Part shown: positions 1-64,000 of the stretch, piece by piece
Numbering within the stretch: position 1 is the stretch's first letter
Layout of the letters: each line of letters starts with the position of its first letter
Assembly (NCBI RefSeq): GCF_016598535.1
Contig: NZ_CP066779.1
Location: 3,286,001-3,350,000, forward strand
Direction: 5' to 3'
DNA: 64,000 nt
From: Rhodococcus sp. P-2
Lineage (GTDB): Bacteria; Actinomycetota; Actinomycetes; Mycobacteriales; Mycobacteriaceae
Translations under genes and position numbers: made by a program
The notes under the pieces: generated by a model
Told to the model about the DNA's origin: nothing
The model's input: the letters and a program-made list of their open reading frames with translations, nothing else
Database searches by the model: none

Positions 1-504
1 GCACTGGACGGCGACAGTCTGCCCCTCATGGAGTCGACGTGGAAGCGCGCCCCACTGCAGGCTTTGGCCCGTCTGCACCTGCTGGCCGCGGCGGACCTCG
101 TCGAGGACGTGGATCAACTGGGGCGGCCACGATCGGATCGCGGAGTGGGGGAGCGGTTGGACGCTCTCGCGCAACTCGTGACAGGCGGGACCAGTGCGCC
201 GGCTCCGGTTCTGGCGGCCGTTGTACACGGAGAACTCTTGGCGCTGAGCCCGTTCGGCACGGCTGACGGCATCGTCGCCCGTGCGGCCTCGCGTCTGGTT
301 GCGGTCTCGTCCGGGTTGGATCCGCACAATCTAGGAGTCCCCGAGGTCAGTTGGCTTCGGCGGCCGCAGGCGTACACGGACGGCGCAGCTGGATTCGCTT
401 CGGGAAATCCGGCGGGCGTCGGCAGCTGGGTGATTCTGTGCTGCGGCGCTCTCGAAGCCGGTGCGCGAGAAGCGACTTCGATCGCCGACGCGGCGACTGG
501 ATAA
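1..504 (+). CDS. Fic-fold-like conserved actinobacterial protein (5' truncated)
   Basis: The reading frame is open from the first base, so the N-terminus lies outside the window; 167 codons are visible. The stretch HGELLALSPFGTADGIVAR resembles the core of Fic proteins (HPFxxGNGRxxR), but the catalytic His and the NGR part are not conserved (SPFGTADGIVAR). The protein may therefore have a Fic fold without AMP-transferase activity. In mycobacteria the Rv3662c-type gene has the same neighbour, a SerB-like HAD phosphatase converging on it, which supports orthology by position. Its function is unknown. It converges with the 895-1713 gene across a 390-bp gap that probably encodes a small RNA. Confidence 0.6.
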   Translation, partial: ALDGDSLPLMESTWKRAPLQALARLHLLAAADLVEDVDQLGRPRSDRGVGERLDALAQLVTGGTSAPAPVLAAVVHGELLALSPFGTADGIVARAASRLVAVSSGLDPHNLGVPEVSWLRRPQAYTDGAAGFASGNPAGVGSWVILCCGALEAGAREATSIADAATG

Positions 505-530
505 TCTGCAACAGGGCGAGGCTGGAACAT

Positions 531-829
531 AACGAACGGGCGGCGCTGCCGATAAATCGACTTCGCCGCCCGTCAGCACGGACTACTCGTTACCAAGCGT
601 GCTCGGTGGGTTGTGTGGGTGGCCTCGGCGAGGGATCGCACTTTCTGAGGTCGTCCCCGCAACCGGTGCGGGGTCCTCGCTCAAATTGAACGAATCTTGC
701 AGGCCCACAACGCTTCTGCCCTTATAGTGGCTTGTGCTCCGCGTGGGTGCCCTAGTGCCCGTGCTAGGAATTTCGGTTGGGGAAACGGTCCTTCTCTTCC
801 GAGCCGTTCCTGGCCTTCCGTTCTTCCGT
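531..829 (-). ncRNA. Predicted Ms1/MTS2823-like RNA polymerase-binding small RNA
   Basis: This 390-bp gap between the Rv3662c-like and Rv3661-like genes is where mycobacteria encode the roughly 300-nt RNA Ms1 (MTS2823), which binds core RNA polymerase. That RNA lies on the same strand as the HAD phosphatase gene, here minus. On that strand there is a TTGCTG -35 (859-864), a 17-bp spacer and a TACAAA -10 (836-841), giving a start near 829. A 10-bp perfect hairpin (536-545 with 564-573) would close the 3' end, so the transcript would be about 300 nt. No convincing protein is encoded here. Identity rests on synteny, size and signals; sequence homology was not tested. Confidence 0.6.
536..573 (-). 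terminator. Hairpin at predicted 3' end of the Ms1-like RNA
   Basis: Perfect 10-bp inverted repeat ACGGGCGGCG/CGCCGCCCGT (536-545 and 564-573) with an 18-nt loop. On the minus strand it is followed by a moderately T-rich TCGTTATGTT. It could also serve the converging upstream gene. Confidence 0.45.
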
Positions 830-835
830 AACTCC

Positions 836-864
836 TTTGTACCCTGTGTCCGGGCTCACAGCAA
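836..864 (-). promoter_or_regulatory. Sigma-A-like promoter for the Ms1-like RNA
   Basis: Read on the minus strand: TTGCTG at 864-859, exactly 17 bp, then TACAAA at 841-836. It lies between the stop codon of the HAD phosphatase gene (895) and the predicted RNA, so it would drive the intergenic RNA independently. Confidence 0.5.
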
Positions 865-894
865 GTACCAATTTTTGTTTGTGGGCATTGGATT

Positions 895-1713
895 TCAGCG
901 TTTCCGACGCAGTAGCCCGAAGGTCATGGCGCCGGCCACCAAAGCTGCGATTCCCACCGCTGCAGTTGTGGCCACCGTCGTCGTGGACTGCGCCGACAAT
1001 CGCGCGCGAAGCGAGACTGGGTTCGAGAAAGTCAGTATGGGCCAACCGTTTACGGCCGCTTCCTTGCGTAATGCACGATCGGGGTTGACTGCGGTGGGAT
1101 GTCCGACTGCCTCGAGCATGGGCAAATCGGTCACCGAGTCGGAGTAGGCGTAACTGGCGGCGAGGTCGTAGCCGTATTCCGCGGCGAGTTTTTCCATCGC
1201 CTCGACCTTGCCCGGGCCGTAGCAGTAGAAGTCGACCTCGCCGGTGTAATGGCCGTCTTCTTCCCTCATCGACGTCGCCACGGAATGGGTGGCGCCGAGG
1301 GCTCGGGCGATCGGCGCGACGATTTCCTCGCCCGACGCCGACACCACGATGACGTCGTGTCCACGCAGCTTGTGATCTGCGATCAGATCGGCCGCCTCGG
1401 CGAAGACGAGTGGGTCGACGATGTCGTGCAGAGTCTCCGCGACGATGGCCTTCACCTGTTCCACGTCCCAACCCGCGCACATGGCCGTCAGGTGCTCGCG
1501 CATGCGCTCCATCTGATCGTGATCGGCGCCGGACAGCAGAAACAGGAATTGTGCATAGCTGCTCTTGAGAACCGAGCGTCGATTGATCAGACCCTGGGCG
1601 AAGAAGGGCTTACTGAACGCCAGGGTGCTCGACTTCGCGATGATCGTTTTGTCCAAATCGAAGAAAGCGGCTGTCCGCCCGGTATTCAGTCCGTTCGCAG
1701 GCTTGTCGGTCAC
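895..1713 (-). CDS. HAD-IB family phosphatase (SerB-like), membrane-anchored
   Basis: A 272-aa HAD hydrolase of the subfamily that includes phosphoserine phosphatase-like enzymes. Motif I is FFDLDKT (nucleophile Asp19, acid/base Asp21), motif II is the VVSAS segment, and the YAYSDSVTDLPML stretch holds the metal-binding Asp pair. The C-terminus is one hydrophobic helix followed by LLRRKR, suggesting a tail anchor. The GTG start at 1713 is chosen because homology begins just after it; the open frame extends upstream into low-complexity glycine codons. It corresponds by position to Rv3661. It is divergent from the Tad-like operon. The substrate is unknown. Confidence 0.8.
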   Translation of the reverse strand: MTDKPANGLNTGRTAAFFDLDKTIIAKSSTLAFSKPFFAQGLINRRSVLKSSYAQFLFLLSGADHDQMERMREHLTAMCAGWDVEQVKAIVAETLHDIVDPLVFAEAADLIADHKLRGHDVIVVSASGEEIVAPIARALGATHSVATSMREEDGHYTGEVDFYCYGPGKVEAMEKLAAEYGYDLAASYAYSDSVTDLPMLEAVGHPTAVNPDRALRKEAAVNGWPILTFSNPVSLRARLSAQSTTTVATTAAVGIAALVAGAMTFGLLRRKR

Positions 1714-1860
1714 AGGAACGAGGATAGTCCGACAGGCGGTTCGTGTGCTCCTCGGCAAGCGTCCTCTTGCGGCGAAAAACAGCAGTTCAGTGCAGCTCAG
1801 GCTTGCGTTTCTCGCCAATGGCGGGTGTAAGATCGTTGCTGTTCGATTCGTTCGAACTAG

Positions 1861-1925
1861 TTCAGCCCGACCCCCCGGGGCTGAACTCAGACGACCCCCG
1901 CCTCCTCCCCCCATTGGCGGGGGTC
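1861..1925. promoter_or_regulatory. Two tandem GC-rich hairpins in the divergent 1714-2025 region
   Basis: The 312-bp gap between the divergent HAD gene and Tad-like operon contains two perfect inverted repeats in tandem: TTCAGCCC/GGGCTGAA (1861-1868, 1878-1885) and GACCCCCGCC/GGCGGGGGTC (1893-1902, 1916-1925). They look like terminators, but no gene ends here. They could be attenuators or a leader structure for the operon starting at 2026. Otherwise the gap is promoter-type DNA with nothing recognisable. Confidence 0.45.
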
Positions 1926-2025
1926 GTTCTCTGTCTCAGGCCTGTTTCTCCACACCTTCGTAGTTGTCCACAGGCTCTCTCGACCCACTGTTTTCGGTAC
2001 TCGCGCTCGTTCAGGCTCTGCAGTC

Positions 2026-3120
2026 ATGAACACGACGATCAACTCTCCGGAAACCGGAGCTCACATTCTGGTTCTCGTCGAGGACGCGAAGGTCCTCGCG
2101 AGCGTGCGACGGGTCGCTGCGGCGGTGGACCGCCGTCTCGACGAGGCCGAGCATCCCGTGTCCCGACAACAGTGGAACCGGGCCTCGGCGGTCGTATTGG
2201 ACGCGTCGGCTGCGCGGGATGCTGTGGCTCGTTCCCCCAAACGGACGCGAGTGTTCCTCGTCTGCGACGGCACACCGACCGTCGACGACTGGAAGTGCGC
2301 CACCGCGATCGGAGCCGACAGCGTTCTGTCCTTGCCGGAAGAAGAGAACGCGCTGGTCGCAGTTCTGGCCGACCACGTCGAGGTGAGTGGTGACGGCAAC
2401 GTCGTGAGCGTGGTGGGTGGCTGTGGTGGCGGAGGAGCCTCGGTAACAGCCGCGGCTGTCGCGTTGACGTCGGCGGCACGTCACGTCCCGACGCTACTGG
2501 TGGACGTCGACGCGCTCGGCTCGGGCGCCGACGTGCTGTTGGGTATCGAGACGACCCCCGGATTGCGTTGGGGTGCACTGACCGTCGAGGGCGGGCGGCT
2601 GGCCCCGGATGCGCTGCGCGATGCACTGCCGGCAAAGGGGAAGTTCCTGAGGGTTCTGGCGAGCAGTCGCCGCGAGATCGACGGTCCGTCGGTGACCGCC
2701 GTTCGCGCTGTGCTGGACGCAGGCCGCAGTTCAGGCGGACTGGTGGTGTGCGACGTGCCACGTCATCCCAGCGAGGTAGGTCAGGCCGTGTTGGAGATGT
2801 CGGATTCGGTCCTCGTGGTGGTTCCGGCCACCGTGGCTGCGTGCGTCGCTGCCGAGAAGGTCGGAGCCTGGGTGGTCCGACACAACTCCAACGTCGGGCT
2901 CGTCGTGCGTGGGCCGGCGCCGGGAGGCTTACGCGGTGCCGATGTGGCAGACATGCTCGGGCTGCCCCTGACGGCCGTGATGCGCGGCCACCGCTCGCTG
3001 GCACCGATGCTCGAGCGTGGTGGCCTCGAATTGACCCGTGGTTGTCCGCTGAGTGCGGTGGCAACAGCGGTACTCGACGCCGTCGAATCCGGCGCACGCC
3101 CGCGCAGGGCTGCAGCATGA
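2026..3120 (+). CDS. ssd: CpaE-like / septum site-determining (Ssd) MinD-family ATPase
   Basis: A 364-aa protein of the ParA/MinD superfamily group found beside Tad-type secretion genes in actinobacteria (Rv3660c, Ssd). An N-terminal receiver-like domain (about 1-120) precedes a P-loop domain whose deviant Walker A is VGGCGGGGAS (about 127-140); the usual catalytic Lys is missing, as in other members. CpaE proteins localise pilus assembly, and mycobacterial Ssd has been linked to cell division. It is the first gene of a tightly overlapping operon: its TGA overlaps the next ATG in ATGA. Whether it acts in pilus assembly or septum control cannot be decided from sequence. Confidence 0.8.
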   Translation: MNTTINSPETGAHILVLVEDAKVLASVRRVAAAVDRRLDEAEHPVSRQQWNRASAVVLDASAARDAVARSPKRTRVFLVCDGTPTVDDWKCATAIGADSVLSLPEEENALVAVLADHVEVSGDGNVVSVVGGCGGGGASVTAAAVALTSAARHVPTLLVDVDALGSGADVLLGIETTPGLRWGALTVEGGRLAPDALRDALPAKGKFLRVLASSRREIDGPSVTAVRAVLDAGRSSGGLVVCDVPRHPSEVGQAVLEMSDSVLVVVPATVAACVAAEKVGAWVVRHNSNVGLVVRGPAPGGLRGADVADMLGLPLTAVMRGHRSLAPMLERGGLELTRGCPLSAVATAVLDAVESGARPRRAAA

Positions 3121-4298
3121 GTGCGTTGGTCACGACGGAACTGCTCGACCGAGTTCGCGAGCGGCTGACGGCGTCGTCGGTCGCCGAGCCGACGGCGGCC
3201 ACCGTTGCCGACGCCGTGCGAGCCGAGTCCTCCGGCGTTCTGGCGGACACGGATCTGTTGGAGGTCGTCAGGGTGCTCCAGACGGAACTGACAGGCGCAG
3301 GGCCGCTCGAACCACTGCTGCACGAACCCGGTGTCGCCGACGTACTGGTGACAGCGCCGGATCAGGTCTGGGTGGACCGCGGGGTCGGCCTCGAAAGGTC
3401 GGGGGTCCGGTTCACCGACGAGGCAGCTGTGCGTCGACTGGCGCAGCGGTTGGCACTGTCGGCAGGCCGACGCCTCGACGACGCTCAACCGTGGGTCGAC
3501 GGCCGCCTGCGGGGCGTCGGCGACGGGCACTTCGGGGTACGACTTCATGCCGTGCTCGCGCCGGTGGCCCAGGGCGGAACCTGCGTGTCACTGAGAGTGC
3601 TGCGGCCCGCAACCCAGGGTCTCGACGCGCTGTGTGCTCACGGCGCCGTGGAACCGGACGCCCGCGAACTCCTCGATGACATCATCTCTTCTCGCTTGGC
3701 CTTCCTGGTGATCGGCGGGACCGGCGCGGGAAAGACCACGTTGTTGTCCGCCATGCTCGGCGCGGTCGACCCTCGCGAGCGAATCGTCTGTGTCGAGGAC
3801 GCGGCCGAACTAGCGCCGCCGCACCCGCACGTCGTCCGCCTCGTCGCCAGAGCTCCCAACGTCGAGGGTGTCGGAGAGGTGACGGTGCGCGATCTGGTTC
3901 GGCAGGCGCTACGGATGCGTCCCGATCGCATCGTCGTCGGTGAGGTCCGCGGTGCAGAGGTGACGGATCTGCTCACGGCGATGAACACCGGCCACGACGG
4001 CGGCGCCGGCACCGTTCACGCCAATTCGCCCGAAGAGGTGCCGGCCAGACTCGAGGCGTTGGCTGCGCTCGGCGGTATGGATCGCCACGCGTTGCACAGT
4101 CAACTTGCCGCGGCGGTTCAAGTGATCCTGCACGTGCATCGGTTGGCCGACGGATCGAGGCGTCTCGAACAGATCGGCGTCATCGACCGCGGTGCGGACG
4201 GATACGTACAAATCATGCAGGCATGGCCGGACGGCGGTTCGGGTCGTGAGCGGCTCGAGCGGATGTTCCGGCTTCGCAATCGAGAGGTCGGGACGTGA
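3117..4298 (+). CDS. tadA: TadA/CpaF-type secretion ATPase
   Basis: A 393-aa type II/IV secretion ATPase. It has a Walker A motif GGTGAGKTT (about residues 199-207), a Walker B/Asp box region ERIVCVEDAAEL, and the conserved RPDRIVVGEVRGAE and MNTGHDG segments of the CpaF/TadA family. It would power assembly or export of the Flp-like pilin encoded downstream. The ATG at 3117 overlaps the previous stop (ATGA), so translation is probably coupled; a much longer open frame upstream is a shadow of ssd. It corresponds to Rv3659c. Confidence 0.88.
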   Translation: MSALVTTELLDRVRERLTASSVAEPTAATVADAVRAESSGVLADTDLLEVVRVLQTELTGAGPLEPLLHEPGVADVLVTAPDQVWVDRGVGLERSGVRFTDEAAVRRLAQRLALSAGRRLDDAQPWVDGRLRGVGDGHFGVRLHAVLAPVAQGGTCVSLRVLRPATQGLDALCAHGAVEPDARELLDDIISSRLAFLVIGGTGAGKTTLLSAMLGAVDPRERIVCVEDAAELAPPHPHVVRLVARAPNVEGVGEVTVRDLVRQALRMRPDRIVVGEVRGAEVTDLLTAMNTGHDGGAGTVHANSPEEVPARLEALAALGGMDRHALHSQLAAAVQVILHVHRLADGSRRLEQIGVIDRGADGYVQIMQAWPDGGSGRERLERMFRLRNREVGT

Positions 4299-5083
4299 CA
4301 GTTTCCCTCTTGGCCTTCGCGTTGGCGGTCTCGATTGCGCCGGTGCGGGATTCACGTGCTCGGCTCGCTACGTACGCCCCGAGCGTCCGCAAGCCCTCCC
4401 GGCAGATTCCGTGGCAGTTCGTCGCCGCATTTCTCGCGATTTCGGCAACGTGGGTTCTCGGAGGTCTTCCGGCAGGGTTCGCGGCGGTCGTCCTCGGCGG
4501 AACTCTGATCTTTCGCGGGCGGCGCGCGAAGGCGGCCGAAAACCGGGGACTCTCACAGAAGATGCTGCTCTCCGGTCTGGAGGTGCTGATCGCCGAGCTG
4601 AGCGTCGGTGCGCATCCTGCAGCGGCCAGTTCTGTTGCAGGCGAGGAATGTACCGGCGAAGTGAGCGCGGTTTTCCGGTCCGCTGGGGCCAGGGCACGTC
4701 TCGGGGGTTCTGCCGCAGCGGCCTTCGCGGTACCGGATTCGTGCATCGAGAGAGAGTTCTTCCGCATCGGATCCGTCTGGCGGGTCGCAGACCAACACGG
4801 TCTGGCTCTGGCTGAACTACTCGGAGCCGTCCGGACGGACATGTTGGGACGTAGACGCTTTCGTCAGCGCACCGAGGCCGGGTTGGCGGGCGCTCGGGCG
4901 ACCGCTGCGGTGCTGGCTTTTCTACCGCTACTGGGGGTCGGCCTCGGACAGTTGATGGGTGCGTCGCCGTTGCGTGTGCTACTCGGAGGTGGGCTCGGCG
5001 GTGTGCTACTCGTGATCGGAACTGCCTGTGTCTCAGCTGGTCTGCTCTGGACCGATCGGATCACCGCGAAGGTGGCGTCGTGA
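4295..5083 (+). CDS. tadB: TadB-like type II secretion system F-domain membrane protein
   Basis: A 262-aa membrane protein with an N-terminal hydrophobic segment, another pair of segments around residues 40-75 (FVAAFLAISATWVLGGLPAGFAAVVLGG, abbreviated here to its hydrophobic nature), and two C-terminal transmembrane helices (about 185-255). The cytoplasmic part between them fits a T2SSF domain, the inner-membrane platform for the TadA ATPase. The GTG start at 4295 overlaps the tadA TGA (GTGA). It matches Rv3658c by order. The family is degenerate, so TadB versus TadC rests on order. Confidence 0.72.
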   Translation: MTVSLLAFALAVSIAPVRDSRARLATYAPSVRKPSRQIPWQFVAAFLAISATWVLGGLPAGFAAVVLGGTLIFRGRRAKAAENRGLSQKMLLSGLEVLIAELSVGAHPAAASSVAGEECTGEVSAVFRSAGARARLGGSAAAAFAVPDSCIEREFFRIGSVWRVADQHGLALAELLGAVRTDMLGRRRFRQRTEAGLAGARATAAVLAFLPLLGVGLGQLMGASPLRVLLGGGLGGVLLVIGTACVSAGLLWTDRITAKVAS

Positions 5084-5664
5084 CCTGGATGTCGGTGGCG
5101 GTGATGGCGTTGTCGCTCGCGATCATTCCCACTCGGCGCGGCGCTTCGACCAGAGCAGCGGGGATTCTGGTCGCAGACACAACAACAGAAGTTTCGGGTT
5201 CGGTGCCTGGCAAGCCGGATCCACTCGCAGTTGCCGCAAGTCTCGACCTACTCGGGGCCTGCCTGCGAGCGGGGCTTCCAGTCTCCGCCGCGATCACAGC
5301 GATGGCGTCGACCGCGCCGAAACCGATGGCCGACTCGCTTCGCCGCGTCGCCGACCTCCTCGCGCTCGGTGCAGATCCCGACACCGCGTGGAGCGAAGCC
5401 GCTCTCGATCCCGATACCGAGGCGCTCGCCAGAATGGCTCGGCGTTCCGCCCGTTCGGGTTCGTCGCTGTCCGCGTCCACGGCCGAACTTGCCGAGCGTA
5501 GTCGAGGTGACGCCGAGGATCTGGCTGCTGCCGCGGCCGAACGCGCGGGAGTGTTGATCAGCGGTCCGCTCGGACTGTGTTTCCTGCCGGCCTTCATCGC
5601 CTTGGGCATTGTTCCGGTGGTGATCGGGCTTGCCACGACTGTGCTCGGTAACGGCCTGCTGTGA
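5080..5664 (+). CDS. tadC: TadC-like type II secretion system F-domain membrane protein
   Basis: A 194-aa protein with an N-terminal hydrophobic segment, a helical cytoplasmic part typical of T2SSF domains (residues about 45-160: LDLLGACLRAGLPVSAAI, LARSGSSLS-type segments) and a C-terminal pair of hydrophobic helices. It is about half the length of classical TadC and matches the reduced Rv3657c-type protein. GTG at 5080 overlaps the preceding TGA. With TadB it would form the inner-membrane platform. Confidence 0.7.
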   Translation: MTWMSVAVMALSLAIIPTRRGASTRAAGILVADTTTEVSGSVPGKPDPLAVAASLDLLGACLRAGLPVSAAITAMASTAPKPMADSLRRVADLLALGADPDTAWSEAALDPDTEALARMARRSARSGSSLSASTAELAERSRGDAEDLAAAAAERAGVLISGPLGLCFLPAFIALGIVPVVIGLATTVLGNGLL

Positions 5665-5729
5665 GCCGGATCCGTGTGAAAGCTCCTGCGGCAGAGGTGC
5701 TGCCGCAGGTTTCGATTGAAGGGGGAGAA

Positions 5730-5933
5730 ATGATTTCGAAGACGCTCAGGACGGTGTCGGCTAGATTTGCGCTGTTGATAACGGAGGACGACGGCATGTC
5801 CACCGCCGAGTACGCGATCGGCACGATTGCGGCCGCGGCGTTCGGAGCCGTCCTGTACACCGTTGTCACCGGCGACTCCATTGTCTCGGCACTGACAGGC
5901 ATCATCGACAAGGCTCTCAAGACAGCTGTGTGA
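5730..5933 (+). CDS. DUF4244 small pilin-like protein (Flp-like)
   Basis: A 67-aa protein with a charged N-terminus, the motif DDGMSTAEYAIGTIAAAAFGAVLYTVV, and one long hydrophobic helix. The G-M-S-T-A-E-Y arrangement resembles the Flp prepilin processing site (G/xxxxEY), so it is the likely structural subunit, as proposed for Rv3656c. The ATG at 5730 has a strong GGGGGAG ribosome-binding site. A GTG at 5661 overlaps the tadC stop and would add 23 residues, so both starts are possible. A private strong RBS would suit a subunit needed in excess. No prepilin peptidase gene is in this operon. Confidence 0.75.
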   Translation: MISKTLRTVSARFALLITEDDGMSTAEYAIGTIAAAAFGAVLYTVVTGDSIVSALTGIIDKALKTAV

Positions 5934-6292
5934 TGTTGTCCACGAGAGGTATTCGGCACGCCGACGACGGCGCCGTGACGGTGGAGGCCGCGATTGCTCT
6001 GGCTTCCATCGTCACGGTGGTCGTGCTGTGTATCGGTGGTGTCCTCGCGGTGTCGATGCAGGTTCGGTGTGTCGACGCCGCTCGTGAGGCCGCGCGGTTG
6101 GTGGCACGTGGTGATCGTGAGTCTGCGGTTGCCACGGCCCGTCGGATCGCACCCGATGATGCGTCGATCTCGGTGGAGATCGTGGACGGCTTTGCCGTTG
6201 CCGTTGTCAGCGCCGAGAGTACGTTGCTGCCGTTGGTCGACATTTCTTCCGAGGCGGTGGCAGCTGTGGAGTCAGGGGTGGAAGAGGGGTGA
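5930..6292 (+). CDS. TadE-like pseudopilin
   Basis: A 120-aa protein with a short basic N-terminus, then DDGAVTVEAAIALASIVTVVVLCIGGVLAV, a TadE-type prepilin-like motif (G, four residues, E) followed by one transmembrane helix and a small extracytoplasmic domain. GTG at 5930 overlaps the previous TGA and is followed directly by an in-frame ATG. It corresponds to Rv3655c by order. It is probably a minor pilin or assembly factor of the Tad-like apparatus. Confidence 0.75.
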   Translation: MMLSTRGIRHADDGAVTVEAAIALASIVTVVVLCIGGVLAVSMQVRCVDAAREAARLVARGDRESAVATARRIAPDDASISVEIVDGFAVAVVSAESTLLPLVDISSEAVAAVESGVEEG

Positions 6293-6639
6293 ACCTACGT
6301 GAGGACGAAGGTGTTGCCACGGTTCTGGCGTGCTGCGTTCTGGCAGCGATCGTGATGGTGACTGGTGGGATGTTGCATGTCGGGTCTGCGGTGGTGGCCC
6401 GGCACACGGCGCAATCGGCCGCTGATCTGTCGGCTCTCGGCGGCGCGGGCGCTTTGGACGGCGGTGACGAGGCGGCGTGTGAGATGTCCGCGGCGATCGC
6501 GGAGCGTATGCGTACGGTGCTCGCGGAGTGTGAGGTGCAGGGGTGGGATGTAGTGGTCGAGATACGCGCACCGGTGTTGTTGTCGGGCTTCGGGATCAGT
6601 GATGCGCAGGCTTACGCCCGTGCGGGTCCGGTCAGCTGA
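6289..6639 (+). CDS. TadE/TadG-like protein (Rv3654c-type)
   Basis: A 116-aa protein with an N-terminal membrane segment (VATVLACCVLAAIVMVTGGMLHVG) and a small exported domain containing VVARHTAQSAADLSALGGAGAL, a segment typical of TadG-like and helicase/secretion-neighbourhood proteins. It is the last gene of the Tad-like operon; its GTG overlaps the preceding TGA. Its 3' end overlaps by 8 bp the 3' end of the converging helicase gene. The exact role is unknown. Confidence 0.72.
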   Translation: MNLREDEGVATVLACCVLAAIVMVTGGMLHVGSAVVARHTAQSAADLSALGGAGALDGGDEAACEMSAAIAERMRTVLAECEVQGWDVVVEIRAPVLLSGFGISDAQAYARAGPVS

Positions 6640-8980
6640 TCGTGTCGATGACGGCGGTCAGAACCTTGACCGCGCCGTCCTTGTCCAGCGGATCGTTTCC
6701 GTTGCCGCACTTGGGTGAATAGACGCAGGACGGGCATCCGTGAGCGCACTCGCAGGACAGTATTGCGTCGCGCGTCGCGGTGAGCCATCGTGACAGTTCG
6801 CTGTGCCCCCGGTCGGCGAACCCGGCGCCGCCGGCATGACCGTCGTAGACGAAGACCGTCGGGAGTCCGGTGTCCGCGTGCATCGCCGTCGATACTCCGC
6901 CGATGTCTCCGCGGTCGCAGATCGCCACCAGCGGCAGCAGACCGATCGCGGCATGTTCGGCGGCATGTAATGATCCGGGGAACCGCTCGGGCGGCACCCC
7001 GATGGATTCGAGCAGTTCCGGTGTGACCGTGTACATCACTGCCCTGGTGGGCAAAGTGTGTGCGGGCATGTCGAGTTCGATCGAGTCGAGGACTTCACCC
7101 GAAGTCAACCGTCGTAGGTACCCGACGACTTGATGTGTCACCTCGACCTGAACGAGAGCGACGGCGATGTCGCCGTAGTTCTTGTGCTCGAGTTGTTCGG
7201 TGATCGTGATTTCGGTGGTCTCGCGAGCCGAGGTGGTCCAGTCCGGATTCTCGGTGTGTACCAATGCGAGTCCGACGTCGAGGTCCAGTTCATCGACGAC
7301 ATAGGTCTCGCCTTGATGAATGTGCACGGCACCGGGATGAACTGTGGCCGGAGCGCGGCCCGCATCGACAGTACCGAGCATCCGGCCGGATTCACCGTCG
7401 ACAATGGCCACCTGAGTTCCGATACCGCCGCGAATGTCCAGAGAGCCGTGGGGGTTCGAATCGGCGGTGACGAACCATCCGTGCTTTCGGCGCCGGATCT
7501 TGCCTTCCTCCGACAGTCTGGTGAGAACCTCGAGAGCGCCGAATGCGTCCACCTCGGCATCGGAGAGTGGGAGTTCCATTGCAGCACAGAGCAGTTGTGG
7601 GCCCAGGACGTACGGATTTCCGGGATCTGTCACCGTCGCCTCGACGGGTTTGTCCAGTACCGCCGACGGATGGTGAACGAGGTAGGTGTCGAGTGGATCG
7701 TCGCGTGCGATCAACACGACGAGTGAACCCTCGCCGCGTCGCCCCGAGCGACCGGCTTGCTGCCAGAACGAGGCGACGGTGCCCGGGAAGCCCGCCACGA
7801 CAACGGCGTCGAGGCCTGCGATGTCGACGCCGAGCTCCAGTGCGTTGGTGGTGGCTGCGCCCAGCAGTGTGCCGTCGGCGAGTGCAGCTTCCAGTTCGCG
7901 ACGGTCCTCGGCCAGATATCCGGCGCGATACGACGCGACTCGCTCGGCGAGGTCCGGGTCCACCTCGGCGAGTAGACGTTTGGTGGCCATCGCGGTCAGT
8001 TCGGCGCCGCGGCGGGAGCGGACGAAGGTGAGAGTACGGGCGCCTTCGATCATGAGGTCCGCCATGATCCGGGCTGCTTCCGCGCCCGCGGGACGTCGTA
8101 CCGGGCTACCGTTTTCGCCGGTCAATGCCTCGAGTAGCGGCGGCTCCCACAGTGCGACGGTGCGTGGGCCGTGCGGCGATCCGTCTTCCGTGACCTCGGT
8201 GCAGTGTGCGCCTATGAGCCGCGAGGCCGCCGCGCCGGGATCTGCTGTGGTCGCGCTGGCCAGGATGAAGGTAGGTTCGGCGCCGTAACGGGCTGCAATT
8301 CTGCGTAGTCGCCGGATCACGAGCGCGACGTTGGACCCGAAGACTCCCCTGTAGGAGTGGCATTCGTCGATGATCACGTATTTCAGGTTGCGGAAGAAGT
8401 GCGCCCATCGCTGATGGGTGCGGAGCAGCGAAATGTGGATCATGTCGGGGTTGGTGAAGAGCCAGCGTGAGTTCTCGCGTGCCCAGGTGCGGAGTTCCTG
8501 CGAGGTGTCGCCGTCGTACGCACTGGCGTTCGTGCTGCGAAGTTCGACGTCGAAGTCAGTGAGGGACAGCACTGCTCGCAGTTGATCCGAGCCCAGCGCT
8601 TTGGTGGGAGAGAGGTACAGGGCAGTTGCGAGCGGATCGGTCGCCATGGCCGTCAGCACCGGGAGTTGGTATGCCAGTGACTTACCCGACGCCGTTCCGG
8701 TGGCCACGACCACGTGTTTTCCCTCGTACGCGAGGTCGGCGGCCTCACTCTGGTGGATCCACGGGGACCGCACGCTGTGCTCGGCGAGCGCGCGGACGAC
8801 GCTGGGGTGCACCCACTCCGGCCATTCGGTGAACTCGGCTACGCGAGCAGGCAACTGCGCGGTGAACATCAGTGGTTTTTCGCTTCCACTGACCCCGGCG
8901 ACGACGCGATCGAGCAGCATCTGCCCGTAGGTCTCGCCAGGCTTCCCTCCCGGGGCGGGGATCGGGGAAGGTGCGTTCAC
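6632..8980 (-). CDS. DEAD/DEAH-box helicase with DUF1998-type C-terminal zinc region
   Basis: A 782-aa superfamily 2 helicase of the actinobacterial type adjacent to Tad genes (Rv3649). It shows motif I ATGTASGKS, the DEAH-like box DECH (IIDECHSYRG), motif III SATT, and motif VI QQAGRSGRRGEGS. The C-terminus has the cysteine cluster CECAHGCPSCVYSPKCGN typical of DUF1998 domains in MrfA-like repair helicases. The family makes DNA repair a reasonable inference. The GTG start at 8980 gives MNAPSPIP. It runs opposite to the Tad operon and away from cspA. Confidence 0.87.
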   Translation of the reverse strand: MNAPSPIPAPGGKPGETYGQMLLDRVVAGVSGSEKPLMFTAQLPARVAEFTEWPEWVHPSVVRALAEHSVRSPWIHQSEAADLAYEGKHVVVATGTASGKSLAYQLPVLTAMATDPLATALYLSPTKALGSDQLRAVLSLTDFDVELRSTNASAYDGDTSQELRTWARENSRWLFTNPDMIHISLLRTHQRWAHFFRNLKYVIIDECHSYRGVFGSNVALVIRRLRRIAARYGAEPTFILASATTADPGAAASRLIGAHCTEVTEDGSPHGPRTVALWEPPLLEALTGENGSPVRRPAGAEAARIMADLMIEGARTLTFVRSRRGAELTAMATKRLLAEVDPDLAERVASYRAGYLAEDRRELEAALADGTLLGAATTNALELGVDIAGLDAVVVAGFPGTVASFWQQAGRSGRRGEGSLVVLIARDDPLDTYLVHHPSAVLDKPVEATVTDPGNPYVLGPQLLCAAMELPLSDAEVDAFGALEVLTRLSEEGKIRRRKHGWFVTADSNPHGSLDIRGGIGTQVAIVDGESGRMLGTVDAGRAPATVHPGAVHIHQGETYVVDELDLDVGLALVHTENPDWTTSARETTEITITEQLEHKNYGDIAVALVQVEVTHQVVGYLRRLTSGEVLDSIELDMPAHTLPTRAVMYTVTPELLESIGVPPERFPGSLHAAEHAAIGLLPLVAICDRGDIGGVSTAMHADTGLPTVFVYDGHAGGAGFADRGHSELSRWLTATRDAILSCECAHGCPSCVYSPKCGNGNDPLDKDGAVKVLTAVIDTIS

Positions 8981-9376
8981 GTGACTCTCCGGGCTCGGCG
9001 TTGGGGTGTGGCGGCAATCGGAAACTGTCGCTACCTGCAGTTTTGATGATACGCAACGGCCGATGGTCTTGGTGGAACCGGGTGGTCGGCGCGCAAGCGG
9101 GAAACCACGATCGTGGGCTGTTTTTCTCGTAGCGAACTTTTAACGTTTTTAGTTCCCTTTTCGACTGTTGTGCACGCGGAGAACATGGTTGACTGACAAT
9201 CGGTCGCAGCTTCTGTGTTCGTAGGCTTGAGAAAGTGCACGCTCGCAGGATCGTTGTTGCGAGCGCGGTGCTCTGCCTTTCCTGAGGGGGAAATAAAGAC
9301 GTACAGCGGTCGGAACCGGCCCGGTGGACTGTAAGGGCTGTTCACCGAATCCGGTGTTAGAAAGAGAAGGAAAAGC
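8981..9376 (+). promoter_or_regulatory. Long cspA upstream region / probable 5' leader
   Basis: A 396-bp gap between the divergent helicase and cspA. It contains AT-rich tracts (about 9120-9160, TTTTTCTCG, TTAACGTTTTTAG) and ends with the purine-rich RBS GAAAGAGAAGGAAAAGC before the ATG. Long structured leaders are common for cold-shock genes. I see no credible ORF and no single promoter that stands out. Confidence 0.35.
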
Positions 9377-9580
9377 ATGGCACAGGGCACTGTGAAGTGG
9401 TTCAACGCTGAAAAGGGCTTCGGCTTCATCGCTCCCGAAGACGGTTCCGCAGACGTCTTCGTTCACTACTCCGAAATTCAGGGCAACGGCTTCCGTACCC
9501 TCGAGGAGAACCAGCGTGTGGAGTTCGAGGTCGGCCAGGGCACCAAGGGTCCCCAGGCTACCGGCGTTCGCGCGGTCTGA
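9377..9580 (+). CDS. cspA: Cold-shock protein CspA
   Basis: A 67-aa OB-fold cold-shock protein with both RNA-binding motifs, KGFGFI (RNP1) and VFVHY (RNP2), and the standard start [16 protein letters not shown]. It acts as an RNA chaperone in the cytoplasm. Length and sequence are typical of actinobacterial CspA (Rv3648c). The ATG follows a purine-rich RBS. A strong hairpin terminator lies 40 bp downstream, so it is probably transcribed alone. Confidence 0.96.
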
Positions 9581-9619
9581 TTTTTCCGCTCACTCGCTGA
9601 GCGATTAGTTCGGACAGTA

Positions 9620-9655
9620 TTTGTCCCCCATCGCACCCGTGCGGTGGGGGACAAA
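9620..9655 (+). terminator. cspA terminator
   Basis: Perfect 11-bp inverted repeat TTTGTCCCCCA/TGGGGGACAAA (9620-9630, 9645-9655) with an inner GCAC/GTGC pairing, followed by TCTTTT. A textbook intrinsic terminator 40 bp after the cspA stop. Confidence 0.85.
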
Positions 9656-9775
9656 TCTTTTCGGGCTGATTCAGTACTTTCTCTGTCCGATGTAATACAC
9701 GCAGCGGTTCGACCACGGCCGGTCGTCGGCCGGTCGTCTATGCCGTCACTGCCTTCGTGGCTTACGTTTCACTCT

Positions 9776-10360
9776 GTGAGCCAACTGTCCTTTTTCTCTG
9801 CCGAGTCGATTCCACCTGCCGTGACGGACCTCGCCGGAATGCTGGCCGGACCAGGTCAGGTCGTGACCTCGGAGGACCGCGCCCGGATCTCGATCGTCGT
9901 GGATCGGGACTGGAGGGCGCAGGCCGTTGCGGAGTTGATCGCGCAGTGCGGACTCGGGGCCGAGGTGACGCGCAGCGAAGAAGGCAGCCCACTCGTCCGA
10001 ACTCAGTCGACCCCCGCACTCCTTCCGCTGTCCGTGCAGTGGACCAAGGGAGCAGTGAAGGCGGTGCCGGTCGGTTGGGTACCGAACTCCCGCCAACTCC
10101 GGGTGTGGGCCGTCGCGGCCGGCCGGCTCGAAGAAGGGGGCGAGCGATTCGTGTTCGGCCTCGACCCCCATGCCAAGGAGACGCACGCACCGCTCGCTCA
10201 GGCCTTGATGCGAGTGGGTATCGCGCCGACCCAACTGGGTAACCGGACACCGGGCCCGGGGCTCCGTGTGTCGGGAAAGAAGAGACTGACAAAGCTCGTC
10301 GAATACCTCGGTGAGGCGCCGAAACACGTCGACACTTCGGTCGCCTGGCCACACGTCTGA
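9776..10360 (+). CDS. Conserved hypothetical protein (Rv3647c-type)
   Basis: A 194-aa protein conserved between cspA and topA in mycolata (Rv3647c position). No catalytic motif is visible. The sequence holds an alternating region (VTSEDRARISIVVDRDWRAQAV) and a basic C-terminal segment (RVSGKKRLTKLVEYLG). The GTG at 9776 (VSQLSFFS) gives a length close to the mycobacterial protein; ATG 9740 and GTG 9644 are alternatives, but 9644 lies inside the cspA terminator. The cytoplasmic role is unknown. Confidence 0.65.
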   Translation: MSQLSFFSAESIPPAVTDLAGMLAGPGQVVTSEDRARISIVVDRDWRAQAVAELIAQCGLGAEVTRSEEGSPLVRTQSTPALLPLSVQWTKGAVKAVPVGWVPNSRQLRVWAVAAGRLEEGGERFVFGLDPHAKETHAPLAQALMRVGIAPTQLGNRTPGPGLRVSGKKRLTKLVEYLGEAPKHVDTSVAWPHV

Positions 10361-10409
10361 CGGTGCTCATGCCGCGTGTCCGACGGTGATCATGCCGCGT
10401 GTCCGACGG
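10351..10409 (+). repeat. Short tandem repeat, 23-bp unit, about 2.6 copies
   Basis: Copy A 10351-10373 (overlapping the stop codon at 10358-10360), copy B 10374-10396 and partial copy C 10397-10409. B and C share 13 identical bases (GCGTGTCCGACGG); A and B match at 19-20 of 23 positions. It lies upstream of topA. Confidence 0.7.
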
Positions 10410-10552
10410 AGCCCATACTGTACTGATCTGCACGAATGTCTTGCGGGTATGTCACTCTGTAAAGAGAGACACGGGGTATAACTTGCTCCACACGTCTAGT
10501 TCTGAAGATCTGCCGACGGCAGTGAACGTCCAAAGGAAGGCTCGGGCAGCAG

Positions 10553-13489
10553 GTGGCTAAAGCGGACAACGGCAGCGGTCAGGGAGCGTCCGGTAACCCT
10601 CGTCGCCTCGTGATCGTCGAGTCACCGACCAAGGCGCGCAAAATCGCTCCCTACCTCGGTAAGGACTACGTCGTAGAGGCATCGGTCGGTCACATTCGCG
10701 ACCTGCCGCGAGGCGCAGCAGACGTTCCGGCCAAGTACAAGGGCGAGTCGTGGGCCCGTCTCGGCGTCAACGTCGATCACGACTTCGAGCCGCTCTATGT
10801 CGTGAGCCCGGAAAAGAAGGGCAAGGTCGCCGAACTCAAGTCTCTGTTGAAGGACGCCGACGAGCTCTTCCTCGCAACTGACCCCGACCGCGAGGGCGAG
10901 GCAATCGCCTGGCATCTCCTCGAGACTCTCAAGCCCAAGATTCCGGTTCGTCGAATGGTCTTCCACGAGATCACCGAGCCGGCAATCCGTGCCGCTGCCG
11001 AAGACACCCGCGAACTCGACACCGACCTCGTCGACGCTCAGGAAACCCGCCGCATCCTCGACCGTCTCTACGGTTACGAGGTCAGCCCGGTTCTCTGGAA
11101 GAAGGTCATGCCGAAGCTGTCGGCCGGACGCGTCCAGTCGGTGGCCACTCGCGTCATCGTCCAGCGTGAACGCGAGCGCATGGCGTTCAAGTCGGCGTCG
11201 TACTGGGACATTTCCGCGACGCTCGACGCCGGTGCAGAGGCCAGCCCGCGTAGTTTCGGTGCTCGCCTGGTCTCCGTCGACGGTTCGCGTGTCGCCTCCG
11301 GTCGCGATTTCGGAGCTGACGGAAAGCTCAAGGGCAGCGCGGTCACCGTGCTCGACGAGGCGTACGCCCGTCGTCTCGCGGAAGCGTTGCAGGGCGTCGA
11401 CCTCACGGTTTCCTCCGCCGAGGACAAGCCGTACACGCGCAAGCCTTACCCGCCGTTCATGACGTCGACGCTCCAGCAGGAAGCCGGACGCAAACTTCGT
11501 TTCACGTCCGAACGCGCCATGCGCATCGCACAGCGTCTGTACGAAAACGGCTACATCACCTACATGCGTACCGACTCGACGACGCTCTCGGAGTCGGCGA
11601 TCGCAGCCGCTCGTGCGCAGGCCACCGAGTTGTACGGTCCGGAATACGTGCATCCGACGCCGCGTCAGTACACCCGCAAGGTCAAGAACGCGCAGGAAGC
11701 GCACGAGGCGATCCGCCCCGCCGGCGACGTGTTCCAGACCCCGGGTCAGCTGCACTCCAAGCTCGATTCCGACGAGTTCAAGCTGTACGAACTGATCTGG
11801 CAGCGGACCGTCGCTTCGCAGATGGCCGACGCCCGCGGTACGACGCTGACGCTCCGTATCTCCGGCACGGCAGGTACCGGCGAGGACTGCACGTTCTCCG
11901 CTTCGGGTCGCACCATCGTGTTCGCCGGCTTCCTCAAGGCTTACGTCGAAAGCGTCGACGAGGAGGCCGGCGGTCAGTCCGACGACGCCGAATCCAGGCT
12001 TCCGGTACTGGTCAAGGGCCAGGAAGTCACGGCCACCAAGCTCGATCCGGACGGGCACAGCACCAACCCGCCCGCCCGCTACACAGAAGCCAGCCTGATC
12101 AAGACGCTCGAAGAACTCGGCATCGGCCGTCCTTCGACGTACTCGTCGATCATCAAGACCATCCTCGATCGCGGATACGTCTACAAACGTGGCAGCGCGC
12201 TGGTTCCGTCCTGGGTGGCGTTTGCCGTCATCGGACTGCTCGAGGTGCACTTCGGCCGGCTGGTCGACTTCGACTTCACCGCCGGAATGGAAGACGACCT
12301 CGACGCGATCGCCGGCGGCCGTGAGCAGCGTGGCAACTGGCTGAGCAGCTTCTACTTCGGTGGCGAGACAGGCGCTGAAGGTTCGGTGGCCCGCGAGGGC
12401 GGGCTGAAGAAGATGGTCGGCGTCAACCTCGAGGAGATCGACGCTCGCGAGGTCAACTCCATCCGTCTCTTCGACGACGCCGAGGGCCGCGAGGTTCACG
12501 TGCGTGTCGGCCGGTTCGGCCCGTATCTCGAGCGCATGGTTCAGAATCCGGACGATCCCGAAGGCGATCTGATCTCGCAGCGGGCAAATCTTCCCGACGA
12601 CCTGCCGCCGGACGAGCTCACTCCCGAGTACGCCGAGAAGTTGTTCTCGACGCCTCAAGAGGGCCGCAAGCTGGGCGTCGACCCGTTGACGGGCCACGAG
12701 ATCGTCGCGAAGGAAGGCCGCTTCGGCCCCTACGTGACCGAAATCCTGCCCGAACCGCCGGCAGAGCCGGAACCGGACATCGTTCCCGTCTCCGCTCCCG
12801 AGCCGGAGGAAATCAGTTCGGGCAGCACTAAGACTGCGGTGAAGAAGGCCGCGGCCAAGAAGGCGCCGGCGAAGAAGGCTGCCAAGAAGGTCGCGGGTCC
12901 CAAGCCGCGGACCGGATCGCTGCTCAAGTCCATGGACTTGGCGACGATCACCTTGGAAGATGCGCTCCGTTTGCTCTCGCTTCCTCGCGTCGTCGGTGTC
13001 GACCCCGAATCGAAGGAAGAGATCACGGCGCAGAACGGCCGATACGGTCCGTACCTGAAGAAGGGCACGGACTCGCGCTCGCTCGCCAACGAAGAGCAGA
13101 TGTTCACCGTCACGCTCGACGAGGCACTCAAGATCTACGCCGAGCCGAAGCGTCGTGGACGTCAGGCGTCGGCAACGCCTCCGCTGCGTGAGCTGGGTGT
13201 CGATCCGGTCAGCGAAAAGCCGATGGTGATCAAGGACGGCCGTTTCGGTCCGTACGTCACCGACGGCGAGACCAATGCCAGCCTTCGTAAGGACGACGAC
13301 GTCGAATCCATTTCCGATGCTCGTGCGTCGGAGTTGCTGGCTGATCGTCGTGCTCGCGGCCCGGTCAAGAAGAAGGCAGCGGCCAAGAAGGCCCCGGCAA
13401 AGAAGGCAGCTGCCAAGAAGACTGCAGCCAAGAAGGCTCCGGCAAAGAAGGCAGCAGCCAAGAAGGCTCCGGCGAAGAAGGACTCGTAA
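10553..13489 (+). CDS. topA: DNA topoisomerase I
   Basis: A 978-aa type IA topoisomerase that relaxes negatively supercoiled DNA. The Toprim domain starts with IVESPTKARKI (residues 21-31) and includes DPDREGEAIAW. The catalytic Tyr337 is in YITYMRTDST. The C-terminal third has four CRPT-type repeats (GRFGPYL/V motifs) instead of zinc fingers, as in mycobacteria, and ends in Lys/Ala/Pro-rich repeats (KKAAAKKAPAKK) that probably bind DNA non-specifically. The GTG start at 10553 gives MAKADNGSG. Spacing to holB is only 33 bp. Confidence 0.97.
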   Translation: MAKADNGSGQGASGNPRRLVIVESPTKARKIAPYLGKDYVVEASVGHIRDLPRGAADVPAKYKGESWARLGVNVDHDFEPLYVVSPEKKGKVAELKSLLKDADELFLATDPDREGEAIAWHLLETLKPKIPVRRMVFHEITEPAIRAAAEDTRELDTDLVDAQETRRILDRLYGYEVSPVLWKKVMPKLSAGRVQSVATRVIVQRERERMAFKSASYWDISATLDAGAEASPRSFGARLVSVDGSRVASGRDFGADGKLKGSAVTVLDEAYARRLAEALQGVDLTVSSAEDKPYTRKPYPPFMTSTLQQEAGRKLRFTSERAMRIAQRLYENGYITYMRTDSTTLSESAIAAARAQATELYGPEYVHPTPRQYTRKVKNAQEAHEAIRPAGDVFQTPGQLHSKLDSDEFKLYELIWQRTVASQMADARGTTLTLRISGTAGTGEDCTFSASGRTIVFAGFLKAYVESVDEEAGGQSDDAESRLPVLVKGQEVTATKLDPDGHSTNPPARYTEASLIKTLEELGIGRPSTYSSIIKTILDRGYVYKRGSALVPSWVAFAVIGLLEVHFGRLVDFDFTAGMEDDLDAIAGGREQRGNWLSSFYFGGETGAEGSVAREGGLKKMVGVNLEEIDAREVNSIRLFDDAEGREVHVRVGRFGPYLERMVQNPDDPEGDLISQRANLPDDLPPDELTPEYAEKLFSTPQEGRKLGVDPLTGHEIVAKEGRFGPYVTEILPEPPAEPEPDIVPVSAPEPEEISSGSTKTAVKKAAAKKAPAKKAAKKVAGPKPRTGSLLKSMDLATITLEDALRLLSLPRVVGVDPESKEEITAQNGRYGPYLKKGTDSRSLANEEQMFTVTLDEALKIYAEPKRRGRQASATPPLRELGVDPVSEKPMVIKDGRFGPYVTDGETNASLRKDDDVESISDARASELLADRRARGPVKKKAAAKKAPAKKAAAKKTAAKKAPAKKAAAKKAPAKKDS

Positions 13490-13494
13490 GTCTT

Positions 13495-13520
13495 CGTCGG
13501 TGCCGACGGTTAGGGTTTTT
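13495..13520 (+). terminator. Weak terminator-like hairpin between topA and holB
   Basis: CGTCGG-TG-CCGACG (13495-13508), a short hairpin, followed by GTTAGGGTTTTT. The stem is only 6 bp and holB begins at 13523, so it may be leaky or not functional. Confidence 0.3.
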
Positions 13521-13522
13521 GC

Positions 13523-14752
13523 ATGAGTACTGAAGTGGCCGAACGAGGTGTGTTCGGTCGGCTGGTTGGTCAGCACGACGTCGAGCAGAGCCTGCGCGAT
13601 GCCGCACTGTCGGCTCGTGGCGATTCCAGCGGCTCGGAGATGACTCACGCGTGGCTCTTCACCGGGCCACCCGGCTCAGGCCGTTCGGTGGCCGCTCTCT
13701 GCTTCGCCGCGGCCCTGCAGTGCACCTCCGACGGTGCACCAGGGTGCGGCGAGTGCCATGCGTGTACGACCACGATGGGCGGCACCCACGGTGACGTACG
13801 ACGGATCATCCCCGACGGCCTGAGCATCAGCGTCAAAGGCATGCGCGAGATAGTCAACATCGCTTCGCGGCGGCCGACGACAGGGCGATGGCAGGTCATC
13901 GTGGTCGAGGATGCCGATCGTTTGACCGAAGGCGCGGCCAACGCCCTCCTGAAGGTTGTCGAGGAGCCGCCGGACCGCACGGTCATCCTGCTCTGTGCGC
14001 CCACGACCGATCCCGAAGACATGTCTGTTACCTTGCGCTCGCGGTGCCGGCACATGCCGTTGGTGACGCCGTCCGTCGAATCGATCGCTCAGGTATTGAT
14101 CGACCGCGACGGGCTGGATCCCGAGCGGGCGAGAATCGCCGCATCGATCAGCGGCGGACATGTCGGGCGGGCTCGGCGTCTCGCCACTGACGAGAGCGCA
14201 CGGGACGAGCGTCAGCGTTCGCTGCGGCTAGCTGCCGACGCCATCGGGGCGTCGACGGCGTACAAGGCCGCAGAGAATTTGGTGAAGTCGATCGAGGCCG
14301 ACACCAAGGCGTTCTACGCCGAGCTCAAGGAACAGGAACTCGAAGAACTCAAGGTCGCGTTGGGCGGCGGTGGTACCGGCAAGGGAACGGCAGGGACTCT
14401 GCGCGGATCTGCTGGTCTGATCAAGGACCTCGAAGCGCGTCAGAAATCGCGCGACACCCGGGCCCGCCGTGATCTTCTCGACCGGACGCTGATCGATCTG
14501 GCCGGCATGTACAGGGATGCACTTTCGTGCTCACTGGGTTCGACGTCGACGGCGACCCATCCCGACATGGCCCGTCAGGCCGCCGAGCTCGCTGCCCGAA
14601 CGTCCCCGGAGGGGTTGCTCAAGTGCATCGAAGCGGTGCTCGAATGCCGCGAAGCTGTCGACTTCAACGTCAAGTTGCAGTGGGCGCTCGATGCGATGGT
14701 TGCCTCCATCGGAGCCGCTTTCCGACCCCCGTTTTCGCGATCCGGGGGTTGA
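13523..14752 (+). CDS. holB: DNA polymerase III subunit delta'
   Basis: A 409-aa clamp-loader subunit (Rv3644c-type). The N-terminal AAA domain has GPPGSGRS, in which the P-loop Lys is Arg, typical of non-hydrolysing delta'. A zinc module CTSDGAPGCGECHAC carries four Cys (about residues 72-86), and the LKVVEEPP segment is conserved in DnaX/HolB. The C-terminal half is helical with a charged stretch about 260-310. It works with delta and tau/gamma to load the beta clamp. It follows topA directly; the adenylate cyclase gene found here in M. tuberculosis (Rv3645) is absent. Confidence 0.92.
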   Translation: MSTEVAERGVFGRLVGQHDVEQSLRDAALSARGDSSGSEMTHAWLFTGPPGSGRSVAALCFAAALQCTSDGAPGCGECHACTTTMGGTHGDVRRIIPDGLSISVKGMREIVNIASRRPTTGRWQVIVVEDADRLTEGAANALLKVVEEPPDRTVILLCAPTTDPEDMSVTLRSRCRHMPLVTPSVESIAQVLIDRDGLDPERARIAASISGGHVGRARRLATDESARDERQRSLRLAADAIGASTAYKAAENLVKSIEADTKAFYAELKEQELEELKVALGGGGTGKGTAGTLRGSAGLIKDLEARQKSRDTRARRDLLDRTLIDLAGMYRDALSCSLGSTSTATHPDMARQAAELAARTSPEGLLKCIEAVLECREAVDFNVKLQWALDAMVASIGAAFRPPFSRSGG

Positions 14753-14782
14753 CCAGATAGACTCGCCACCGCCGAAAGGCAC

Positions 14783-14855
14783 GCTGCCTTAGCTCAGTCG
14801 GTAGAGCATTTCACTCGTAATGAAAAGGTCGAGAGTTCGATTCTCTCAGGCAGCT
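14783..14855 (+). tRNA. tRNA-Thr (anticodon CGT)
   Basis: A 73-nt cloverleaf. Acceptor GCTGCCT/AGGCAGC pairs exactly, D arm GCTC..GAGC, anticodon stem TTTCA/TGAAA with loop CTCGTAA (anticodon CGT at 14816-14818), and T arm GAGAG TTCGATT CTCTC. Discriminator T at 14855; CCA is not encoded. It decodes ACG. Confidence 0.95.
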
Positions 14856-14860
14856 CGGCC

Positions 14861-14897
14861 AAGAGCCCCACACCCGGAAATCCGGATGTGGGGCTCT
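14861..14897 (+). terminator. Terminator after tRNA-Thr
   Basis: An 18-bp stem with one mismatch (AAGAGCCCCACACCCGGA against TCCGGATGTGGGGCTCTT) and a 2-nt apical loop, followed by GTCGTTAG. It begins 6 bp after the tRNA. Confidence 0.8.
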
Positions 14898-14976
14898 TGT
14901 CGTTAGTTCTCAATTCTTGCGTATGTGCGGTTTATCCTGAGTTCGGCGAACACGTGCCTGAACAGGGGAGACCTCG

Positions 14977-15546
14977 ATGTCGGATCAGAACTGGGGACCG
15001 GACCAACCATCGCAGAATCAGCCGCCGTACGGACAGATGCCGCCGATGCCGCCGCAGGGTTATCAGCCGCCGACGCCCGCCTATCCGTACGCAACCTGGA
15101 TCTCTCGCGTGCTCGCGTCAATCCTCGACGGCTTTGTCGTTCCGCTCCCGGGTGTCATCCTCGCGATCATCGGGGCGGTGATCGCGTTCTCCGGATCCGA
15201 AGTGACCACATATGACGACGGCAGCGTGAGCGCGGAAGGCGGCAATCCGGTCGGCGTGATCGTCATGGTCGTCGGAATACTGGCGATCTTCTTGATCGAG
15301 GTGTGGAATCTCGTCTTCAGGCAAGGGAACACCGGACAGACGCTCGGCAAGAAGTGGCTGGGAATTTCGGTGATTCGGGAGTCCGACGGTGTACCTCTCG
15401 GCCCGGTGATGGCGCTGCTTCGTTGGATCATGATGGCGATCCTGGGTGGCGCCTGCTTCCTCAATTATCTCTGGCCGCTCTGGGACTCGAAGCATCAGTG
15501 CTGGCACGACATGGTGGTCAGGTCGGTAGTCGTTCGAGCGCGCTAG
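14977..15546 (+). CDS. RDD family membrane protein
   Basis: A 189-aa protein with a proline/glutamine-rich cytoplasmic N-terminus (residues 1-40), then an RDD domain. The conserved Arg and Asp occur in WISRVLASILDG, followed by three to four transmembrane helices and a C-terminal WPLWDSKHQCWHDMVVRSVVV, the usual RDD ending. Family members are poorly characterised; some act in ion or osmotic stress. The ATG is preceded by ACAGGGGAGACCTCG (RBS GGGGAG). It is followed by a DUF2752 gene on the same strand. Confidence 0.85.
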   Translation: MSDQNWGPDQPSQNQPPYGQMPPMPPQGYQPPTPAYPYATWISRVLASILDGFVVPLPGVILAIIGAVIAFSGSEVTTYDDGSVSAEGGNPVGVIVMVVGILAIFLIEVWNLVFRQGNTGQTLGKKWLGISVIRESDGVPLGPVMALLRWIMMAILGGACFLNYLWPLWDSKHQCWHDMVVRSVVVRAR

Positions 15547-15576
15547 TCGCTGCCGGGGTCTCTTACAGTGGGTGCC

Positions 15577-15999
15577 ATGGAGTTGGAAGCGGTCACACGT
15601 CGACGACGCGCGTTGGCCGCACCCGTCGGTGTTGCTGCAGTGGCGGTGACGGCCGCCGCAGTACTCCACTTCCGTGATCCCCACAGCGCGGGTAGTTACG
15701 GCGTTTGTCCGATGTACGCGTTGACGGGATTGTGGTGCCCGGCGTGTGGTGGCCTTCGTGCGGTCAACGACCTGACTAATCTGGATCTTGGCGCCGCAGT
15801 GTCCAGCAATGTCTTGATCGTGCCGTTTATCGCGGTCTTGGTGATCGCGTGGATCGGTTGGACAGTGCGCCGTTGGAAAGGCACGCGGGATCGCATGATC
15901 GTGCTTCGGCCGACTGTGACGATCGTGGTGCTCGGAGTTCTCGTTGCATTTACGGTTGTTCGAAACACCCCGTGGGGGAGCTGGCTCGCGCCGGCGTGA
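15577..15999 (+). CDS. DUF2752 membrane protein
   Basis: A 140-aa protein with three to four hydrophobic segments. It contains the family motif CPMYALTGLWCPACGGLRA (Cys-rich CPxCGxxR), which may bind metal or form a disulfide in the membrane. The ATG at 15577 is preferred to the GTG three codons earlier. It is part of a run of small plus-strand membrane genes (14977-16349). Function unknown. Confidence 0.8.
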   Translation: MELEAVTRRRRALAAPVGVAAVAVTAAAVLHFRDPHSAGSYGVCPMYALTGLWCPACGGLRAVNDLTNLDLGAAVSSNVLIVPFIAVLVIAWIGWTVRRWKGTRDRMIVLRPTVTIVVLGVLVAFTVVRNTPWGSWLAPA

Positions 16000-16014
16000 C
16001 GGTAAGAGGTCGAC

Positions 16015-16113
16015 ATGGCACTGCAGGTTTTTTCGCTCATCGTTCTGCTCGGCGCGCTGATCATCCTGATTCCGACGGCACGACGTGTCTTCGGCAAGAA
16101 GGACGACGAGTAG
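16015..16113 (+). CDS. Small single-pass membrane protein (32 aa)
   Basis: Too short for common ORF cut-offs. The peptide starts MALQVFSLIVLLGALIILIP, one hydrophobic helix, then a basic and acidic tail TARRVFGKKDDE. An AAGAGGT ribosome-binding site lies 6 bp before the ATG. It is placed 15 bp after the DUF2752 gene and 38 bp before the next small gene, so it looks like part of that transcript. The topology (helix with positively charged cytoplasmic end) fits a regulatory or accessory membrane peptide. Confidence 0.6.
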   Translation: MALQVFSLIVLLGALIILIPTARRVFGKKDDE

Positions 16114-16151
16114 GTCTCGACAACTGGGCACGAGCGGCACATGCTGACGGT

Positions 16152-16349
16152 ATGGCTGATTCGTTGAAAGCCCGCGTCAAGGAAAAGCTGCTGAGGCAAC
16201 TCGCCGAGGACGGTCGGCACCCGATCCAGGAAGCTGAGGGTGACGATCCCCGGTTGGTGTCGATCAACGACGACCTCGAAGCGTTGGAACAGGCCGAGGA
16301 AGGCGATCCGATCGTCGAAGAACTGGCCGAGAGGTACTGGGTTCCGTGA
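16152..16349 (+). CDS. Small acidic hypothetical protein (65 aa)
   Basis: A 65-aa soluble, helical, acidic protein beginning MADSLKARVKEKLLRQLAEDGRHP, with a glutamate-rich second half ending in ELAERYWVP. I do not recognise a family. It follows the 32-aa membrane gene closely. No clear RBS is seen before the ATG (GCTGACGGT). Confidence 0.5.
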   Translation: MADSLKARVKEKLLRQLAEDGRHPIQEAEGDDPRLVSINDDLEALEQAEEGDPIVEELAERYWVP

Positions 16350-16366
16350 AGTTTACCGACCACAGT

Positions 16367-16426
16367 GCTCTGACCTGGCGATTTGGTGTTGTGTTGATCT
16401 TCGCGTAACTTTGTCCAGGTCAGAGC
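16367..16426. repeat. Perfect 12-bp inverted repeat
   Basis: GCTCTGACCTGG (16367-16378) and CCAGGTCAGAGC (16415-16426) flank a 36-bp spacer in the 446-bp gap 16350-16795. It could form a long-loop terminator for the 16152 gene, or be a mobile-element end. No T-tract follows. Confidence 0.45.
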
Positions 16427-16593
16427 GACACGGACACCGACTCCCACCTGCGAGGGTGAGTGACACGAGGTTGTACGGAGTGCCTGGCGAACACAATCCA
16501 GTTCGATTTCGACGGGGTTCCGGTTTGCGCCGGTGACTTGGTTGGGATAGGCTGGAAAAGTTGCCCCGGAGCGGCGGCCATAGGGTCGTGGTG

Positions 16594-16719
16594 ATGGTGG
16601 GGTTCGTCGGCAAATGGGAGATCCGGATCGGGGTCGACAACAAGCCGTGGTTCATCCCGCCGCCCTCGATCGATCCGCAGCGGCACCCGCGGCCGGCGAA
16701 CACCACCTTCACAACCTGA
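16594..16719 (+). pseudogene. Probable C-terminal remnant of a DUF222/HNH endonuclease
   Basis: A 41-codon segment, MVGFVGKWEIRIGVDNKP followed by WFIPPPSIDPQRHPRP, resembles the extreme C-terminus of actinobacterial DUF222/HNH endonucleases (REP13E12-like), which end in a W-E-V-R-x-G ... PP-x-x-I-D-P-x-R-x-P-R-x-N pattern. The upstream frame has no HNH motif, so only a fragment seems to remain. It lies in an otherwise gene-free stretch (16350-16795). It could instead be a genuine small gene, but no good RBS is seen. Confidence 0.4.
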
Positions 16720-16795
16720 GAAGAGTTCGGGCACAACCGAACATAGCCGAGCACCGCATCGAAGAGATCCTCCGATGCGGTGCCAAAAGTCATGC

Positions 16796-17494
16796 TCAGC
16801 CCAAGTCGGCGACAATCCGCTCGGCGAGTGGCCTTGACGAAGCCGGATTCTGGCCGGTGTAGAGCTTGCGGTCCACCACGACATAAGGCGACCACGCCTC
16901 AGCCTTCGAAAATTTGCCGCCCAATTCGCGTAGTCGAGTTTCGAGCAGCCACGGAGCCTTGTCCGCCAGACCAGCCTGCGTCTCCTCTTCGTTGGTGAAC
17001 GCGGTCAGCTGATAGCCGTCGAACAGCCAGCTTCCATCGGATCTCTGGGCCGGCAGGAGTGCCGCCGGCGCGTGACAGACCGCCGAGACCACCTTGTCCG
17101 CGTCCAAGAAGTTCACGAGAAGCTCACCGAAGGATGCCGACACCGCAAGATCCTCCATCGGTCCATGTCCACCCGGTACAAAGACCACGTCGTAATCGGC
17201 GGCATCGGCGTTCTCCAGAATCTCCGGCGAATCGAGCACCGGCTGCAGATCGGCGATGTACTTGCGCAAACGGTCGGCACCTTCTTGCCCGCCGTTCACC
17301 TCGGGCGCCAGGCTTCCCTCGTCCACAACGGGAGCTTTACCGCCAGGCGTCGCGATCACGATGTCGTAGCCGGCGTCGACGAAAACGCGATGCGCCTCGA
17401 CCAACTCTTCCGCCCAGTACCCGGTCGGGTGGGGTGTTCCGTCCTTCAGCGTCCAGTGATCTGCAGAAGTGACCGCAAACAACAGCTTTGTCAT
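16796..17494 (-). CDS. DJ-1/PfpI family protein (type 1 glutamine amidotransferase-like)
   Basis: A 232-aa Hsp31-type DJ-1/PfpI protein. The nucleophile elbow is VVSAVCHAPAALL (catalytic Cys followed by His), preceded by VFVPGGHGPMEDLA; an acidic residue near EGSLAPEVNGG would complete the site. Related proteins are glyoxalase III, chaperone or deglycase enzymes acting in carbonyl stress. The ATG is preceded by AAGGTTGCGCG on the minus strand. It seems to be a single-gene unit. The substrate is inferred only from the family. Confidence 0.85.
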   Translation of the reverse strand: MTKLLFAVTSADHWTLKDGTPHPTGYWAEELVEAHRVFVDAGYDIVIATPGGKAPVVDEGSLAPEVNGGQEGADRLRKYIADLQPVLDSPEILENADAADYDVVFVPGGHGPMEDLAVSASFGELLVNFLDADKVVSAVCHAPAALLPAQRSDGSWLFDGYQLTAFTNEEETQAGLADKAPWLLETRLRELGGKFSKAEAWSPYVVVDRKLYTGQNPASSRPLAERIVADLG

Positions 17495-17633
17495 CGCGCA
17501 ACCTTTCGTCGGTAACAGGAACCCAGTGGTGACAAGACACCATCGTCAAGGCCCGATCAATGAAACAACGTCCAGTCAGTGCAACACGCTGTCCTTGTGA
17601 GAATTCCTCACCACCGCAGAATCACGTCACCCA

Positions 17634-19067
17634 CTAGGTCCCGATCGGCTTGCCGAACAGGCCTGCGACGAGTTCACCAACCGCATCCACCCAGACTGGC
17701 CAGGTCCTCTGATCAAGTGCCATAGATCCAGCGTCGAAGGTGCTGCATCCCTGTTGGGCAGGGACACCAGCGAACCGATCACGAAGCCACAGTAGAGCAC
17801 TCGGCAATGCGACGACTTCCATGCTGACGTGCTCACTGAAGTGGTCTCTGGTGTAAACGACACTCGCAGAAGGATCTTGGCAATAGGTATCGACAAGCTT
17901 GTTCACCGGACCCACAGGCACCAACCAGTCGGGATTCGACTGATAGATGTACATCGGCACATCAGGAACCGACTTACCCATGGCAGCTCGGGAGAGCGCG
18001 GCTCTCACCGTGGGGTGTTGGACGGGATCTCCCGGGACATCGAGGAAACCTTTGATGTTGAGGAAGGGCACTGCAGCCGACGTCCAGAGCATGCACAAGT
18101 TGTCCTTGGCAGCGAAAAGCGCTCGGCCGGCGGGGTTTATGTGCTGATCGATGAAGCCGGCAAGTTCCGAATCCTCTCGGCTCACTCCGATGACACCGGC
18201 AGCGACGATCCCGGCCCCTAGAGCGTTGTTGGCATTGTCGAGCAAAGCGCCGAGATCCGCGGCAACACCACCTTCGGCGACTCCGACGATGTTCAGTTCC
18301 GGCGCGTACGCCTGCCGTATTTCAGCTGCGTGACCGGTAGGAATCGATCCACCCGAGTATCCGAGCAGCCCTACGCGAGTTGACCGCCCTTGCAGCTCCA
18401 TGGGTTCGAAGTTCTCAGCGGCACGAATACCGTCGAGCGTGATCCGGGCCGCTACGGGGCCGGAGGCGAAGGAAGAATTGGGTCCCTGATGATCGGGCAC
18501 GGACAATGCCCAGCCCTGCGCCAGCGCCGCCTGCACTTCGAGGAACTGAGTCCCACCGGTCGCAGCGCCCGTCACCAGCCACGGCAACGCGCCTTGCTGC
18601 ATGACATACGAAGGTGCGCAGTAGCTTCCGAGTGAATCTTCTGCCATCTGAAAGGACAGCAGTGGACGCGGCCGTCCATCGCGAGTGTCGCCGCGTGGCT
18701 TGATCACTGTGGTGACAGCTGGAATCGCTTCACCTGCAGCATTATTGGATCGATACGAGATCTGCCACGCATCCACGTTGGCCGGAATCAGATTGAGAGT
18801 GCCGAGATTAACCGCACGGGCGGCGATGATCTCACCCGGATCCCTGGCTTCGACGACCCCGACAGGCGGTTCGTAAAAGGCCTGGTCCAGTTCAGGCAAT
18901 GGCGGTGCAACCGCAGGCGGCAGGGCAGGCTGGACCTGAACTTGGGTGGGAACACCTTCGTCCGGCGCCGCTGAGGCAGGTGCCGAAAGCCCGATCTGCC
19001 CGATTACTGCAATCACGGCAATAGCCAAGCCCCCGCGTTGTCGGTCAGTTGTCCAGCGTCGTCCCAT
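17634..19067 (-). CDS. Secreted lipase / alpha-beta hydrolase (LIP family)
   Basis: A 477-aa secretory lipase. The signal peptide has a basic MGRRWTTDRQRG start, a hydrophobic core and cleavage near APASA-AP. The nucleophile elbow is LGYSGGS; the catalytic Asp and His are expected in the YIYQSNPDWLVPV and TRDHFSEHVS regions. The ATG at 19067 has an excellent GGGGAGGAATT RBS; the longer frame upstream is not needed. The family (CALB/Lip of fungi, mycobacterial secreted lipases) hydrolyses acylglycerols. A TetR gene lies directly upstream on the same strand. A paralogue is at 33029-34378. Confidence 0.87.
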   Translation of the reverse strand: MGRRWTTDRQRGGLAIAVIAVIGQIGLSAPASAAPDEGVPTQVQVQPALPPAVAPPLPELDQAFYEPPVGVVEARDPGEIIAARAVNLGTLNLIPANVDAWQISYRSNNAAGEAIPAVTTVIKPRGDTRDGRPRPLLSFQMAEDSLGSYCAPSYVMQQGALPWLVTGAATGGTQFLEVQAALAQGWALSVPDHQGPNSSFASGPVAARITLDGIRAAENFEPMELQGRSTRVGLLGYSGGSIPTGHAAEIRQAYAPELNIVGVAEGGVAADLGALLDNANNALGAGIVAAGVIGVSREDSELAGFIDQHINPAGRALFAAKDNLCMLWTSAAVPFLNIKGFLDVPGDPVQHPTVRAALSRAAMGKSVPDVPMYIYQSNPDWLVPVGPVNKLVDTYCQDPSASVVYTRDHFSEHVSMEVVALPSALLWLRDRFAGVPAQQGCSTFDAGSMALDQRTWPVWVDAVGELVAGLFGKPIGT

Positions 19068-19133
19068 ACCAATTCCTCCCCGGAAAAGCACAGATTGCCT
19101 TGTGTTGCCGCAGTTCTCGTCACGAGCACACAA

Positions 19134-19153
19134 GTTAGATGCGAGTGTCTAAC
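19134..19153. promoter_or_regulatory. Candidate TetR operator upstream of the lipase gene
   Basis: GTTAGATGCGAGTGTCTAAC, a 20-bp inverted repeat (6-bp arms GTTAGA/TCTAAC, 8-bp centre), 67 bp before the lipase start and 60 bp after the end of the TetR gene. Size and symmetry are typical for TetR operators. Confidence 0.5.
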
Positions 19154-19212
19154 ATAGTGAGGACGAGAGTAGAGCGTTGTGGGCTGGATTACAATCCCCT
19201 GGTGTTCGTGAC

Positions 19213-19884
19213 CTATTCGCCGGCACGAAGGGGTGCGTCGTCAATCAACGCATTCAAGAGCACCGTCATCAGATCGACCAGTACCGACACAGGAGGACGA
19301 GGCTCCGTAGTGCTCCACTGATGCACCAGCGCGGTAAGCGCGCCGATGAAGGCGGTGGATGCCCACCGGTAACCACCCGGCGGTTCGTAATCGTCGCCCA
19401 CAATCCCTTTGATGATCGATTCGAAAAACGTTGCCCAGACCGAACGTTGGTCCACGCGATGCTTTTCCACGCGAGGACTGACACCTACGACGTCGATGAA
19501 GGCAACGTGCGCGCGTCGTGGGTCACTTCCGACCGACTCGACGAAGGCGGCCATGGCCGTTGCTGCCTTGTCACGGAGATTGACCGAAGGCTCCGCATCG
19601 AGTGCGTCGACCATTGCAATTCTGGCGTCGAGTTGAATCTGGTCATACAGGGCGAGGAGTAGATCCTCGCGGCTGCCGAACTCGTCGTAGAACTGCCTTC
19701 TGGCCAGACTCGCGGACGCACAAATGTCTGCCACCGAGCTTCCGGCATACCCCTTGTCTGCGAACACGCTGAGAGCAGCATTCAAGAAGAGGGAACGGCG
19801 TTCGGCCTTGCGAGCCGCGACCGACCTTCCGCCATAGTTTCTGTCCGTTTCAGCGATTGCCACGCCTGCCAGAGTATGCGGCAT
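19213..19884 (-). CDS. TetR family transcriptional regulator
   Basis: A 223-aa TetR regulator. The N-terminal HTH (about residues 15-65) includes FADKGYAGSSVADICASASLARRQFYDEFGSREDLL, of which only the GYAGSSVADI part is highly conserved. The C-terminal ligand domain has no recognised family. Starts at 19884 (MPHTLAGV) or 19905 are possible. It lies just upstream of, and in line with, the lipase gene, whose promoter carries a 20-bp palindrome, so it probably controls that lipase. Confidence 0.85.
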   Translation of the reverse strand: MPHTLAGVAIAETDRNYGGRSVAARKAERRSLFLNAALSVFADKGYAGSSVADICASASLARRQFYDEFGSREDLLLALYDQIQLDARIAMVDALDAEPSVNLRDKAATAMAAFVESVGSDPRRAHVAFIDVVGVSPRVEKHRVDQRSVWATFFESIIKGIVGDDYEPPGGYRWASTAFIGALTALVHQWSTTEPRPPVSVLVDLMTVLLNALIDDAPLRAGE

Positions 19885-19963
19885 CGTGCCGCACACAAAA
19901 CGCATCTGACCTGCTGCGTAGTTCCTTCACCGCCACCACTGGCGCACTGGCACGGCAGCTCGA

Positions 19964-20134
19964 TCAGGCCAATACGAATGCCACGGCAAAAAGAGTCCAG
20001 GCGGCCGCGAGAACTGTCGACGCAGCGGTAACGACCCCAGTCACCGCAGGTCGAGTACTGCGGTTGCGTGCCGCGATGATCCCGATCGTCATCAAGGTCA
20101 GCGCCATCAGGAATGACAAGACCACGATCTTCAT
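19964..20134 (-). CDS. Small two-helix membrane protein (56 aa)
   Basis: Missed by length cut-offs. The minus-strand frame reads MKIVVLSFLMALTLMTIGII, a short basic link AARNRSTRP, then a second hydrophobic helix ending TLFAVAFVLA. A GAAGGGG RBS lies 6 bp before the ATG. Two transmembrane helices with a basic turn suggest a hairpin membrane protein. It is 79 bp upstream of the TetR gene on the same strand, so it may be cotranscribed with it. The plus-strand frame over the same bases is a shadow. Confidence 0.65.
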   Translation of the reverse strand: MKIVVLSFLMALTLMTIGIIAARNRSTRPAVTGVVTAASTVLAAAWTLFAVAFVLA

Positions 20135-20233
20135 CAGCAACCCCTTCGACGTCGGTCAACAGAACCGGAGACTATTTAGATAGTACACAAATAGATCGTG
20201 CATTAATCAAACTACGAATCCGTCAGGGAGTTC

Positions 20234-20272
20234 TTGACAAATTTCGAGAGGGCCTGTCAGGCTAGTCCTGAC
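20234..20272 (+). promoter_or_regulatory. Promoter with overlapping palindromic operator
   Basis: A consensus -35 TTGACA at 20234-20239; the -10 (about 20258-20263, CAGGCT) lies inside the perfect inverted repeat GTCAGGCTAGTCCTGAC (20256-20272). A GAAAGGAG RBS follows and the HTH gene starts at 20289. A protein bound to the repeat would block this promoter, so autoregulation is likely. Confidence 0.6.
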
Positions 20273-20288
20273 GAAAGGAGAACTTCTC

Positions 20289-20702
20289 ATGGAAGACCTG
20301 ATCGAACGCGCCCTGACTGCGAAGGTCGAGACCGCCGCGATCACTACGGTCAACGCCGCGATCACCGAGGCCGGCACTCAGGCAGACAAGATTGTCGGAA
20401 CGGACCCTTTACCTGGCAGCCCTGAGTGGGAGGCGGAACAGGACACCGATATCCCGGCGCAGCGTCAGATGGCGTGGCAGTTGGCCTGTTTCCGGATTCA
20501 GCTCGCAGCGGGTATCGATTCGACGGCAAGCGTCATGAGTCTGCGTAGATTCGGCGCAACGTGGACGACCATAGGCCGGGCGGCCGGAATGACTCGTCAG
20601 TCCGCGCATGAACGGTGGGGTCGACGCGTCTCGGACATGCTCGATCCTTATGGAGTAGGAATGCCGCCCATGGTTCCTGACGACGATCCGTCGCAGGCGT
20701 GA
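20289..20702 (+). CDS. Small HTH DNA-binding protein, probably autoregulated
   Basis: A 137-aa protein. The N-terminal helical part (residues 1-45) has no known family. The C-terminal segment WTTIGRAAGMTRQSAHERW (about 97-116) is a typical helix-turn-helix of the kind that checks for a sigma-like or AsnC-like recognition helix. It has a strong RBS (AAAGGAG) and a promoter with a 17-bp palindrome on its -10 region. It converges with the sigma-factor gene, 4 bp away. Its targets beyond itself are unknown. Confidence 0.7.
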   Translation: MEDLIERALTAKVETAAITTVNAAITEAGTQADKIVGTDPLPGSPEWEAEQDTDIPAQRQMAWQLACFRIQLAAGIDSTASVMSLRRFGATWTTIGRAAGMTRQSAHERWGRRVSDMLDPYGVGMPPMVPDDDPSQA

Positions 20703-20706
20703 CCAC

Positions 20707-21984
20707 TCATCGCCGATCCGGGAGTAGTGCATCCGCCTTCGCGACCAGCACTGCACGTTCACGCTCGTTCCCGGCCAGCCGAGCGGCTTCGAGGAGTTCG
20801 GTCCTGGCCTCCTCGGATCGGCCGAGCTGACTGAGCAACTCGCCTCGAACGCTCGGAAGCAGGTGGTAGCCGGCCAATTCACCTGAAGCGACAAGCTTGT
20901 CGACGAATTCGAGCGCCGGGGCCGGACCGTAGGCCATCGATACCGCCGCCGCATGATTGAGGTCGACCACAGGTGAGGGTGTCAGTTGCGCCAAAGCCTC
21001 GTAGAGGATGACGATCTTCTTCCAATCGGTGTCCTCGAAAGTTGCTGCTCGCGCGTGGCATTCGGCGATTGCGGCCTGCAAGCCGTACGGGCCGCGTCCA
21101 CGCCCGACGGCGTCAGCCCGTTCCAGCGCCGCAAGTCCCCGCGAGATCTGTAGGCGGTCCCACCGAGTCCGATCCTGGTCCGCCAGCAGAATGGGCTCAC
21201 CTGTCGAGGTAGTCCTGGCACCGAATCGTGAGGCCGTCAGCTCCATCAACGCGACGAGGCCGTGCACCTCGGATTCGCCCGGGACCAGCTCGGCCAGTAT
21301 CCGCGCGAGCCGCAGCGCTTCTGCACTCAGATCCGCACGCATCCACTCGTCCCCCGAACTGGCTGCATAGCCTTCGTTGAACACCAGGTACAGCACTCCG
21401 AGTACGGCGCCCAACCGTTTCGAAAACTCTTCTCGCCCTGGAACTTCGAATACCGCTTTCGAAGCAGTCAATGTCTTCTTCGCGCGCACGATTCGCTGCT
21501 GCACCGTCGCTGTCGGCGTCAGGAACGCTTTGGCGATCTCGTCCGTGGTCAACCCGCCCACCACCCGAAGAGTCAAAGCTACCTGCGCTTTTCGATTCAA
21601 CACGGGGTGGCAGGCGATGAACATCAGCCGAAGGACGTCGTCGTCGATGCGATCCGGATCCCAACTGACGTCGTCGAAGTGCGAAGCGTCGTTCTCGAGT
21701 TCGCGCGCAAAGTGGGCGTAGCGCTCGTCCAACCTCTCACGTCGTCGCCACCCGTCAATTGCCCGTCGTGTCGCTACAGATGTCAGCCAGGCAGCGGGAT
21801 TTCGCGGAACCCCGGTGGCAGGCCACTGCTCGACGGCTTCGAGCAGAGCCTGCGCGGCCAGGTCCTCGGCAAGATCGAGATCTCCGACGGTGCGAGTCAA
21901 CGTGGCGACGATCTTCGCGGATTCGATTCGCCAAACCGCGTCGACAGCCGTTCTCGTTGCTTCTCGCACCGCCTCGTCGGTCAT
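20707..21984 (-). CDS. ECF42-type RNA polymerase sigma factor
   Basis: A 425-aa sigma-70 family protein. Region 2 (about 15-85) includes DLAEDLAAQALLEAVEQWP and WLTSVATRRAIDGWRRRERL; region 4 (about 120-175) includes LTTDEIAKAFLTPTATVQQRI. A long C-terminal extension with TPR-like and DUF6596-type helices (about 190-425) is characteristic of ECF42 sigma factors, which lack an anti-sigma factor and pair with YCII/DGPF proteins. The partner gene is directly upstream (4-bp spacing). The extension is thought to be needed for activity. Confidence 0.88.
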   Translation of the reverse strand: MTDEAVREATRTAVDAVWRIESAKIVATLTRTVGDLDLAEDLAAQALLEAVEQWPATGVPRNPAAWLTSVATRRAIDGWRRRERLDERYAHFARELENDASHFDDVSWDPDRIDDDVLRLMFIACHPVLNRKAQVALTLRVVGGLTTDEIAKAFLTPTATVQQRIVRAKKTLTASKAVFEVPGREEFSKRLGAVLGVLYLVFNEGYAASSGDEWMRADLSAEALRLARILAELVPGESEVHGLVALMELTASRFGARTTSTGEPILLADQDRTRWDRLQISRGLAALERADAVGRGRGPYGLQAAIAECHARAATFEDTDWKKIVILYEALAQLTPSPVVDLNHAAAVSMAYGPAPALEFVDKLVASGELAGYHLLPSVRGELLSQLGRSEEARTELLEAARLAGNERERAVLVAKADALLPDRR

Positions 21985-21987
21985 GGT

Positions 21988-22416
21988 TCAGCCTGCGACC
22001 GGGCGATCGGTACCGAGTTCTTCACGCCAGCCGGCCTCTTTCTGGATGTACTCGTTGTCCTGATCGAAGTCCGACATCTCACTCACCCGACGCACTTCGA
22101 GCTTGCTTCCCGGCCCCAACGGGCAGCGCTTTGCCCACTCCAATGCTTCGTCCTTGGTCGAGGTCTGAATGATCCAGAATCCCGAGAACAACTCCTTCGT
22201 CTCCCCGTACGGGCCGTCGGAAACCAGCGGAGGATCGGATTCGAAGTCGACGATGAATCCCTCCTCCATGGCCAGTCCCTCACCGGCCAGCAAGACACCT
22301 GCCTTGATCAGGGACTCGTTGTACTGCCCCATCGCAGCGATGATCTCGTCGAAGTCCATGTCCTTGGATGCTTCGATGGCCTCGTCGGTGGAACGCATGA
22401 TCAGCATGTACTTCAT
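21988..22416 (-). CDS. YCII/DGPF-domain protein, partner of the ECF sigma factor
   Basis: A 142-aa protein of the YCII superfamily with the family signature around VSDGPYGETKELFSGFWII (the DGPF-type motif). It is upstream of, and translationally close to, the ECF42 sigma gene, the usual arrangement for this group; the biochemical role is not known, although YCII proteins bind small ligands or act as hydrolases. ATG at 22416 has a GAAGGAGATT RBS; the longer frame upstream is ignored. Confidence 0.88.
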   Translation of the reverse strand: MKYMLIMRSTDEAIEASKDMDFDEIIAAMGQYNESLIKAGVLLAGEGLAMEEGFIVDFESDPPLVSDGPYGETKELFSGFWIIQTSTKDEALEWAKRCPLGPGSKLEVRRVSEMSDFDQDNEYIQKEAGWREELGTDRPVAG

Positions 22417-22577
22417 GGGAATCTCCTTCGTTTGTGGGCCGTTCCGTTCGGCCCCTCTGCCTACACGTCGAACGGCACACTCACCGATCGACAAACTTCC
22501 GAAAATAATTTTCCGAGGACATAACCGCCGGTCGAGATACGCTGCCCACGGTATCGGCAGACGAGCCGTCGGGCCGG

Positions 22578-23171
22578 TCAGAAGTCGAGAAATCCCGGCA
22601 CAACTTCACGTGCGAGCCCAGTCGCGTCAGTGCTCCCGTAGAAATACACCGACCCGTAACCGAATAGGTACTCCTCTACGAACTCGGGGTGGGACTCGTC
22701 AACTACCGGCCACCCCTCCTCATTGATCTGGAACAGGAAACTGTGTCCGTCCGCCTCGACGGCAGTGGCGTAGGACGGTTCGTTCTGGATGAGCACCGGT
22801 TGCGGAGCTATCCGCACCAACGGCACCACGTCGTCGTCCGGAGGAATCCTGATCAACGCCGCGCTGCCCAGGCCCTCGTGGGCGCCCGACGATTCCGCAC
22901 TTCGCGATGACGGTGGGTGCAACACAGCCCGGACCCCGATGTTCGGGTATTCGAGGTCGTCGTCGCCGATGGTGAAACCTCGACGGATGAAAACCGAAAG
23001 CTCTCGCTCACCGAGCCACGGCGCCGTGTGTGCCCCGAGCGTCAAGAGATAATCATGCGTCTGAAAAATCGGCTGAGCAGCGAAAACCTGCGGCGGGCGT
23101 CCACCGATCCTGGCCCCAACTTCCGAATCGCTCGAACCCACCCCGAGATGTACTCTGTCCACCGGCGTCAT
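22578..23171 (-). CDS. Hypothetical protein, weakly DUF1963/YwqG-like
   Basis: A 197-aa soluble protein. An early segment GARIGGRPPQVF and a late segment FLFQINEEGWP followed by FGYGSVYFYGS recall the GG-P and FLxQI...GxGxxYxF pattern of DUF1963-like proteins, but this is a weak resemblance. The start at ATG 23171 (MTPVDRVHLG) is the first good one; the same frame stays open to 24416 antisense to the esterase gene, which is a shadow. No strong RBS is visible, so the N-terminus is uncertain. Its own promoter region is shared with the divergent esterase gene. Confidence 0.55.
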   Translation of the reverse strand: MTPVDRVHLGVGSSDSEVGARIGGRPPQVFAAQPIFQTHDYLLTLGAHTAPWLGERELSVFIRRGFTIGDDDLEYPNIGVRAVLHPPSSRSAESSGAHEGLGSAALIRIPPDDDVVPLVRIAPQPVLIQNEPSYATAVEADGHSFLFQINEEGWPVVDESHPEFVEEYLFGYGSVYFYGSTDATGLAREVVPGFLDF

Positions 23172-23264
23172 CCTAGGGAGATCCGACGGGCGTCGGAAGA
23201 AGACTCTCCGATTTCCTACAAGCCACTGGTGACGTAGGACACATGCAGGCTCGATGATGAGTGC

Positions 23265-24236
23265 ATGACAACCTTCCCCACTCTCGACCCTGAACTCGCC
23301 GCAGCACTCACCATGCTCCCAAAGGTGGACTTCTCGGACATCCCCAACGCGCGGGCCATGTACGACGCACTGGTCGGCACCATGTTGGCCGACATGTCGT
23401 TCGACGGAGTCACGCTTCGTGAACTGTCCGCTCCTGGCCTGGACGGCGATCCGGAAGTCACGATTCGTTTCTTCACCCCGGACAACACCGCCGGCCCTGT
23501 CCCCGTTCTGCTCTGGATCCATGGCGGCGGATTCGCAATCGGCACCGCAGAGTCCAGCGATCCATTTTGTGTCGAGGTAGCGCGCGAACTCGGATTCGCC
23601 GTTGCAAACGTGGAGTACCGCCTCGCCCCCGAGACCCCCTTCCCCGGCCCCGTCAACGACTGCTACGCCGCACTCCTCTACATCCACGCCCATGCCGACG
23701 AGCTGGGGGTCGATCCCAGCCGCATCGCCGTGGGAGGGCAGAGCGCAGGCGGTGGACTGGCCGCAGGCACTGTCCTCAAAGCCCGAGACGAGGGAGTTGT
23801 GCCCGTGGCATTCCAATTCCTCGAAATCCCGGAACTCGACGACCGTCTGGCGACGGTCTCGATGACGAACTTCGTCGACACCCCCTTGTGGCACCGCCCC
23901 AACGCCATCCTGTCGTGGAAGTACTATCTCGGCGAGTCGTATTCCGGTCCCGAAGATCCTGACGTCTCCAGTTACGCTGCACCGTCCCGGGCCACCGACC
24001 TCACAGGTCTGCCGCCGACCTACCTGTCCACCATGGAACTGGACCCGCTCCGCGACGAAGGAATCGAATACGCCCTTCGGCTGCTGCAAGCGGGAGTCAG
24101 CGTCGAATTGCACTCCTTCCCCGGAACCTTTCACGGGTCGGCACTGGTCGCGACCGCAGCGGTCAGCGAAAGGGGTGCCGCCGAAGCCCTCACTGCGCTC
24201 AGGAGAGGGTTGCGTTCGCTGTCGCCAGTCTCGTAG
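23265..24236 (+). CDS. Alpha/beta hydrolase, hormone-sensitive lipase (HSL) family
   Basis: A 323-aa cytoplasmic esterase. The HSL oxyanion motif HGGGF starts at His86, the nucleophile is Ser160 in GGQSAGGG, and the remaining triad is likely Asp260 (MELDPLRDEG) and His290 (GTFHGS). It hydrolyses carboxyl esters, probably short or medium acyl chains. It is followed after 9 bp by a PucR-like regulator on the same strand, which suggests co-transcription and local control. Typical family length. Confidence 0.9.
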   Translation: MTTFPTLDPELAAALTMLPKVDFSDIPNARAMYDALVGTMLADMSFDGVTLRELSAPGLDGDPEVTIRFFTPDNTAGPVPVLLWIHGGGFAIGTAESSDPFCVEVARELGFAVANVEYRLAPETPFPGPVNDCYAALLYIHAHADELGVDPSRIAVGGQSAGGGLAAGTVLKARDEGVVPVAFQFLEIPELDDRLATVSMTNFVDTPLWHRPNAILSWKYYLGESYSGPEDPDVSSYAAPSRATDLTGLPPTYLSTMELDPLRDEGIEYALRLLQAGVSVELHSFPGTFHGSALVATAAVSERGAAEALTALRRGLRSLSPVS

Positions 24237-24245
24237 CGTTGCGAG

Positions 24246-25325
24246 ATGCAAGGACTGATGTACCGGCTTGCCGAGCTCGACGCAGACTCGGCAGGCCTGG
24301 TACGTGTGATCGACTACTTCGACTCCCTCGTACGTCACGGCGCCGACACGGCGTCCCTGCTGCGCGCAAGCGCACAGTTGGCGGATTGTGTTGTGGGTAT
24401 CGAGATCGTGGAACACGGTCGCAGCAAGAAGAACTTGCGCCGTTGTGACCCGCGCGGCCGATGGTCACCCGAACCTCAGCTCCCACCGAGTATGGCCAGA
24501 GACATCGCTGTAGACGATGAAGTTCTCGGGACGGTATGGATCGAGCGACCCGGGACGAGCTTGCCACTGGACGAAATGCTGGTGGACCGGATGGCCTTGA
24601 CCGCCGCGATAATCCTGCAACCACGACGGTTACCTACCGTGGCCGAGCACAGTCGAAATTTGTTGTTCCCGATGGATGAGCTCGCGGTGCTCACCTCGTG
24701 TGCCGGTCTCGGTATCGAACCCCATACACCAGTCCGTGTAGTGGCAACCAAGGCAGTCTCAGACACAGCCGACAGCAGTGCACGCCTTGTTATTTCGCAA
24801 GATTGCACACCTGGCAAAGCCGCTGGGATAGAAGCTGATGGCGAGTATCTGAATCTCGTGGCGGGTTCGTTCGCACCGACACCCGAGCTGTCCGAGGCAG
24901 CGCTCTCATCCTCCGTCCGCGCCGGAATATCCTTGGCCGCAGCCGCTTCCGAGGTGCATACCATTGTCGCCACTGCACGATTCGCTCGTACACAGGCGTC
25001 AGCGACAACACCGATCGTGAACGCCGACGATCTCGGCGCCCTCAACCTCCTGGCACCGGGAGCGCGGATTGATCACTCCAGGATTCCGGATCTAGTTCTC
25101 GCCAAGGAGATCGGCAGTACCAAGCAGGGATTCGAACTGCTGGAAACCCTGAGGACGTATCTGCGATCCGGAACATTGAGGGCCGCAGCCGATGCCATGC
25201 ATCTTCATCACAGCAGCGTCGCGCATCGATTGTCGAAGCTGTCCCAGCACGTCGGATTCCACGTCGACACTCTCGAGAACCGAGCACGCGCAACGGCCAT
25301 GATGCTGGTCCTCGATGGCGGATAA
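24246..25325 (+). CDS. PucR-like transcriptional regulator
   Basis: A 359-aa regulator with a C-terminal PucR-type HTH (about residues 295-345: FELLETLRTYLRSGTLRAAADAMHLHHSSVAHRLSKL, of which AADAMHLHHSSVAHRL is the recognition part). The N-terminal domain has no identified sensor. PucR-family regulators often control catabolic genes next to them. It is probably cotranscribed with the esterase gene (9-bp gap), and it converges with the LysR gene. Confidence 0.82.
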   Translation: MQGLMYRLAELDADSAGLVRVIDYFDSLVRHGADTASLLRASAQLADCVVGIEIVEHGRSKKNLRRCDPRGRWSPEPQLPPSMARDIAVDDEVLGTVWIERPGTSLPLDEMLVDRMALTAAIILQPRRLPTVAEHSRNLLFPMDELAVLTSCAGLGIEPHTPVRVVATKAVSDTADSSARLVISQDCTPGKAAGIEADGEYLNLVAGSFAPTPELSEAALSSSVRAGISLAAAASEVHTIVATARFARTQASATTPIVNADDLGALNLLAPGARIDHSRIPDLVLAKEIGSTKQGFELLETLRTYLRSGTLRAAADAMHLHHSSVAHRLSKLSQHVGFHVDTLENRARATAMMLVLDGG

Positions 25326-25347
25326 CGCCCACCCCGCATCTCATGCG

Positions 25348-26247
25348 CTACGCAGTCGTTGACGATCTTTCGCGTTCAGCGAGCGCCACAAACGGCGCAA
25401 GCGCCGGATTCGGATTATCCGGGCGGTAGGTCACTGCAACGTCGAGAGTTGGTTGCTCACCGGCGATCTCACATAGATGTATACCTGGGATCCGGAGCAT
25501 CCGCGCCCTGCCCTGGGGGATCGGCGCAATACCCACCCCGTCAGAGACGGCGTGGAGGACCTGCTCGTCGTCAGCTTCGAAGCGAATGATATCCGGAGTG
25601 CTGTTCGGCCAAAGTTGTTCGAGCGTACGCGAATACATCCCGGGTGCATTCTCCTCGGGCCAGAACACAACGGGGATGTCCACCAGATCTCCGAGTTCGA
25701 GTGTCGCTCGGCCCCCGAATGGATGGTCTACAGGAACCGCAACCAGTATCGGTTCCGAATCGAGGACGATCAGAGGAAGTTCGCGATCGCCGTCATCGAG
25801 TGGCGGGCGCACAACCGCGATGTCTACCGCTCCGCTTCGGACGAGATCAACTGTCTGCGCTGAAGTGCCACGATGGACGACGACCTCCACGCCCGGGTAC
25901 AGCTTTCGATAGGTGCTGACCAGATCCGCGACTGCGCCGCCTGCCCACGAGCGGGTGTACGCGATGCGCAGTTCCCCATCCACACCGCGCGCGGCCAACC
26001 GAATTCGTTCGACCGCCCGGTCCGCACACCCGAGCAAAAAGCGCGCCTCTCGTACCGCTACCCGGCCGGCGTCGGTGAAGGTGAACTGTGGACCACGACG
26101 ATCCACCAACGGCACCCCGAGTTCGCGCTCGAGCACCTTGATCTGCTGACTGAGCGCCGACTGCGCTACGTGGACGTTCGCTGCGGCGCGAGTGAAGCTG
26201 CCGTGATCCGACAGAGCGATCAGATAACGGGCGCGCTGCAGGTTCAT
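25348..26247 (-). CDS. LysR family transcriptional regulator
   Basis: A 299-aa LysR protein. The N-terminal winged HTH (residues 1-62) includes FTRAAANVHVAQSALSQQIKVLERELGVPLVDR with the typical AxxLxxSQxxxS pattern at SALSQQI. The co-inducer domain spans about 90-295. ATG at 26247 (MNLQRARYL) is the standard start; the open frame extends 80 codons further upstream without support. It is divergent from the FAD-dehydrogenase gene at 26390 with a 142-bp spacer, the usual LysR arrangement. Confidence 0.9.
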   Translation of the reverse strand: MNLQRARYLIALSDHGSFTRAAANVHVAQSALSQQIKVLERELGVPLVDRRGPQFTFTDAGRVAVREARFLLGCADRAVERIRLAARGVDGELRIAYTRSWAGGAVADLVSTYRKLYPGVEVVVHRGTSAQTVDLVRSGAVDIAVVRPPLDDGDRELPLIVLDSEPILVAVPVDHPFGGRATLELGDLVDIPVVFWPEENAPGMYSRTLEQLWPNSTPDIIRFEADDEQVLHAVSDGVGIAPIPQGRARMLRIPGIHLCEIAGEQPTLDVAVTYRPDNPNPALAPFVALAERERSSTTA

Positions 26248-26389
26248 ACGGCGATTATAAGAAGAACAGATGGTCGTGTCACTACTTGGTCTTGGACACG
26301 GCATCACCTGAGGTCGGAGGATCGAGTTCACGGAAGTTCCACCGCTTGTCTTCCGAAGAATTGTCACCCGATCGATCACAAGGTTGCAC

Positions 26390-27802
26390 ATGAACCCCCG
26401 AACACTCACGGAACCACGCGAACCTGCAACAGATGCGAGGCTTCTCGATGCCCTCGCGGAGATCGTCGGCCAAGCGCACGTCCTCACCGATCCCGAACTG
26501 ATCGAGGGCTACACACGCGACTGGACGGGACGTTGGATCGGCGACGCGATCGCGGTCATTCGACCGGGCAACACTTCCGAAGTGTCTGCGGTGCTTCGAG
26601 CCTGTTTCGACGCGGGGGTTCCCGTCACACCTCAAGGCGGAAACACCGGACTGGTCGGGGGCGGAATCGCCTCGGCTGGGTCCGTGGTGCTGAGCACCAG
26701 ACGTCTAGAGACGATCGAATCCGTCGATCCCATCGGCCGGACAATCGCAGCCGGCGCCGGCGTGACCGTTGCCCGCGCCGACCTTGCTGCCTCTGCACAC
26801 GGACTTCGATTCGGAATCGACTTGGCATCAAAGGAATCGGCGACACTCGGCGGCATCGTCGCGACCAATGCCGGTGGAACACGCATGGTCCGATACGGAA
26901 ATACACGGGCGCAGATCCTCGGCATCGAGGCAGTACTCGCCGACGGTTCCGTCCTGAGCAGGTGGACGCCACTCGTCAAAGACAACGTCGGCTACGACAT
27001 TCCAGGGCTACTCGCCGGCAGCGAGGGAACTCTTGCCGTCATCACCAAGGTCTTGATGAAGCTGGTCACCCCCGCGACCGACACCCAGGTTGTGCTCGCC
27101 GGTGTGCGCGACGTCGATCAAGCGCTTCATTTGTGTAATCGCGTGCGTCAGAGCGGATTGACCGTCGAAGCCGCCGAGATCATGACTGACGACGGCATCT
27201 CCCTCGTTTGTGCACACACCGATGCACGTCGCCCGTTCGGCGCCCCTTCACCGATGTACACACTGATCGAGGTTTCGTCGCCGCGCGAGACGGAAGAGTC
27301 GCTCCTGGAGGTTCTCTCCGACTCTGCCGATCTCATCGAGGACGCGACTGTAGAGCCTGGTCCGGCGCGGAAGCTGTGGACCCTGCGGGAAAGCCACACC
27401 GAAAGCATCAGCGCTTCGTCGACGACGCCGGTGGTCAAACTCGACATCTCCGTCCCCCTGTCCGTGATGGGAATGTTCATCGAAAGCCTCCGAGAGACGT
27501 TGGCCGATCGTTTCCCCCTCGTTCGACCAATCCTGTTCGGGCACTTCGCCGACGGAAACATTCATGTGAACCTTCTGGATGCCGAGCCGAGGGTCGCCCA
27601 CGAACTGACCGATACGGTGTTCCGACTCGTCGCCGCCCACCATGGAAGCATCAGCGCCGAGCACGGGATTGGTCGCGCGAAGTCGCCGTGGATATCGCTG
27701 GGGCGCACTGAGGCCGATATCGCCGCAATGCAGTTGATCAAATCGTCCTGGGATCCACGTGGAATCCTCAATCCTGGAATACTGTTGCCGGAAAAGGTGT
27801 AA
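26390..27802 (+). CDS. FAD-linked 2-hydroxyacid dehydrogenase (GlcD/D-lactate type)
   Basis: A 470-aa flavoprotein of the GlcD/D-lactate dehydrogenase/D-2-hydroxyglutarate dehydrogenase family. The FAD-binding PCMH domain includes TPQGGNTGLVGG and GGIVATNAGGTRMVRYGN; the C-terminal FAD-oxidase domain has GHFADGNIHVN (metal/substrate His) and SAEHGIGRAK. It oxidises a D-2-hydroxyacid with FAD. ATG 26390 is preferred over the TTG two codons earlier. It is probably activated by the divergent LysR. The exact substrate (lactate, glycolate or hydroxyglutarate) cannot be read from sequence. Confidence 0.88.
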   Translation: MNPRTLTEPREPATDARLLDALAEIVGQAHVLTDPELIEGYTRDWTGRWIGDAIAVIRPGNTSEVSAVLRACFDAGVPVTPQGGNTGLVGGGIASAGSVVLSTRRLETIESVDPIGRTIAAGAGVTVARADLAASAHGLRFGIDLASKESATLGGIVATNAGGTRMVRYGNTRAQILGIEAVLADGSVLSRWTPLVKDNVGYDIPGLLAGSEGTLAVITKVLMKLVTPATDTQVVLAGVRDVDQALHLCNRVRQSGLTVEAAEIMTDDGISLVCAHTDARRPFGAPSPMYTLIEVSSPRETEESLLEVLSDSADLIEDATVEPGPARKLWTLRESHTESISASSTTPVVKLDISVPLSVMGMFIESLRETLADRFPLVRPILFGHFADGNIHVNLLDAEPRVAHELTDTVFRLVAAHHGSISAEHGIGRAKSPWISLGRTEADIAAMQLIKSSWDPRGILNPGILLPEKV

Positions 27803-27815
27803 GCAAAGGGGACTC

Positions 27816-28457
27816 GTGCAGGATCTTTACGTCGTCACTCATCCTCAGGCCGAACACACCGCGCAGGATGTGGTCGGAGGTTGGCACAATTCGGTTCTCA
27901 CGCCTGCCGGCCGGCGTGATGCAGAAATGATCGCCGAAGAGATGAAGCGTCGACGCACAGGAACTTCGCGCCCGATCCGCATCACCTCGTCCGACCTCGA
28001 ACGATGCTCTGAGACATCCGCAATCATCGCCCGGACACTCGAAGCTCCGGCGACAACAGATTCTCGATTGCGCGAAATCAGCTTCGGAGAAGCGGAAGGG
28101 CGACCGAACTCCTGGCTGGCCCAGCGGCAGGTCCCGGCTCCCGACGACAACCGCCTCGATCATCGTGGCCCCGTTGCCGGTGCCGAGACCCGCCGCGAAA
28201 TCGCGTCGAGGGTCGGCGAATGCGTTCACGAATTGATGACCGACCTCGACCACGATCACATCGTCGTAACACACGGCTTTGCACACACATTCGTCATCTC
28301 CGCCTGGTTGCAGATCCCCGTCGAAGCCACAGGGTTTGCAACCTTCGCGACCACACCCGGTGCAATCACCCATCTCCGACACGACGACTACTGGCGCAAC
28401 CGAACCCTCGCGCAACTAGCCGATACGTCCCACCTGGACTGTGGCACGATGTCCTGA
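27816..28457 (+). CDS. Histidine phosphatase family protein with altered RHG motif
   Basis: A 213-aa phosphoglycerate mutase-like protein. The usual N-terminal RHG motif is VVTHPQAEH, so the catalytic Arg is replaced by Thr while the His remains. The second core His is in HIVVTHGFAH, and WHNSVLTPAGRRDAEMIAEEM plus SDLERCSETSAIIA match the family. Activity may be altered or absent. The GTG start at 27816 follows AAAGGGGAC. It follows the dehydrogenase by 13 bp and overlaps the next gene by 1 bp (TGATG), so all three are probably one operon. Confidence 0.82.
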   Translation: MQDLYVVTHPQAEHTAQDVVGGWHNSVLTPAGRRDAEMIAEEMKRRRTGTSRPIRITSSDLERCSETSAIIARTLEAPATTDSRLREISFGEAEGRPNSWLAQRQVPAPDDNRLDHRGPVAGAETRREIASRVGECVHELMTDLDHDHIVVTHGFAHTFVISAWLQIPVEATGFATFATTPGAITHLRHDDYWRNRTLAQLADTSHLDCGTMS

Positions 28458-29656
28458 TGCGCCATGTCTCCGACGACGAACGCCGTGCACGCATGGGCAT
28501 ACGTCATGCGCTGGCTCCCGCATTCCTCGTCGATTCTCCCGAAGCTGCGACCAAGGCCATGACAGTGCTTCACGCCACCGAGTCGGCGACGGTCTACCTG
28601 TCCTGCTGGGCGAGGGTTCGGTCGTTGGACGCCGCCGACGTCGACCGCGCCCTGTACGAGCAGCGAAGCCTCGTGAAGCAATTGGCAATGCGCCGCACAC
28701 TCTTCACTTTTCCCCGAGACTTGCTGCCGGCCGCGTGGTCGAGTGCGTCCGCCCGGGTCGCCAACACCGAGCGTGCTCGAATGTCCAAGGACGTAGTCAA
28801 AGCCGGACTCGCCGTCGACGGCAACGACTGGCTCGATCGCGCACGCTCCGAGGTACTGTCACTGCTCGCCGATGCACCTGAAGGGCTTTCAGCAGTCGAC
28901 GTCCGTCAGGCGGTGCCGATGATCGATGTGAAGGTCGAGGGTTCGGCAGGTGAAATCTGGTCGGCACCCAGGGTTCTCACTCACCTCGGGGCCACCGCAG
29001 ATATCATGCGCGGCACCAACACCGGACGCTTCCCCACCTCGCGCCCACTGTGGACGCTCACTGCGCACTGGCTCGACGACGCCCCCGTCGCTCTCGAATC
29101 CGTTGACGTCAAACCCGCTGAGGGATACCGAGAAATAGTCCGACGCTGGCTCTACACCTTCGGGCCGGGGACGGAAGACGACATCGTCTGGTGGTTGGGC
29201 TCGACGAAGACGGTCGTCCGGGCTGCCCTCGCCGAACTCGATGCCGTTGCAGTCACACTCGACGGCGGTGGCACAGGCTGGTTGCTGCCGAACGACGTCG
29301 CGGAGGTAGCGGATCCCGGCCCTTGGGTGACGCTCCTGCCCGTGCTCGACCCGACGATCATGGGCTGGAAGGGCCGCGACTTCTATCTCGGACCGCACCG
29401 CAACCAACTCTTCGACACCCGCGGCAACGCCGGTACCAGCGCATGGGTCGACGGCCGCGTCGTGGGCTGCTGGATCCAGGACGAAGCCGGGGCCGTCCAC
29501 CTGCGCCTCATCGAACCCGTATCAGCGTCTGCGCGGCGCTCTCTGGAGGCCGAGGCGGCCCGACTCACCGACTGGCTCGGCGGCGTCAAAATCGGTACCG
29601 GGTATGTCTCACAAGCAATGAAGCAGGCGGCCGGCGTTCTTGCCGCCAGGTCCTGA
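28457..29656 (+). CDS. Winged helix DNA-binding domain protein (HTH_42/YcaQ-like)
   Basis: A 399-aa protein of the winged-helix HTH_42 group common in actinobacteria, related to E. coli YcaQ/AlkX-type DNA glycosylases active on interstrand crosslinks. Typical features are RSLVKQLAMRRTLFTFP and, near the C-terminus, LDPTIMGWKGRDFYLG and WVDGRVVGCW. It may be a DNA-binding or DNA-repair protein; the latter is an inference from the family. ATG at 28457 overlaps the preceding stop. Confidence 0.8.
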   Translation: MRHVSDDERRARMGIRHALAPAFLVDSPEAATKAMTVLHATESATVYLSCWARVRSLDAADVDRALYEQRSLVKQLAMRRTLFTFPRDLLPAAWSSASARVANTERARMSKDVVKAGLAVDGNDWLDRARSEVLSLLADAPEGLSAVDVRQAVPMIDVKVEGSAGEIWSAPRVLTHLGATADIMRGTNTGRFPTSRPLWTLTAHWLDDAPVALESVDVKPAEGYREIVRRWLYTFGPGTEDDIVWWLGSTKTVVRAALAELDAVAVTLDGGGTGWLLPNDVAEVADPGPWVTLLPVLDPTIMGWKGRDFYLGPHRNQLFDTRGNAGTSAWVDGRVVGCWIQDEAGAVHLRLIEPVSASARRSLEAEAARLTDWLGGVKIGTGYVSQAMKQAAGVLAARS

Positions 29657-29730
29657 GAACACGAGCAGAACACTGCTCTAGCTGGCCTTTCTTCCAACCC
29701 TTTTCAGCTGCGGTACTAACAATCATCGAC

Positions 29731-29756
29731 AAGTGTACGAAACGTACAGTACACTT
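29731..29756. promoter_or_regulatory. Nested palindromic operator upstream of the aldehyde dehydrogenase
   Basis: Outer 8-bp arms AAGTGTAC (29731-29738) and GTACACTT (29749-29756) enclose a perfect inner repeat TGTACGAAACGTACA (29734-29748, 6-3-6). It lies 35 bp before the start of the ALDH/SDR operon. A related half (GTGTACGATACGG on the minus strand) occurs at 32836-32848 near the TetR gene. Confidence 0.6.
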
Positions 29757-29790
29757 TTGAAGTCAATGATTGACCGACCTAGGAGGTCCC

Positions 29791-31266
29791 ATGGAGGGTC
29801 AAGCAGTTCGTGAATACGGTGCGTTCATCAATGGAGCGTTCCAAGCCATGGGCACATCCACATTCGAGGCGCGTGACGCCGCTTCCGGCGCTCTACTCGC
29901 CACACTGTCTCGGTGCGGGCCCACGGAGATCGATGATGCGGTCGAAGCCGCCAGGCGGGCATTTCCGGCGTGGGCGAACCTGACCACAGAAGAACGATCC
30001 GCACAAATCTTGCAGTTTGCCATGCTCGTGGAGGATCGAGCCGAAGAACTTGCCCAACTCGAGTGCAGGGATACCGGGCGACATATCAGGGAGATGCGAG
30101 AGGACTATCGAGCCGCCATCTCGCACCTGCGATACTTCGCGTCAATCTCGTTGGCCCACCATGGCTTCGGCCGCGAGTTGGCATCGGGATACCTGGTCGC
30201 GAAGCGAGTGCCGTTGGGCGTCTGCGGACAGATCATTCCCTGGAACGATCCCGTGGTGATGACGGCGTTCAAGATTGCACCTGCTCTGGCTGCGGGAAAC
30301 ACCGTGGTACTCAAGCCTGATGAAAATGCCTGTGTTTCGATCATGGAGCTGGCGAGGATCGCCGCCGACGTGTTTCCCGCAGGCGTTTTCAATGTTGTCC
30401 CTGGTCTTGGCGGGGAGGCCGGCGCAGCCCTGATAGACCACCCGAAAGTCAGCAAACTCGCTTTCACGGGAAGCACCGAAGTCGGCCGACTCGTGGCACA
30501 CGCCGCAGCCTCACGGCTGATCTCGACCACGCTCGAACTCGGTGGCAAGAGTCGCAGCATCGTGTTTCCTGATATCGAGGATGTAGACGCAGTGGTCGCC
30601 GATGCCACCGCGGGTGTCCTCATGTGCAACGGCCAATCCTGCTTGGCCGGAACACGTCTCTTCATCCACGAGGATATCTACGACACCTTCGTGGAAAAAC
30701 TTGTCGCATCATTCCGCTCAATGCGAGTCGGGCCGCCACTGAACGAGGACACCGAACTGAGCGGATTGATCCACCAGGAACACGCCGAACGCGTGATCTC
30801 CATGATCGAATCCGGAATCGGCGAAGGCGCACAGCTACTTACAGGCGGGAATCTGATACAAGTGCCGGGATTCGAAGCCGGAAACTTCGTCGCGCCGACG
30901 ATTCTCGAGGTGACCAACTCGATGCGAATCGCACAGGACGAAATATTCGGACCGGTCCTGTGCGTCCTCAGATGGAACGACTACGAGCATGTGATCGCAG
31001 AAGCAAATGACACCCCGTACGGTCTTGCTGCTGGGATCTATACCTCCAACCTGAAAAACGCGATGGAAACCGCGGATCGTCTTGACGCGGGCTGCGTCTG
31101 GATCAACCAGTACTTCAACCTGGGCGGCGGCGTTCCCTTCGGAGGATTCAAGGAAAGCGGGCTCGGGCGAGAGTTCTGCCTCGAGACTCTCAACGAATAC
31201 ACCCAACTCAAATCGATCACGGTGGTCACGTCGACTCCCCTCCCAAAGCAAGGATTCAAAAGTTGA
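29791..31266 (+). CDS. Aldehyde dehydrogenase
   Basis: A 491-aa NAD(P)-dependent aldehyde dehydrogenase. Cofactor-binding segment QIIPWNDPVVMTAFKIAPALAAGN, catalytic Glu249 in LELGGKS and nucleophile Cys284 in NGQSCLAG are all present. ATG 29791 is preceded by a near-perfect RBS (AGGAGGTCCC). It is cotranscribed with the SDR gene, whose start overlaps this stop. An operator-like palindrome is just upstream, and a TetR gene at 32074 follows the operon. It probably oxidises an aldehyde from an alcohol or terpenoid pathway; the substrate is unknown. Confidence 0.93.
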   Translation: MEGQAVREYGAFINGAFQAMGTSTFEARDAASGALLATLSRCGPTEIDDAVEAARRAFPAWANLTTEERSAQILQFAMLVEDRAEELAQLECRDTGRHIREMREDYRAAISHLRYFASISLAHHGFGRELASGYLVAKRVPLGVCGQIIPWNDPVVMTAFKIAPALAAGNTVVLKPDENACVSIMELARIAADVFPAGVFNVVPGLGGEAGAALIDHPKVSKLAFTGSTEVGRLVAHAAASRLISTTLELGGKSRSIVFPDIEDVDAVVADATAGVLMCNGQSCLAGTRLFIHEDIYDTFVEKLVASFRSMRVGPPLNEDTELSGLIHQEHAERVISMIESGIGEGAQLLTGGNLIQVPGFEAGNFVAPTILEVTNSMRIAQDEIFGPVLCVLRWNDYEHVIAEANDTPYGLAAGIYTSNLKNAMETADRLDAGCVWINQYFNLGGGVPFGGFKESGLGREFCLETLNEYTQLKSITVVTSTPLPKQGFKS

Positions 31267-32000
31267 ACATCTCAGGAAATACCATCTTCATTGCGGGCGG
31301 AACGTCCGGCATCGGTCTCGAACTCGCACTGGCATTACAGAACGAGGAGAACAAGGTAATCGTCGGCGGACGGCGTTCCGCTCTGCTGCAGGAGATCTCG
31401 GACAAGAATCCTAAGATCAGCACCGTCGTCATCGATGTGGACGACCCGAATTCCATTCGGAAGGCATACGAATCCGTTACACACGACTTCCCCGACCTGA
31501 ATGTTCTCGTGACAATGTCAGGGATCATGTACCCGGAGGACTTGAAGAACCCGGACTTCCTCGACATCGCCGAGCGAACGGTTACGACGAACCTCCTCGG
31601 GACAATTCGCTTGGTCGGCCGGTTCATCCCGCATCTGTTGACGACGCCCAGCGCCACTATCGTCACTGTCTCATCCGCTGTCGGCTTCGTCCCGCTACCC
31701 ATCACGCCCACGTACAACGCGACGAAGGCGGCTGTTCATCTCTTCACAGAGAGCATGCGCGTACAACTTGCCGATACCTCGATCCAGTGCATCGAGCTCA
31801 TCCCACCAGGAGTCCGTACCACGCTGATGGGCCAGGAGAACTCGGAATCTGCCCTACCCCTTGATGATTACGTCGCAGAAACCATTGCTCTGTTGAAGGC
31901 TGACAACAACGCCACAGAGATCGTGGTCGAGGCCGCCAAGCCGCTTCGTCATGCCGAGATGAACGGTGAGTACCAGAATGTCCTGAAGATGCTCAGCTGA
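31263..32000 (+). CDS. Short-chain dehydrogenase/reductase
   Basis: A 245-aa classical SDR. The glycine-rich motif is AGGTSGIGLEL (about 10-20), the conserved NAG position is TMSG, and the active-site YxxxK is YNATK, with the catalytic Ser in VSSAVG. The TTG start at 31263 overlaps the ALDH stop (TTGA), so translation is coupled. It would reduce or oxidise an alcohol/carbonyl, plausibly producing the aldehyde used by the neighbouring ALDH. It resembles DltE-like oxidoreductases in its C-terminus. Confidence 0.88.
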   Translation: MNISGNTIFIAGGTSGIGLELALALQNEENKVIVGGRRSALLQEISDKNPKISTVVIDVDDPNSIRKAYESVTHDFPDLNVLVTMSGIMYPEDLKNPDFLDIAERTVTTNLLGTIRLVGRFIPHLLTTPSATIVTVSSAVGFVPLPITPTYNATKAAVHLFTESMRVQLADTSIQCIELIPPGVRTTLMGQENSESALPLDDYVAETIALLKADNNATEIVVEAAKPLRHAEMNGEYQNVLKMLS

Positions 32001-32027
32001 CGGTACCGAATTGACACACGTCGCAAC

Positions 32028-32056
32028 GCTGGAGAGGGCGGATCACCCTCTCCAGC
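32028..32056. terminator. Bidirectional terminator between SDR and TetR
   Basis: Perfect 11-bp inverted repeat GCTGGAGAGGG/CCCTCTCCAGC (32028-32038, 32046-32056) with a 7-nt loop, between two converging genes. Confidence 0.75.
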
Positions 32057-32073
32057 ACAAGGGATTTCAACAG

Positions 32074-32724
32074 TCAATCCTCTTGGTCGCCACTCCGGAG
32101 CCCACGAACTGCGTGATCGATGATCGAGCGCACTGTGTTGTCGTCGATACTCGCGTGCCCGACCAACATCCGGTAGATCAACGGCCCGAAGAACAGATCG
32201 ATCGCTTCCTCGGTGTCGATGTCTTCGCGGAAGTAGCCGGAATTCACACATCGCCGAATCAGTTCGGCGAAGCCTCTACGACGTTCGTCGAGAAAGAAGG
32301 TGCGGAAGTATGCCGCCGTCGTCGGATCGTTGGCACACGCACCGACAAGTTCGGCAAAGATCGAACCGAGTGGACCCCGGTAGAACTCTCCGATGTCACC
32401 CAGATAGTCGTTCAAATCAGCTTGTGCACTATCGGTCTCGGGAAACGTCAGATGCCGAGCCATGAGTACACCGAATGCTTCAGCAGCGATCGCCTGCCGC
32501 GACGGCCAGTGCCGATACAGAGTCACCTTGCTGACGCCCGACTGTTCGGAGATCGCATCGATGGTCGCAGCCTTCATGCCACCGGACTTCAAAAGAGATT
32601 CCGCCGACCGGAGGGCCTTCTCGTGGGCCACCTCACTACGTGTACCGCTCGGAGGAGTGAGCAAGCCCGTCTCTGCCTCACCCGGGCCGCGAGACACATC
32701 GCCATCGGGAGCGCGCTTACCCAT
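32074..32724 (-). CDS. TetR family regulator of the ALDH/SDR operon (inferred)
   Basis: A 216-aa TetR protein. The HTH (about 30-75) includes AATIDAISEQSGVSKVTLYRHWPSRQAI, with the TVSKxTLYRHW recognition helix. The C-terminal domain (TetR_C_11/C_33-like region FYRGPLGSIFAELVGACANDP) is common in actinobacterial regulators. ATG at 32724 has GAAGGGG 6 bp upstream. A minus-strand site GTGTACGATACGG at 32848-32836 resembles the ALDH operator, so it probably regulates itself and the ALDH/SDR operon. Confidence 0.85.
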   Translation of the reverse strand: MGKRAPDGDVSRGPGEAETGLLTPPSGTRSEVAHEKALRSAESLLKSGGMKAATIDAISEQSGVSKVTLYRHWPSRQAIAAEAFGVLMARHLTFPETDSAQADLNDYLGDIGEFYRGPLGSIFAELVGACANDPTTAAYFRTFFLDERRRGFAELIRRCVNSGYFREDIDTEEAIDLFFGPLIYRMLVGHASIDDNTVRSIIDHAVRGLRSGDQED

Positions 32725-32835
32725 GTCTACCCCTTCATCCTTCAATGCCTTGCAGCACAGAGCATTTCCCGGTACCAGACGCCCCTGAACGGCCATGGGC
32801 GACCCAAGGCAGAAGTTCGGCGCGATAGCTACTAG

Positions 32836-32848
32836 CCGTATCGTACAC
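32836..32848. promoter_or_regulatory. Second TetR-type half-site in the 32725-33028 gap
   Basis: The 304-bp gap between the TetR gene and the divergent lipase contains CCGTATCGTACAC, which on the minus strand reads GTGTACGATACGG and matches the ALDH operator half (GTGTACGAAACG) with one difference. The rest of the gap is comparatively AT-rich promoter-type DNA (about 32900-32960). No ORF is seen. Confidence 0.45.
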
Positions 32849-33028
32849 ATGTCATCCTGGATTGAATCATCCAGGAATCGGTGGCCACCTCAATCCCATT
32901 GCATCCATATGTGATTCAAAGAAGCACGACAAACTCTCTCGTTTATTACTCAAAAGTAAGATAGCGTGTGTTCGTCATCACACCAGTTCGTCAAGCGTCG
33001 AGGAAAACACGACATCGAAGGGTCGATC

Positions 33029-34378
33029 GTGACATCAAGGATTCTTTTTCGTGGAGTGGTGGCGCTGACTGCCATTGCACTCACAGGCATCACAGCACCT
33101 ACTGTCGCCGCGCAACCGTCGGCGGATTCTTTCTACCAGTACGACGGTTCTGCACCGCTGTCGACGTATCCGCCTGGGGCCGTTCTCAAAACGAGAACCT
33201 TGCCCTACCACGTCGTCAACATTCCTGCCCCATTGCTGGCCGTGCAGGTGTTGTACCGGTCGACCGACGCCTTCGGCCGACCGTCTGCGAATGTCACATC
33301 GATTCTCCGACCACCCAATGCCCAGCCGGACAAAGTTGTCTCGTTCCAGTCGGCTTACGATTCACTGAACCCGGAAGACGGTCCGTCACGAGCTGTCGCC
33401 GGGGACACCCTGATCGGCGGCCTGACCACCAGCGGACGCAATGTCGCCTTCGGCGGGACTCTCGCTTCCGGCGAAGCGGTCATGTTCGCTCCCCTACTGG
33501 CGCTGGGCTACACCGTCGTCATTCCCGACACCGAAGGGCCGAACGCAGACTTCGCTGCGGGACCCGAATACGGAATGATGACTCTCGACTCTCTTCGCGC
33601 CGCCCGGAATACTCCCGAGACAGGTATTGCCGACTCAGCGCAGATCGGCCTGATGGGATACTCGGGCGGAGCAATCGCCACCAACTGGGCGTCCATCCTC
33701 GCCCCGGACTACGCCCCGGACATCAACGAGGACCTGATCGGCGCCGCCCAGGGTGGACTGTTGGTCAACCCGGCAAACAACCTCCGGTACGCAAACGGAA
33801 GCATCGGTTGGGCAGGCGTTGTCGGGATGGCAGTCGTCGGACTTGCCCGTGCCTACGACATAGATTTCGATCCGTATCTCGGCGATCGGGGACGCGAACT
33901 CCTACCTCGCATCGAGGATGCCTCGATCGGTAACGTCATCCTGCAGTACCCGGGAGTGACCTGGCAGGACCTAGCCAAACCAGAGTATGCGAACCCCAAC
34001 TCGGTGCCCGAGTACGTCGACGTCGCCAACAAGATCAACATGGGAAACGCGCCGATACCCACCATCCCGATGTTCATCGCTCAAGCCGCAAACGGAGCCC
34101 TCGAGGGCACCCAGCCAGGTGGACCGGGCGTCGGCCCTGGCGACGGAGTCATGGTCGCCGGGGACGTCCGCTCACTCGCCACTCGCTATTGCGACTCAGG
34201 TTTGTCCATCCAGTACGACCAGTACGACACCATCAGTCACGTTCCGGGTGGCGCGCTTTGGCTCCCCGGCGCCATCACCTGGCTCAAAGACCGTTTCAAC
34301 GGGAATCCTTCGCCGAACAACTGCTCGAACATCGCACCGGGCAATTCCCTGGTGCCGGAAGAACACGCCGCGGGTTGA
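33029..34378 (+). CDS. Secreted lipase / alpha-beta hydrolase (LIP family), second copy
   Basis: A 449-aa secreted hydrolase with a signal peptide (TSRILFRGVVALTAIALTG, cleavage near AAQP). The nucleophile elbow is MGYSGGA; a late DTISHVPGGALWLPGA segment probably holds the catalytic His. The GTG start at 33029 follows GAAGGGTCGATC. It belongs to the same LIP superfamily as the 17634-19067 lipase but is a distinct paralogue with a different local context. It probably degrades acylglycerols or other esters outside the cell. Confidence 0.85.
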   Translation: MTSRILFRGVVALTAIALTGITAPTVAAQPSADSFYQYDGSAPLSTYPPGAVLKTRTLPYHVVNIPAPLLAVQVLYRSTDAFGRPSANVTSILRPPNAQPDKVVSFQSAYDSLNPEDGPSRAVAGDTLIGGLTTSGRNVAFGGTLASGEAVMFAPLLALGYTVVIPDTEGPNADFAAGPEYGMMTLDSLRAARNTPETGIADSAQIGLMGYSGGAIATNWASILAPDYAPDINEDLIGAAQGGLLVNPANNLRYANGSIGWAGVVGMAVVGLARAYDIDFDPYLGDRGRELLPRIEDASIGNVILQYPGVTWQDLAKPEYANPNSVPEYVDVANKINMGNAPIPTIPMFIAQAANGALEGTQPGGPGVGPGDGVMVAGDVRSLATRYCDSGLSIQYDQYDTISHVPGGALWLPGAITWLKDRFNGNPSPNNCSNIAPGNSLVPEEHAAG

Positions 34379-34395
34379 AGAATCCAGCAGTCGCG

Positions 34396-35253
34396 TCAGA
34401 TCCCGATTGCCAGATCGTCGATATCCGCAAGTGTGCCGCCATTTTCGAGGATGCTCGTGTAATTCCGAAGCCGGTTCTGATCGATCTCGGTGGTGCTCAC
34501 TCCGCGCTTCCAGTACCCGAAGGCAACTACATCGTCCTTCGCCAGGCCGACGGTCTTACGGAAATGCGCTCGGATGGAACGCATCTCATCGCGCTCCCCG
34601 GCTCCCCACACTGCGTAGTCTCCGGGGTTCTCGAGTTCGAGAGCGTGCTCGGCGAGACGCCCTTCCACGTGGTGCAACTTCAGGCCGGGAATCACGGGCA
34701 GTTCCGCGAAAGCCCCTGCGTCACCGGTGGCTACCCAACCGACGCCGGTCAGTCCTTCCGGCCACTGAAGCAGGATCGAATAGAGGGCAGGTATCGCGGT
34801 GTCGTCGGCGAACAGCGCGACGCGGCGACCAGCGACCTCGGGAACGAGGAAGTGCGGGCGGGGACCGGTGAGCGAGAACGAGTCACCCACACGAATGTCG
34901 GCTGCCCACTTCATCATCGGACTGGTGTGGCCGTGCAGCACTACGTCGAAGGTCATCGAACCGCTCGACGCGTCGAAGGTGCGCACGGTGTAGACGCGAG
35001 AGACGTCGCCGAACTTCGGACCGAGCTGGATGCGGAATGCGACGTTGGGACGCAACCAATTCGGGTCTTCCGCCGACGAAGTCAAGTGGACGGTGATGCG
35101 CGAGATGCTCTCGGTCGGCCGTTCGACGCGTTCCACGACAGCGACCACGTCGTTGAGGCCACGGTCGTGGTCTTCGCCGCGTGGCGCTTTCACCGACGCA
35201 GAGGACGAAGCTTCTTCGTTTCGGGCTTCTTCGGGGCGAGGTGAGGTTGTCAT
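34396..35253 (-). CDS. Siderophore-interacting protein (ferric-siderophore reductase)
   Basis: A 285-aa SIP/ViuB family flavoprotein. The FAD-binding region includes SRVYTVRTFD, and the C-terminal NAD(P)H part includes VWGAGERDEMRSIRAHFR and the ending GYWKRG. It reduces ferric iron bound by siderophore in the cytoplasm, releasing iron. It is the last gene of the iron operon that starts with the lipoprotein at 39254, 21 bp after the ATPase gene. A 60-residue charged N-terminal extension is unusual. Confidence 0.9.
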   Translation of the reverse strand: MTTSPRPEEARNEEASSSASVKAPRGEDHDRGLNDVVAVVERVERPTESISRITVHLTSSAEDPNWLRPNVAFRIQLGPKFGDVSRVYTVRTFDASSGSMTFDVVLHGHTSPMMKWAADIRVGDSFSLTGPRPHFLVPEVAGRRVALFADDTAIPALYSILLQWPEGLTGVGWVATGDAGAFAELPVIPGLKLHHVEGRLAEHALELENPGDYAVWGAGERDEMRSIRAHFRKTVGLAKDDVVAFGYWKRGVSTTEIDQNRLRNYTSILENGGTLADIDDLAIGI

Positions 35254-35274
35254 CGATTTCTCCTGATCATGGCT

Positions 35275-36099
35275 TCAGTTTTGGACGGGTAGCTGACTGA
35301 CAGGTCTGCGGTCTCGCGGAACAACAAGTGGCCGTCCGGTTTCCGGATCTTCGAGAACAAGAGCCTCGAGGTCGAACACTTCGCGCAGCAACTCGGGGGT
35401 GAAAACCTCCGAGGCACTGCCCTGCATGACTATTTTTCCGGACCGCATCGCGACTACGTGCGTGGCATATCTGGCCGCGAGGTTCAGGTCGTGGAGGACT
35501 GCCACCAATGTTCGGCCGGACTGATGAAGTTGGGAACACAGGTCGAGAACTTCGATCTGGTGGGCGATGTCGAGAAAAGTGGTCGGTTCGTCGAGCAACA
35601 GCACCGGAGTACGCTGCGCGAGGGTCATGGCTATCCACACCCGCTGACGTTGTCCACCACTCAGTTCGTCCACCAATTGATCTGCTGCATATCGCATTCC
35701 GACCTCGGTCAGCGCTTCGGAGACGACGCGCTCGTCTTCGGGCGACCATTGGCGCAGCATGCTCTGATACGGATAACGGCCGCGGGAGACCAGGTCTGCG
35801 ACACTGATCGCGCCGGGCGAAAGCGGGGACTGCGGCAACAGAGCGATTCGGCGAGCGACGTCCTTGGTTCGGTAGGACCGAATATCGTTACCGTCGAGCG
35901 CAACCCGACCCGATCGAGGTGTGAGCATTCTGCCGAGCGCACGCAACAATGTCGACTTGCCGCACCCGTTCGGTCCGACGACCACGGTGAACCCGCCGTC
36001 GGGGATTTCGAGAGTCAACTCGTCCACGATGGTTCGATCGGCGTAACGGAGTTCGATCTTCTCGGCGTGGAGCCGCGGCACTGGCGTAGCTGTAGTCAT
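35275..36099 (-). CDS. Iron-siderophore ABC transporter ATP-binding protein
   Basis: A 274-aa FecE/FepC-type ATPase: Walker A GPNGCGKST (residues 42-50), signature LSGGQRQR (146-153), Walker B VLLLDEPTTFLDI (167-179) and His switch VLHDLN (201-206). It powers the FecCD-type permeases encoded upstream. The start MTTATPVPRL at 36099 is chosen; the frame is open much further upstream, antisense to nothing but inside the permease gene, and is a shadow. The 23-bp gap to the permease stop keeps it in the operon. Confidence 0.93.
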   Translation of the reverse strand: MTTATPVPRLHAEKIELRYADRTIVDELTLEIPDGGFTVVVGPNGCGKSTLLRALGRMLTPRSGRVALDGNDIRSYRTKDVARRIALLPQSPLSPGAISVADLVSRGRYPYQSMLRQWSPEDERVVSEALTEVGMRYAADQLVDELSGGQRQRVWIAMTLAQRTPVLLLDEPTTFLDIAHQIEVLDLCSQLHQSGRTLVAVLHDLNLAARYATHVVAMRSGKIVMQGSASEVFTPELLREVFDLEALVLEDPETGRPLVVPRDRRPVSQLPVQN

Positions 36100-36122
36100 T
36101 GATCTCTTTCGTAGCAAAGTTT

Positions 36123-37178
36123 TCAGGCCTGACGGGCCAGCAGCCAGATCAGATAGGCACCACCGAGCAGACTGGTGACAAGACCGACCGGAGTGCGGAG
36201 ACCGACCTCGACCGCTTGTGCGATCAAGTCGGCACCCGCCAGCAGAACTGCGCCGAGCAGGAAGGAGGTCGCGACAAGAACACCGCTGCGCCGTGCCAAT
36301 CGTCGTGCGATCTGGGGAGCTGCGAGCGCAACGAAAGCGATGGGGCCGGTAGCTGCTGTCGCTGCTCCGGTGAGTGCGACCGCAAGCACGATGCCGGCAA
36401 ATCGGTATCGCTCCACGGAAATTCCGAGTGAGGACGCTGCGTCGTCGCCCATCTCCATCATGGTGACGCGCCTGGACACCACGACGAGAGCAGGAACGAG
36501 AACACCGACGGCGATCGCAACGCTGACCGCGTGTGGCCAACCGCGCCCGGTCAGCGAGCCTGCCGTCCACTGCTGCACCACGGTGGCGTCGTCGATATCC
36601 GCGCGCACCACCAGGAACGACATCACGGCACTCAGCATCGCGCCCACGCCGATGCCGACCAGGACAAGTCGAAGACCGCCGCTGACTCCGTCTTTGCGAG
36701 CGAGCGCGTACACGAGCAATGCGGTCAGCATGCCGCCGAGAACAGCGGCACTCGCGGTCTGCAGGACCCCGCCGCCGAAGAACACGATTTGAACCACCGC
36801 CGCAGTCGCAGCGCCGGTGGTGAAACCGATGATGTCCGGCGAGCCGAGTACATTGCGCGAAAGCGTCTGGAAAACCGCGCCGGCCACACCAAGGCTTCCG
36901 CCCACTCCGATCGCCGTGATCAGCCGCGGCAGCCGGCGGTTCTGGACAGACCGAACCGCCGCTGGCGTGCCTTCGCCCTGCAGTGCGCGCCACACGTCAC
37001 CCAAGGACAGATCCAAGGTTCCGTACATCAGCGTGACCAAGGAAAGGGCTAGAAGTGCCGCACTGATTGTCATGGCTACGAACAGCACTCGCGGAACTAT
37101 TCGCCACGACCACGAGCCGATTCGAACCACCCAGCCTCGAAACAGCGGTGGGACCGGCTGCGCGGCAATCATGTTCAC
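36123..37178 (-). CDS. FecCD-family iron-siderophore permease (second)
   Basis: A 351-aa integral membrane protein with about 9-10 transmembrane helices. FecCD family motifs include NRRLPRLITAIGVGGSLGVAGAVFQTLSRNVLGSPDIIGFTTG and the ATPase-contact loop TGPIAFVALAAPQIARRLARRSG. The GTG at 37178 overlaps the preceding permease stop (GTGA); ATG 37172 is an alternative. With the 37175-38236 protein it would form the heterodimeric channel. Confidence 0.9.
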   Translation of the reverse strand: MNMIAAQPVPPLFRGWVVRIGSWSWRIVPRVLFVAMTISAALLALSLVTLMYGTLDLSLGDVWRALQGEGTPAAVRSVQNRRLPRLITAIGVGGSLGVAGAVFQTLSRNVLGSPDIIGFTTGAATAAVVQIVFFGGGVLQTASAAVLGGMLTALLVYALARKDGVSGGLRLVLVGIGVGAMLSAVMSFLVVRADIDDATVVQQWTAGSLTGRGWPHAVSVAIAVGVLVPALVVVSRRVTMMEMGDDAASSLGISVERYRFAGIVLAVALTGAATAATGPIAFVALAAPQIARRLARRSGVLVATSFLLGAVLLAGADLIAQAVEVGLRTPVGLVTSLLGGAYLIWLLARQA

Positions 37179-38236
37179 AGTGACGCCACTCGCCGCGAGC
37201 GAACGAGCGCAACAAATAGCGGACCACCGAGCACTGCCACCGCGATCCCCGTCTGCAGATCTCCCGGCGCGGTGGCAACGCGACCGAGAACGTCGGCCAA
37301 GAGCAGAAATGCCGGGGCGACGACGAGCACACACGGCAGTAGCAACCGCAGATCCGGTCCGACGACGCCCCGCACGATGTGCGGCGCGGCCAGCCCCACG
37401 AATCCGAGCGGTCCGGCCGCCGCGGTGGCGGCCCCTGCCAGCAGGATGACTGCGACAGCGGACCCGACCCGAGCGGGTCCGGTGCGGGCGCCAAGACCTT
37501 TCGCGACGTCCTCACCGAGCGCGATCGCATTGAGTGGACGAATCAGCAACAACGACAACCCGATACCGACGATGACGAAGGGAAGGACGGTGACGATCAC
37601 GTCTCCGCCGCGACCCTGCAACGAACCCACTGCCCAGAATCGGAACTGATTGAATGCGGCCTCGTTGCTGATGAGAACCATGCTGGTGAGCGCCGTGATC
37701 GCCGTTGCCACAGCGGCACCGGCAAGCGCCATGCGCGCTGGGGTCGCGGCGCTGCGATGCGCAGACCCCAACATGTACACCCCCACCGAGGCTACGGCCG
37801 CGCCGGCCAGCGCGAACCACAGATAACCGCCGACCGAAGTCACCCCCAGATAAGCAATCGCAATCACGACTGCCGCTGACGCTCCGGCGTTCACACCGAG
37901 TAGCCCCGGATCGGCCAGAGGGTTGCGGGTGATCGACTGCATCAGCGCACCGGCCAGTCCGAGTGCGGACCCGACCACCAGCCCGAGAATTGTTCGAGGC
38001 AAACGTGATTCGATCACGATCAAGTGCTCGTTGTTACCGGCGTCGTAGGAAAGAACTGCGTCGAGCACCGTGGAGACGGGAATGTTGCGTGAGCCGAGGA
38101 CGAGTCCTCCGACGGATGCCAGCACGATCACGACGATGGAGACGACGACCAACAACCCCGCACGCGCGGCCGTCCCGGACCTCAGCGGCGCTTCGGTCCG
38201 GGGCGGTGCGGTCCGGGACGATGCAGAAATACCCAC
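37175..38236 (-). CDS. FecCD-family iron-siderophore permease (first)
   Basis: A 353-aa permease with about 9-10 transmembrane helices. It has ESRLPRTILGLVVGSALGLAGALMQSITRNPLADPGLLGVNAGA at the N-terminal half and AGPLGFVGLAAPHIVRGVVGPD for ATPase contact, both typical. GTG 38236 is preceded by GGTGGA with good spacing; GTG 38248, overlapping the lipoprotein stop, is an alternative that adds 4 residues. It is translationally linked to the lipoprotein gene. Confidence 0.9.
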   Translation of the reverse strand: MGISASSRTAPPRTEAPLRSGTAARAGLLVVVSIVVIVLASVGGLVLGSRNIPVSTVLDAVLSYDAGNNEHLIVIESRLPRTILGLVVGSALGLAGALMQSITRNPLADPGLLGVNAGASAAVVIAIAYLGVTSVGGYLWFALAGAAVASVGVYMLGSAHRSAATPARMALAGAAVATAITALTSMVLISNEAAFNQFRFWAVGSLQGRGGDVIVTVLPFVIVGIGLSLLLIRPLNAIALGEDVAKGLGARTGPARVGSAVAVILLAGAATAAAGPLGFVGLAAPHIVRGVVGPDLRLLLPCVLVVAPAFLLLADVLGRVATAPGDLQTGIAVAVLGGPLFVALVRSRRVASL

Positions 38237-38240
38237 GCGG

Positions 38241-39254
38241 TCATCCACCGAACGTGGACACCAGCGACTCGACTGTCTGCTTTGCACTGAAGTAGTCGAG
38301 ACGGAAAGCCGCCGTACCCATCGCGTAGACCCGATCACCCTTGACCGCAGGTTGATTGGCTAGAAGCGGATCGGCGGCAAGTTGCTTCTCCACGTCCTTG
38401 GGTCCCATCGAGACGGCGAACAGCGTCTGCGAACCGTCGAGTGCGGCAGACATGTTCTCGGAGCTGACGATCGCGACGCCGGAGGCTCCCCGCTTGTCCG
38501 GCGCGACGAACTGCTCGGCAGGCTCGGCATAGGTGAAGCCGAGCGAGGCCAGCAGATTGCCCTGCGGGCTGTCGGCTCGGAACGTCCAGACACCGTCGGC
38601 ACCCATGTAGACCAGTGCCGTCACCGGCTGCTCGGGAAGCGTGATTTTCGCGGCTTGGGTGGTGACCCAGCTGTCGTATTCGTCGACGGTCTCAGCGGCC
38701 TCGCTCTCGAGTCCGGTGACGGTCCCGAGCTGATCTGCGAGCTCCTCCCAGGAACTGGCGCCGTAGTCGAGAAGTACGGTGGGTGCGATGTCGCTCAGCT
38801 GCGCGTAGGCGTCGAGCGTCGAGTCGCCGCCGTTGGCGGACCCGATGATCAGATCGGGCTCGAAGGTCTCGATTGCGTCGAGGTCCAGCTCGAGATTTCG
38901 GTAGAGCACCTCGACGCCACGATCAGCTGCCACGCCCGACCACTGGGAGAAGAACCCCTGGCTGTCGGTCATTCCCGACGGCGTTGTCGCCGCACTCGCG
39001 ACCACCGGAGCACCGATCGCAAGCAGTGTGCCGGTCAACGACGGCGAGGTGGAGGCGATCCGAGTCGGCTTTGCGGTGATCTCGGTACTGCGGCCGCCGT
39101 GTTCAACGGTGCGTGGCCATCCCTCGGTGGACCCGGAGGTTGTCTGGTTGCCCGCGTTTCCGGTGTCACTACCGGACGAATTCGAGCAGCCGGCAAGAGC
39201 GAGGGCGACGACCGCGGCGAGTACTGCCGCCGTCGGACGTAGAGATCTGCGCAT
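38241..39254 (-). CDS. Iron-siderophore ABC transporter substrate-binding lipoprotein (FepB-like)
   Basis: A 337-aa lipoprotein. The signal peptide ends in the lipobox LALAGC with lipidated Cys23, followed by a Ser/Gly/Thr-rich linker. The rest is a periplasmic-binding (TroA-type) domain with RIASTSPSLTGTLLAIGAPVVA and FEPDLIIGS. It binds ferric siderophore at the cell surface and delivers it to the permease. It is the first gene of the iron operon and is divergent from the AraC gene with an iron box between them. Confidence 0.92.
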   Translation of the reverse strand: MRRSLRPTAAVLAAVVALALAGCSNSSGSDTGNAGNQTTSGSTEGWPRTVEHGGRSTEITAKPTRIASTSPSLTGTLLAIGAPVVASAATTPSGMTDSQGFFSQWSGVAADRGVEVLYRNLELDLDAIETFEPDLIIGSANGGDSTLDAYAQLSDIAPTVLLDYGASSWEELADQLGTVTGLESEAAETVDEYDSWVTTQAAKITLPEQPVTALVYMGADGVWTFRADSPQGNLLASLGFTYAEPAEQFVAPDKRGASGVAIVSSENMSAALDGSQTLFAVSMGPKDVEKQLAADPLLANQPAVKGDRVYAMGTAAFRLDYFSAKQTVESLVSTFGG

Positions 39255-39314
39255 GAGTATGTGGCTTTCTGAAGGTACGAAGGTGCGCCGCTGCGAACGC
39301 AGACGGACCGGAGG

Positions 39315-39333
39315 TAAAGTTAGCCATACTTAA
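39315..39333. promoter_or_regulatory. Iron box (IdeR/DtxR-type operator)
   Basis: TAAAGTTAGCCATACTTAA matches the IdeR/DtxR consensus TWAGGTWAGSCTWACCTWA at 16 of 19 positions. It lies between the divergent iron-uptake operon (start 39254) and the AraC gene (start 39362), so iron-loaded IdeR could repress both. Confidence 0.8.
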
Positions 39334-39361
39334 GTAGCAAGGGTTGTCCAGGAGCGCCAAC

Positions 39362-40978
39362 GTGTTACCACTATCGGGAAGGTCGGACCAGATCTTCATG
39401 GGCCCGATCCGTGCCGGCCGCACCGAGCCCAGCACGGGTCGCTCACCCCTTCTGTTCTGGGTTCTTGCAGGCAGCGGACGCGTCAGAACCGGATCGACCG
39501 TCTACGAGGTGCCGGCAGGGGAGTTGCTGTGGATCCCCGCGGGCGCACGATACGCAATGGAGACGGACTCGGATTCCGTCGCGTTTCCCATCCTGCTCCC
39601 ACCCTCGGACGGCGTCACCGACGGACCGGCCACCGTGACACGGCTGCGCGTTCCTCCCGGCTGGGAAGACCGACTGATCCACGAGTTCGTTCACAATCTG
39701 GGCTATCTACGCGGGGACGCGGCAAAACCGGCGTCTCTCTTCGAGATGATCGCCCGGGCAGACGACGGGTCCACGTCGCTGCCGCGATTGCCGCACTCAC
39801 GGGAAGCGTTCGAAATCGCGCACGCCCTCTTGCGAACACCTGGCACCGACGACACCGAAGGACAATTCGCGAAGCGCACCGGGATCAGCACTCGAACGCT
39901 CCAGCGGTACTTCGTGGAGGAGACCGGCCTCACCTTCACCCGCTGGCGACTTCGAGCGCGGATCGCCGCCTCGTTGGAGTACCTGAAGCAAGACCGCGAG
40001 ATCAGTTGGATAGCAAACGAAGTCGGGTTCGAAACGGGCAGCGGATTCACCCGCGCGTTCCGAGCCCAAATGGGAGAGAGCCCGAGCGACTATCGCCGAC
40101 GGACCCTCTCCGGTCCGTCCGATCGCAGTGCGCGAACCGACGATGACCAGGCCTTGGTCCGCATGCTCGCAGAGTCCAGACAACCCGGCGAGACCGCGCC
40201 ACCGATACCGGCCAACGCGACGTGGCCGCGCGTCAACGGAGCCCACGTTGCAGTGTGGGTCTACCGAGGCCAAGCCCGGGTGGATGTCGCCCACCGCAGC
40301 TGGGAACTGCGCACCGGCGAGGCCATGATTCTGCCTGCAGGCGTGCGCAATACAGTCACAGTTCCGTCCGGATCACTGCTGCTCCCGCTCGGCTTCCGCG
40401 CCTCGAACGGGTCGACCGTATCTGCCGACGCTCTCGAGACCGTCCAATTCTCCCCCGATGACGAGCTGGCATTGCTGCACACATTCGTCGCCGCCTACAC
40501 ACCCTTGCGCCCGCGTGGCCACGACAGCACCGCGGTGTTCGACATCATCGCCACCGGGCCACTCGCGCAATCGGTTTCAAACGAGGGCAATGCCGATTCG
40601 ATTGCCACGCGACTGGCAGCGACAATCGCCGCCCGGCCGGCCGACCCTCGCACTCTGGAGGAGTGGGCCCAGGAGTTCGGCACCGACGCGGCCAGGCTGC
40701 GCCGGGAGTTCCGGACCGAGACCGGCACCACGTATCCGCAATGGCGATCCCTTTCTCGGATGACCCAGGCACGCACCCAACTACAACTCGGGATTGCACC
40801 CGGCACGGTGTCGAGGAACCTGGGTTACGCGCACCTGCCCGCGTTCAGCCGAGCGTTTCGCACTGCGCACGGAATCTCACCGCAGCGCTTCCAAGCCCAG
40901 TCCGTCGAACGCGCCCTCTGGTTACGTTCGGTGCCGCGCGCCGCCGAGCCGAGCACTCGGGTTCCTCACATCCACTGA
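39362..40978 (+). CDS. Tandem double-headed AraC-type regulator of iron uptake
   Basis: A 538-aa protein made of two AraC-like units. Unit 1 has a cupin-like sensor (about 10-90) and an HTH_18 (about 160-240: RTGISTRTLQRYFVEETG, then ISWIANEVGFETGSGFTRAF). Unit 2 repeats this with a cupin (about 275-350) and a second HTH (about 430-525: FGTDAARLRREFRTETG, then GYAHLPAFSRAF). Normal AraC proteins have one unit of about 290 aa, so this is a duplication or fusion. GTG 39362 has AGGAG 7 bp upstream. Divergence from the iron operon across an iron box suggests siderophore-responsive activation. Confidence 0.88.
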   Translation: MLPLSGRSDQIFMGPIRAGRTEPSTGRSPLLFWVLAGSGRVRTGSTVYEVPAGELLWIPAGARYAMETDSDSVAFPILLPPSDGVTDGPATVTRLRVPPGWEDRLIHEFVHNLGYLRGDAAKPASLFEMIARADDGSTSLPRLPHSREAFEIAHALLRTPGTDDTEGQFAKRTGISTRTLQRYFVEETGLTFTRWRLRARIAASLEYLKQDREISWIANEVGFETGSGFTRAFRAQMGESPSDYRRRTLSGPSDRSARTDDDQALVRMLAESRQPGETAPPIPANATWPRVNGAHVAVWVYRGQARVDVAHRSWELRTGEAMILPAGVRNTVTVPSGSLLLPLGFRASNGSTVSADALETVQFSPDDELALLHTFVAAYTPLRPRGHDSTAVFDIIATGPLAQSVSNEGNADSIATRLAATIAARPADPRTLEEWAQEFGTDAARLRREFRTETGTTYPQWRSLSRMTQARTQLQLGIAPGTVSRNLGYAHLPAFSRAFRTAHGISPQRFQAQSVERALWLRSVPRAAEPSTRVPHIH

Positions 40979-41343
40979 ACGAGTTGCCACATGATGCCGT
41001 TGGGATCGACGAACTGGCAGTAGCGCTCGCCCCACGGTTCGGTCTCCGGCTCGGTGACGACGGAGGCGCCTTCGGCGGCGATGCGGGTGAACTCCGCGTC
41101 GACGTCATCGACCACGAATGCGATGAGCATGCCCTGGCCGGCCGGACCTGCGACGAAGTCGGGCTTGAACGTCCCGAGCCCGGTGCGCAGGAAGACCACG
41201 TTGACCCCAGCATCCGGATGATTCAGGGAAACGAAGCCGTCGTCGGCCATGGCCTCGGTGAAACCGAAATGAGTTTTCGCGAAGTGGGCCGAGGCGTCCG
41301 CGTCGGTGACGTTCAAGGACAGAGCAGTGCTGGTGATTTTCAT
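40966..41343 (-). CDS. VOC family protein (glyoxalase/bleomycin-resistance fold)
   Basis: A 125-aa VOC protein: N-terminal MKITSTALSLNVTDADASA, central MLIAFVVDDVDAEFTRIAAEGA, and C-terminal WGERYCQFVDPNGIMWQLVQW, which carries the metal-coordinating His/Glu-type positions only partly. ATG 41343 has GGAGG 5 bp upstream. Its 3' end overlaps the converging AraC gene by 13 bp. It is divergent from a TetR gene with two palindromes in between, so it is probably the regulated target. Substrate unknown. Confidence 0.86.
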   Translation of the reverse strand: MKITSTALSLNVTDADASAHFAKTHFGFTEAMADDGFVSLNHPDAGVNVVFLRTGLGTFKPDFVAGPAGQGMLIAFVVDDVDAEFTRIAAEGASVVTEPETEPWGERYCQFVDPNGIMWQLVQWM

Positions 41344-41373
41344 CGTGGCCTCCATGATCATAAACCTTGTGCA

Positions 41374-41404
41374 GTGCATACAGTATGCACCGTATAAGGT
41401 ATAC
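41374..41404. promoter_or_regulatory. Two adjacent palindromic operators between VOC and TetR genes
   Basis: GTGCATACAGTATGCAC (41374-41390, perfect 8-1-8) and GTATAAGGTATAC (41392-41404, perfect 5-3-5) lie side by side in the 97-bp divergent intergenic region. The spacing suits a TetR repressor controlling both genes. Confidence 0.65.
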
Positions 41405-41440
41405 CACCGTTGAGGTATTCCCGATTTCTGGAGACGACTG

Positions 41441-42166
41441 ATGGCACGCGAACTGATCGACCTAATCTGGCGCGATCACCCCCTGGCACCGAAGGGTGGC
41501 GCCCGTGGCCCGCGCGCGAAGGTCACCACCTCACAGGCGGTCGACGTCGCCATCTCCGTCGCGAACACCGACGGCCTCGACGCCGTGACCGTGCGTCGCC
41601 TGGCCACCGACCTCGGCATCTCGGGAATGGCGCTCTACACCCACGTCGGATCCCGCGACGATCTGCTGGTGCTCATGGTCGATGCCGTACACGCGAACAG
41701 CCCACGTCTGCCGTACGGAAACCTGACGTGGCGCCAACGCGTTCGTCGGGTCGCAGAGGAAGAACTTGCCCTCTATGCGGAGCATTGGTGGCTCCTCGAC
41801 ATCACCGATCAGCGCTCCGCGTTGGGTCCGGGAACTATCGCGAAGTACGACCACGAACTTCACGCGTTCGACCGCACGGGACTGACCGACATCGACCGGG
41901 ACTCCGCCCTGACATTTGTCGCCGACTTCGCCCGATCCTCGGCGCAAGCACGGCGCCCCGACCCTCGCGCAGCCGACATGGCCGAGGTGTGGTCCTCCTG
42001 GAACCAACGCCTGGCCGCTTACCTCGGCGACGACTTCCCGTTGGCTCAGCGCGTCGGCGGCGCGGCGGGAGAAGCGAAGAACACCCCGTACAGCCCCGAG
42101 GCGGCGTGGGAGTTCGGGCTCGACCGGGTACTGGACGCTCTCGAGGGGCTTGTTCACATCGAATGA
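41441..42166 (+). CDS. TetR family regulator (TetR_C_1 type)
   Basis: A 241-aa TetR protein. The HTH is at about 30-75 (VTVRRLATDLGISGMALYTHVGSRDDL). The C-terminal domain with EHWWLLDITDQRSALGPGTIAKYDHEL resembles TetR_C_1 (tetracycline-repressor-like) domains. It is divergent from the VOC gene; the shared region carries two perfect palindromes. It most likely represses the VOC gene and itself. Confidence 0.86.
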   Translation: MARELIDLIWRDHPLAPKGGARGPRAKVTTSQAVDVAISVANTDGLDAVTVRRLATDLGISGMALYTHVGSRDDLLVLMVDAVHANSPRLPYGNLTWRQRVRRVAEEELALYAEHWWLLDITDQRSALGPGTIAKYDHELHAFDRTGLTDIDRDSALTFVADFARSSAQARRPDPRAADMAEVWSSWNQRLAAYLGDDFPLAQRVGGAAGEAKNTPYSPEAAWEFGLDRVLDALEGLVHIE

Positions 42167-42210
42167 CTCGTTCAGATCGAATGACATTCTTGCAATTCGT
42201 GGGTGACAAT

Positions 42211-42618
42211 ATGTCCGTGCAGCGCTTCGCTTGGTCTCGACGGTTCGGCGGCAAACCTTCGTTGTTCGAACCGCGAGAGCTGTTGCACGCCTATGAGAAT
42301 CGGTCGACCCGAGAGGTGCGGGATTCCGGCGAGCTTCTGATCGAGATTCCGCTGAGCGACGCGAGCATCCTGGAGATCACCATCCTCGATCCCTCCGCGG
42401 ACTGGATCGAGCCCCGAGTTCGAGGGCTCTGCAGTTCGCTGGACGAGATCCACCGACGAGCCCAACGCATCCTCCGCGGGGGATTCAGCATCGGCTGGAT
42501 CGAACTCGAATCAGAGCGACACGGCATCATCGACTATTGGGAAGACGGCGTGAACAACGAGTACCCCGTCGCCATTGTGTGGAACGGAAATTCCTGGGAA
42601 GAAGCGACGACCACCTAG
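42211..42618 (+). CDS. Hypothetical protein (135 aa)
   Basis: A soluble 135-aa protein. I do not recognise a family. It has an alternating charged/hydrophobic pattern with ELLIEIPLSDASILEITILDPSADW and a C-terminal VNNEYPVAIVWNGNSWEE that suggest beta structure. ATG 42211 follows GTGGGTGACAAT; ATG 42181 is a possible upstream start. It is 44 bp after the TetR gene on the same strand and may be cotranscribed. The frame upstream of 42181 is a shadow of the TetR gene. Confidence 0.55.
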   Translation: MSVQRFAWSRRFGGKPSLFEPRELLHAYENRSTREVRDSGELLIEIPLSDASILEITILDPSADWIEPRVRGLCSSLDEIHRRAQRILRGGFSIGWIELESERHGIIDYWEDGVNNEYPVAIVWNGNSWEEATTT

Positions 42619-42706
42619 CCCCGAATTCAGCGGCATATATCCGCGAAGACGGGGTAGACGAGTAGATACCAGCGGCACATCGACTCAACTCCAGGCGTGG
42701 TGGACA

Positions 42707-43069
42707 ATGTTTCTCAGCGACCAGTCAATTCGTCGTCACACCCGCCGTTTCGGAGCAGCTCTGTCGCCTTCACACAAGTGGCCTCCGCCCACCGAAACAC
42801 AGCGCATCGCACGCTGGAGTGAGCGGTCGGAGATGCTCGGCGCGCTGTCGGTACTCCTGTTCTGGGCTTTCGGTTTCGGCATCCTGCTCGGGGCGGGCGC
42901 GATTACAACAGGAATCTTCGCGCTCCGACGTCACCCGAAGAAGTCTGGCGGGCATCTGCTCTCGAATGCCCGCCAGCTGCCCTGGGATGCAATAGTCGGC
43001 CTCTTCACCGGCGTCATCGGTCTTGCCCTGAGCGGTTGGTTCTTCGTCGTGGTCCTACCTAACATGTAG
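42707..43069 (+). CDS. Small membrane protein with two transmembrane helices
   Basis: A 120-aa protein: basic N-terminus (about 1-35), helix MLGALSVLLFWAFGFGILLGAG, a short basic loop (ALRRHPKKSG), and helix IVGLFTGVIGLALSGWFFVVV. The ATG at 42707 has GGTGGACA just before it; GTG 42662 is an alternative. It converges, 7 bp apart, with the acyl-CoA synthetase gene. Function unknown. Confidence 0.5.
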   Translation: MFLSDQSIRRHTRRFGAALSPSHKWPPPTETQRIARWSERSEMLGALSVLLFWAFGFGILLGAGAITTGIFALRRHPKKSGGHLLSNARQLPWDAIVGLFTGVIGLALSGWFFVVVLPNM

Positions 43070-43076
43070 GCGTCCG

Positions 43077-44732
43077 CTAGCCGAGACCGTTGGCGTGCGT
43101 GGCCAATGTTCGGAGTTCCCGTCGCAGTATCTTGCCGGTGGTGGTGAGCGGCAAGCTGTCGATGAACGTGATCTGCCTGGGATACTGATAGAAAGCAAGG
43201 CGACTTTTCACGTGGGTCTGCAACTCTTGGCGAAGCTCTTCCGAAGACTCCGTTCCTTCGGACAGAACGACAAAAGCATGAACAGCTTCCCCTCGCAACG
43301 GATCCGGCACACCGATGACACCGGCCATGGCTACCTCGTCGTGCGAGAGCAGGCACTCCTCGATCTCTCCGGGACCGATTCGGTACCCGGCGGACGAAAT
43401 GACGTCATCTGCGCGTCCCTGGTACCAGAAGTTCCCGGCGTCATCGGTCCGACCCAGATCGCCAGTGTGAATCCAACCGTCGTACACCTTTTCATCGGTC
43501 TTCGACGGTTGGTTCCAATAGCCGAGGAACTGTCCGGGATTGCCTGCCTTCACACAGATTTCACCTACCTGTCCCACCTCGACCGGCTCGCCGAACGGAT
43601 CCCGCAGGGTGATCTCGAAGCCGGGAAAGGCCCGACCCATCGAACCGCTGGCCGGGTTCCACCTCGAACGTGAAGTCCCGATGGTCAGATTCATTTCTGT
43701 CTGCCCGTAGAACTCGTTGACATCTACGCCGAACGTGCTCGCCACCCAGGCTTGCAGGGCGTCACCGAGCGCCTCGCCACCAGTTCCCAATGCCCGCAAC
43801 TGAATACCACGCGCAGCAGTCTTGTCGATGCCGATACTTCGCATCTGCTTGAGCGCGGTGGGCGGAATGAAGGCGCCCGTCACCTTGTGACGGCTCAGTA
43901 TCTCGACCGCACGCGCCGGCGTGAATTTGTCGGGCGTCGCGACCACGGGACACCCCAACGCAAGTGCGGGGAACAGTACGTCGAACAGACCACCGATCCA
44001 GGCCCAGTCTGCCGGCGTCCAGAAGACGTCTCCCCGCTGGGGAGCATTGTCGAACGCCGTCCGCACACCGGGCATGTGCGCCAAGAGGATTCGGTGCCCG
44101 TGGAGCGCTCCTTTCGGATTCCCGGTCGTTCCCGAGGTGTAGATGATGATGGCGTGTGAATCGGGGCCCGTCGCTGCCAATTCCGCGCTTTCTGCGGCAT
44201 TGTCGACGAGGCTGTGGAAATCGAGGAGTTGAACGGGCGTCGGATGAAACTGCTGATCGAACTCTCCGACAACGATTACGGCTTCGAGGCCAGGGATGTC
44301 GCTGATTCCGTCGACGACTCGTTCGTAACAGTCCTTGTCGATCACAAGAACCTTTGCACCGGAGTCACGCATTCGATGTACTAGCGCATCCGCGCCGAAC
44401 TTGACCGAAAGCGGAACGGTGACCATTCCGGATCGGAAGGCGCCCAGATGTGTCGCGAGAACCTCGATCCCCTGTGGGACCATCACACCGACTCGGTCCC
44501 CTGAGACAAGGCCGAGGTCCGCGAGCACGGTTGCGAACTTTCGGCTTCTCGTGGCAACTTCACCGAATGTGTACCGAGTCCAGTGTCCAGCGGTGTCTAC
44601 GACCAAGGCTGGATCATCTGGATTCTGCACATCGACACATGCGTGCGCGATGTTGAATTGCTCTGGCACAGTCCATTCGAAGTGTTCTGCTTCGAGGTCC
44701 TGCCACCATGGCATATGGTGCCGAGAACTCAC
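43077..44732 (-). CDS. Acyl-CoA synthetase (AMP-binding)
   Basis: A 551-aa adenylate-forming enzyme. The P-loop-like motif is IIYTSGTTGNPKG, the adenylate-binding core has NEFYGQTEMN, and the hinge YDGWIHTGDLGRTDDAG plus the C-terminal catalytic Lys region TTTGKILRREL are all present. It makes acyl-AMP and then acyl-CoA, probably from a medium-chain, branched or aromatic acid. Its start overlaps the MaoC gene stop by 4 bp and the MFS symporter gene follows, so uptake, activation and hydration would act together. Confidence 0.92.
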   Translation of the reverse strand: MSSRHHMPWWQDLEAEHFEWTVPEQFNIAHACVDVQNPDDPALVVDTAGHWTRYTFGEVATRSRKFATVLADLGLVSGDRVGVMVPQGIEVLATHLGAFRSGMVTVPLSVKFGADALVHRMRDSGAKVLVIDKDCYERVVDGISDIPGLEAVIVVGEFDQQFHPTPVQLLDFHSLVDNAAESAELAATGPDSHAIIIYTSGTTGNPKGALHGHRILLAHMPGVRTAFDNAPQRGDVFWTPADWAWIGGLFDVLFPALALGCPVVATPDKFTPARAVEILSRHKVTGAFIPPTALKQMRSIGIDKTAARGIQLRALGTGGEALGDALQAWVASTFGVDVNEFYGQTEMNLTIGTSRSRWNPASGSMGRAFPGFEITLRDPFGEPVEVGQVGEICVKAGNPGQFLGYWNQPSKTDEKVYDGWIHTGDLGRTDDAGNFWYQGRADDVISSAGYRIGPGEIEECLLSHDEVAMAGVIGVPDPLRGEAVHAFVVLSEGTESSEELRQELQTHVKSRLAFYQYPRQITFIDSLPLTTTGKILRRELRTLATHANGLG

Positions 44733-45193
44733 CGAACACCCACTTCGAGGTCGAGGGAATGGGTCTCGCCCACCAGGAAAGAGAATTCGCCGGAGAAGAC
44801 AAGGTCTCCGTCTTGGTTGACGAGTGAACCTTTCGACGTCACGATCGCGGTCTCACCGTCCGAGCGCGGGCGCACCGACAGCACCTCCGACACCGCATGC
44901 ACCGAGTCGCCGAGGTAGGTCGGCCTGTGGAATCTGACCTGGTCGAGCCCATAGAAGCACTGCAGATACCGGGGATCCAACTCCACCAGGCCGAGCAAGG
45001 TGGACAACATGAGAGCACCGTGGGCGATCTGTCGACCGAAGCGCGTCTGCTGCGCGTAGTCGGGGTCGAGGTGAAGAGGATGGCGGTCCCAGGTGAGGTC
45101 GGCGAAACTTCGCACATAGTCTTCGGTGACGACTCGCGGGTCCGTTACCGCAATGTCTCCGACAGAGATCTCTTCGAAACTCTTTGTGATCAT
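44729..45193 (-). CDS. MaoC-like hotdog dehydratase
   Basis: A 154-aa MaoC/R-hydratase-type hotdog protein: conserved DRHPLHLDPDYAQQTRFGRQIAHGALMLS with the catalytic Asp/His pair typical of (R)-specific enoyl-CoA hydratases, and a FHRPTYLGDSVHAVSEV segment. It lies between the MFS symporter and the acyl-CoA synthetase and would hydrate an enoyl-CoA from the same pathway. The 4-bp overlap with the synthetase indicates coupling. Confidence 0.88.
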   Translation of the reverse strand: MITKSFEEISVGDIAVTDPRVVTEDYVRSFADLTWDRHPLHLDPDYAQQTRFGRQIAHGALMLSTLLGLVELDPRYLQCFYGLDQVRFHRPTYLGDSVHAVSEVLSVRPRSDGETAIVTSKGSLVNQDGDLVFSGEFSFLVGETHSLDLEVGVR

Positions 45194-45207
45194 TGAAGTT
45201 TCCTCTA

Positions 45208-46578
45208 TTAGTTGACAACCGTTGAGCGTTGATCGACCGGCGGCAGATACGCCCCGTTGTCATCGATGTACATGTCCCGACTTCCTTCGTCGAGGTCGGT
45301 GTCACGGACGAAGTAGACGCTGATCAGCGAAATAACCGACAGGGCAGCGATATACACAGCGACCGCAAACGATCCTCCGGTTGCGCGAACCAACATGGCG
45401 GCAACCATCGGCGCGATTGCACCACCCAAGAGCACCCCGATCTGAAAAGCGATGGACGCTGCGCTGTACCGCACCCGTGCGTCGAACAATTCGGCGATGA
45501 ACGTCGCCTGCGGCCCGTACGAAATGCTGAGCATGAATGCGCCGACTGCCAATGCGCCGGTGGTGATCCAGAAGTTGCCGGTATCTATCGCGGCGAATGC
45601 AACGAAGACCCACACTCCCATGCCGGTGATGCCGACCATCAGGATCCGGCGTCGGCCGAATTTCTCGGACAGTTGGCCGAAGATCGGAATGAAGATGACT
45701 GCAACGAGCGCGGACACCATGACGGCGCCGAGCATGAGGTTTCCGGACAGCAGATCGAACTGATCGGCGTATGTCAGGCTGTAGGTGTTGAGTATGTAGA
45801 AGTAAGCGCCCGTGCTGATCATCGAACCTGCGGCAAGAATGATTTGGCGAGGATAGTTCTTGAACGCGTCGACCATCGGAATCTTGACCGCGGTGTTCTG
45901 CTGCTTCACGCGAGCGAACGCGGGTGTCTCTTCCAACGCGGTGCGAATGTAAAGTCCCACGGCAACCAACGCGATACTCAGCAGGAAGGGAATTCTCCAC
46001 CCCCACACCAGGAATTGGTCTCCGGTGAGCGCCTTGGTGCCGAACATGACGGCCGTCGCCAGCAGAAGGCCGGCCGGCACACCGACCTGCGGCATGCTGC
46101 CGTAGAAGCCGCGGCGATTCTTGGGTGCGTATTCCACAGCAGTCAGAACTGCACCGCCCCACTCACCGCCGACACCGAAGCCTTGAATCAGTCTCAGCAA
46201 TACGAGAAGAATCGGTGCCCACACGCCGATCTGGGCGGAGGTCGGAAGGACGCCGACCAGGAACGTCGCGGCTCCCATCAAGAGAAGTGCAAGAACCAGG
46301 ACCTTCTTGCGTCCGATGCGGTCACCGAAGTGGCCCATCACAACGCCCCCGAGCGGCCGCGCCAGGAAGCCGACCGCGAAGGTGGCGAACGAGAGAATCG
46401 TCGCGAGCGCGGGGTCTGCACCCGAAAAGAACAGTGGCGCAAAGACCAGCGCGGCGGATGCGCCGTAGATCTGAAAGTCGTACCACTCGATCGTGGTGCC
46501 GACCAGAACCGATCCCGCCACACGCCGCAGGGCAGGCCTGTCGACAGTTGCGGGAGATGGAGGATTCGCGTCGTTCAT
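45208..46578 (-). CDS. MFS metabolite:H+ symporter (MHS family)
   Basis: A 456-aa transporter with 12 predicted helices. MHS/PcaK-ProP features: TTIEWYDFQIYGASAAL at helix 1, the MFS loop LARPLGGVVMGHFGDRIGRKKVL, and GFGVGGEWGGAV in helix 4-5. It imports an organic acid or osmolyte-like compound by proton symport. ATG 46578 has an AAGGAG RBS; 20 upstream codons are not needed. It heads the MFS-MaoC-synthetase operon, divergent from the TetR gene. Confidence 0.92.
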   Translation of the reverse strand: MNDANPPSPATVDRPALRRVAGSVLVGTTIEWYDFQIYGASAALVFAPLFFSGADPALATILSFATFAVGFLARPLGGVVMGHFGDRIGRKKVLVLALLLMGAATFLVGVLPTSAQIGVWAPILLVLLRLIQGFGVGGEWGGAVLTAVEYAPKNRRGFYGSMPQVGVPAGLLLATAVMFGTKALTGDQFLVWGWRIPFLLSIALVAVGLYIRTALEETPAFARVKQQNTAVKIPMVDAFKNYPRQIILAAGSMISTGAYFYILNTYSLTYADQFDLLSGNLMLGAVMVSALVAVIFIPIFGQLSEKFGRRRILMVGITGMGVWVFVAFAAIDTGNFWITTGALAVGAFMLSISYGPQATFIAELFDARVRYSAASIAFQIGVLLGGAIAPMVAAMLVRATGGSFAVAVYIAALSVISLISVYFVRDTDLDEGSRDMYIDDNGAYLPPVDQRSTVVN

Positions 46579-46677
46579 GTCATTGCTCCTTGTATGGAGT
46601 GCCCTGTTAGCTCTCGCACCGAGAGGGAGGCTCGACAAGGAGACTATGCAGTGACCCAGGGCACAGTCAAGCTTTTT

Positions 46678-46746
46678 TCAATCGATCGATTGATTACTCA
46701 AGATGCAATTCGCCAGTATATGAACAGCTATCAATCAACTGATTGA
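46678..46746. promoter_or_regulatory. Two palindromic operators between MFS operon and TetR
   Basis: TCAATCGATCGATTGA (46678-46693, perfect 16-bp palindrome) and TCAATCAACTGATTGA (46731-46746, 7-2-7) share the half-site TCAATC. They lie in the 198-bp divergent region between the transporter operon and the TetR gene and are good candidate TetR sites. Confidence 0.65.
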
Positions 46747-46776
46747 CGGTCAGTCGATTTCGGCGGCGATGCTAGC

Positions 46777-47496
46777 ATGATTGGGCAACCAACCGAAATG
46801 AGGATCATGGACCTGGGGCGCGTTCAACGGGCGGCAGTCACGCTGTTCGCGACGAAAGGGTTCGCCGCCACCGGCATTCGTGAACTCGGAGCAGAAGCCG
46901 GCATCAACTCGGCAACGCTCTATCACTACGTCGGCAGCAAAGAATCACTGTTGGCTTCGATCATTCGGTCGTGCCTCGACGAGCTGACGCAGTCGGGAGA
47001 GCGGGCAATGCGTCGCAGCGCCGATCCCGTAGTCCAGCTCGCCGGCTTGGTGTCCTCACACGTCGGCATTACCGCCGTCAACCAACTGACTGCCCGCGTC
47101 GCCGAGTACGAGATGCGCGGGTTGACCGGCGACAACAGAATCGAGTTGCAGACGCTGCGCGACGAGTACGAGCTTCTTTTCGGACAGATCCTCGAACGCG
47201 GCCAACGCGTGGGAGCCTTCGACATCGAAGATCTGGCCTTGAGTCGACTCGCGATACTCGAGATGTGCACCGGGGTCGCGCACTGGTACCGGCCCGGTGG
47301 GCGCCTCGAGTTGGAAGATGTACAACGATTCTTCGTGAGCACGACGTGCAAGCTTCTGTCAGTTCCGTCTGACGAACTGAACGGCGTGGAATTCATTCAC
47401 GACGTTCGAAAGCTGGACAGCGAGCCCGAGACTCAGTCCTCTGAAATTTGGGGCACCCACGCACAGAGCGACTTCGTGCGCCGGTCCGAACTGTAA
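46777..47496 (+). CDS. TetR family regulator of the MFS/acyl-CoA operon (inferred)
   Basis: A 239-aa TetR protein. The HTH (about 12-60) is FATKGFAATGIRELGAEAGINSATLYHYVGSKESLL, with the NSATLYHYVGSKE signature. The C-terminal domain has LSRLAILEMCTGVAHWYRPGGRL, as in TetR regulators of acyl-CoA metabolism (TetR_C_17/KstR2-like). ATG 46777 lacks a good RBS; 46798 and 46807 are alternatives. It is divergent from the MFS operon and probably responds to an acyl-CoA from that pathway. Confidence 0.87.
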   Translation: MIGQPTEMRIMDLGRVQRAAVTLFATKGFAATGIRELGAEAGINSATLYHYVGSKESLLASIIRSCLDELTQSGERAMRRSADPVVQLAGLVSSHVGITAVNQLTARVAEYEMRGLTGDNRIELQTLRDEYELLFGQILERGQRVGAFDIEDLALSRLAILEMCTGVAHWYRPGGRLELEDVQRFFVSTTCKLLSVPSDELNGVEFIHDVRKLDSEPETQSSEIWGTHAQSDFVRRSEL

Positions 47497-47533
47497 TCAC
47501 ACCAGAACTCCCGGGCTGTGGTACGCACTGAAC

Positions 47534-48385
47534 ATGCACCTACCCGCGGACAGCCATGTTCACAGCGAGTGGTCGTGGGACACCGGCGGACCACAGTCCG
47601 ACGCTTCCGGGCGAATGCAACAGACTTGCGCGCGTGCCGAAGCAATCGGATTGTCCGCGTTGGTGTTCACCGAACATCTCGACTTCGATGCTCGTTGGCG
47701 CACAACCGCCGCAGATCTGATGCCCCATCAAATTCATCTGCTGAGCACCGACGGCTACGTCCGCGTACCGATCCTCGACCTCGACGGCTATCTCGACAGC
47801 ATCGAACGATGTCGACACCGTTTTCCTGAATTGCAGATTCTCACCGGAGTCGAGTTCGGGCAACCGCACCTGCACGAAGCGCAGGCGACGCAACTCCTTG
47901 ATCTCGGTGTCATCGACCGAGTATTGGGTTCCTTGCACACGCTCGAAGTCGGCGAAGATCGAAGTGAACCGAACACTCTGTTCCGCATTTGGGACGCCGA
48001 CGAGGTCATGTGGGCGTACCTCGAAGAGATTCCGCGCATGGTCGCGGGTTCCCGTGTCTTCGAAGTGTTCACCCACATCGACTACGCGGTGCGCGCATGG
48101 CCGACCGAAAGTGCGGGACCGTTCGATCCCCGCCGATTCGAAGAGGGATTCCGAAATGCCATGCGCGCCATAGCCAACAGCGACCGAGCCCTCGAGATGA
48201 ACACCCGTCGGCTGTGGCCCTGGATACCCCAATGGTGGAGCGAAGAGGGAGGCAAAGCGGTGACATTCGGCAGCGATGCACATGTGCCCGAAGCTTTGGC
48301 AGCCAACTTCCCGGAAGCGACAGCGATGCTCGAGCACTACGGATTCCGTCCGGGTCAACGTCCGGAAGAGTATTGGACCCGCTGA
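47534..48385 (+). CDS. PHP domain / HisJ-like phosphatase
   Basis: A 283-aa PHP-fold protein. The metal-binding motifs are DSHVHSEWSWDT (HxH), ALVFTEHLDF (with EH), THIDY and a terminal FGSDAH. The closest familiar type is histidinol-phosphate phosphatase (HisJ/HisK), but the substrate is inferred only from the fold. It starts at ATG 47534 (MHLPADSHVH). It follows the TetR gene by 37 bp on the same strand. Confidence 0.87.
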   Translation: MHLPADSHVHSEWSWDTGGPQSDASGRMQQTCARAEAIGLSALVFTEHLDFDARWRTTAADLMPHQIHLLSTDGYVRVPILDLDGYLDSIERCRHRFPELQILTGVEFGQPHLHEAQATQLLDLGVIDRVLGSLHTLEVGEDRSEPNTLFRIWDADEVMWAYLEEIPRMVAGSRVFEVFTHIDYAVRAWPTESAGPFDPRRFEEGFRNAMRAIANSDRALEMNTRRLWPWIPQWWSEEGGKAVTFGSDAHVPEALAANFPEATAMLEHYGFRPGQRPEEYWTR

Positions 48386-48460
48386 TCCACCTGATTCCAA
48401 GACCTACATTTTCCGTGAACTCGGGTTGTCGGAGACGGATCAACCCGCAATAGTCGATGT

Positions 48461-48676
48461 ATGGATCGGTACAAGATCACGATGCCCGACGGCTCTTCGA
48501 CCGAGGAACCTTTCAACTCCGACATGGAAGCAATCACTTGCGCAGTGGATGCCAACCGAGGAGTCAGCAAGAACCTCGTAGTCGAAAAATACACGGCCGA
48601 CGGTCATCTGGTTCCTACCGCGCAGGCACCTGCGAAACAAACAGGTCGTCACAAGAAGAACCGTTCGAAGCGCTGA
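48461..48676 (+). CDS. Small hypothetical protein with basic C-terminus
   Basis: A 71-aa protein MDRYKITMPDGSSTEEP..., with a compact first half and a basic tail ending RHKKNRSKR. I do not recognise a family. It may bind nucleic acid through the tail. It is 76 bp after the PHP gene and converges with the CinA-like gene (8 bp apart). No clear RBS. Start and reality are uncertain. Confidence 0.4.
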   Translation: MDRYKITMPDGSSTEEPFNSDMEAITCAVDANRGVSKNLVVEKYTADGHLVPTAQAPAKQTGRHKKNRSKR

Positions 48677-48684
48677 ATAGTCGA

Positions 48685-49212
48685 CTAGATTCCAACTCTC
48701 GAAATCGGTGTGTGACGACCGGATCCGTGACGCAGAAGTAGTTGGATCGCATGCTCGACGGTCGCTCCCAGGACTGCTTCGGGGTCACCTGAGAAAACCT
48801 GTTTCTCTGTTTCCGCGGTCCCATGGTCGACGACACCGAACCACACTGTTCCCGGTGGAACGTTCTCCTGGGTATCCGGACCGGCTTCGCCGGTGACAGC
48901 CAGTGCCAACGTCGCGCCGAACAGTGTGGCAGTGCTGTGTGCCATGACCCGTGCAGCGTCCTCGCAGACGACCGGGCCGTCAGGAACATGAAGAACGGAA
49001 TGCTTGACCGCTCGGGTATAGGCGACGATCCCGCCACAAAACCACGATCCCGCGTTCGGTGCCTTCCCCAGATGTGCAGCGATTATCCCGGCAGTCAACG
49101 ATTCCGCTGTGGCGACTGTCAGGCCACGCTCTTCGACCACGGTGGCCAACCGACGGCACAGCGCGTCGAGGTCCTTGTTCGACTGAATTTCGGGACGTGG
49201 ATCGTCAGTCAT
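48685..49212 (-). CDS. CinA C-terminal domain amidohydrolase (PncC-like)
   Basis: A 175-aa stand-alone CinA C-terminal domain (PncC, nicotinamide-nucleotide amidohydrolase). It contains VATAESLTAG (the catalytic-Ser/Lys neighbourhood SxTGG-like) and VTGEAGPDTQENVPPGTVW, both family signatures. It would recycle NMN in NAD metabolism. Its start overlaps the preceding disordered protein gene by 4 bp (49209-49212). Confidence 0.88.
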   Translation of the reverse strand: MTDDPRPEIQSNKDLDALCRRLATVVEERGLTVATAESLTAGIIAAHLGKAPNAGSWFCGGIVAYTRAVKHSVLHVPDGPVVCEDAARVMAHSTATLFGATLALAVTGEAGPDTQENVPPGTVWFGVVDHGTAETEKQVFSGDPEAVLGATVEHAIQLLLRHGSGRHTPISRVGI

Positions 49213-49688
49213 ATGTTGCCACTCTTGTCTTCGCTCCTCCCTACGCCGGTCTGATGTGCCGGACCCACTCCACTTTCGCTGGAAGTCGATTCAGTGGTCT
49301 CCGCGGCAGGTTGCTCGTCCGCGGGGGATGCAGTTCGTCCACCGGCAGTCTCTTCCGCCGGTGGTGCCTTGAACTCGGAATCGGTGACCGGTTCGCCGGC
49401 CCCTCCGGTGTTCGGCCCACCAGAACTCTCGGCCTCCTTGAAGGCCGACTTCTTTGCGGACGACTGACGTCCGTCGTAGGGCGGCACAGCCGGTTCCGAC
49501 GGGGTGGGCTCGGCAGGCGTCGTCTCAGTTCCTTCCACCCCCGAGATCGTCTCCTCGTCGTCAAACGAGCCGGAAGGGCGATCTACCGGACCGCCTCCGG
49601 GTTCATTCGAGCCCGTGCCTCGCGAGCCTACGGCTCCACGCGCAGACTGAGGTTCCTCGGACGCCCGCTCGCCAGATTCGTTTTTCAT
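49209..49688 (-). CDS. Intrinsically disordered acidic protein
   Basis: A 159-aa protein made almost wholly of Ser, Glu, Pro, Gly, Thr and Ala with no hydrophobic core or membrane segment (for example EEPQSARGAVGSRGTGSNEP). Disorder is predicted from composition. Start MKNESGER at ATG 49688; an upstream ATG adds 8 residues. It is translationally coupled to the CinA-like gene. Its role is unknown; similar disordered proteins act in desiccation or stress in actinobacteria. Confidence 0.55.
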   Translation of the reverse strand: MKNESGERASEEPQSARGAVGSRGTGSNEPGGGPVDRPSGSFDDEETISGVEGTETTPAEPTPSEPAVPPYDGRQSSAKKSAFKEAESSGGPNTGGAGEPVTDSEFKAPPAEETAGGRTASPADEQPAAETTESTSSESGVGPAHQTGVGRSEDKSGNI

Positions 49689-49850
49689 GACTAACCCTTC
49701 GCCATCATGCAACTCGCGACGCGACCTACAGACGGGATGACCTCTGCACGGGGAGCCGACAAGTCCTCATTTCCAGTGAACTCGGCACGAAATTGGAAGT
49801 CAACGCCTCCCCGTTTCCAGTAGGCCCCGTTATCTGCAGGTCCCGGCTGC

Positions 49851-50999
49851 CTACAGCTCACTGACCTCTTGCGAACTGCACCCTTCGAAAGTGCGTCGGG
49901 CGCACTCGTCGATCACATCGGCCACCCGTGACCGGCGTGCGAGTTGCCGGCGCTGCACGATCGCTCCGTTTCCGTTACTGAAGACCTTGTCCAAGGAAGC
50001 CGTGACCTGCTCGAATTCTCCGAATGCGGTCAGAGCAGGTTCGACATGATCGACCAGTCGCCGAACCGCCTGGTGCGCAGTCAGCAAGCGTACCGATTCG
50101 ACGTCGAGCGACCTCCCGTCGAGTCCGTCACGCGCCGCCCGCCAGCAAGCCGCGCGGAGTAGCTCCTGATCGACGGCAGGCGCAACCTCACCTTTGGTGA
50201 TCGCAGCGGATGCGGTGCCGACGAGTGCCTGCACCAGTGTGGCCAGAGTCATCGTCTCCTCCACGGTGGCGGGAACGTCGCTGATTCGAATCTCCACGGT
50301 GGGAAGGTGATCCGACATGCGCACGTCCCAATAGACCATGTGCGGATCGAGAATGACCCCAGTCTCCAGCATCGCTGCAACAGCATCTTCGTAGTGCCCC
50401 ACGGACTCGAAGAAGGGCGGCGGACCCGAACTGGGCCACCTGCCGAACAGAACGTAACGCCAACTCGCATAACCGGTATCGCGTCCGGCACTGATCGGCG
50501 AGTTCGCCGTCAATGCCAACAAGGTAGGTAACCACGGACGCAGATGATTGATGATCTGGACCGATCGTTCTCGATCTTCGACACCCACGTGGATATGGCA
50601 ACCACACATCACACCTTCGGTGATCGCACCGAATTGACCGGCCATTCGTTGGTATCGCGACTTCTGTGTGATCTCGTCGACCGGTGGATCGTAGAAAGGC
50701 GTCCCGACTGCGATGAGTTGGCAGCCCACGCGGGCAGCGGCATCGGCGGTGAGGGCACGGGACTCACAGAGTTGATCACGAAGATCACGAATGTGACTGC
50801 CGATCGAAGTGGCCGTCTCCACCTGACAACGCGTGAGTTCGAGTTGCAGCGAGATACCGAGTTCTCGCCCCGCGGCAGCAACCTCGGAATTGCGGGGGCT
50901 GGGATGCCCAGTCTGGGGATCACAGAGCAGAAACTCCTCCTCCACACCGAGAGTCGGTGTACCTACGGAGAATAGGTCGGGATTCGGCTTCGCTTTCAT
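49851..50999 (-). CDS. Carboxylate-amine ligase (YbdK/GCS2 family)
   Basis: A 382-aa glutamate-cysteine-ligase-2 family protein. The N-terminal GVEEEFLL motif, [10 protein letters not shown] and [17 protein letters not shown] are family hallmarks. YbdK-type proteins form amide bonds between a carboxylate and an amine with ATP; the family also contains EgtA of ergothioneine biosynthesis, but no egt genes are near. ATG 50999 (MKAKPNPDL) follows AAGGCCT. It is an isolated minus-strand gene between the stress genes. Confidence 0.88.
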
Positions 51000-51170
51000 A
51001 GGCCTTCCTCGCACCGGTTTCCTGCACATCCGATACTTCGAGCGTACGACGTTCTCCGTCTTTCGGCACTACTCCATCCGTTTCATCCACTCGTCGATCG
51101 GGTAGTTGCCCTGTGAACAGACGACGAGCGAAGAATCGCAAGTCTTCATGAGCTCAGGAGGGAGTGTGCC

Positions 51171-51464
51171 GTGACCAACGCGAGCGGGAGTTCACCGGTA
51201 GATGACGAACACACCAATCGATCGCACGTCGGGGAGGCAATCAGCGACGGCCGCAACTATCCCGGATACCTGCTGATCGGTTTGGGCCTGGCAACACTCG
51301 GATTAACCTTGGTGGCAGCAGGTTACGGATTTCGCGGTTGGGCAGTCATTGCAGGCATCGTGTGCGTGGTGTCCTTCATCGTCGGGACACTGGCCATCTT
51401 GATGGAACACCGTCGGGTCAAGCGACTGGAAGGTCAGGAACTCTTCGATCAAGAAGGGCACTGA
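51171..51464 (+). CDS. Small membrane protein (UsfY-like topology)
   Basis: A 97-aa protein with two transmembrane helices (YLLIGLGLATLGLTLVAAGYG and WAVIAGIVCVVSFIVGTLAIL), a polar N-terminus and a charged C-terminus (EHRRVKRLEGQELFDQEGH). GTG 51171 has GGAGGGAG a few bases upstream. It resembles in size and topology the small UsfY-like or stress-induced membrane proteins of mycolata; homology was not tested. A strong terminator follows. Confidence 0.65.
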   Translation: MTNASGSSPVDDEHTNRSHVGEAISDGRNYPGYLLIGLGLATLGLTLVAAGYGFRGWAVIAGIVCVVSFIVGTLAILMEHRRVKRLEGQELFDQEGH

Positions 51465-51471
51465 GCCGAAC

Positions 51472-51511
51472 GCTCGAGTCGTATTCTGCACAAGCAGAAT
51501 ACGACTCGAGC
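51472..51511. terminator. Perfect 18-bp bidirectional terminator
   Basis: Arms 51472-51489 and 51494-51511 are perfectly complementary (18 bp) with a 4-nt ACAA loop, between converging genes at 51464 and 51522. No clear T-tract. Confidence 0.8.
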
Positions 51512-51521
51512 AGAATGGAGC

Positions 51522-51791
51522 TCAGTGATTTCGGAGTTTCTCGATCAGCTCACCCTTGTTCAGTTTCGAGTAGCCGTGCAGATCGAGTTCCTTGGCGCGT
51601 TCTTTCAGCTCGTCGACCGTCCACTCCTCGTACGGCGAGGATTGCCCGCCGGACTTGGCGACATTCGACCGCCCTCGATTGGCGGCCGCATTGGAGATTC
51701 GGGCCGCCTTCTCCTTGGAATCACCCTTCTCGCGTAGCTCTTCGTAGAGTTCTTGATCCTTGAGTTGAGGTTGTGAGTCCTTGCGAGCCAC
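51522..51791 (-). CDS. DUF7218-like protein with Rho N-terminal/SAP-like motif
   Basis: An 89-aa protein. The N-terminal half (DQELYEELREKGDSKEKAARISNAAANRGRSNVA) matches a small actinobacterial family (DUF7218), and the C-terminal WTVDELKERAKELDLHGYSKLNKGELIEKLRNH is a Rho_N/SAP-like helix-extended-loop-helix that often binds nucleic acids. It may coat or bind DNA under stress. The ATG is preceded by AGTGAAGGGACGAAACAGTGGCTCGC on the minus strand. Downstream of catalase on the same strand. Confidence 0.75.
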   Translation of the reverse strand: MARKDSQPQLKDQELYEELREKGDSKEKAARISNAAANRGRSNVAKSGGQSSPYEEWTVDELKERAKELDLHGYSKLNKGELIEKLRNH

Positions 51792-51831
51792 TGTTTCGTC
51801 CCTTCACTCGTCTTCACTCCGGCGGTGTGGC

Positions 51832-51880
51832 CGAACTTGCGGTGTGGCCGAATTGGCAGTTCGGCCACACCGCAAGTTCG
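51832..51880. terminator. 21-bp inverted repeat after the catalase gene, with repeated unit
   Basis: Arms 51832-51852 and 51860-51880 are perfectly complementary (21 bp) around a 7-nt loop. The unit GCGGTGTGGCCGAA occurs at 51822-51835 and 51839-51852 and inverted at 51860-51873. It lies 15 bp after the catalase stop, so it probably terminates that gene. Confidence 0.7.
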
Positions 51881-51895
51881 AACGTACGCCGGCAC

Positions 51896-54064
51896 TCAGG
51901 ATGTGGGCGGCACCTCGAAACGCCCCCACACGCGGTGCGTCTTCAGAAGCTGAGCCAGCGAGGCCAGGGCCCCTTCCGCGTCCGCATCGACCACGACTCC
52001 CAATGCAGACTCGTCGATACCGGCGGCGGCCAGCGCACTCATGCTCTCACCCCAACCACCAATTGCCTTGCTGTGACGATACATTTCGTTCAGCAGAGTC
52101 TCCACCCGTGGATCCAACTTGCCCTCGCCGATCCGAGAAACGTCGCCGCTCAGCAGGATTGCGTCGAATTCGATCGAACGAGCTGTGAGGTACGTTCGCT
52201 GCACCGTCACCGCGTCGTCACCGTCCCCGATGGTTCCGCCGTGCGGGCCGAGGATCAGCGGCACCATACCGGCGTCGAAGATCTTGTCTCGAACGGCGAC
52301 AACCGTTTCGAGGTCGGAGTTCTCGTCGACCAGTAGTGCGATGATCCTTCCGTCTACCGGCCATTCCTCACCGACCTGGGACAGCGCAGGGCTGAGCTCC
52401 GGATCACTCAACGGCTCCGTCGGTTCGGGAACCGGAAGTCCAAGCCCCCCTGCGACGATCGCCACGAGACCCGCGTCGATGTTCGCCAAGATTCCCAGAT
52501 TCCGGATCTTGATGTTCTCCTCGTAGCACTTACCCAGTTCGAAGGTATACGCCTGCGCGACGTGCTCCTGTTCGACAGGGGAGAGACTGCGATAGAAGAG
52601 TCGAGCTTGCGAGAAGTGGTCGTCGAACGATGCCGGCGCCTGCCTCACCTTTCGCCCTGAAACTTCCTCGGGCACCTCGATGTAGGCCGCGCTGTCCGCC
52701 GAGGCCAGGAACGGGCACCCGCCGTCCAACGAATTGGGATGGTACGGCGCGACTCCGGTATGCACACCGTCCTGATGGAAGCCGTCGCGGAGCATGTCGT
52801 TGACGGGCGAGTGAGGACGGTTGATCGGAATCTGGTCGAAGTTGGGGCCACCGAGTCGCGTGATCTGGGTGTCGAGGTACGAGAACAAACGCGCCTGCAG
52901 GAGGCGATCGTTGGTGATGTCGACGCCCGGGACCAAATGACCCGGATGGAATGCAACTTGCTCGGTCTCGGCGAAAAAGTTCGTCGGATTGGCATCGAGT
53001 GTCATCGTTCCGATGACCTGAACCGGTGCGAGTTCTTCGGGCACGATCTTGGTGGGATCCAAAAGATCTATGCCTTCGAACATTTCGTCTTCGGTATCGG
53101 GGAACACCTGCACGCCCAGATCCCAGGACGGATATGCGCCCGCCTCGATGGCGTCGGCAAGATCGCGGCGATGGAAATCCGGATCCACACCGCCGGCGAT
53201 CTGCGCTTCCTCCCACACGAGTGAATGCACTCCAGCGGCCGGCTTCCAGTGAAATTTCACCAGATTCGTCTCGCCGTCGGCATTCACGAGCCTGAATGTG
53301 TGAATGCCGAAGCCCTCCATCATGCGATATGAGCGCGGGATGCCTCGATCGGACATGTTCCACAATGTGTGCGCCGTGGCTTCGGTGTGCAGCGACACGA
53401 AATCCCAGAAGGTGTCGTGAGCACTCTGCGCCTGCGGAATCTCCCGGTCCGGGTGAGGTTTAGCGGCATGGATGATGTCCGGGAACTTGATTCCGTCCTG
53501 AATGAAGAACACCGGGATGTTGTTGCCCACCAGATCGAAGACACCTTCGTCGGTGTAGAACTTGGTGGCGAAGCCGCGTGTGTCTCGGACGGTATCCGCC
53601 GAACCGCGTGAACCCAGAACTGTGGAGAAGCGTACGAATACCGGGGTTCTGGCACCGGAAGCGAACAACGAAGCTTTACAGATGTTTTCGGCTGCACCAT
53701 TGGCCAGGAACGTACCGTGCGCGGCCGCACCGCGGGCATGGACGACGCGCTCCGGAATTCGCTCGTGATCGAAATGTGTGATCTTCTCACGCAGATGGTG
53801 ATCCTGGAGAAGAGTCGGGCCCCGCTCGCCTGCGGTGAGTGAGTGGTCGGTCTCGTAAAGCCGTGTACCGGTTGCAGTGGTGAGGTACTCCCCCCGCTGG
53901 CCGCGACCGTTTCCCTTCACCTTCTCCTCGGCACCCGCGACGGTACGCACCTCCGGCTGCCGCTGGTCGTCCTTGGGCGGCAATGGCTGTCGAGGCTTGA
54001 CCGGCTCTTTCAGGTCCGGCGCTTTCGGGGCCGGTGCACCTGGGACGGACTGAGATGAAGGCAT
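51896..54064 (-). CDS. katE: Large-subunit clade 2 catalase (KatE-like)
   Basis: A 722-aa haem catalase (H2O2 to water and oxygen). It has the catalytic His region [12 protein letters not shown], the [28 protein letters not shown] segment and the haem-ligand Tyr region near RLFSYLDTQ. The last about 160 residues form a flavodoxin/DJ-1-like domain ([20 protein letters not shown]), which marks large-subunit clade 2 enzymes such as E. coli HPII. ATG 54064 (MPSSQSVPG) has GAGGAGC upstream. A perfect hairpin follows. Neighbouring CsbD and DUF7218 genes point to a general stress set. Confidence 0.95.
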
Positions 54065-54207
54065 CGAACAGCTCCTCTTGATCGTCATGCTGGGCGCACG
54101 AATTCTGGTACGCCCTAAGTAAGTAGAGATTTCAAACTGAATGCGGAGCCACGACTCACCCCCGGGCTGGGATCAATCCCAGGCCGAGGGCGACGAGTGC
54201 GTCAGGG

Positions 54208-54444
54208 CTATTGCTCGGACTTCTGTCGCGCTTCGTCCGCGGCCGCTTCAGCGCGAGCCTTCTCGGCTTCTGCCTCTTTCTTCGCGACTTCTCGCTGGCT
54301 TTCGGCTTTGTCCTGCTGAGCACGGCCCTCTCGGGTCAAACTGTCGTTTCCGGAGACCGCACCAACGGCTTCCTTCGCCTTACCCTTGACGTCCTCTACA
54401 ACGCCTTTGATGCCCTCGCTGGGGCCGCTCTTGTCGTCTGGCAC
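54208..54444 (-). CDS. CsbD-like / microaggregate-binding protein 1-type protein
   Basis: A 78-aa charged, helical protein starting at GTG 54444 after GGAGGG. The segment IKGVVEDVKGKAKEAVGAVSGNDSLTREGRAQQDKAESQREVAKKEAEAE matches the CsbD/MBP1 group; the rest is Lys/Glu/Ala-rich. Such proteins are induced by general stress. It is 143 bp upstream of the catalase gene on the same strand and divergent from the RpiR gene. Confidence 0.8.
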   Translation of the reverse strand: MPDDKSGPSEGIKGVVEDVKGKAKEAVGAVSGNDSLTREGRAQQDKAESQREVAKKEAEAEKARAEAAADEARQKSEQ

Positions 54445-54623
54445 GTTGACCCTCCAATTCGTTCGGATTTTCGCTCGGGGTTCCCGCGCAGGCAGGACTC
54501 CCACACAGAAGGCCCTACCCCGTCGAAATTCGCATAAACATCCGGGCACCGGCGCAGCACGACGCGTCGAGGTACCAATCGCTGAGAGGAGTGTCGTTCA
54601 CCCTCATGTGTTATTCAGTGCAC

Positions 54624-55502
54624 ATGAGCCAGTTACAGACCGATCCCCCCGTGGGCGGAACGCTGTCCACGATTCGCGCGCTTGCGCCCAACCTGGCCCC
54701 GAGCGAGCGCCGCGTCGCCGACATCTGCATAGCCCGGCCCAAGGAGTTCGCCTGGTGGTCGGCGGCAGATGTGGCCGAGCACGCGTCCACGTCGACGGCA
54801 ACGGTAATTCGAGCGTGTCAGAATCTCGGATTCAAAGGCTTTCAGCATCTGCGCATGCTGCTGCTCAGAGATCTCGGCGCAGCGGAATCACGGGTGCAGG
54901 ATGCGTCCCACGCCAAGGACAGCATCGGACTGGTGCAGGCGGTGTTCGGCGACGTTGCTGCCGATCTCGGCGGAGCACTCACGCCATTGGATCGTGATGC
55001 TTTCGACCGGGCAGTCGAAGCCATCGCCGACGCCGATCGTGTACTCGTCGTGGGAAACGGGGTATCCGGACCGTCGGCAGCGGCAGTAGCGGTGAGGTTC
55101 ATCCTCAACGGACGCACAGCCGAAGCCCCCACCGATGCAGTGATGCAGCAACTGACAGCCCGGCACCTCACCTCGCGTGACGTCTGTCTGGCGATCAGTG
55201 ACAGTGGGCTCAACTCGTTGACCCTCCAACCGGCCCATGCCGCGAAAGAGGCCGGCGCCATCGTCATCGGCGTGACCGGTTACGCGCGTTCGCCGCTGGT
55301 GGAACTGGCCGACATGGGACTGGTTCTCGGTGGTGGATCCGGGCCGTGGGGCGCGCACGGCGCTTCGGCGACCGTCATCCAGCTGACCTTTCTGATCGGC
55401 CTCCAGATCGCCGTCAGTGAACGACGCGGTGGGTCGGCGGAAGCTGCCGCCCAGACCCTCGAGCATGTGATCGGAATCCTCAATCACGGTTCCACTAGCT
55501 GA
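54624..55502 (+). CDS. MurR/RpiR family transcriptional regulator
   Basis: A 292-aa RpiR regulator: N-terminal HTH (about 20-85: SERRVADICIARPKEFAWWSAADVAEHASTSTATVIRACQNLGFKGFQHL) and a C-terminal SIS domain (about 115-270: DADRVLVVGNGVSGPSAAAVAVRF; DVCLAISDSGLNSLTLQPAHAAKEAGA) that binds phosphosugars. Start ATG 54624 is chosen; ATG 54606 and GTG 54591 are alternatives. It precedes and probably regulates the ABC operon at 55666-61811, whose promoter region holds two inverted repeats. Confidence 0.88.
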   Translation: MSQLQTDPPVGGTLSTIRALAPNLAPSERRVADICIARPKEFAWWSAADVAEHASTSTATVIRACQNLGFKGFQHLRMLLLRDLGAAESRVQDASHAKDSIGLVQAVFGDVAADLGGALTPLDRDAFDRAVEAIADADRVLVVGNGVSGPSAAAVAVRFILNGRTAEAPTDAVMQQLTARHLTSRDVCLAISDSGLNSLTLQPAHAAKEAGAIVIGVTGYARSPLVELADMGLVLGGGSGPWGAHGASATVIQLTFLIGLQIAVSERRGGSAEAAAQTLEHVIGILNHGSTS

Positions 55503-55600
55503 AATTCGGGTCCTCCACACGTTCCGGCTCGAATAGTTGCCCTGAGAATTACGGACATTTAGGACGGCGTTCGGTCACCGTTCATCTTCGACTGGCTAAC

Positions 55601-55639
55601 TTTCGATGTAACGAAAATCCCCAATTTGACGCGATTGGG
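55601..55639. promoter_or_regulatory. Candidate RpiR operators upstream of the ABC operon
   Basis: TTTCGATGTAACGAAA (55601-55616, 5-6-5) and CCCAAT/ATTGGG arms (55620-55625, 55634-55639, 8-bp spacer). They are 27-65 bp before the start of the ATPase gene, at promoter distance. Confidence 0.5.
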
Positions 55640-55665
55640 TAACGTGATTTCATCGGGAGAAGCCA

Positions 55666-56796
<1,131 letters not shown>

Positions 56797-56845
56797 ACCT
56801 TCAACTCGTCCTCCGCCACTGCATTTCATCACCAGGAGATTTGTC

Positions 56846-58204
56846 ATGCACAAAACACGATGGAAGATCGCCACAGCCTTGGCGGCATCCCTCGCCCTTG
56901 CCGGATGTGCCACGGGCGGCGCCACCACCGGCGGTTCCGATTCCGCGGTACAGGTACCGGAACTCGACCCGAACCAGCAGGTCGACATCGTCTTCGAGTC
57001 ATACAACCTTGCCCAGGCAGGGTTGTGGACAGACACCATCACCGGTCTCATCTCCGACTTCGAGGCCGCTCACCCGAACATTCACGTCAAGGCACAGCCT
57101 CCGCAGAGCGGTGGTGCGGCCGGTTCCGGTACCGCGAGCAGCGTGCAGACACAGATGCTCGCCGGTTCACCGCCCGATGTCGCTCAATTAACTTTCGACA
57201 CACTTGATTTCGCCGTCACGGCACTGAAAGCAAGGAATCTCGACGAACTTGTCGGCGAGGACGCCGTCCAGGCAAACTTCGGCGGCGACCATCCCTTCCA
57301 TCCCAGAGCTGCCACCCTCGGCGACTGGAACGGTGACACCTACGGCGTTCCTTATGTGTTTTCCACTCCTACGTTGTTCTACAACTCCACTGCATTGATC
57401 GAGGCCGGACTCCCGGCAGACACCGATCTGTCCACCTGGAGCAAGGTGTCCACTGCCGCGAAGGCAGTGACAGCCAAGACGGGAAAGCCCTCGCTCGGAG
57501 TCAGTTGCTCGGTCAAGGGTGGCAGTTGGTGCATGCAGGCACTCTTCAAGTCGGCCGGTGGCGGTGTGCTGTCCGAAGATCGCAAGACTGTCGAATTCGG
57601 AGAGCCTGCATCAGTTTCCGCTGTCACCATGCTTCGTGGACTCTACGAGGACGGAGTACTGGTGAACGCTGATTCGGCAACGCAGTACGAGGGCTTCGCG
57701 AAGGGTGACATCGCCATAGATCTCAACACATCTGCACTGCAGGGGATGTTCGTCAGTTCCGCGGCCAAGGCAGGTTGGGACCTTCGTGCAACCGCGATGC
57801 CTGCCTTCGACGGACATGCAGCGGTCCCCACGAACTCCGGTTCGGTTCTGTCCGTCTTCTCGCAAGACCCTGCAAAGGCCCGCGCTGCTTGGGAATTGAT
57901 CAAATTCACGACAAGCGATCACGCCTACACCCAGATCTCCACCAAGATCGGATACCTGCCACTTCGTTCGTCGTTGACGCAGGATCCCGCTGCACTCAAG
58001 CCGTGGGCTGACGGTAATCCGCTGCTGGCGCCCAACCTCAAACAACTCGACTCGATCCAGCCCTGGCAGTCGTACCCGGGCAACAGCTACGTTCAGGTCG
58101 ACGACATTCTCGCGCAAGCGATCGAGGAATCCGTGTTCTACGGCAAGGATCCGAAGTCGACGATGCAAGCCGCACAGCAGCGCGCTCAGGACTTGATCGG
58201 CTGA
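56846..58204 (+). CDS. ABC transporter substrate-binding lipoprotein (UgpB/MalE-like)
   Basis: A 452-aa extracellular solute-binding protein, family 1. The lipobox LALAGC gives Cys21, followed by a Gly/Ser/Thr linker. The two-lobe fold is indicated by VDIVFESYNLAQAG and, later, TAMPAFDGHAAVPTNSGSVLSVFSQDPAKARAAWELIKF. The ATG at 56846 has CAGGAGAT upstream; a longer frame upstream belongs to the ATPase gene region. Ligand unknown; the downstream phosphatase and phosphodiesterase suggest a phosphorylated solute. Confidence 0.92.
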   Translation: MHKTRWKIATALAASLALAGCATGGATTGGSDSAVQVPELDPNQQVDIVFESYNLAQAGLWTDTITGLISDFEAAHPNIHVKAQPPQSGGAAGSGTASSVQTQMLAGSPPDVAQLTFDTLDFAVTALKARNLDELVGEDAVQANFGGDHPFHPRAATLGDWNGDTYGVPYVFSTPTLFYNSTALIEAGLPADTDLSTWSKVSTAAKAVTAKTGKPSLGVSCSVKGGSWCMQALFKSAGGGVLSEDRKTVEFGEPASVSAVTMLRGLYEDGVLVNADSATQYEGFAKGDIAIDLNTSALQGMFVSSAAKAGWDLRATAMPAFDGHAAVPTNSGSVLSVFSQDPAKARAAWELIKFTTSDHAYTQISTKIGYLPLRSSLTQDPAALKPWADGNPLLAPNLKQLDSIQPWQSYPGNSYVQVDDILAQAIEESVFYGKDPKSTMQAAQQRAQDLIG

Positions 58205-58254
58205 CACGGCCCGATCCAGTTTCAGCCAATACAACTTCCGAATCGGGAACAATC

Positions 58255-59007
58255 ATGACTACAGCTCTTCCGGTTCAGCGAGCCAATCGTCGGCTCGACC
58301 TGAACGGTACCTACAACTTTCGCGACGTGGGTGGATACGCCGCCCGCGACGGCCTCACCACCAAGTGGAACAAGCTCTTTCGTGCCGACGCTCTTCATCG
58401 GCTCGATCAGGCGGACCGCGAGATTCTCCGCGCTCGAGGGTTGGCATTCGTCATCGACCTGCGCGAGCAGGAAGAATTGGACACAGCACCGAACGCGCTC
58501 GAAGGTCTGGACCTGAGGCAGCTTCATCTACCCATCTTCGAGAGTGAGATAAACACTCGAGAGACAAGTTTGGACCTCGCGGCAATCTACGAAAAGGTCA
58601 TCGACGACTGCGGCGTCCGGTTGGCTCGCGCGGTGCGCGCAATCGCAGAATCCGACGACAGCGCAGTACTGGTGCACTGCACGGCAGGCAAAGACCGCAC
58701 CGGCCTTGTGGTTGCGCTCGCACTGGCTGCGGTCGGCGTGGACAACCGCGACATCGTCGCAGACTATTCGCTCTCCGAGGTCATGCTGGCCGGCGAATGG
58801 GCATCGGCCATGGCCGTCAAGATGCGCGAATACGGCTTCGGCGACGGGGAGAATCTCGCGCAGCTGGTCGGGGCGAGCCCCGCTGCGCTCATGCGGGCCA
58901 GCCTGCAGTCCATCGACAACTCGTACGGCTCTGCCTCCGAATACCTTCTAGCCCATGGATTGAGCTCTGCGGAACTCGATCGTCTACACCTCGCACTGGT
59001 CAACTGA
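58255..59007 (+). CDS. Tyrosine/lipid phosphatase of the PtpB type
   Basis: A 250-aa protein-tyrosine-phosphatase-like enzyme with the P-loop HCTAGKDRTG (nucleophile Cys142, Arg148), the signature of the atypical PtpB/lipid phosphatase family. NFRDVGGY near residue 20 is another hallmark. It hydrolyses phosphomonoesters of Tyr or phosphoinositides in family members. It lies inside an ABC uptake operon, so here it may dephosphorylate the imported compound rather than proteins. No signal peptide; cytoplasmic. Confidence 0.88.
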   Translation: MTTALPVQRANRRLDLNGTYNFRDVGGYAARDGLTTKWNKLFRADALHRLDQADREILRARGLAFVIDLREQEELDTAPNALEGLDLRQLHLPIFESEINTRETSLDLAAIYEKVIDDCGVRLARAVRAIAESDDSAVLVHCTAGKDRTGLVVALALAAVGVDNRDIVADYSLSEVMLAGEWASAMAVKMREYGFGDGENLAQLVGASPAALMRASLQSIDNSYGSASEYLLAHGLSSAELDRLHLALVN

Positions 59008-59031
59008 CACACACTTGAAGGAGAATTTCTC

Positions 59032-59925
59032 ATGTCCCAGTACGGCGAACCCGATCACTACATCTTGCACCTCAGCGACACTCACTTCGTCACGGACGGA
59101 GATCTTCTCCACGATTCCGTGGACAGCGATGCCAATCTGGCACGCATCTTCGAGCGCCTGGAAAGGACTGGCCAGCGTCCTGAGGCTATCGTCTTCACCG
59201 GCGATCTGGCCGACGTGGGGGAACCTGAGGCATACGTGCGGCTGCGCCGGATCGTCGAACCGGCGGCCGAACGGCTAGGCGCAAAGGTAATTTGGGTCAT
59301 GGGCAATCACGACGCACGCCCAGCCTTCCGAAGCGGCCTGTTGGATGCCGCTCCGACACAGGAGTCCGTCGACTCGGTGGTCGACGTGAACGGTCTCCGC
59401 ATCATCGTGTTGGACAGTACGGTTCCCGGGTTCCATCACGGACTGATCAGCGACGAACAGCTCGCTTGGCTCGAAGAGGTTCTTTCGGTACCCGCACCAC
59501 ACGGCACTCTTCTGGCACTGCATCATCCGCCGGTCCCGTCGGTTCTGGATGTGCTCACTTTGGTGGAACTCAAGGAACAGAACAGACTTGCCGCTGTGCT
59601 CGAGGGAACGGATGTCCGCGGCATCCTCGGCGGACACCTGCACTATTCGACCACCTGCACGTTCGCCGGAATTCCCGTCTCGGTTGCGTCAGCGACCTGC
59701 TACACCCAGGATCTACTCGCGAACAAGGGCAGCATGCGCGGTCGCGACGGTGCGCAGGCATTCAACATGGTCCATGTCTTCCGAGATCGAGTTCTGCACA
59801 CGGTTGTTCCGGTGGAGGAGTCGGCAACTGTGTACGAAATGAGCGCCGAGTACCTCGCGGAAGCGATCTCCAAGCTGGTTCCTGGGAGCGATTCGTCCAG
59901 TTCCGCTACTGTCCTGTCGAATTGA
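59032..59925 (+). CDS. Metallophosphodiesterase (Rv0805/CpdA-like)
   Basis: A 297-aa calcineurin-like phosphoesterase with a complete metal site: LSDTHF (Asp16, His18), VFTGDLADVG, VMGNHDAR, ALHHPPV and GGHLHYS. Class III cyclic-nucleotide or glycerophosphodiester phosphodiesterases have this pattern. The ATG has an AAGGAG RBS. It sits between the PtpB-like gene and the permeases, consistent with hydrolysis of an imported phosphodiester. Confidence 0.9.
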   Translation: MSQYGEPDHYILHLSDTHFVTDGDLLHDSVDSDANLARIFERLERTGQRPEAIVFTGDLADVGEPEAYVRLRRIVEPAAERLGAKVIWVMGNHDARPAFRSGLLDAAPTQESVDSVVDVNGLRIIVLDSTVPGFHHGLISDEQLAWLEEVLSVPAPHGTLLALHHPPVPSVLDVLTLVELKEQNRLAAVLEGTDVRGILGGHLHYSTTCTFAGIPVSVASATCYTQDLLANKGSMRGRDGAQAFNMVHVFRDRVLHTVVPVEESATVYEMSAEYLAEAISKLVPGSDSSSSATVLSN

Positions 59926-59934
59926 GTCTCGAAC

Positions 59935-60885
59935 ATGTTCGTTGAAGTTCCAAGTGCCGGCGGGTCGGAGCGTGCCGTAGCGGCGCGCCCGGCCCGTTCC
60001 GGGTGGGCACCTCGCGCCTTGGTGCCGTACCTGTACCTGCTGCCGGCAGTGGTGTTGTTGATCGTGTGGATCTACAAACCACTCGGCGAGACTGTCAACT
60101 TGTCTTTCTACAAGTGGAACATGGTTCCCACCACTCCCAAAGTATCCGTAGGACTTGATAATTACACGCGGGTTCTCTCGTTGCCCGAGTTGCATCAGGC
60201 ACTGCGGAACACCGTGGTCTACACACTCGCCTTCATGCTGTTCTCATTACTGTTGCCGATCATCATCGCGTTGGTGTCCAAGCGGATATCGGGACGGTCC
60301 AAGACGATCTATCAAGCGCTGATCTTCGTCCCCTTTCTGGTGACACCGATCGCGGGCAGTGCGGTGTGGCGTTGGCTCTTCAATCCCGACGGCGGTGCCA
60401 TCCCGAGGGCGGCCGCAACGTGGGGAGTGGAGATGGGCAACATCTTTCGTGATCCCAAGTTTGCACTTCTCGGAGTGGTCGTGATCGTCGGTTGGCAAAT
60501 GCTCGGGTTCGGATTGCTGGTCATCTCGGCCGGCCTTGCCGGCATCAACCCGGACTACGCTTCGGCGGCATCACTCGACGGCGCGTCCGAGGCGACCATC
60601 ACCCGAAAGATCACATTGCCACTACTCTCACCGACTCTGGTCTTTCTGGCCCTCATGACGATTCTGCTCGGTGCACAGTGGGCATATCCCGTGATCGACA
60701 TTCTCACCCAGGGTGGACCGAGTGGTGCCTCCACGAACATCTACTACCTGTTGTACCAGTTCGGTTTCCAAAACTTCGACGCCGGACTTTCAGCTGCTGC
60801 AGGCACTCTCTTCTTCGTCGGTTTCGGAATGATCGCCGTTATCTTCGTCCACCTGTCGGACCGACTGAGCTTCTACGACAATTAG
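59935..60885 (+). CDS. ABC transporter permease (MalF/UgpA type)
   Basis: A 316-aa inner-membrane protein with six transmembrane helices. The EAA-type loop (about residues 210-230) is INPDYASAASLDGASEATITRKITLPLLSP, and the C-terminus has LTQGGPSGASTNIYYLLYQFGF, both typical of carbohydrate permeases. The N-terminus is short and polar. It pairs with the next permease. Start ATG 59935. Confidence 0.9.
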   Translation: MFVEVPSAGGSERAVAARPARSGWAPRALVPYLYLLPAVVLLIVWIYKPLGETVNLSFYKWNMVPTTPKVSVGLDNYTRVLSLPELHQALRNTVVYTLAFMLFSLLLPIIIALVSKRISGRSKTIYQALIFVPFLVTPIAGSAVWRWLFNPDGGAIPRAAATWGVEMGNIFRDPKFALLGVVVIVGWQMLGFGLLVISAGLAGINPDYASAASLDGASEATITRKITLPLLSPTLVFLALMTILLGAQWAYPVIDILTQGGPSGASTNIYYLLYQFGFQNFDAGLSAAAGTLFFVGFGMIAVIFVHLSDRLSFYDN

Positions 60886-60893
60886 GAACTGAC

Positions 60894-61811
60894 ATGGCAT
60901 TTGTTCTGGTCGACGCCCCCAGCCATACGCATGGTTCCGGAGCGACCCCGGCGGTGGAGCATCTCGCCCCGCGGAGCGAGGGCAACGACGGTCCGGTCCG
61001 GCCCCGGTCTCGAACGCGCCGGGTGGTCGGACACGTTGTCCTCGCAGCAGTGACAGTGTTCAGCATTTTTCCGATCTACTGGCTGTTTGCGACGGCCTTT
61101 CGTCGCCCTGACGATTCGCTGTCGGCGAGCCCCCTCCCCTCGCCCTTCAGCCTCGAGAATTTTCGATACGTGTGGAACACGATCCCGATGGCGTCGATGA
61201 TGGTGAACACCTTCACGATGGCGTTCGTCATGTCGGTCAGCCAACTGTTCGTCGCTGTCCTCGCCGCCTACGGGTTCGCGCGGTGGAATTTCTTCGGCAA
61301 GCAAGCGTTGTTTCTGCTCTTCGTCGGGTCATGGCTGGTTCCGTTCCAGGTCACGATGATCCCCAACTACCTGCTCATCTCCCAGATGGGTTTGCTCAAC
61401 ACCGTTGCGGGCATCGTGATCCCGAATCTGTGCTCGGCGTTCGGTGTTCTGCTGATGCGTCAGCACATGGAAGCATTTCCACGGGAGTTACTGGACGCCA
61501 GTCAGATCGACGGCCAGAACTCATGGGCAACGCTGTGGAAGGTTGTGCTGCCCAACATGAAGCCCGCTCTCGCTGCGCTGGGAATCATGCTGTTCATCTC
61601 AGCCTGGAACGAGTATCTCTGGCCTGCACTCATCATGCGCCAGTCGAATTCTGTGCTGCAGATCGGTATCCGCAGTTTCCTCGGTGCCGAAGGGAACAAT
61701 TGGGGCGCCATCATGGCGGCATCCGGACTCGCATGCCTACCGATCTTCCTGATCTATCTATTCCTTCAGCGTTACGTGCGCGACGCTTTTGTTCAGTCCG
61801 GTCTCAAGTAG
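60894..61811 (+). CDS. ABC transporter permease (MalG/UgpE type)
   Basis: A 305-aa permease with a polar 45-residue N-terminus, six helices and the EAA loop FPRELLDASQIDGQNSWATLWKVVLPNMKPALA (about 195-230). It ends with the usual short cytoplasmic tail (YVRDAFVQSGLK). ATG 60894 is 8 bp after the previous stop, with AGGAACT upstream. It is the last gene of the operon. Confidence 0.9.
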   Translation: MAFVLVDAPSHTHGSGATPAVEHLAPRSEGNDGPVRPRSRTRRVVGHVVLAAVTVFSIFPIYWLFATAFRRPDDSLSASPLPSPFSLENFRYVWNTIPMASMMVNTFTMAFVMSVSQLFVAVLAAYGFARWNFFGKQALFLLFVGSWLVPFQVTMIPNYLLISQMGLLNTVAGIVIPNLCSAFGVLLMRQHMEAFPRELLDASQIDGQNSWATLWKVVLPNMKPALAALGIMLFISAWNEYLWPALIMRQSNSVLQIGIRSFLGAEGNNWGAIMAASGLACLPIFLIYLFLQRYVRDAFVQSGLK

Positions 61812-61824
61812 CGATCAACCGTTC

Positions 61825-62289
61825 TCAGAAACTGTCGACCGGGCAGAGGAATTGGCGGGACTCGTTCCAGAAGGGGAAGAGGTCTGTGGTCGTGGCCGCG
61901 GGGTGGTCGATCCCGGCGAGAGTGTAGAAATCGAGGGTCGTCCGACCAGCGGTTGCGCTGACCTCGCATGCCTGCAAGCTCAGCTTTGCCTCCGCCACGA
62001 AGCCGATGCTGCGGGCAAAGGGACCGAGAGTCCCGGCATTGACGAAGCTCTCGAGATTTTGTCCCCACTGGTTGAAGTCCGACTGCAAAGCAAAGCTGCA
62101 TGTTTCGCCGAACAACTCGGCGCAGGTGGTCGGCTGCCCACCGATCGTGTGCTCCGTATCGGCAAGCTCGTGAGAGGTGCGTTCGCGCGGGGATCCGGAA
62201 AGCAACAGCAAGATGGCGACGGCCAAGGCAACCACCAGAAGGATGCTTGCGGCCGTTGCCAGTATCGCCTTCACAATCCCTCGATCCAC
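61825..62289 (-). CDS. Membrane-anchored or secreted hypothetical protein
   Basis: A 154-aa protein. The N-terminus MDRGIVKAILATAASILLVVALAVAIL (first 20 residues in essence) is one uncleaved membrane helix; the remaining 110 residues are extracytoplasmic and contain four cysteines (PTTCAELFGETC, SLQACEVS, FLCPVD), which could form disulfides. The start is GTG 62289. It converges with the permease gene. I do not recognise a family. Confidence 0.65.
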   Translation of the reverse strand: MDRGIVKAILATAASILLVVALAVAILLLLSGSPRERTSHELADTEHTIGGQPTTCAELFGETCSFALQSDFNQWGQNLESFVNAGTLGPFARSIGFVAEAKLSLQACEVSATAGRTTLDFYTLAGIDHPAATTTDLFPFWNESRQFLCPVDSF

Positions 62290-62442
62290 GTAAGTTCATG
62301 AGGGCAACCGATTTTCGAACACCGGACATTACATCTGTACCCGCGGCGTTCAGGGTCCAAACATCGACCAGGCTGGGAGCCGTCCGTCAGTCTGGGGGAT
62401 CTGTTATCGGAACTGTGAGGGAGGATCAACACTCCCTTCCAC

Positions 62443-62482
62443 TATCAATGTATATCTCACCGGGGGCCTTGCGGCAAGGCCC
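62443..62482 (+). promoter_or_regulatory. Rifamycin-associated element (RAE) and -10 region upstream of helR
   Basis: GGGCCTTGCGGCAAGGCCC (62464-62482) is a perfect 8-3-8 palindrome and closely matches the known actinobacterial RAE, GGGGCTTGCGGCAAGGCCCC (20 bp). AT-rich -10-like sequence TATCAATGTATATC lies directly upstream (62443-62456). The 270-bp gap 62290-62559 otherwise shows nothing. The RAE precedes rifamycin-inducible resistance genes in other actinomycetes. Confidence 0.75.
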
Positions 62483-62559
62483 GGGTAGTGCCGCAGAATG
62501 GCTCTTCCGATCCCGCACGACCGACTACGGGATCGGAACAGCCAGCGGACGTGAGGGCA

Positions 62560-64000
62560 CGTGCCAACCCAGGGATACGAAGAAGAACTGCGATCCGAGC
62601 GGAACTATGTGGAGGGGCTCTACGCACGCCTCGATGCGGAGCGCGCACGAGTCAAAGGCAGGTACAACACCGCTCTGCGCGGAAACGGCGAGGCACTCAT
62701 GGAACGCGACGCCGAGGTGCGCGCACTTGCCAAAGAAGTGAAAAGGCTGGACGTAGCCGACAACGGACTGTGCTTCGGCCGGTTGGACTCGCTGTCGGGT
62801 GAGACTTCGTACATCGGCCGAATCGGCCTTCTCGATGCGGACAACGACTACGAACCGGTGCTGCTCGATTGGCGGGCACCGGCGTCTCGCGCGTTCTACG
62901 TGGCCACCGCTGCCAACCCGGAAAACATGCGTCGACGCCGTCAGTTCCACACCCGTAGTCGACGCGTGGTCGATTTCACCGACGAGGTACTCGGACGCCC
63001 CGACGGCGTAGAACACGACGCGCACAGCGACTCCGCCCTGCTCGCGGCAGTCAACGCACCCCGCGGTGAAGGAATGCGGGACATCGTGGCGACGATCCAG
63101 GCCGAGCAGGACGACATCGTCCGGCTCGAGCACCCAGGGGTGTTGGTGATCGAGGGTGGCCCGGGTACCGGGAAGACCGTCGTCGCCTTGCACCGCGTCG
63201 CCTACCTGCTCTACACGCAGCGAGAGCGGATGGAACGTCACGGCGTTCTCGTGGTCGGGCCGAACCCGGCGTTCTTGAACCACATCGGCCGCGTACTGCC
63301 CTCGCTGGGAGAATCCGACGTGGTGTTCATGACCACCGGTGATCTCGTTCCCGGCCTGCGCGTCACCGCCGAGGACACCCCGGCCGCCGCCGAACTCAAA
63401 GGTTCGCTGAAGATCCTCGACGTTCTCGGCGCAGCGATTGCCGATCATCAGCGATTACCCGAGAACCCGCTGTTGATCGAATTGGCAGACGTCACCGTGC
63501 GAATCGACGCCGAAACCGCGGAGTGGGCCCGAGAAGAAGCCCGTACGAGCGGACTCCCCCACAACGACGCTCGCACTGTGTTCACCGAAATCCTCACCTG
63601 GGCGCTGACCGAACGGGCGATAGCGCGGATCGGCAAGGGGTGGTTGACACGCAGTGACCGTGAAGCCTGGGAGCAAGTGCGGGCAGACCTGACCGCAGAG
63701 CTGGTGGAAAACAGCGCGTTTGCCGCGGCGCTCGACACCCTCTGGCCGATTCTGACTCCGAAAGAGCTACTGACACAGCTGTTTACTTCTCCGGCACGAC
63801 TACGCGCGGCAGGCGCGGACGAGAAGCTGCTCCGCCAGGACGGTGACGGCTGGACCGTCTCGGACGTTCCGTTGCTCGACGAGTTGGTGGACATGCTCGG
63901 CCGGGACAAGCCCGTCGACCAGAGTGCCGAACGTGAACGCCGCGACGAGGCTGCGTATGCAGCGGGCGTACTGGACATGATGATCAGCCGCGAGGACCTG
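62560..64000 (+). CDS. helR: HelR-type RNA polymerase-recycling helicase (3' truncated by window)
   Basis: A superfamily 1 HelD-family protein, open to the end of the window (about 480 codons seen). An N-terminal coiled-coil-like region (about 1-50: EEELRSERNYVEGLYARLDAERARVK) is typical of HelD; Walker A is EGGPGTGKTVVALHRVAYLLY (about 197-217), preceded by VLLDWRAPASRAFY. HelD proteins remove RNA polymerase from DNA; HelR displaces rifamycin from it. The GTG at 62560 is after GTGAGGGCAC. The RAE 77 bp upstream makes HelR the best call. The remaining C-terminal motifs are not visible. Confidence 0.85.

Follow-up and report, generated by a model that had tools for sequence, protein, structure and literature searches.

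A rifamycin-associated element within a conserved block ahead of a probable HelR-type gene in Rhodococcus sp. P-2

The window analysed here, a stretch of 64,000 nt of Rhodococcus sp. P-2 DNA, ends in a gene that is very probably helR, a HelR-type HelD gene controlled by a rifamycin-associated element (RAE), and inducible rifamycin tolerance through such an RAE-controlled HelR is supported by the sequence. This assignment is supported because the genome holds two exact RAEs, one before helR and one before iri, because the HelR protein passes HelR models and keeps the tip of its PCh loop, and because all 24 of the 24 genus genomes with an RAE-type helR carry an RAE and the second HelD has none. 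Counting against it, 18 of 79 relatives have no RAE in the DNA fetched, and the leader that contains the RAE also folds well as RNA. The function of HelR and of the RAE is inferred from relatives. By this analogy, rifamycin would raise transcription through the RAE, HelR would enter RNA polymerase, where its PCh loop would displace rifamycin and free the stalled polymerase, and Iri would inactivate rifamycin. In the locus itself, a gene-facing promoter (box at 62494-62499) may use the RAE as its -35 region, and a putative dimeric factor would read the palindrome as double-stranded DNA.

The near match to the RAE named in the original prediction was borne out far beyond chance. The element, GGGCCTTGCGGCAAGGCCC at 62464-62482 (+), is a perfect 19-bp palindrome (9+1+9) and differs by one mismatch from GGGGCTTGCGGCAAGGCCC, which we take to be the RAE consensus; an unchanged copy of GGGGCTTGCGGCAAGGCCC stands ahead of iri in this genome. 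With up to 3 mismatches allowed, chance would give a mean of 0.04 matches in the window, and two or more matches were found in 1 of 100 shuffles. In the whole genome (a single contig of 6,340,135 bases, 6.34 Mb), the pattern GGGSCTTGCGGCAAGSCCC occurs exactly at two places, before helR and before iri (G000:C1:785640-785658); matches with one mismatch were only these two sites in the opposite-strand reading, two mismatches gave no match, and three mismatches gave seven other places. The reversed control pattern has 11 + 12 matches (23) in the whole genome at up to three mismatches, and thus the seven 3-mismatch places can be put down to noise, unlike the two exact matches. A chance palindrome was accordingly rejected, on the shuffle statistics and on the whole-genome counts against the reversed control. 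What marks an RAE, a 19-bp palindrome ahead of a rifamycin-resistance gene, is found here; the predicted adjacency to a HelD-family gene also stood, but the distance is 78 nt to the GTG at 62561 instead of the 77 bp first given.

The HelD-family gene is real. helR (HelD class II) starts with the GTG at 62561 and encodes 740 aa; its first 480 codons lie in the window (62561-64000, +) and it continues to G000:C1:3350783, the whole gene being G000:C1:3348561-3350783. Reading the completed gene for HelR motifs, a check suggested together with the original prediction, gave two HelR-type models passed and the PCh tip residues present. The whole protein reached 1457 bits against NF041465 (HelD_MYCSM, cut-off 1051) and 1390.9 bits against NF041258 (motor_HelR_2, cut-off 1100), and stayed below the cut-off of NF041254 (motor_HelR, 481.5 vs 750). 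Its alignment to M. smegmatis HelD (PDB 6yxu_H, 1232 bits) is gapless, and it keeps both acidic residues at the tip of the PCh loop, E484 and D485 (M. smegmatis numbering), which are located just past the window's last residue, 480; according to the review PMC10719064, altering E484/D485 compromises rifampicin resistance. A UvrD-like motor (PF00580, 42.8 bits, cut-off 23) was found at residues 181-226, and the nucleotide-binding loop GGPGTGKT is visible in the translation. Due to the fact that HelR is 97% identical to its counterpart in Rhodococcus erythropolis NBRC 15567, we take the host to belong to the R. erythropolis group. Among relatives, the E/D loop tip occurs just as often in the absence of a near RAE (24/28) as in its presence (40/51); the PCh tip was hence rejected as a marker of RAE control, and it marks no drug-responsive HelRs.

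The second exact RAE stands 42 nt before the TTG, or 63 nt before the ATG, of iri, whose product passes the rifampin monooxygenase Iri model NF000343 (1041.3 bits, cut-off 950). A search of the genome for arr (PF12120) gave no match. The second HelD (C1:6064179-6066419) is 47% identical to the window HelR, falls below all HelR cut-offs and had no RAE in the genome pattern search; a HelD of this second-copy type (46-48% identity) was found in 28/28 genus genomes.

In the genus, 20 of 28 genomes have the RAE at up to one mismatch, and the reversed control gave 8 matches in total. A close HelR (69-100% identity) is found in 11/28 genomes, in G012 as broken pieces only, and a HelR of 39-41% identity in 13/28; the one protein of this ∼40% type that was tested (L163) passes NF041254 with 1256.9. 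Four further genomes (G015, G021, G023 and G025) have an RAE with two mismatches ahead of helR. In all 24 of the 28 genomes with an RAE-type helR, a same-strand RAE with at most two mismatches lies upstream (positions read by eye), either directly ahead of helR or with an rgt gene in between (e.g. G003, G004, G007, G009, G016 and G024), and the four genomes with no RAE-type helR (G006, G014, G018 and G019, the last of these only 75% complete) gave no RAE at up to one mismatch. In the order, exact GGGNCTTGCGGCAAGNCCC occurs in 102 of the 200 genomes drawn, with a control match in 2; in the class, the RAE pattern occurs in 47 of 148 genomes, with no control match in the table.

The association was also approached from the protein, with 80 relatives of the window protein, 79 of which had enough upstream DNA. 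Within ∼320 bp an RAE was present in 51/79 (25 exact, 23 with one, 2 with two and 1 with three mismatches). Ten of the remaining 28 have an RAE within the fetched 1.5 kb (up to three mismatches allowed, 0 to 2 found), and in eight of these ten a rgt-like stretch follows the RAE, of full length in six and short in L169 and L171. The other 18 of the 79 close relatives showed no RAE at up to three mismatches in the up to 1.5 kb of DNA fetched; four of them show part of a rgt gene, and the fetched DNA ends inside it in L166, L198 and L212. Because a rgt-like gene intervenes, helR can look RAE-less if only the adjoining DNA is read. Larsen et al. 2021 (PMC8655204) give the Nocardia brasiliensis helD as having no recognisable RAE, whereas in both N. 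brasiliensis loci here (L186 and L239) the order is RAE (2 and 1 mismatches, respectively), rgt, helR, on the assumption that this helR is the gene listed by those authors. The arrangement of RAE, rgt-like gene and helR in one direction was seen in L186 and L239 and likewise in L172, L177, L216 and L236.

The genes downstream of the element are of few kinds. We read 112 RAE sites, made up of the complete genus set (42) and 70 of the 141 places listed for the order (30 picked automatically and 40 by hand), and 110 of the 112 stand ahead of a helR of either of two types or of an iri, arr, rgt or rph gene: window-type helR 10, ∼40%-type helR 36, iri-like 27, arr 18, rgt 11, rph 8, and 2 unknown. 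Four of the 27 iri-like genes (L094, L119, L131 and L139) share only 33-42% identity with Iri and could encode other monooxygenases. The names arr, rgt and rph come from representatives, of which arr (L120) passes the Arr equivalog cut-off (141.2 vs 130), and rgt (L030; 508.9 vs 800) and rph (L132, cut off at the locus end; 785.5 vs 999) have Rgt and Rph, respectively, as best match but below the cut-off. L047, L050 and L112 were assigned by eye from the first residues, and L049 (in G012) from a gene remnant. When sites were turned to the gene, the centre base of the RAE was G in 99/112 and C in 13/112, and a fixed orientation of this base was rejected; the turn of the 13 C-centred sites was confirmed by the gene in 12, and that of L144 by the block described below alone.

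For analysis of the surroundings, sites were turned to the gene and those at least 80% alike removed, leaving 94 of 112. Conservation extends from about -30 to +45 around the RAE, i.e. over a block of ∼75 bp. Comparison of different gene types gave a mean identity of 0.45-0.67 within the upstream part of this block and of 0.60-0.76 within its downstream part; far upstream and far downstream, the values are 0.25-0.31 and 0.26-0.32, respectively. Two ANNNT offsets stand out, +32 (94/94) and -17 (90/94), the next best reaching 45/94. The gene-facing -10-like box at +31 to +36 is ANNNT in 112/112 sites and TANNNT in 0/112; for the upstream box (-17 to -12), the away-facing strand gives TANNNT in 107/112 and the sense strand in 10/112. 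A spacing of 19 bp separates each box from one TTGC[GC]G half of the RAE, the gene-facing half being TTGCGG in 83/94 and TTGCCG in 11/94 non-redundant sites, and the two hexamers overlap inside the element. At the expected away-facing start (-24), G is found in 111/112. In other orders, which were not used for finding the rule, 25 of the 59 listed places gave the away-facing TANNNT in 23 and the downstream ANNNT in 24; these places were oriented by their downstream block, probably wrongly in the case of L249, and L258 has neither box. The protein-anchored sites have the away-facing TANNNT in 48/51, and both boxes by the ANNNT rule in 49/51.

In the window, the predicted gene-facing promoter P2 would consist of the -35-like RAE half TTGCGG (62469-62474, +) and, 19 bp from it, the -10-like box CAGAAT (62494-62499, +), after which a start near 62505 would follow. 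The corresponding candidates on the other strand are the RAE half TTGCCG (62472-62477, -) and, again at 19 bp, the box TACATT (62447-62452, -). A 154-aa frame at 61825-62289 (-) faces away from helR, downstream of the predicted away-facing start, and a Pfam search with it gave no match. A scan of 62280-62600 with the plain sigma-70 consensus, which needs spacers of 16-18, found no promoter, which counts against both promoter readings discussed below, as far as that consensus goes.

Since ANNNT is the same on both strands, the upstream box may be a sense or an away-facing -10. We give roughly even chances to the layout published for M. smegmatis, i.e. tandem sense promoters, with P1 upstream of the RAE and P2 having the RAE over its -35, so that the upstream box would be a sense -10; in the window, the overlapping hexamer CAATGT (62446-62451, +) is the alternative sense P1 box. 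Two sense starts have been mapped in M. smegmatis, with the RAE ∼20 bp downstream of the first, according to PMC10719064. In our sites the sense reading retains both conserved letters of ANNNT in 107/112, and position -5 holds a purine, which fits a start, in 107/112. However, the full TANNNT is on the sense strand in only 10/112 sites against 107/112 on the away-facing one, no column exceeds 0.25 bit at the place of a sense P1 -35 (-41 to -36, as calculated before the 13 sites were re-oriented), and a start ∼20 bp upstream of the RAE misfits a sense box at -18 to -13.

Tentatively, as a possibility we rate short of likely, the RAE would serve two back-to-back promoters as a common -35 core within a rigid block of ∼75 bp. 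Polymerase would hold only one of these promoters at a time, and rifamycin, directly or via a factor on the palindrome, would tip the competition to the resistance gene. Only one promoter would be occupied at a time because the TTGC[GC]G halves, both 19 bp from their boxes, interlock. According to PMC6448022, 79% of mapped M. smegmatis promoters have ANNNT and 63% of these TANNNT, with more transcript from TANNNT than from VANNNT. By this yardstick the away-facing reading is the better -10, TANNNT being present in 107/112 away-facing boxes and in none of the 112 gene-facing ones. A spacer of 19 is long for sigma-70, which counts against back-to-back promoters, and the similarity of the predicted away-facing start to the published distance is purely numerical. 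If the back-to-back arrangement is true, it would be an actinobacterial counterpart, with other geometry, of the dual-promoter alarm of B. subtilis.

A putative dimeric DNA-binding factor that reads the palindrome as double-stranded DNA is the most likely interpretation of the element itself. We take a dimer as indicated because the outer GGG and CCC, for which a -35 has no need, are kept in 92-94 of 94 sites, and because a further TGCNGCA copy follows the RAE core at 19 bp (TGCCGCA at 62489-62495, + in the window), which is the best non-zero self-match of the core (shift +19 scores 8.0, the next 2.8). Part of the constancy of the outer triplets comes from the search pattern itself, which prescribed them (with one mismatch tolerated in the genus and 0 in the order) but left open positions 4 and 16 and all sequence beyond the 19 bp; in the protein-anchored set, where three mismatches were allowed, 48/51 sites still have none or one. 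A third TGCNGCA copy 19 bp upstream was not supported (score -1.4). The whole block as an extended palindrome was weak as a candidate, since the mirror alignment was best at shift 0 with an identity of 0.311 and shift +5 gave 0.303; aligning the two blocks in the same direction likewise gave a maximum where the shift equals the box spacing, 48.

The palindrome might instead act in the transcript, as a leader hairpin for attenuation or stability and not as DNA, which we consider very improbable. Folding of the region 62458-62565 gave -56.6 kcal/mol (z -4.1 relative to 200 shuffles); the RAE forms a hairpin, a stem-loop is predicted in the helR transcript leader at 62499-62544 (+), and a start upstream would place the RAE in the transcript. 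Against this, palindrome positions 4 and 16 are pairable in 25/94 sites versus 22.1 expected, i.e. no more often than expected and with no co-variation, and an RNA stem as the selected feature is thus not supported; -10-like boxes lie at fixed distance on both sides of the RAE; the leader scan showed no terminator-like site, and 62200-62700 matched no Rfam family at E up to 1; and control is transcriptional according to PMC10719064. An inverted repeat resembling the stem-loop at 62499-62544 can be seen in close relatives, e.g. L038 and L049. By eye, L007, L019 and L031 have a GCAAG...CTTGC repeat between RAE and iri, just before the ribosome-binding site, which could pair with the RAE halves in the transcript.

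That helR is a housekeeping HelD recycling stalled polymerase, with a palindrome of no drug-specific role, is very unlikely: HelD proteins do recycle stalled polymerase, and relatives with no near RAE also have the PCh loop tip, but a separate RAE-less HelD (47% identity) of a type present in 28/28 genus genomes exists in this genome, and the RAE is common to helR and iri here and to arr, rgt and rph in relatives.

The pairing of RAE and HelR is already established, and the locus adds one Rhodococcus to a known rifamycin-response system. Its closest known counterparts are M. abscessus HelR (MAB_3189c) and M. smegmatis HelD (MSMEG_2174), represented by NF041258 and NF041465; the window HelR passes both models and has E484/D485. 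Upstream of M. smegmatis HelD, the RAE overlaps the -35 of P2 (PMC10719064), and the block here may be read likewise; the genus is different, and the published P1 is sense whereas the upstream box here was read as away-facing. In S. venezuelae, the same review gives one monooxygenase gene and helR as the RAE genes, two in all, so that an RAE likewise precedes helR (SVEN_6029, NF041254) and a monooxygenase gene; the window protein, however, is far below the NF041254 cut-off, and that type of HelR (∼40% identity) is the one found in 13/28 genus genomes. Larsen et al. 2021 (PMC8655204) likewise include class II HelD of Rhodococcus, namely rhod_09075 of Rhodococcus sp. 008 and REQ_15310 of R. equi, in a HelR group defined by an upstream RAE. 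B. subtilis helD has, according to PMC12802891, a weak gene-facing promoter beside an apparently stronger opposing one, as may be the case here, but its promoters converge and lack an RAE, whereas those here, if the reading is right, point apart and share it.

How the RAE senses rifamycin is open according to PMC12802891 and PMC10719064. The fixed block geometry, the away-facing TANNNT and the order RAE-rgt-helR in N. brasiliensis were not found in the literature searched, and the primary HelR/RAE papers may hold part of them. Comparison across relatives matters more than the locus itself: a block of fixed geometry across unrelated gene types leads to exact predictions on the strand of the upstream start, the -10 bases and the bases of the protein site.

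In G012, the helR behind the RAE is broken, its first 35 codons being ∼24 kb from the rest (C46:114887-117012 and 140858-140962), and the remainder consists of several pieces in overlapping frames. L144 has an exact RAE before an Amidase_2 protein (836-1507, -), outside the usual gene set, and L105 has one before an unassigned frame with no Pfam match, where the upstream box is absent. In seven Amycolatopsis loci (L219, L223, L226, L233, L235, L238 and L240), helR is preceded by a common variant of the element, GGGACTTGCCACAAGACCC, and the surrounding block is preserved. In Pseudonocardiaceae, HelR-type genes with no near RAE (L190, L192, L201, L202 and others) share another upstream block, which by eye contains TTGACA and ACAATAAAAAAT.
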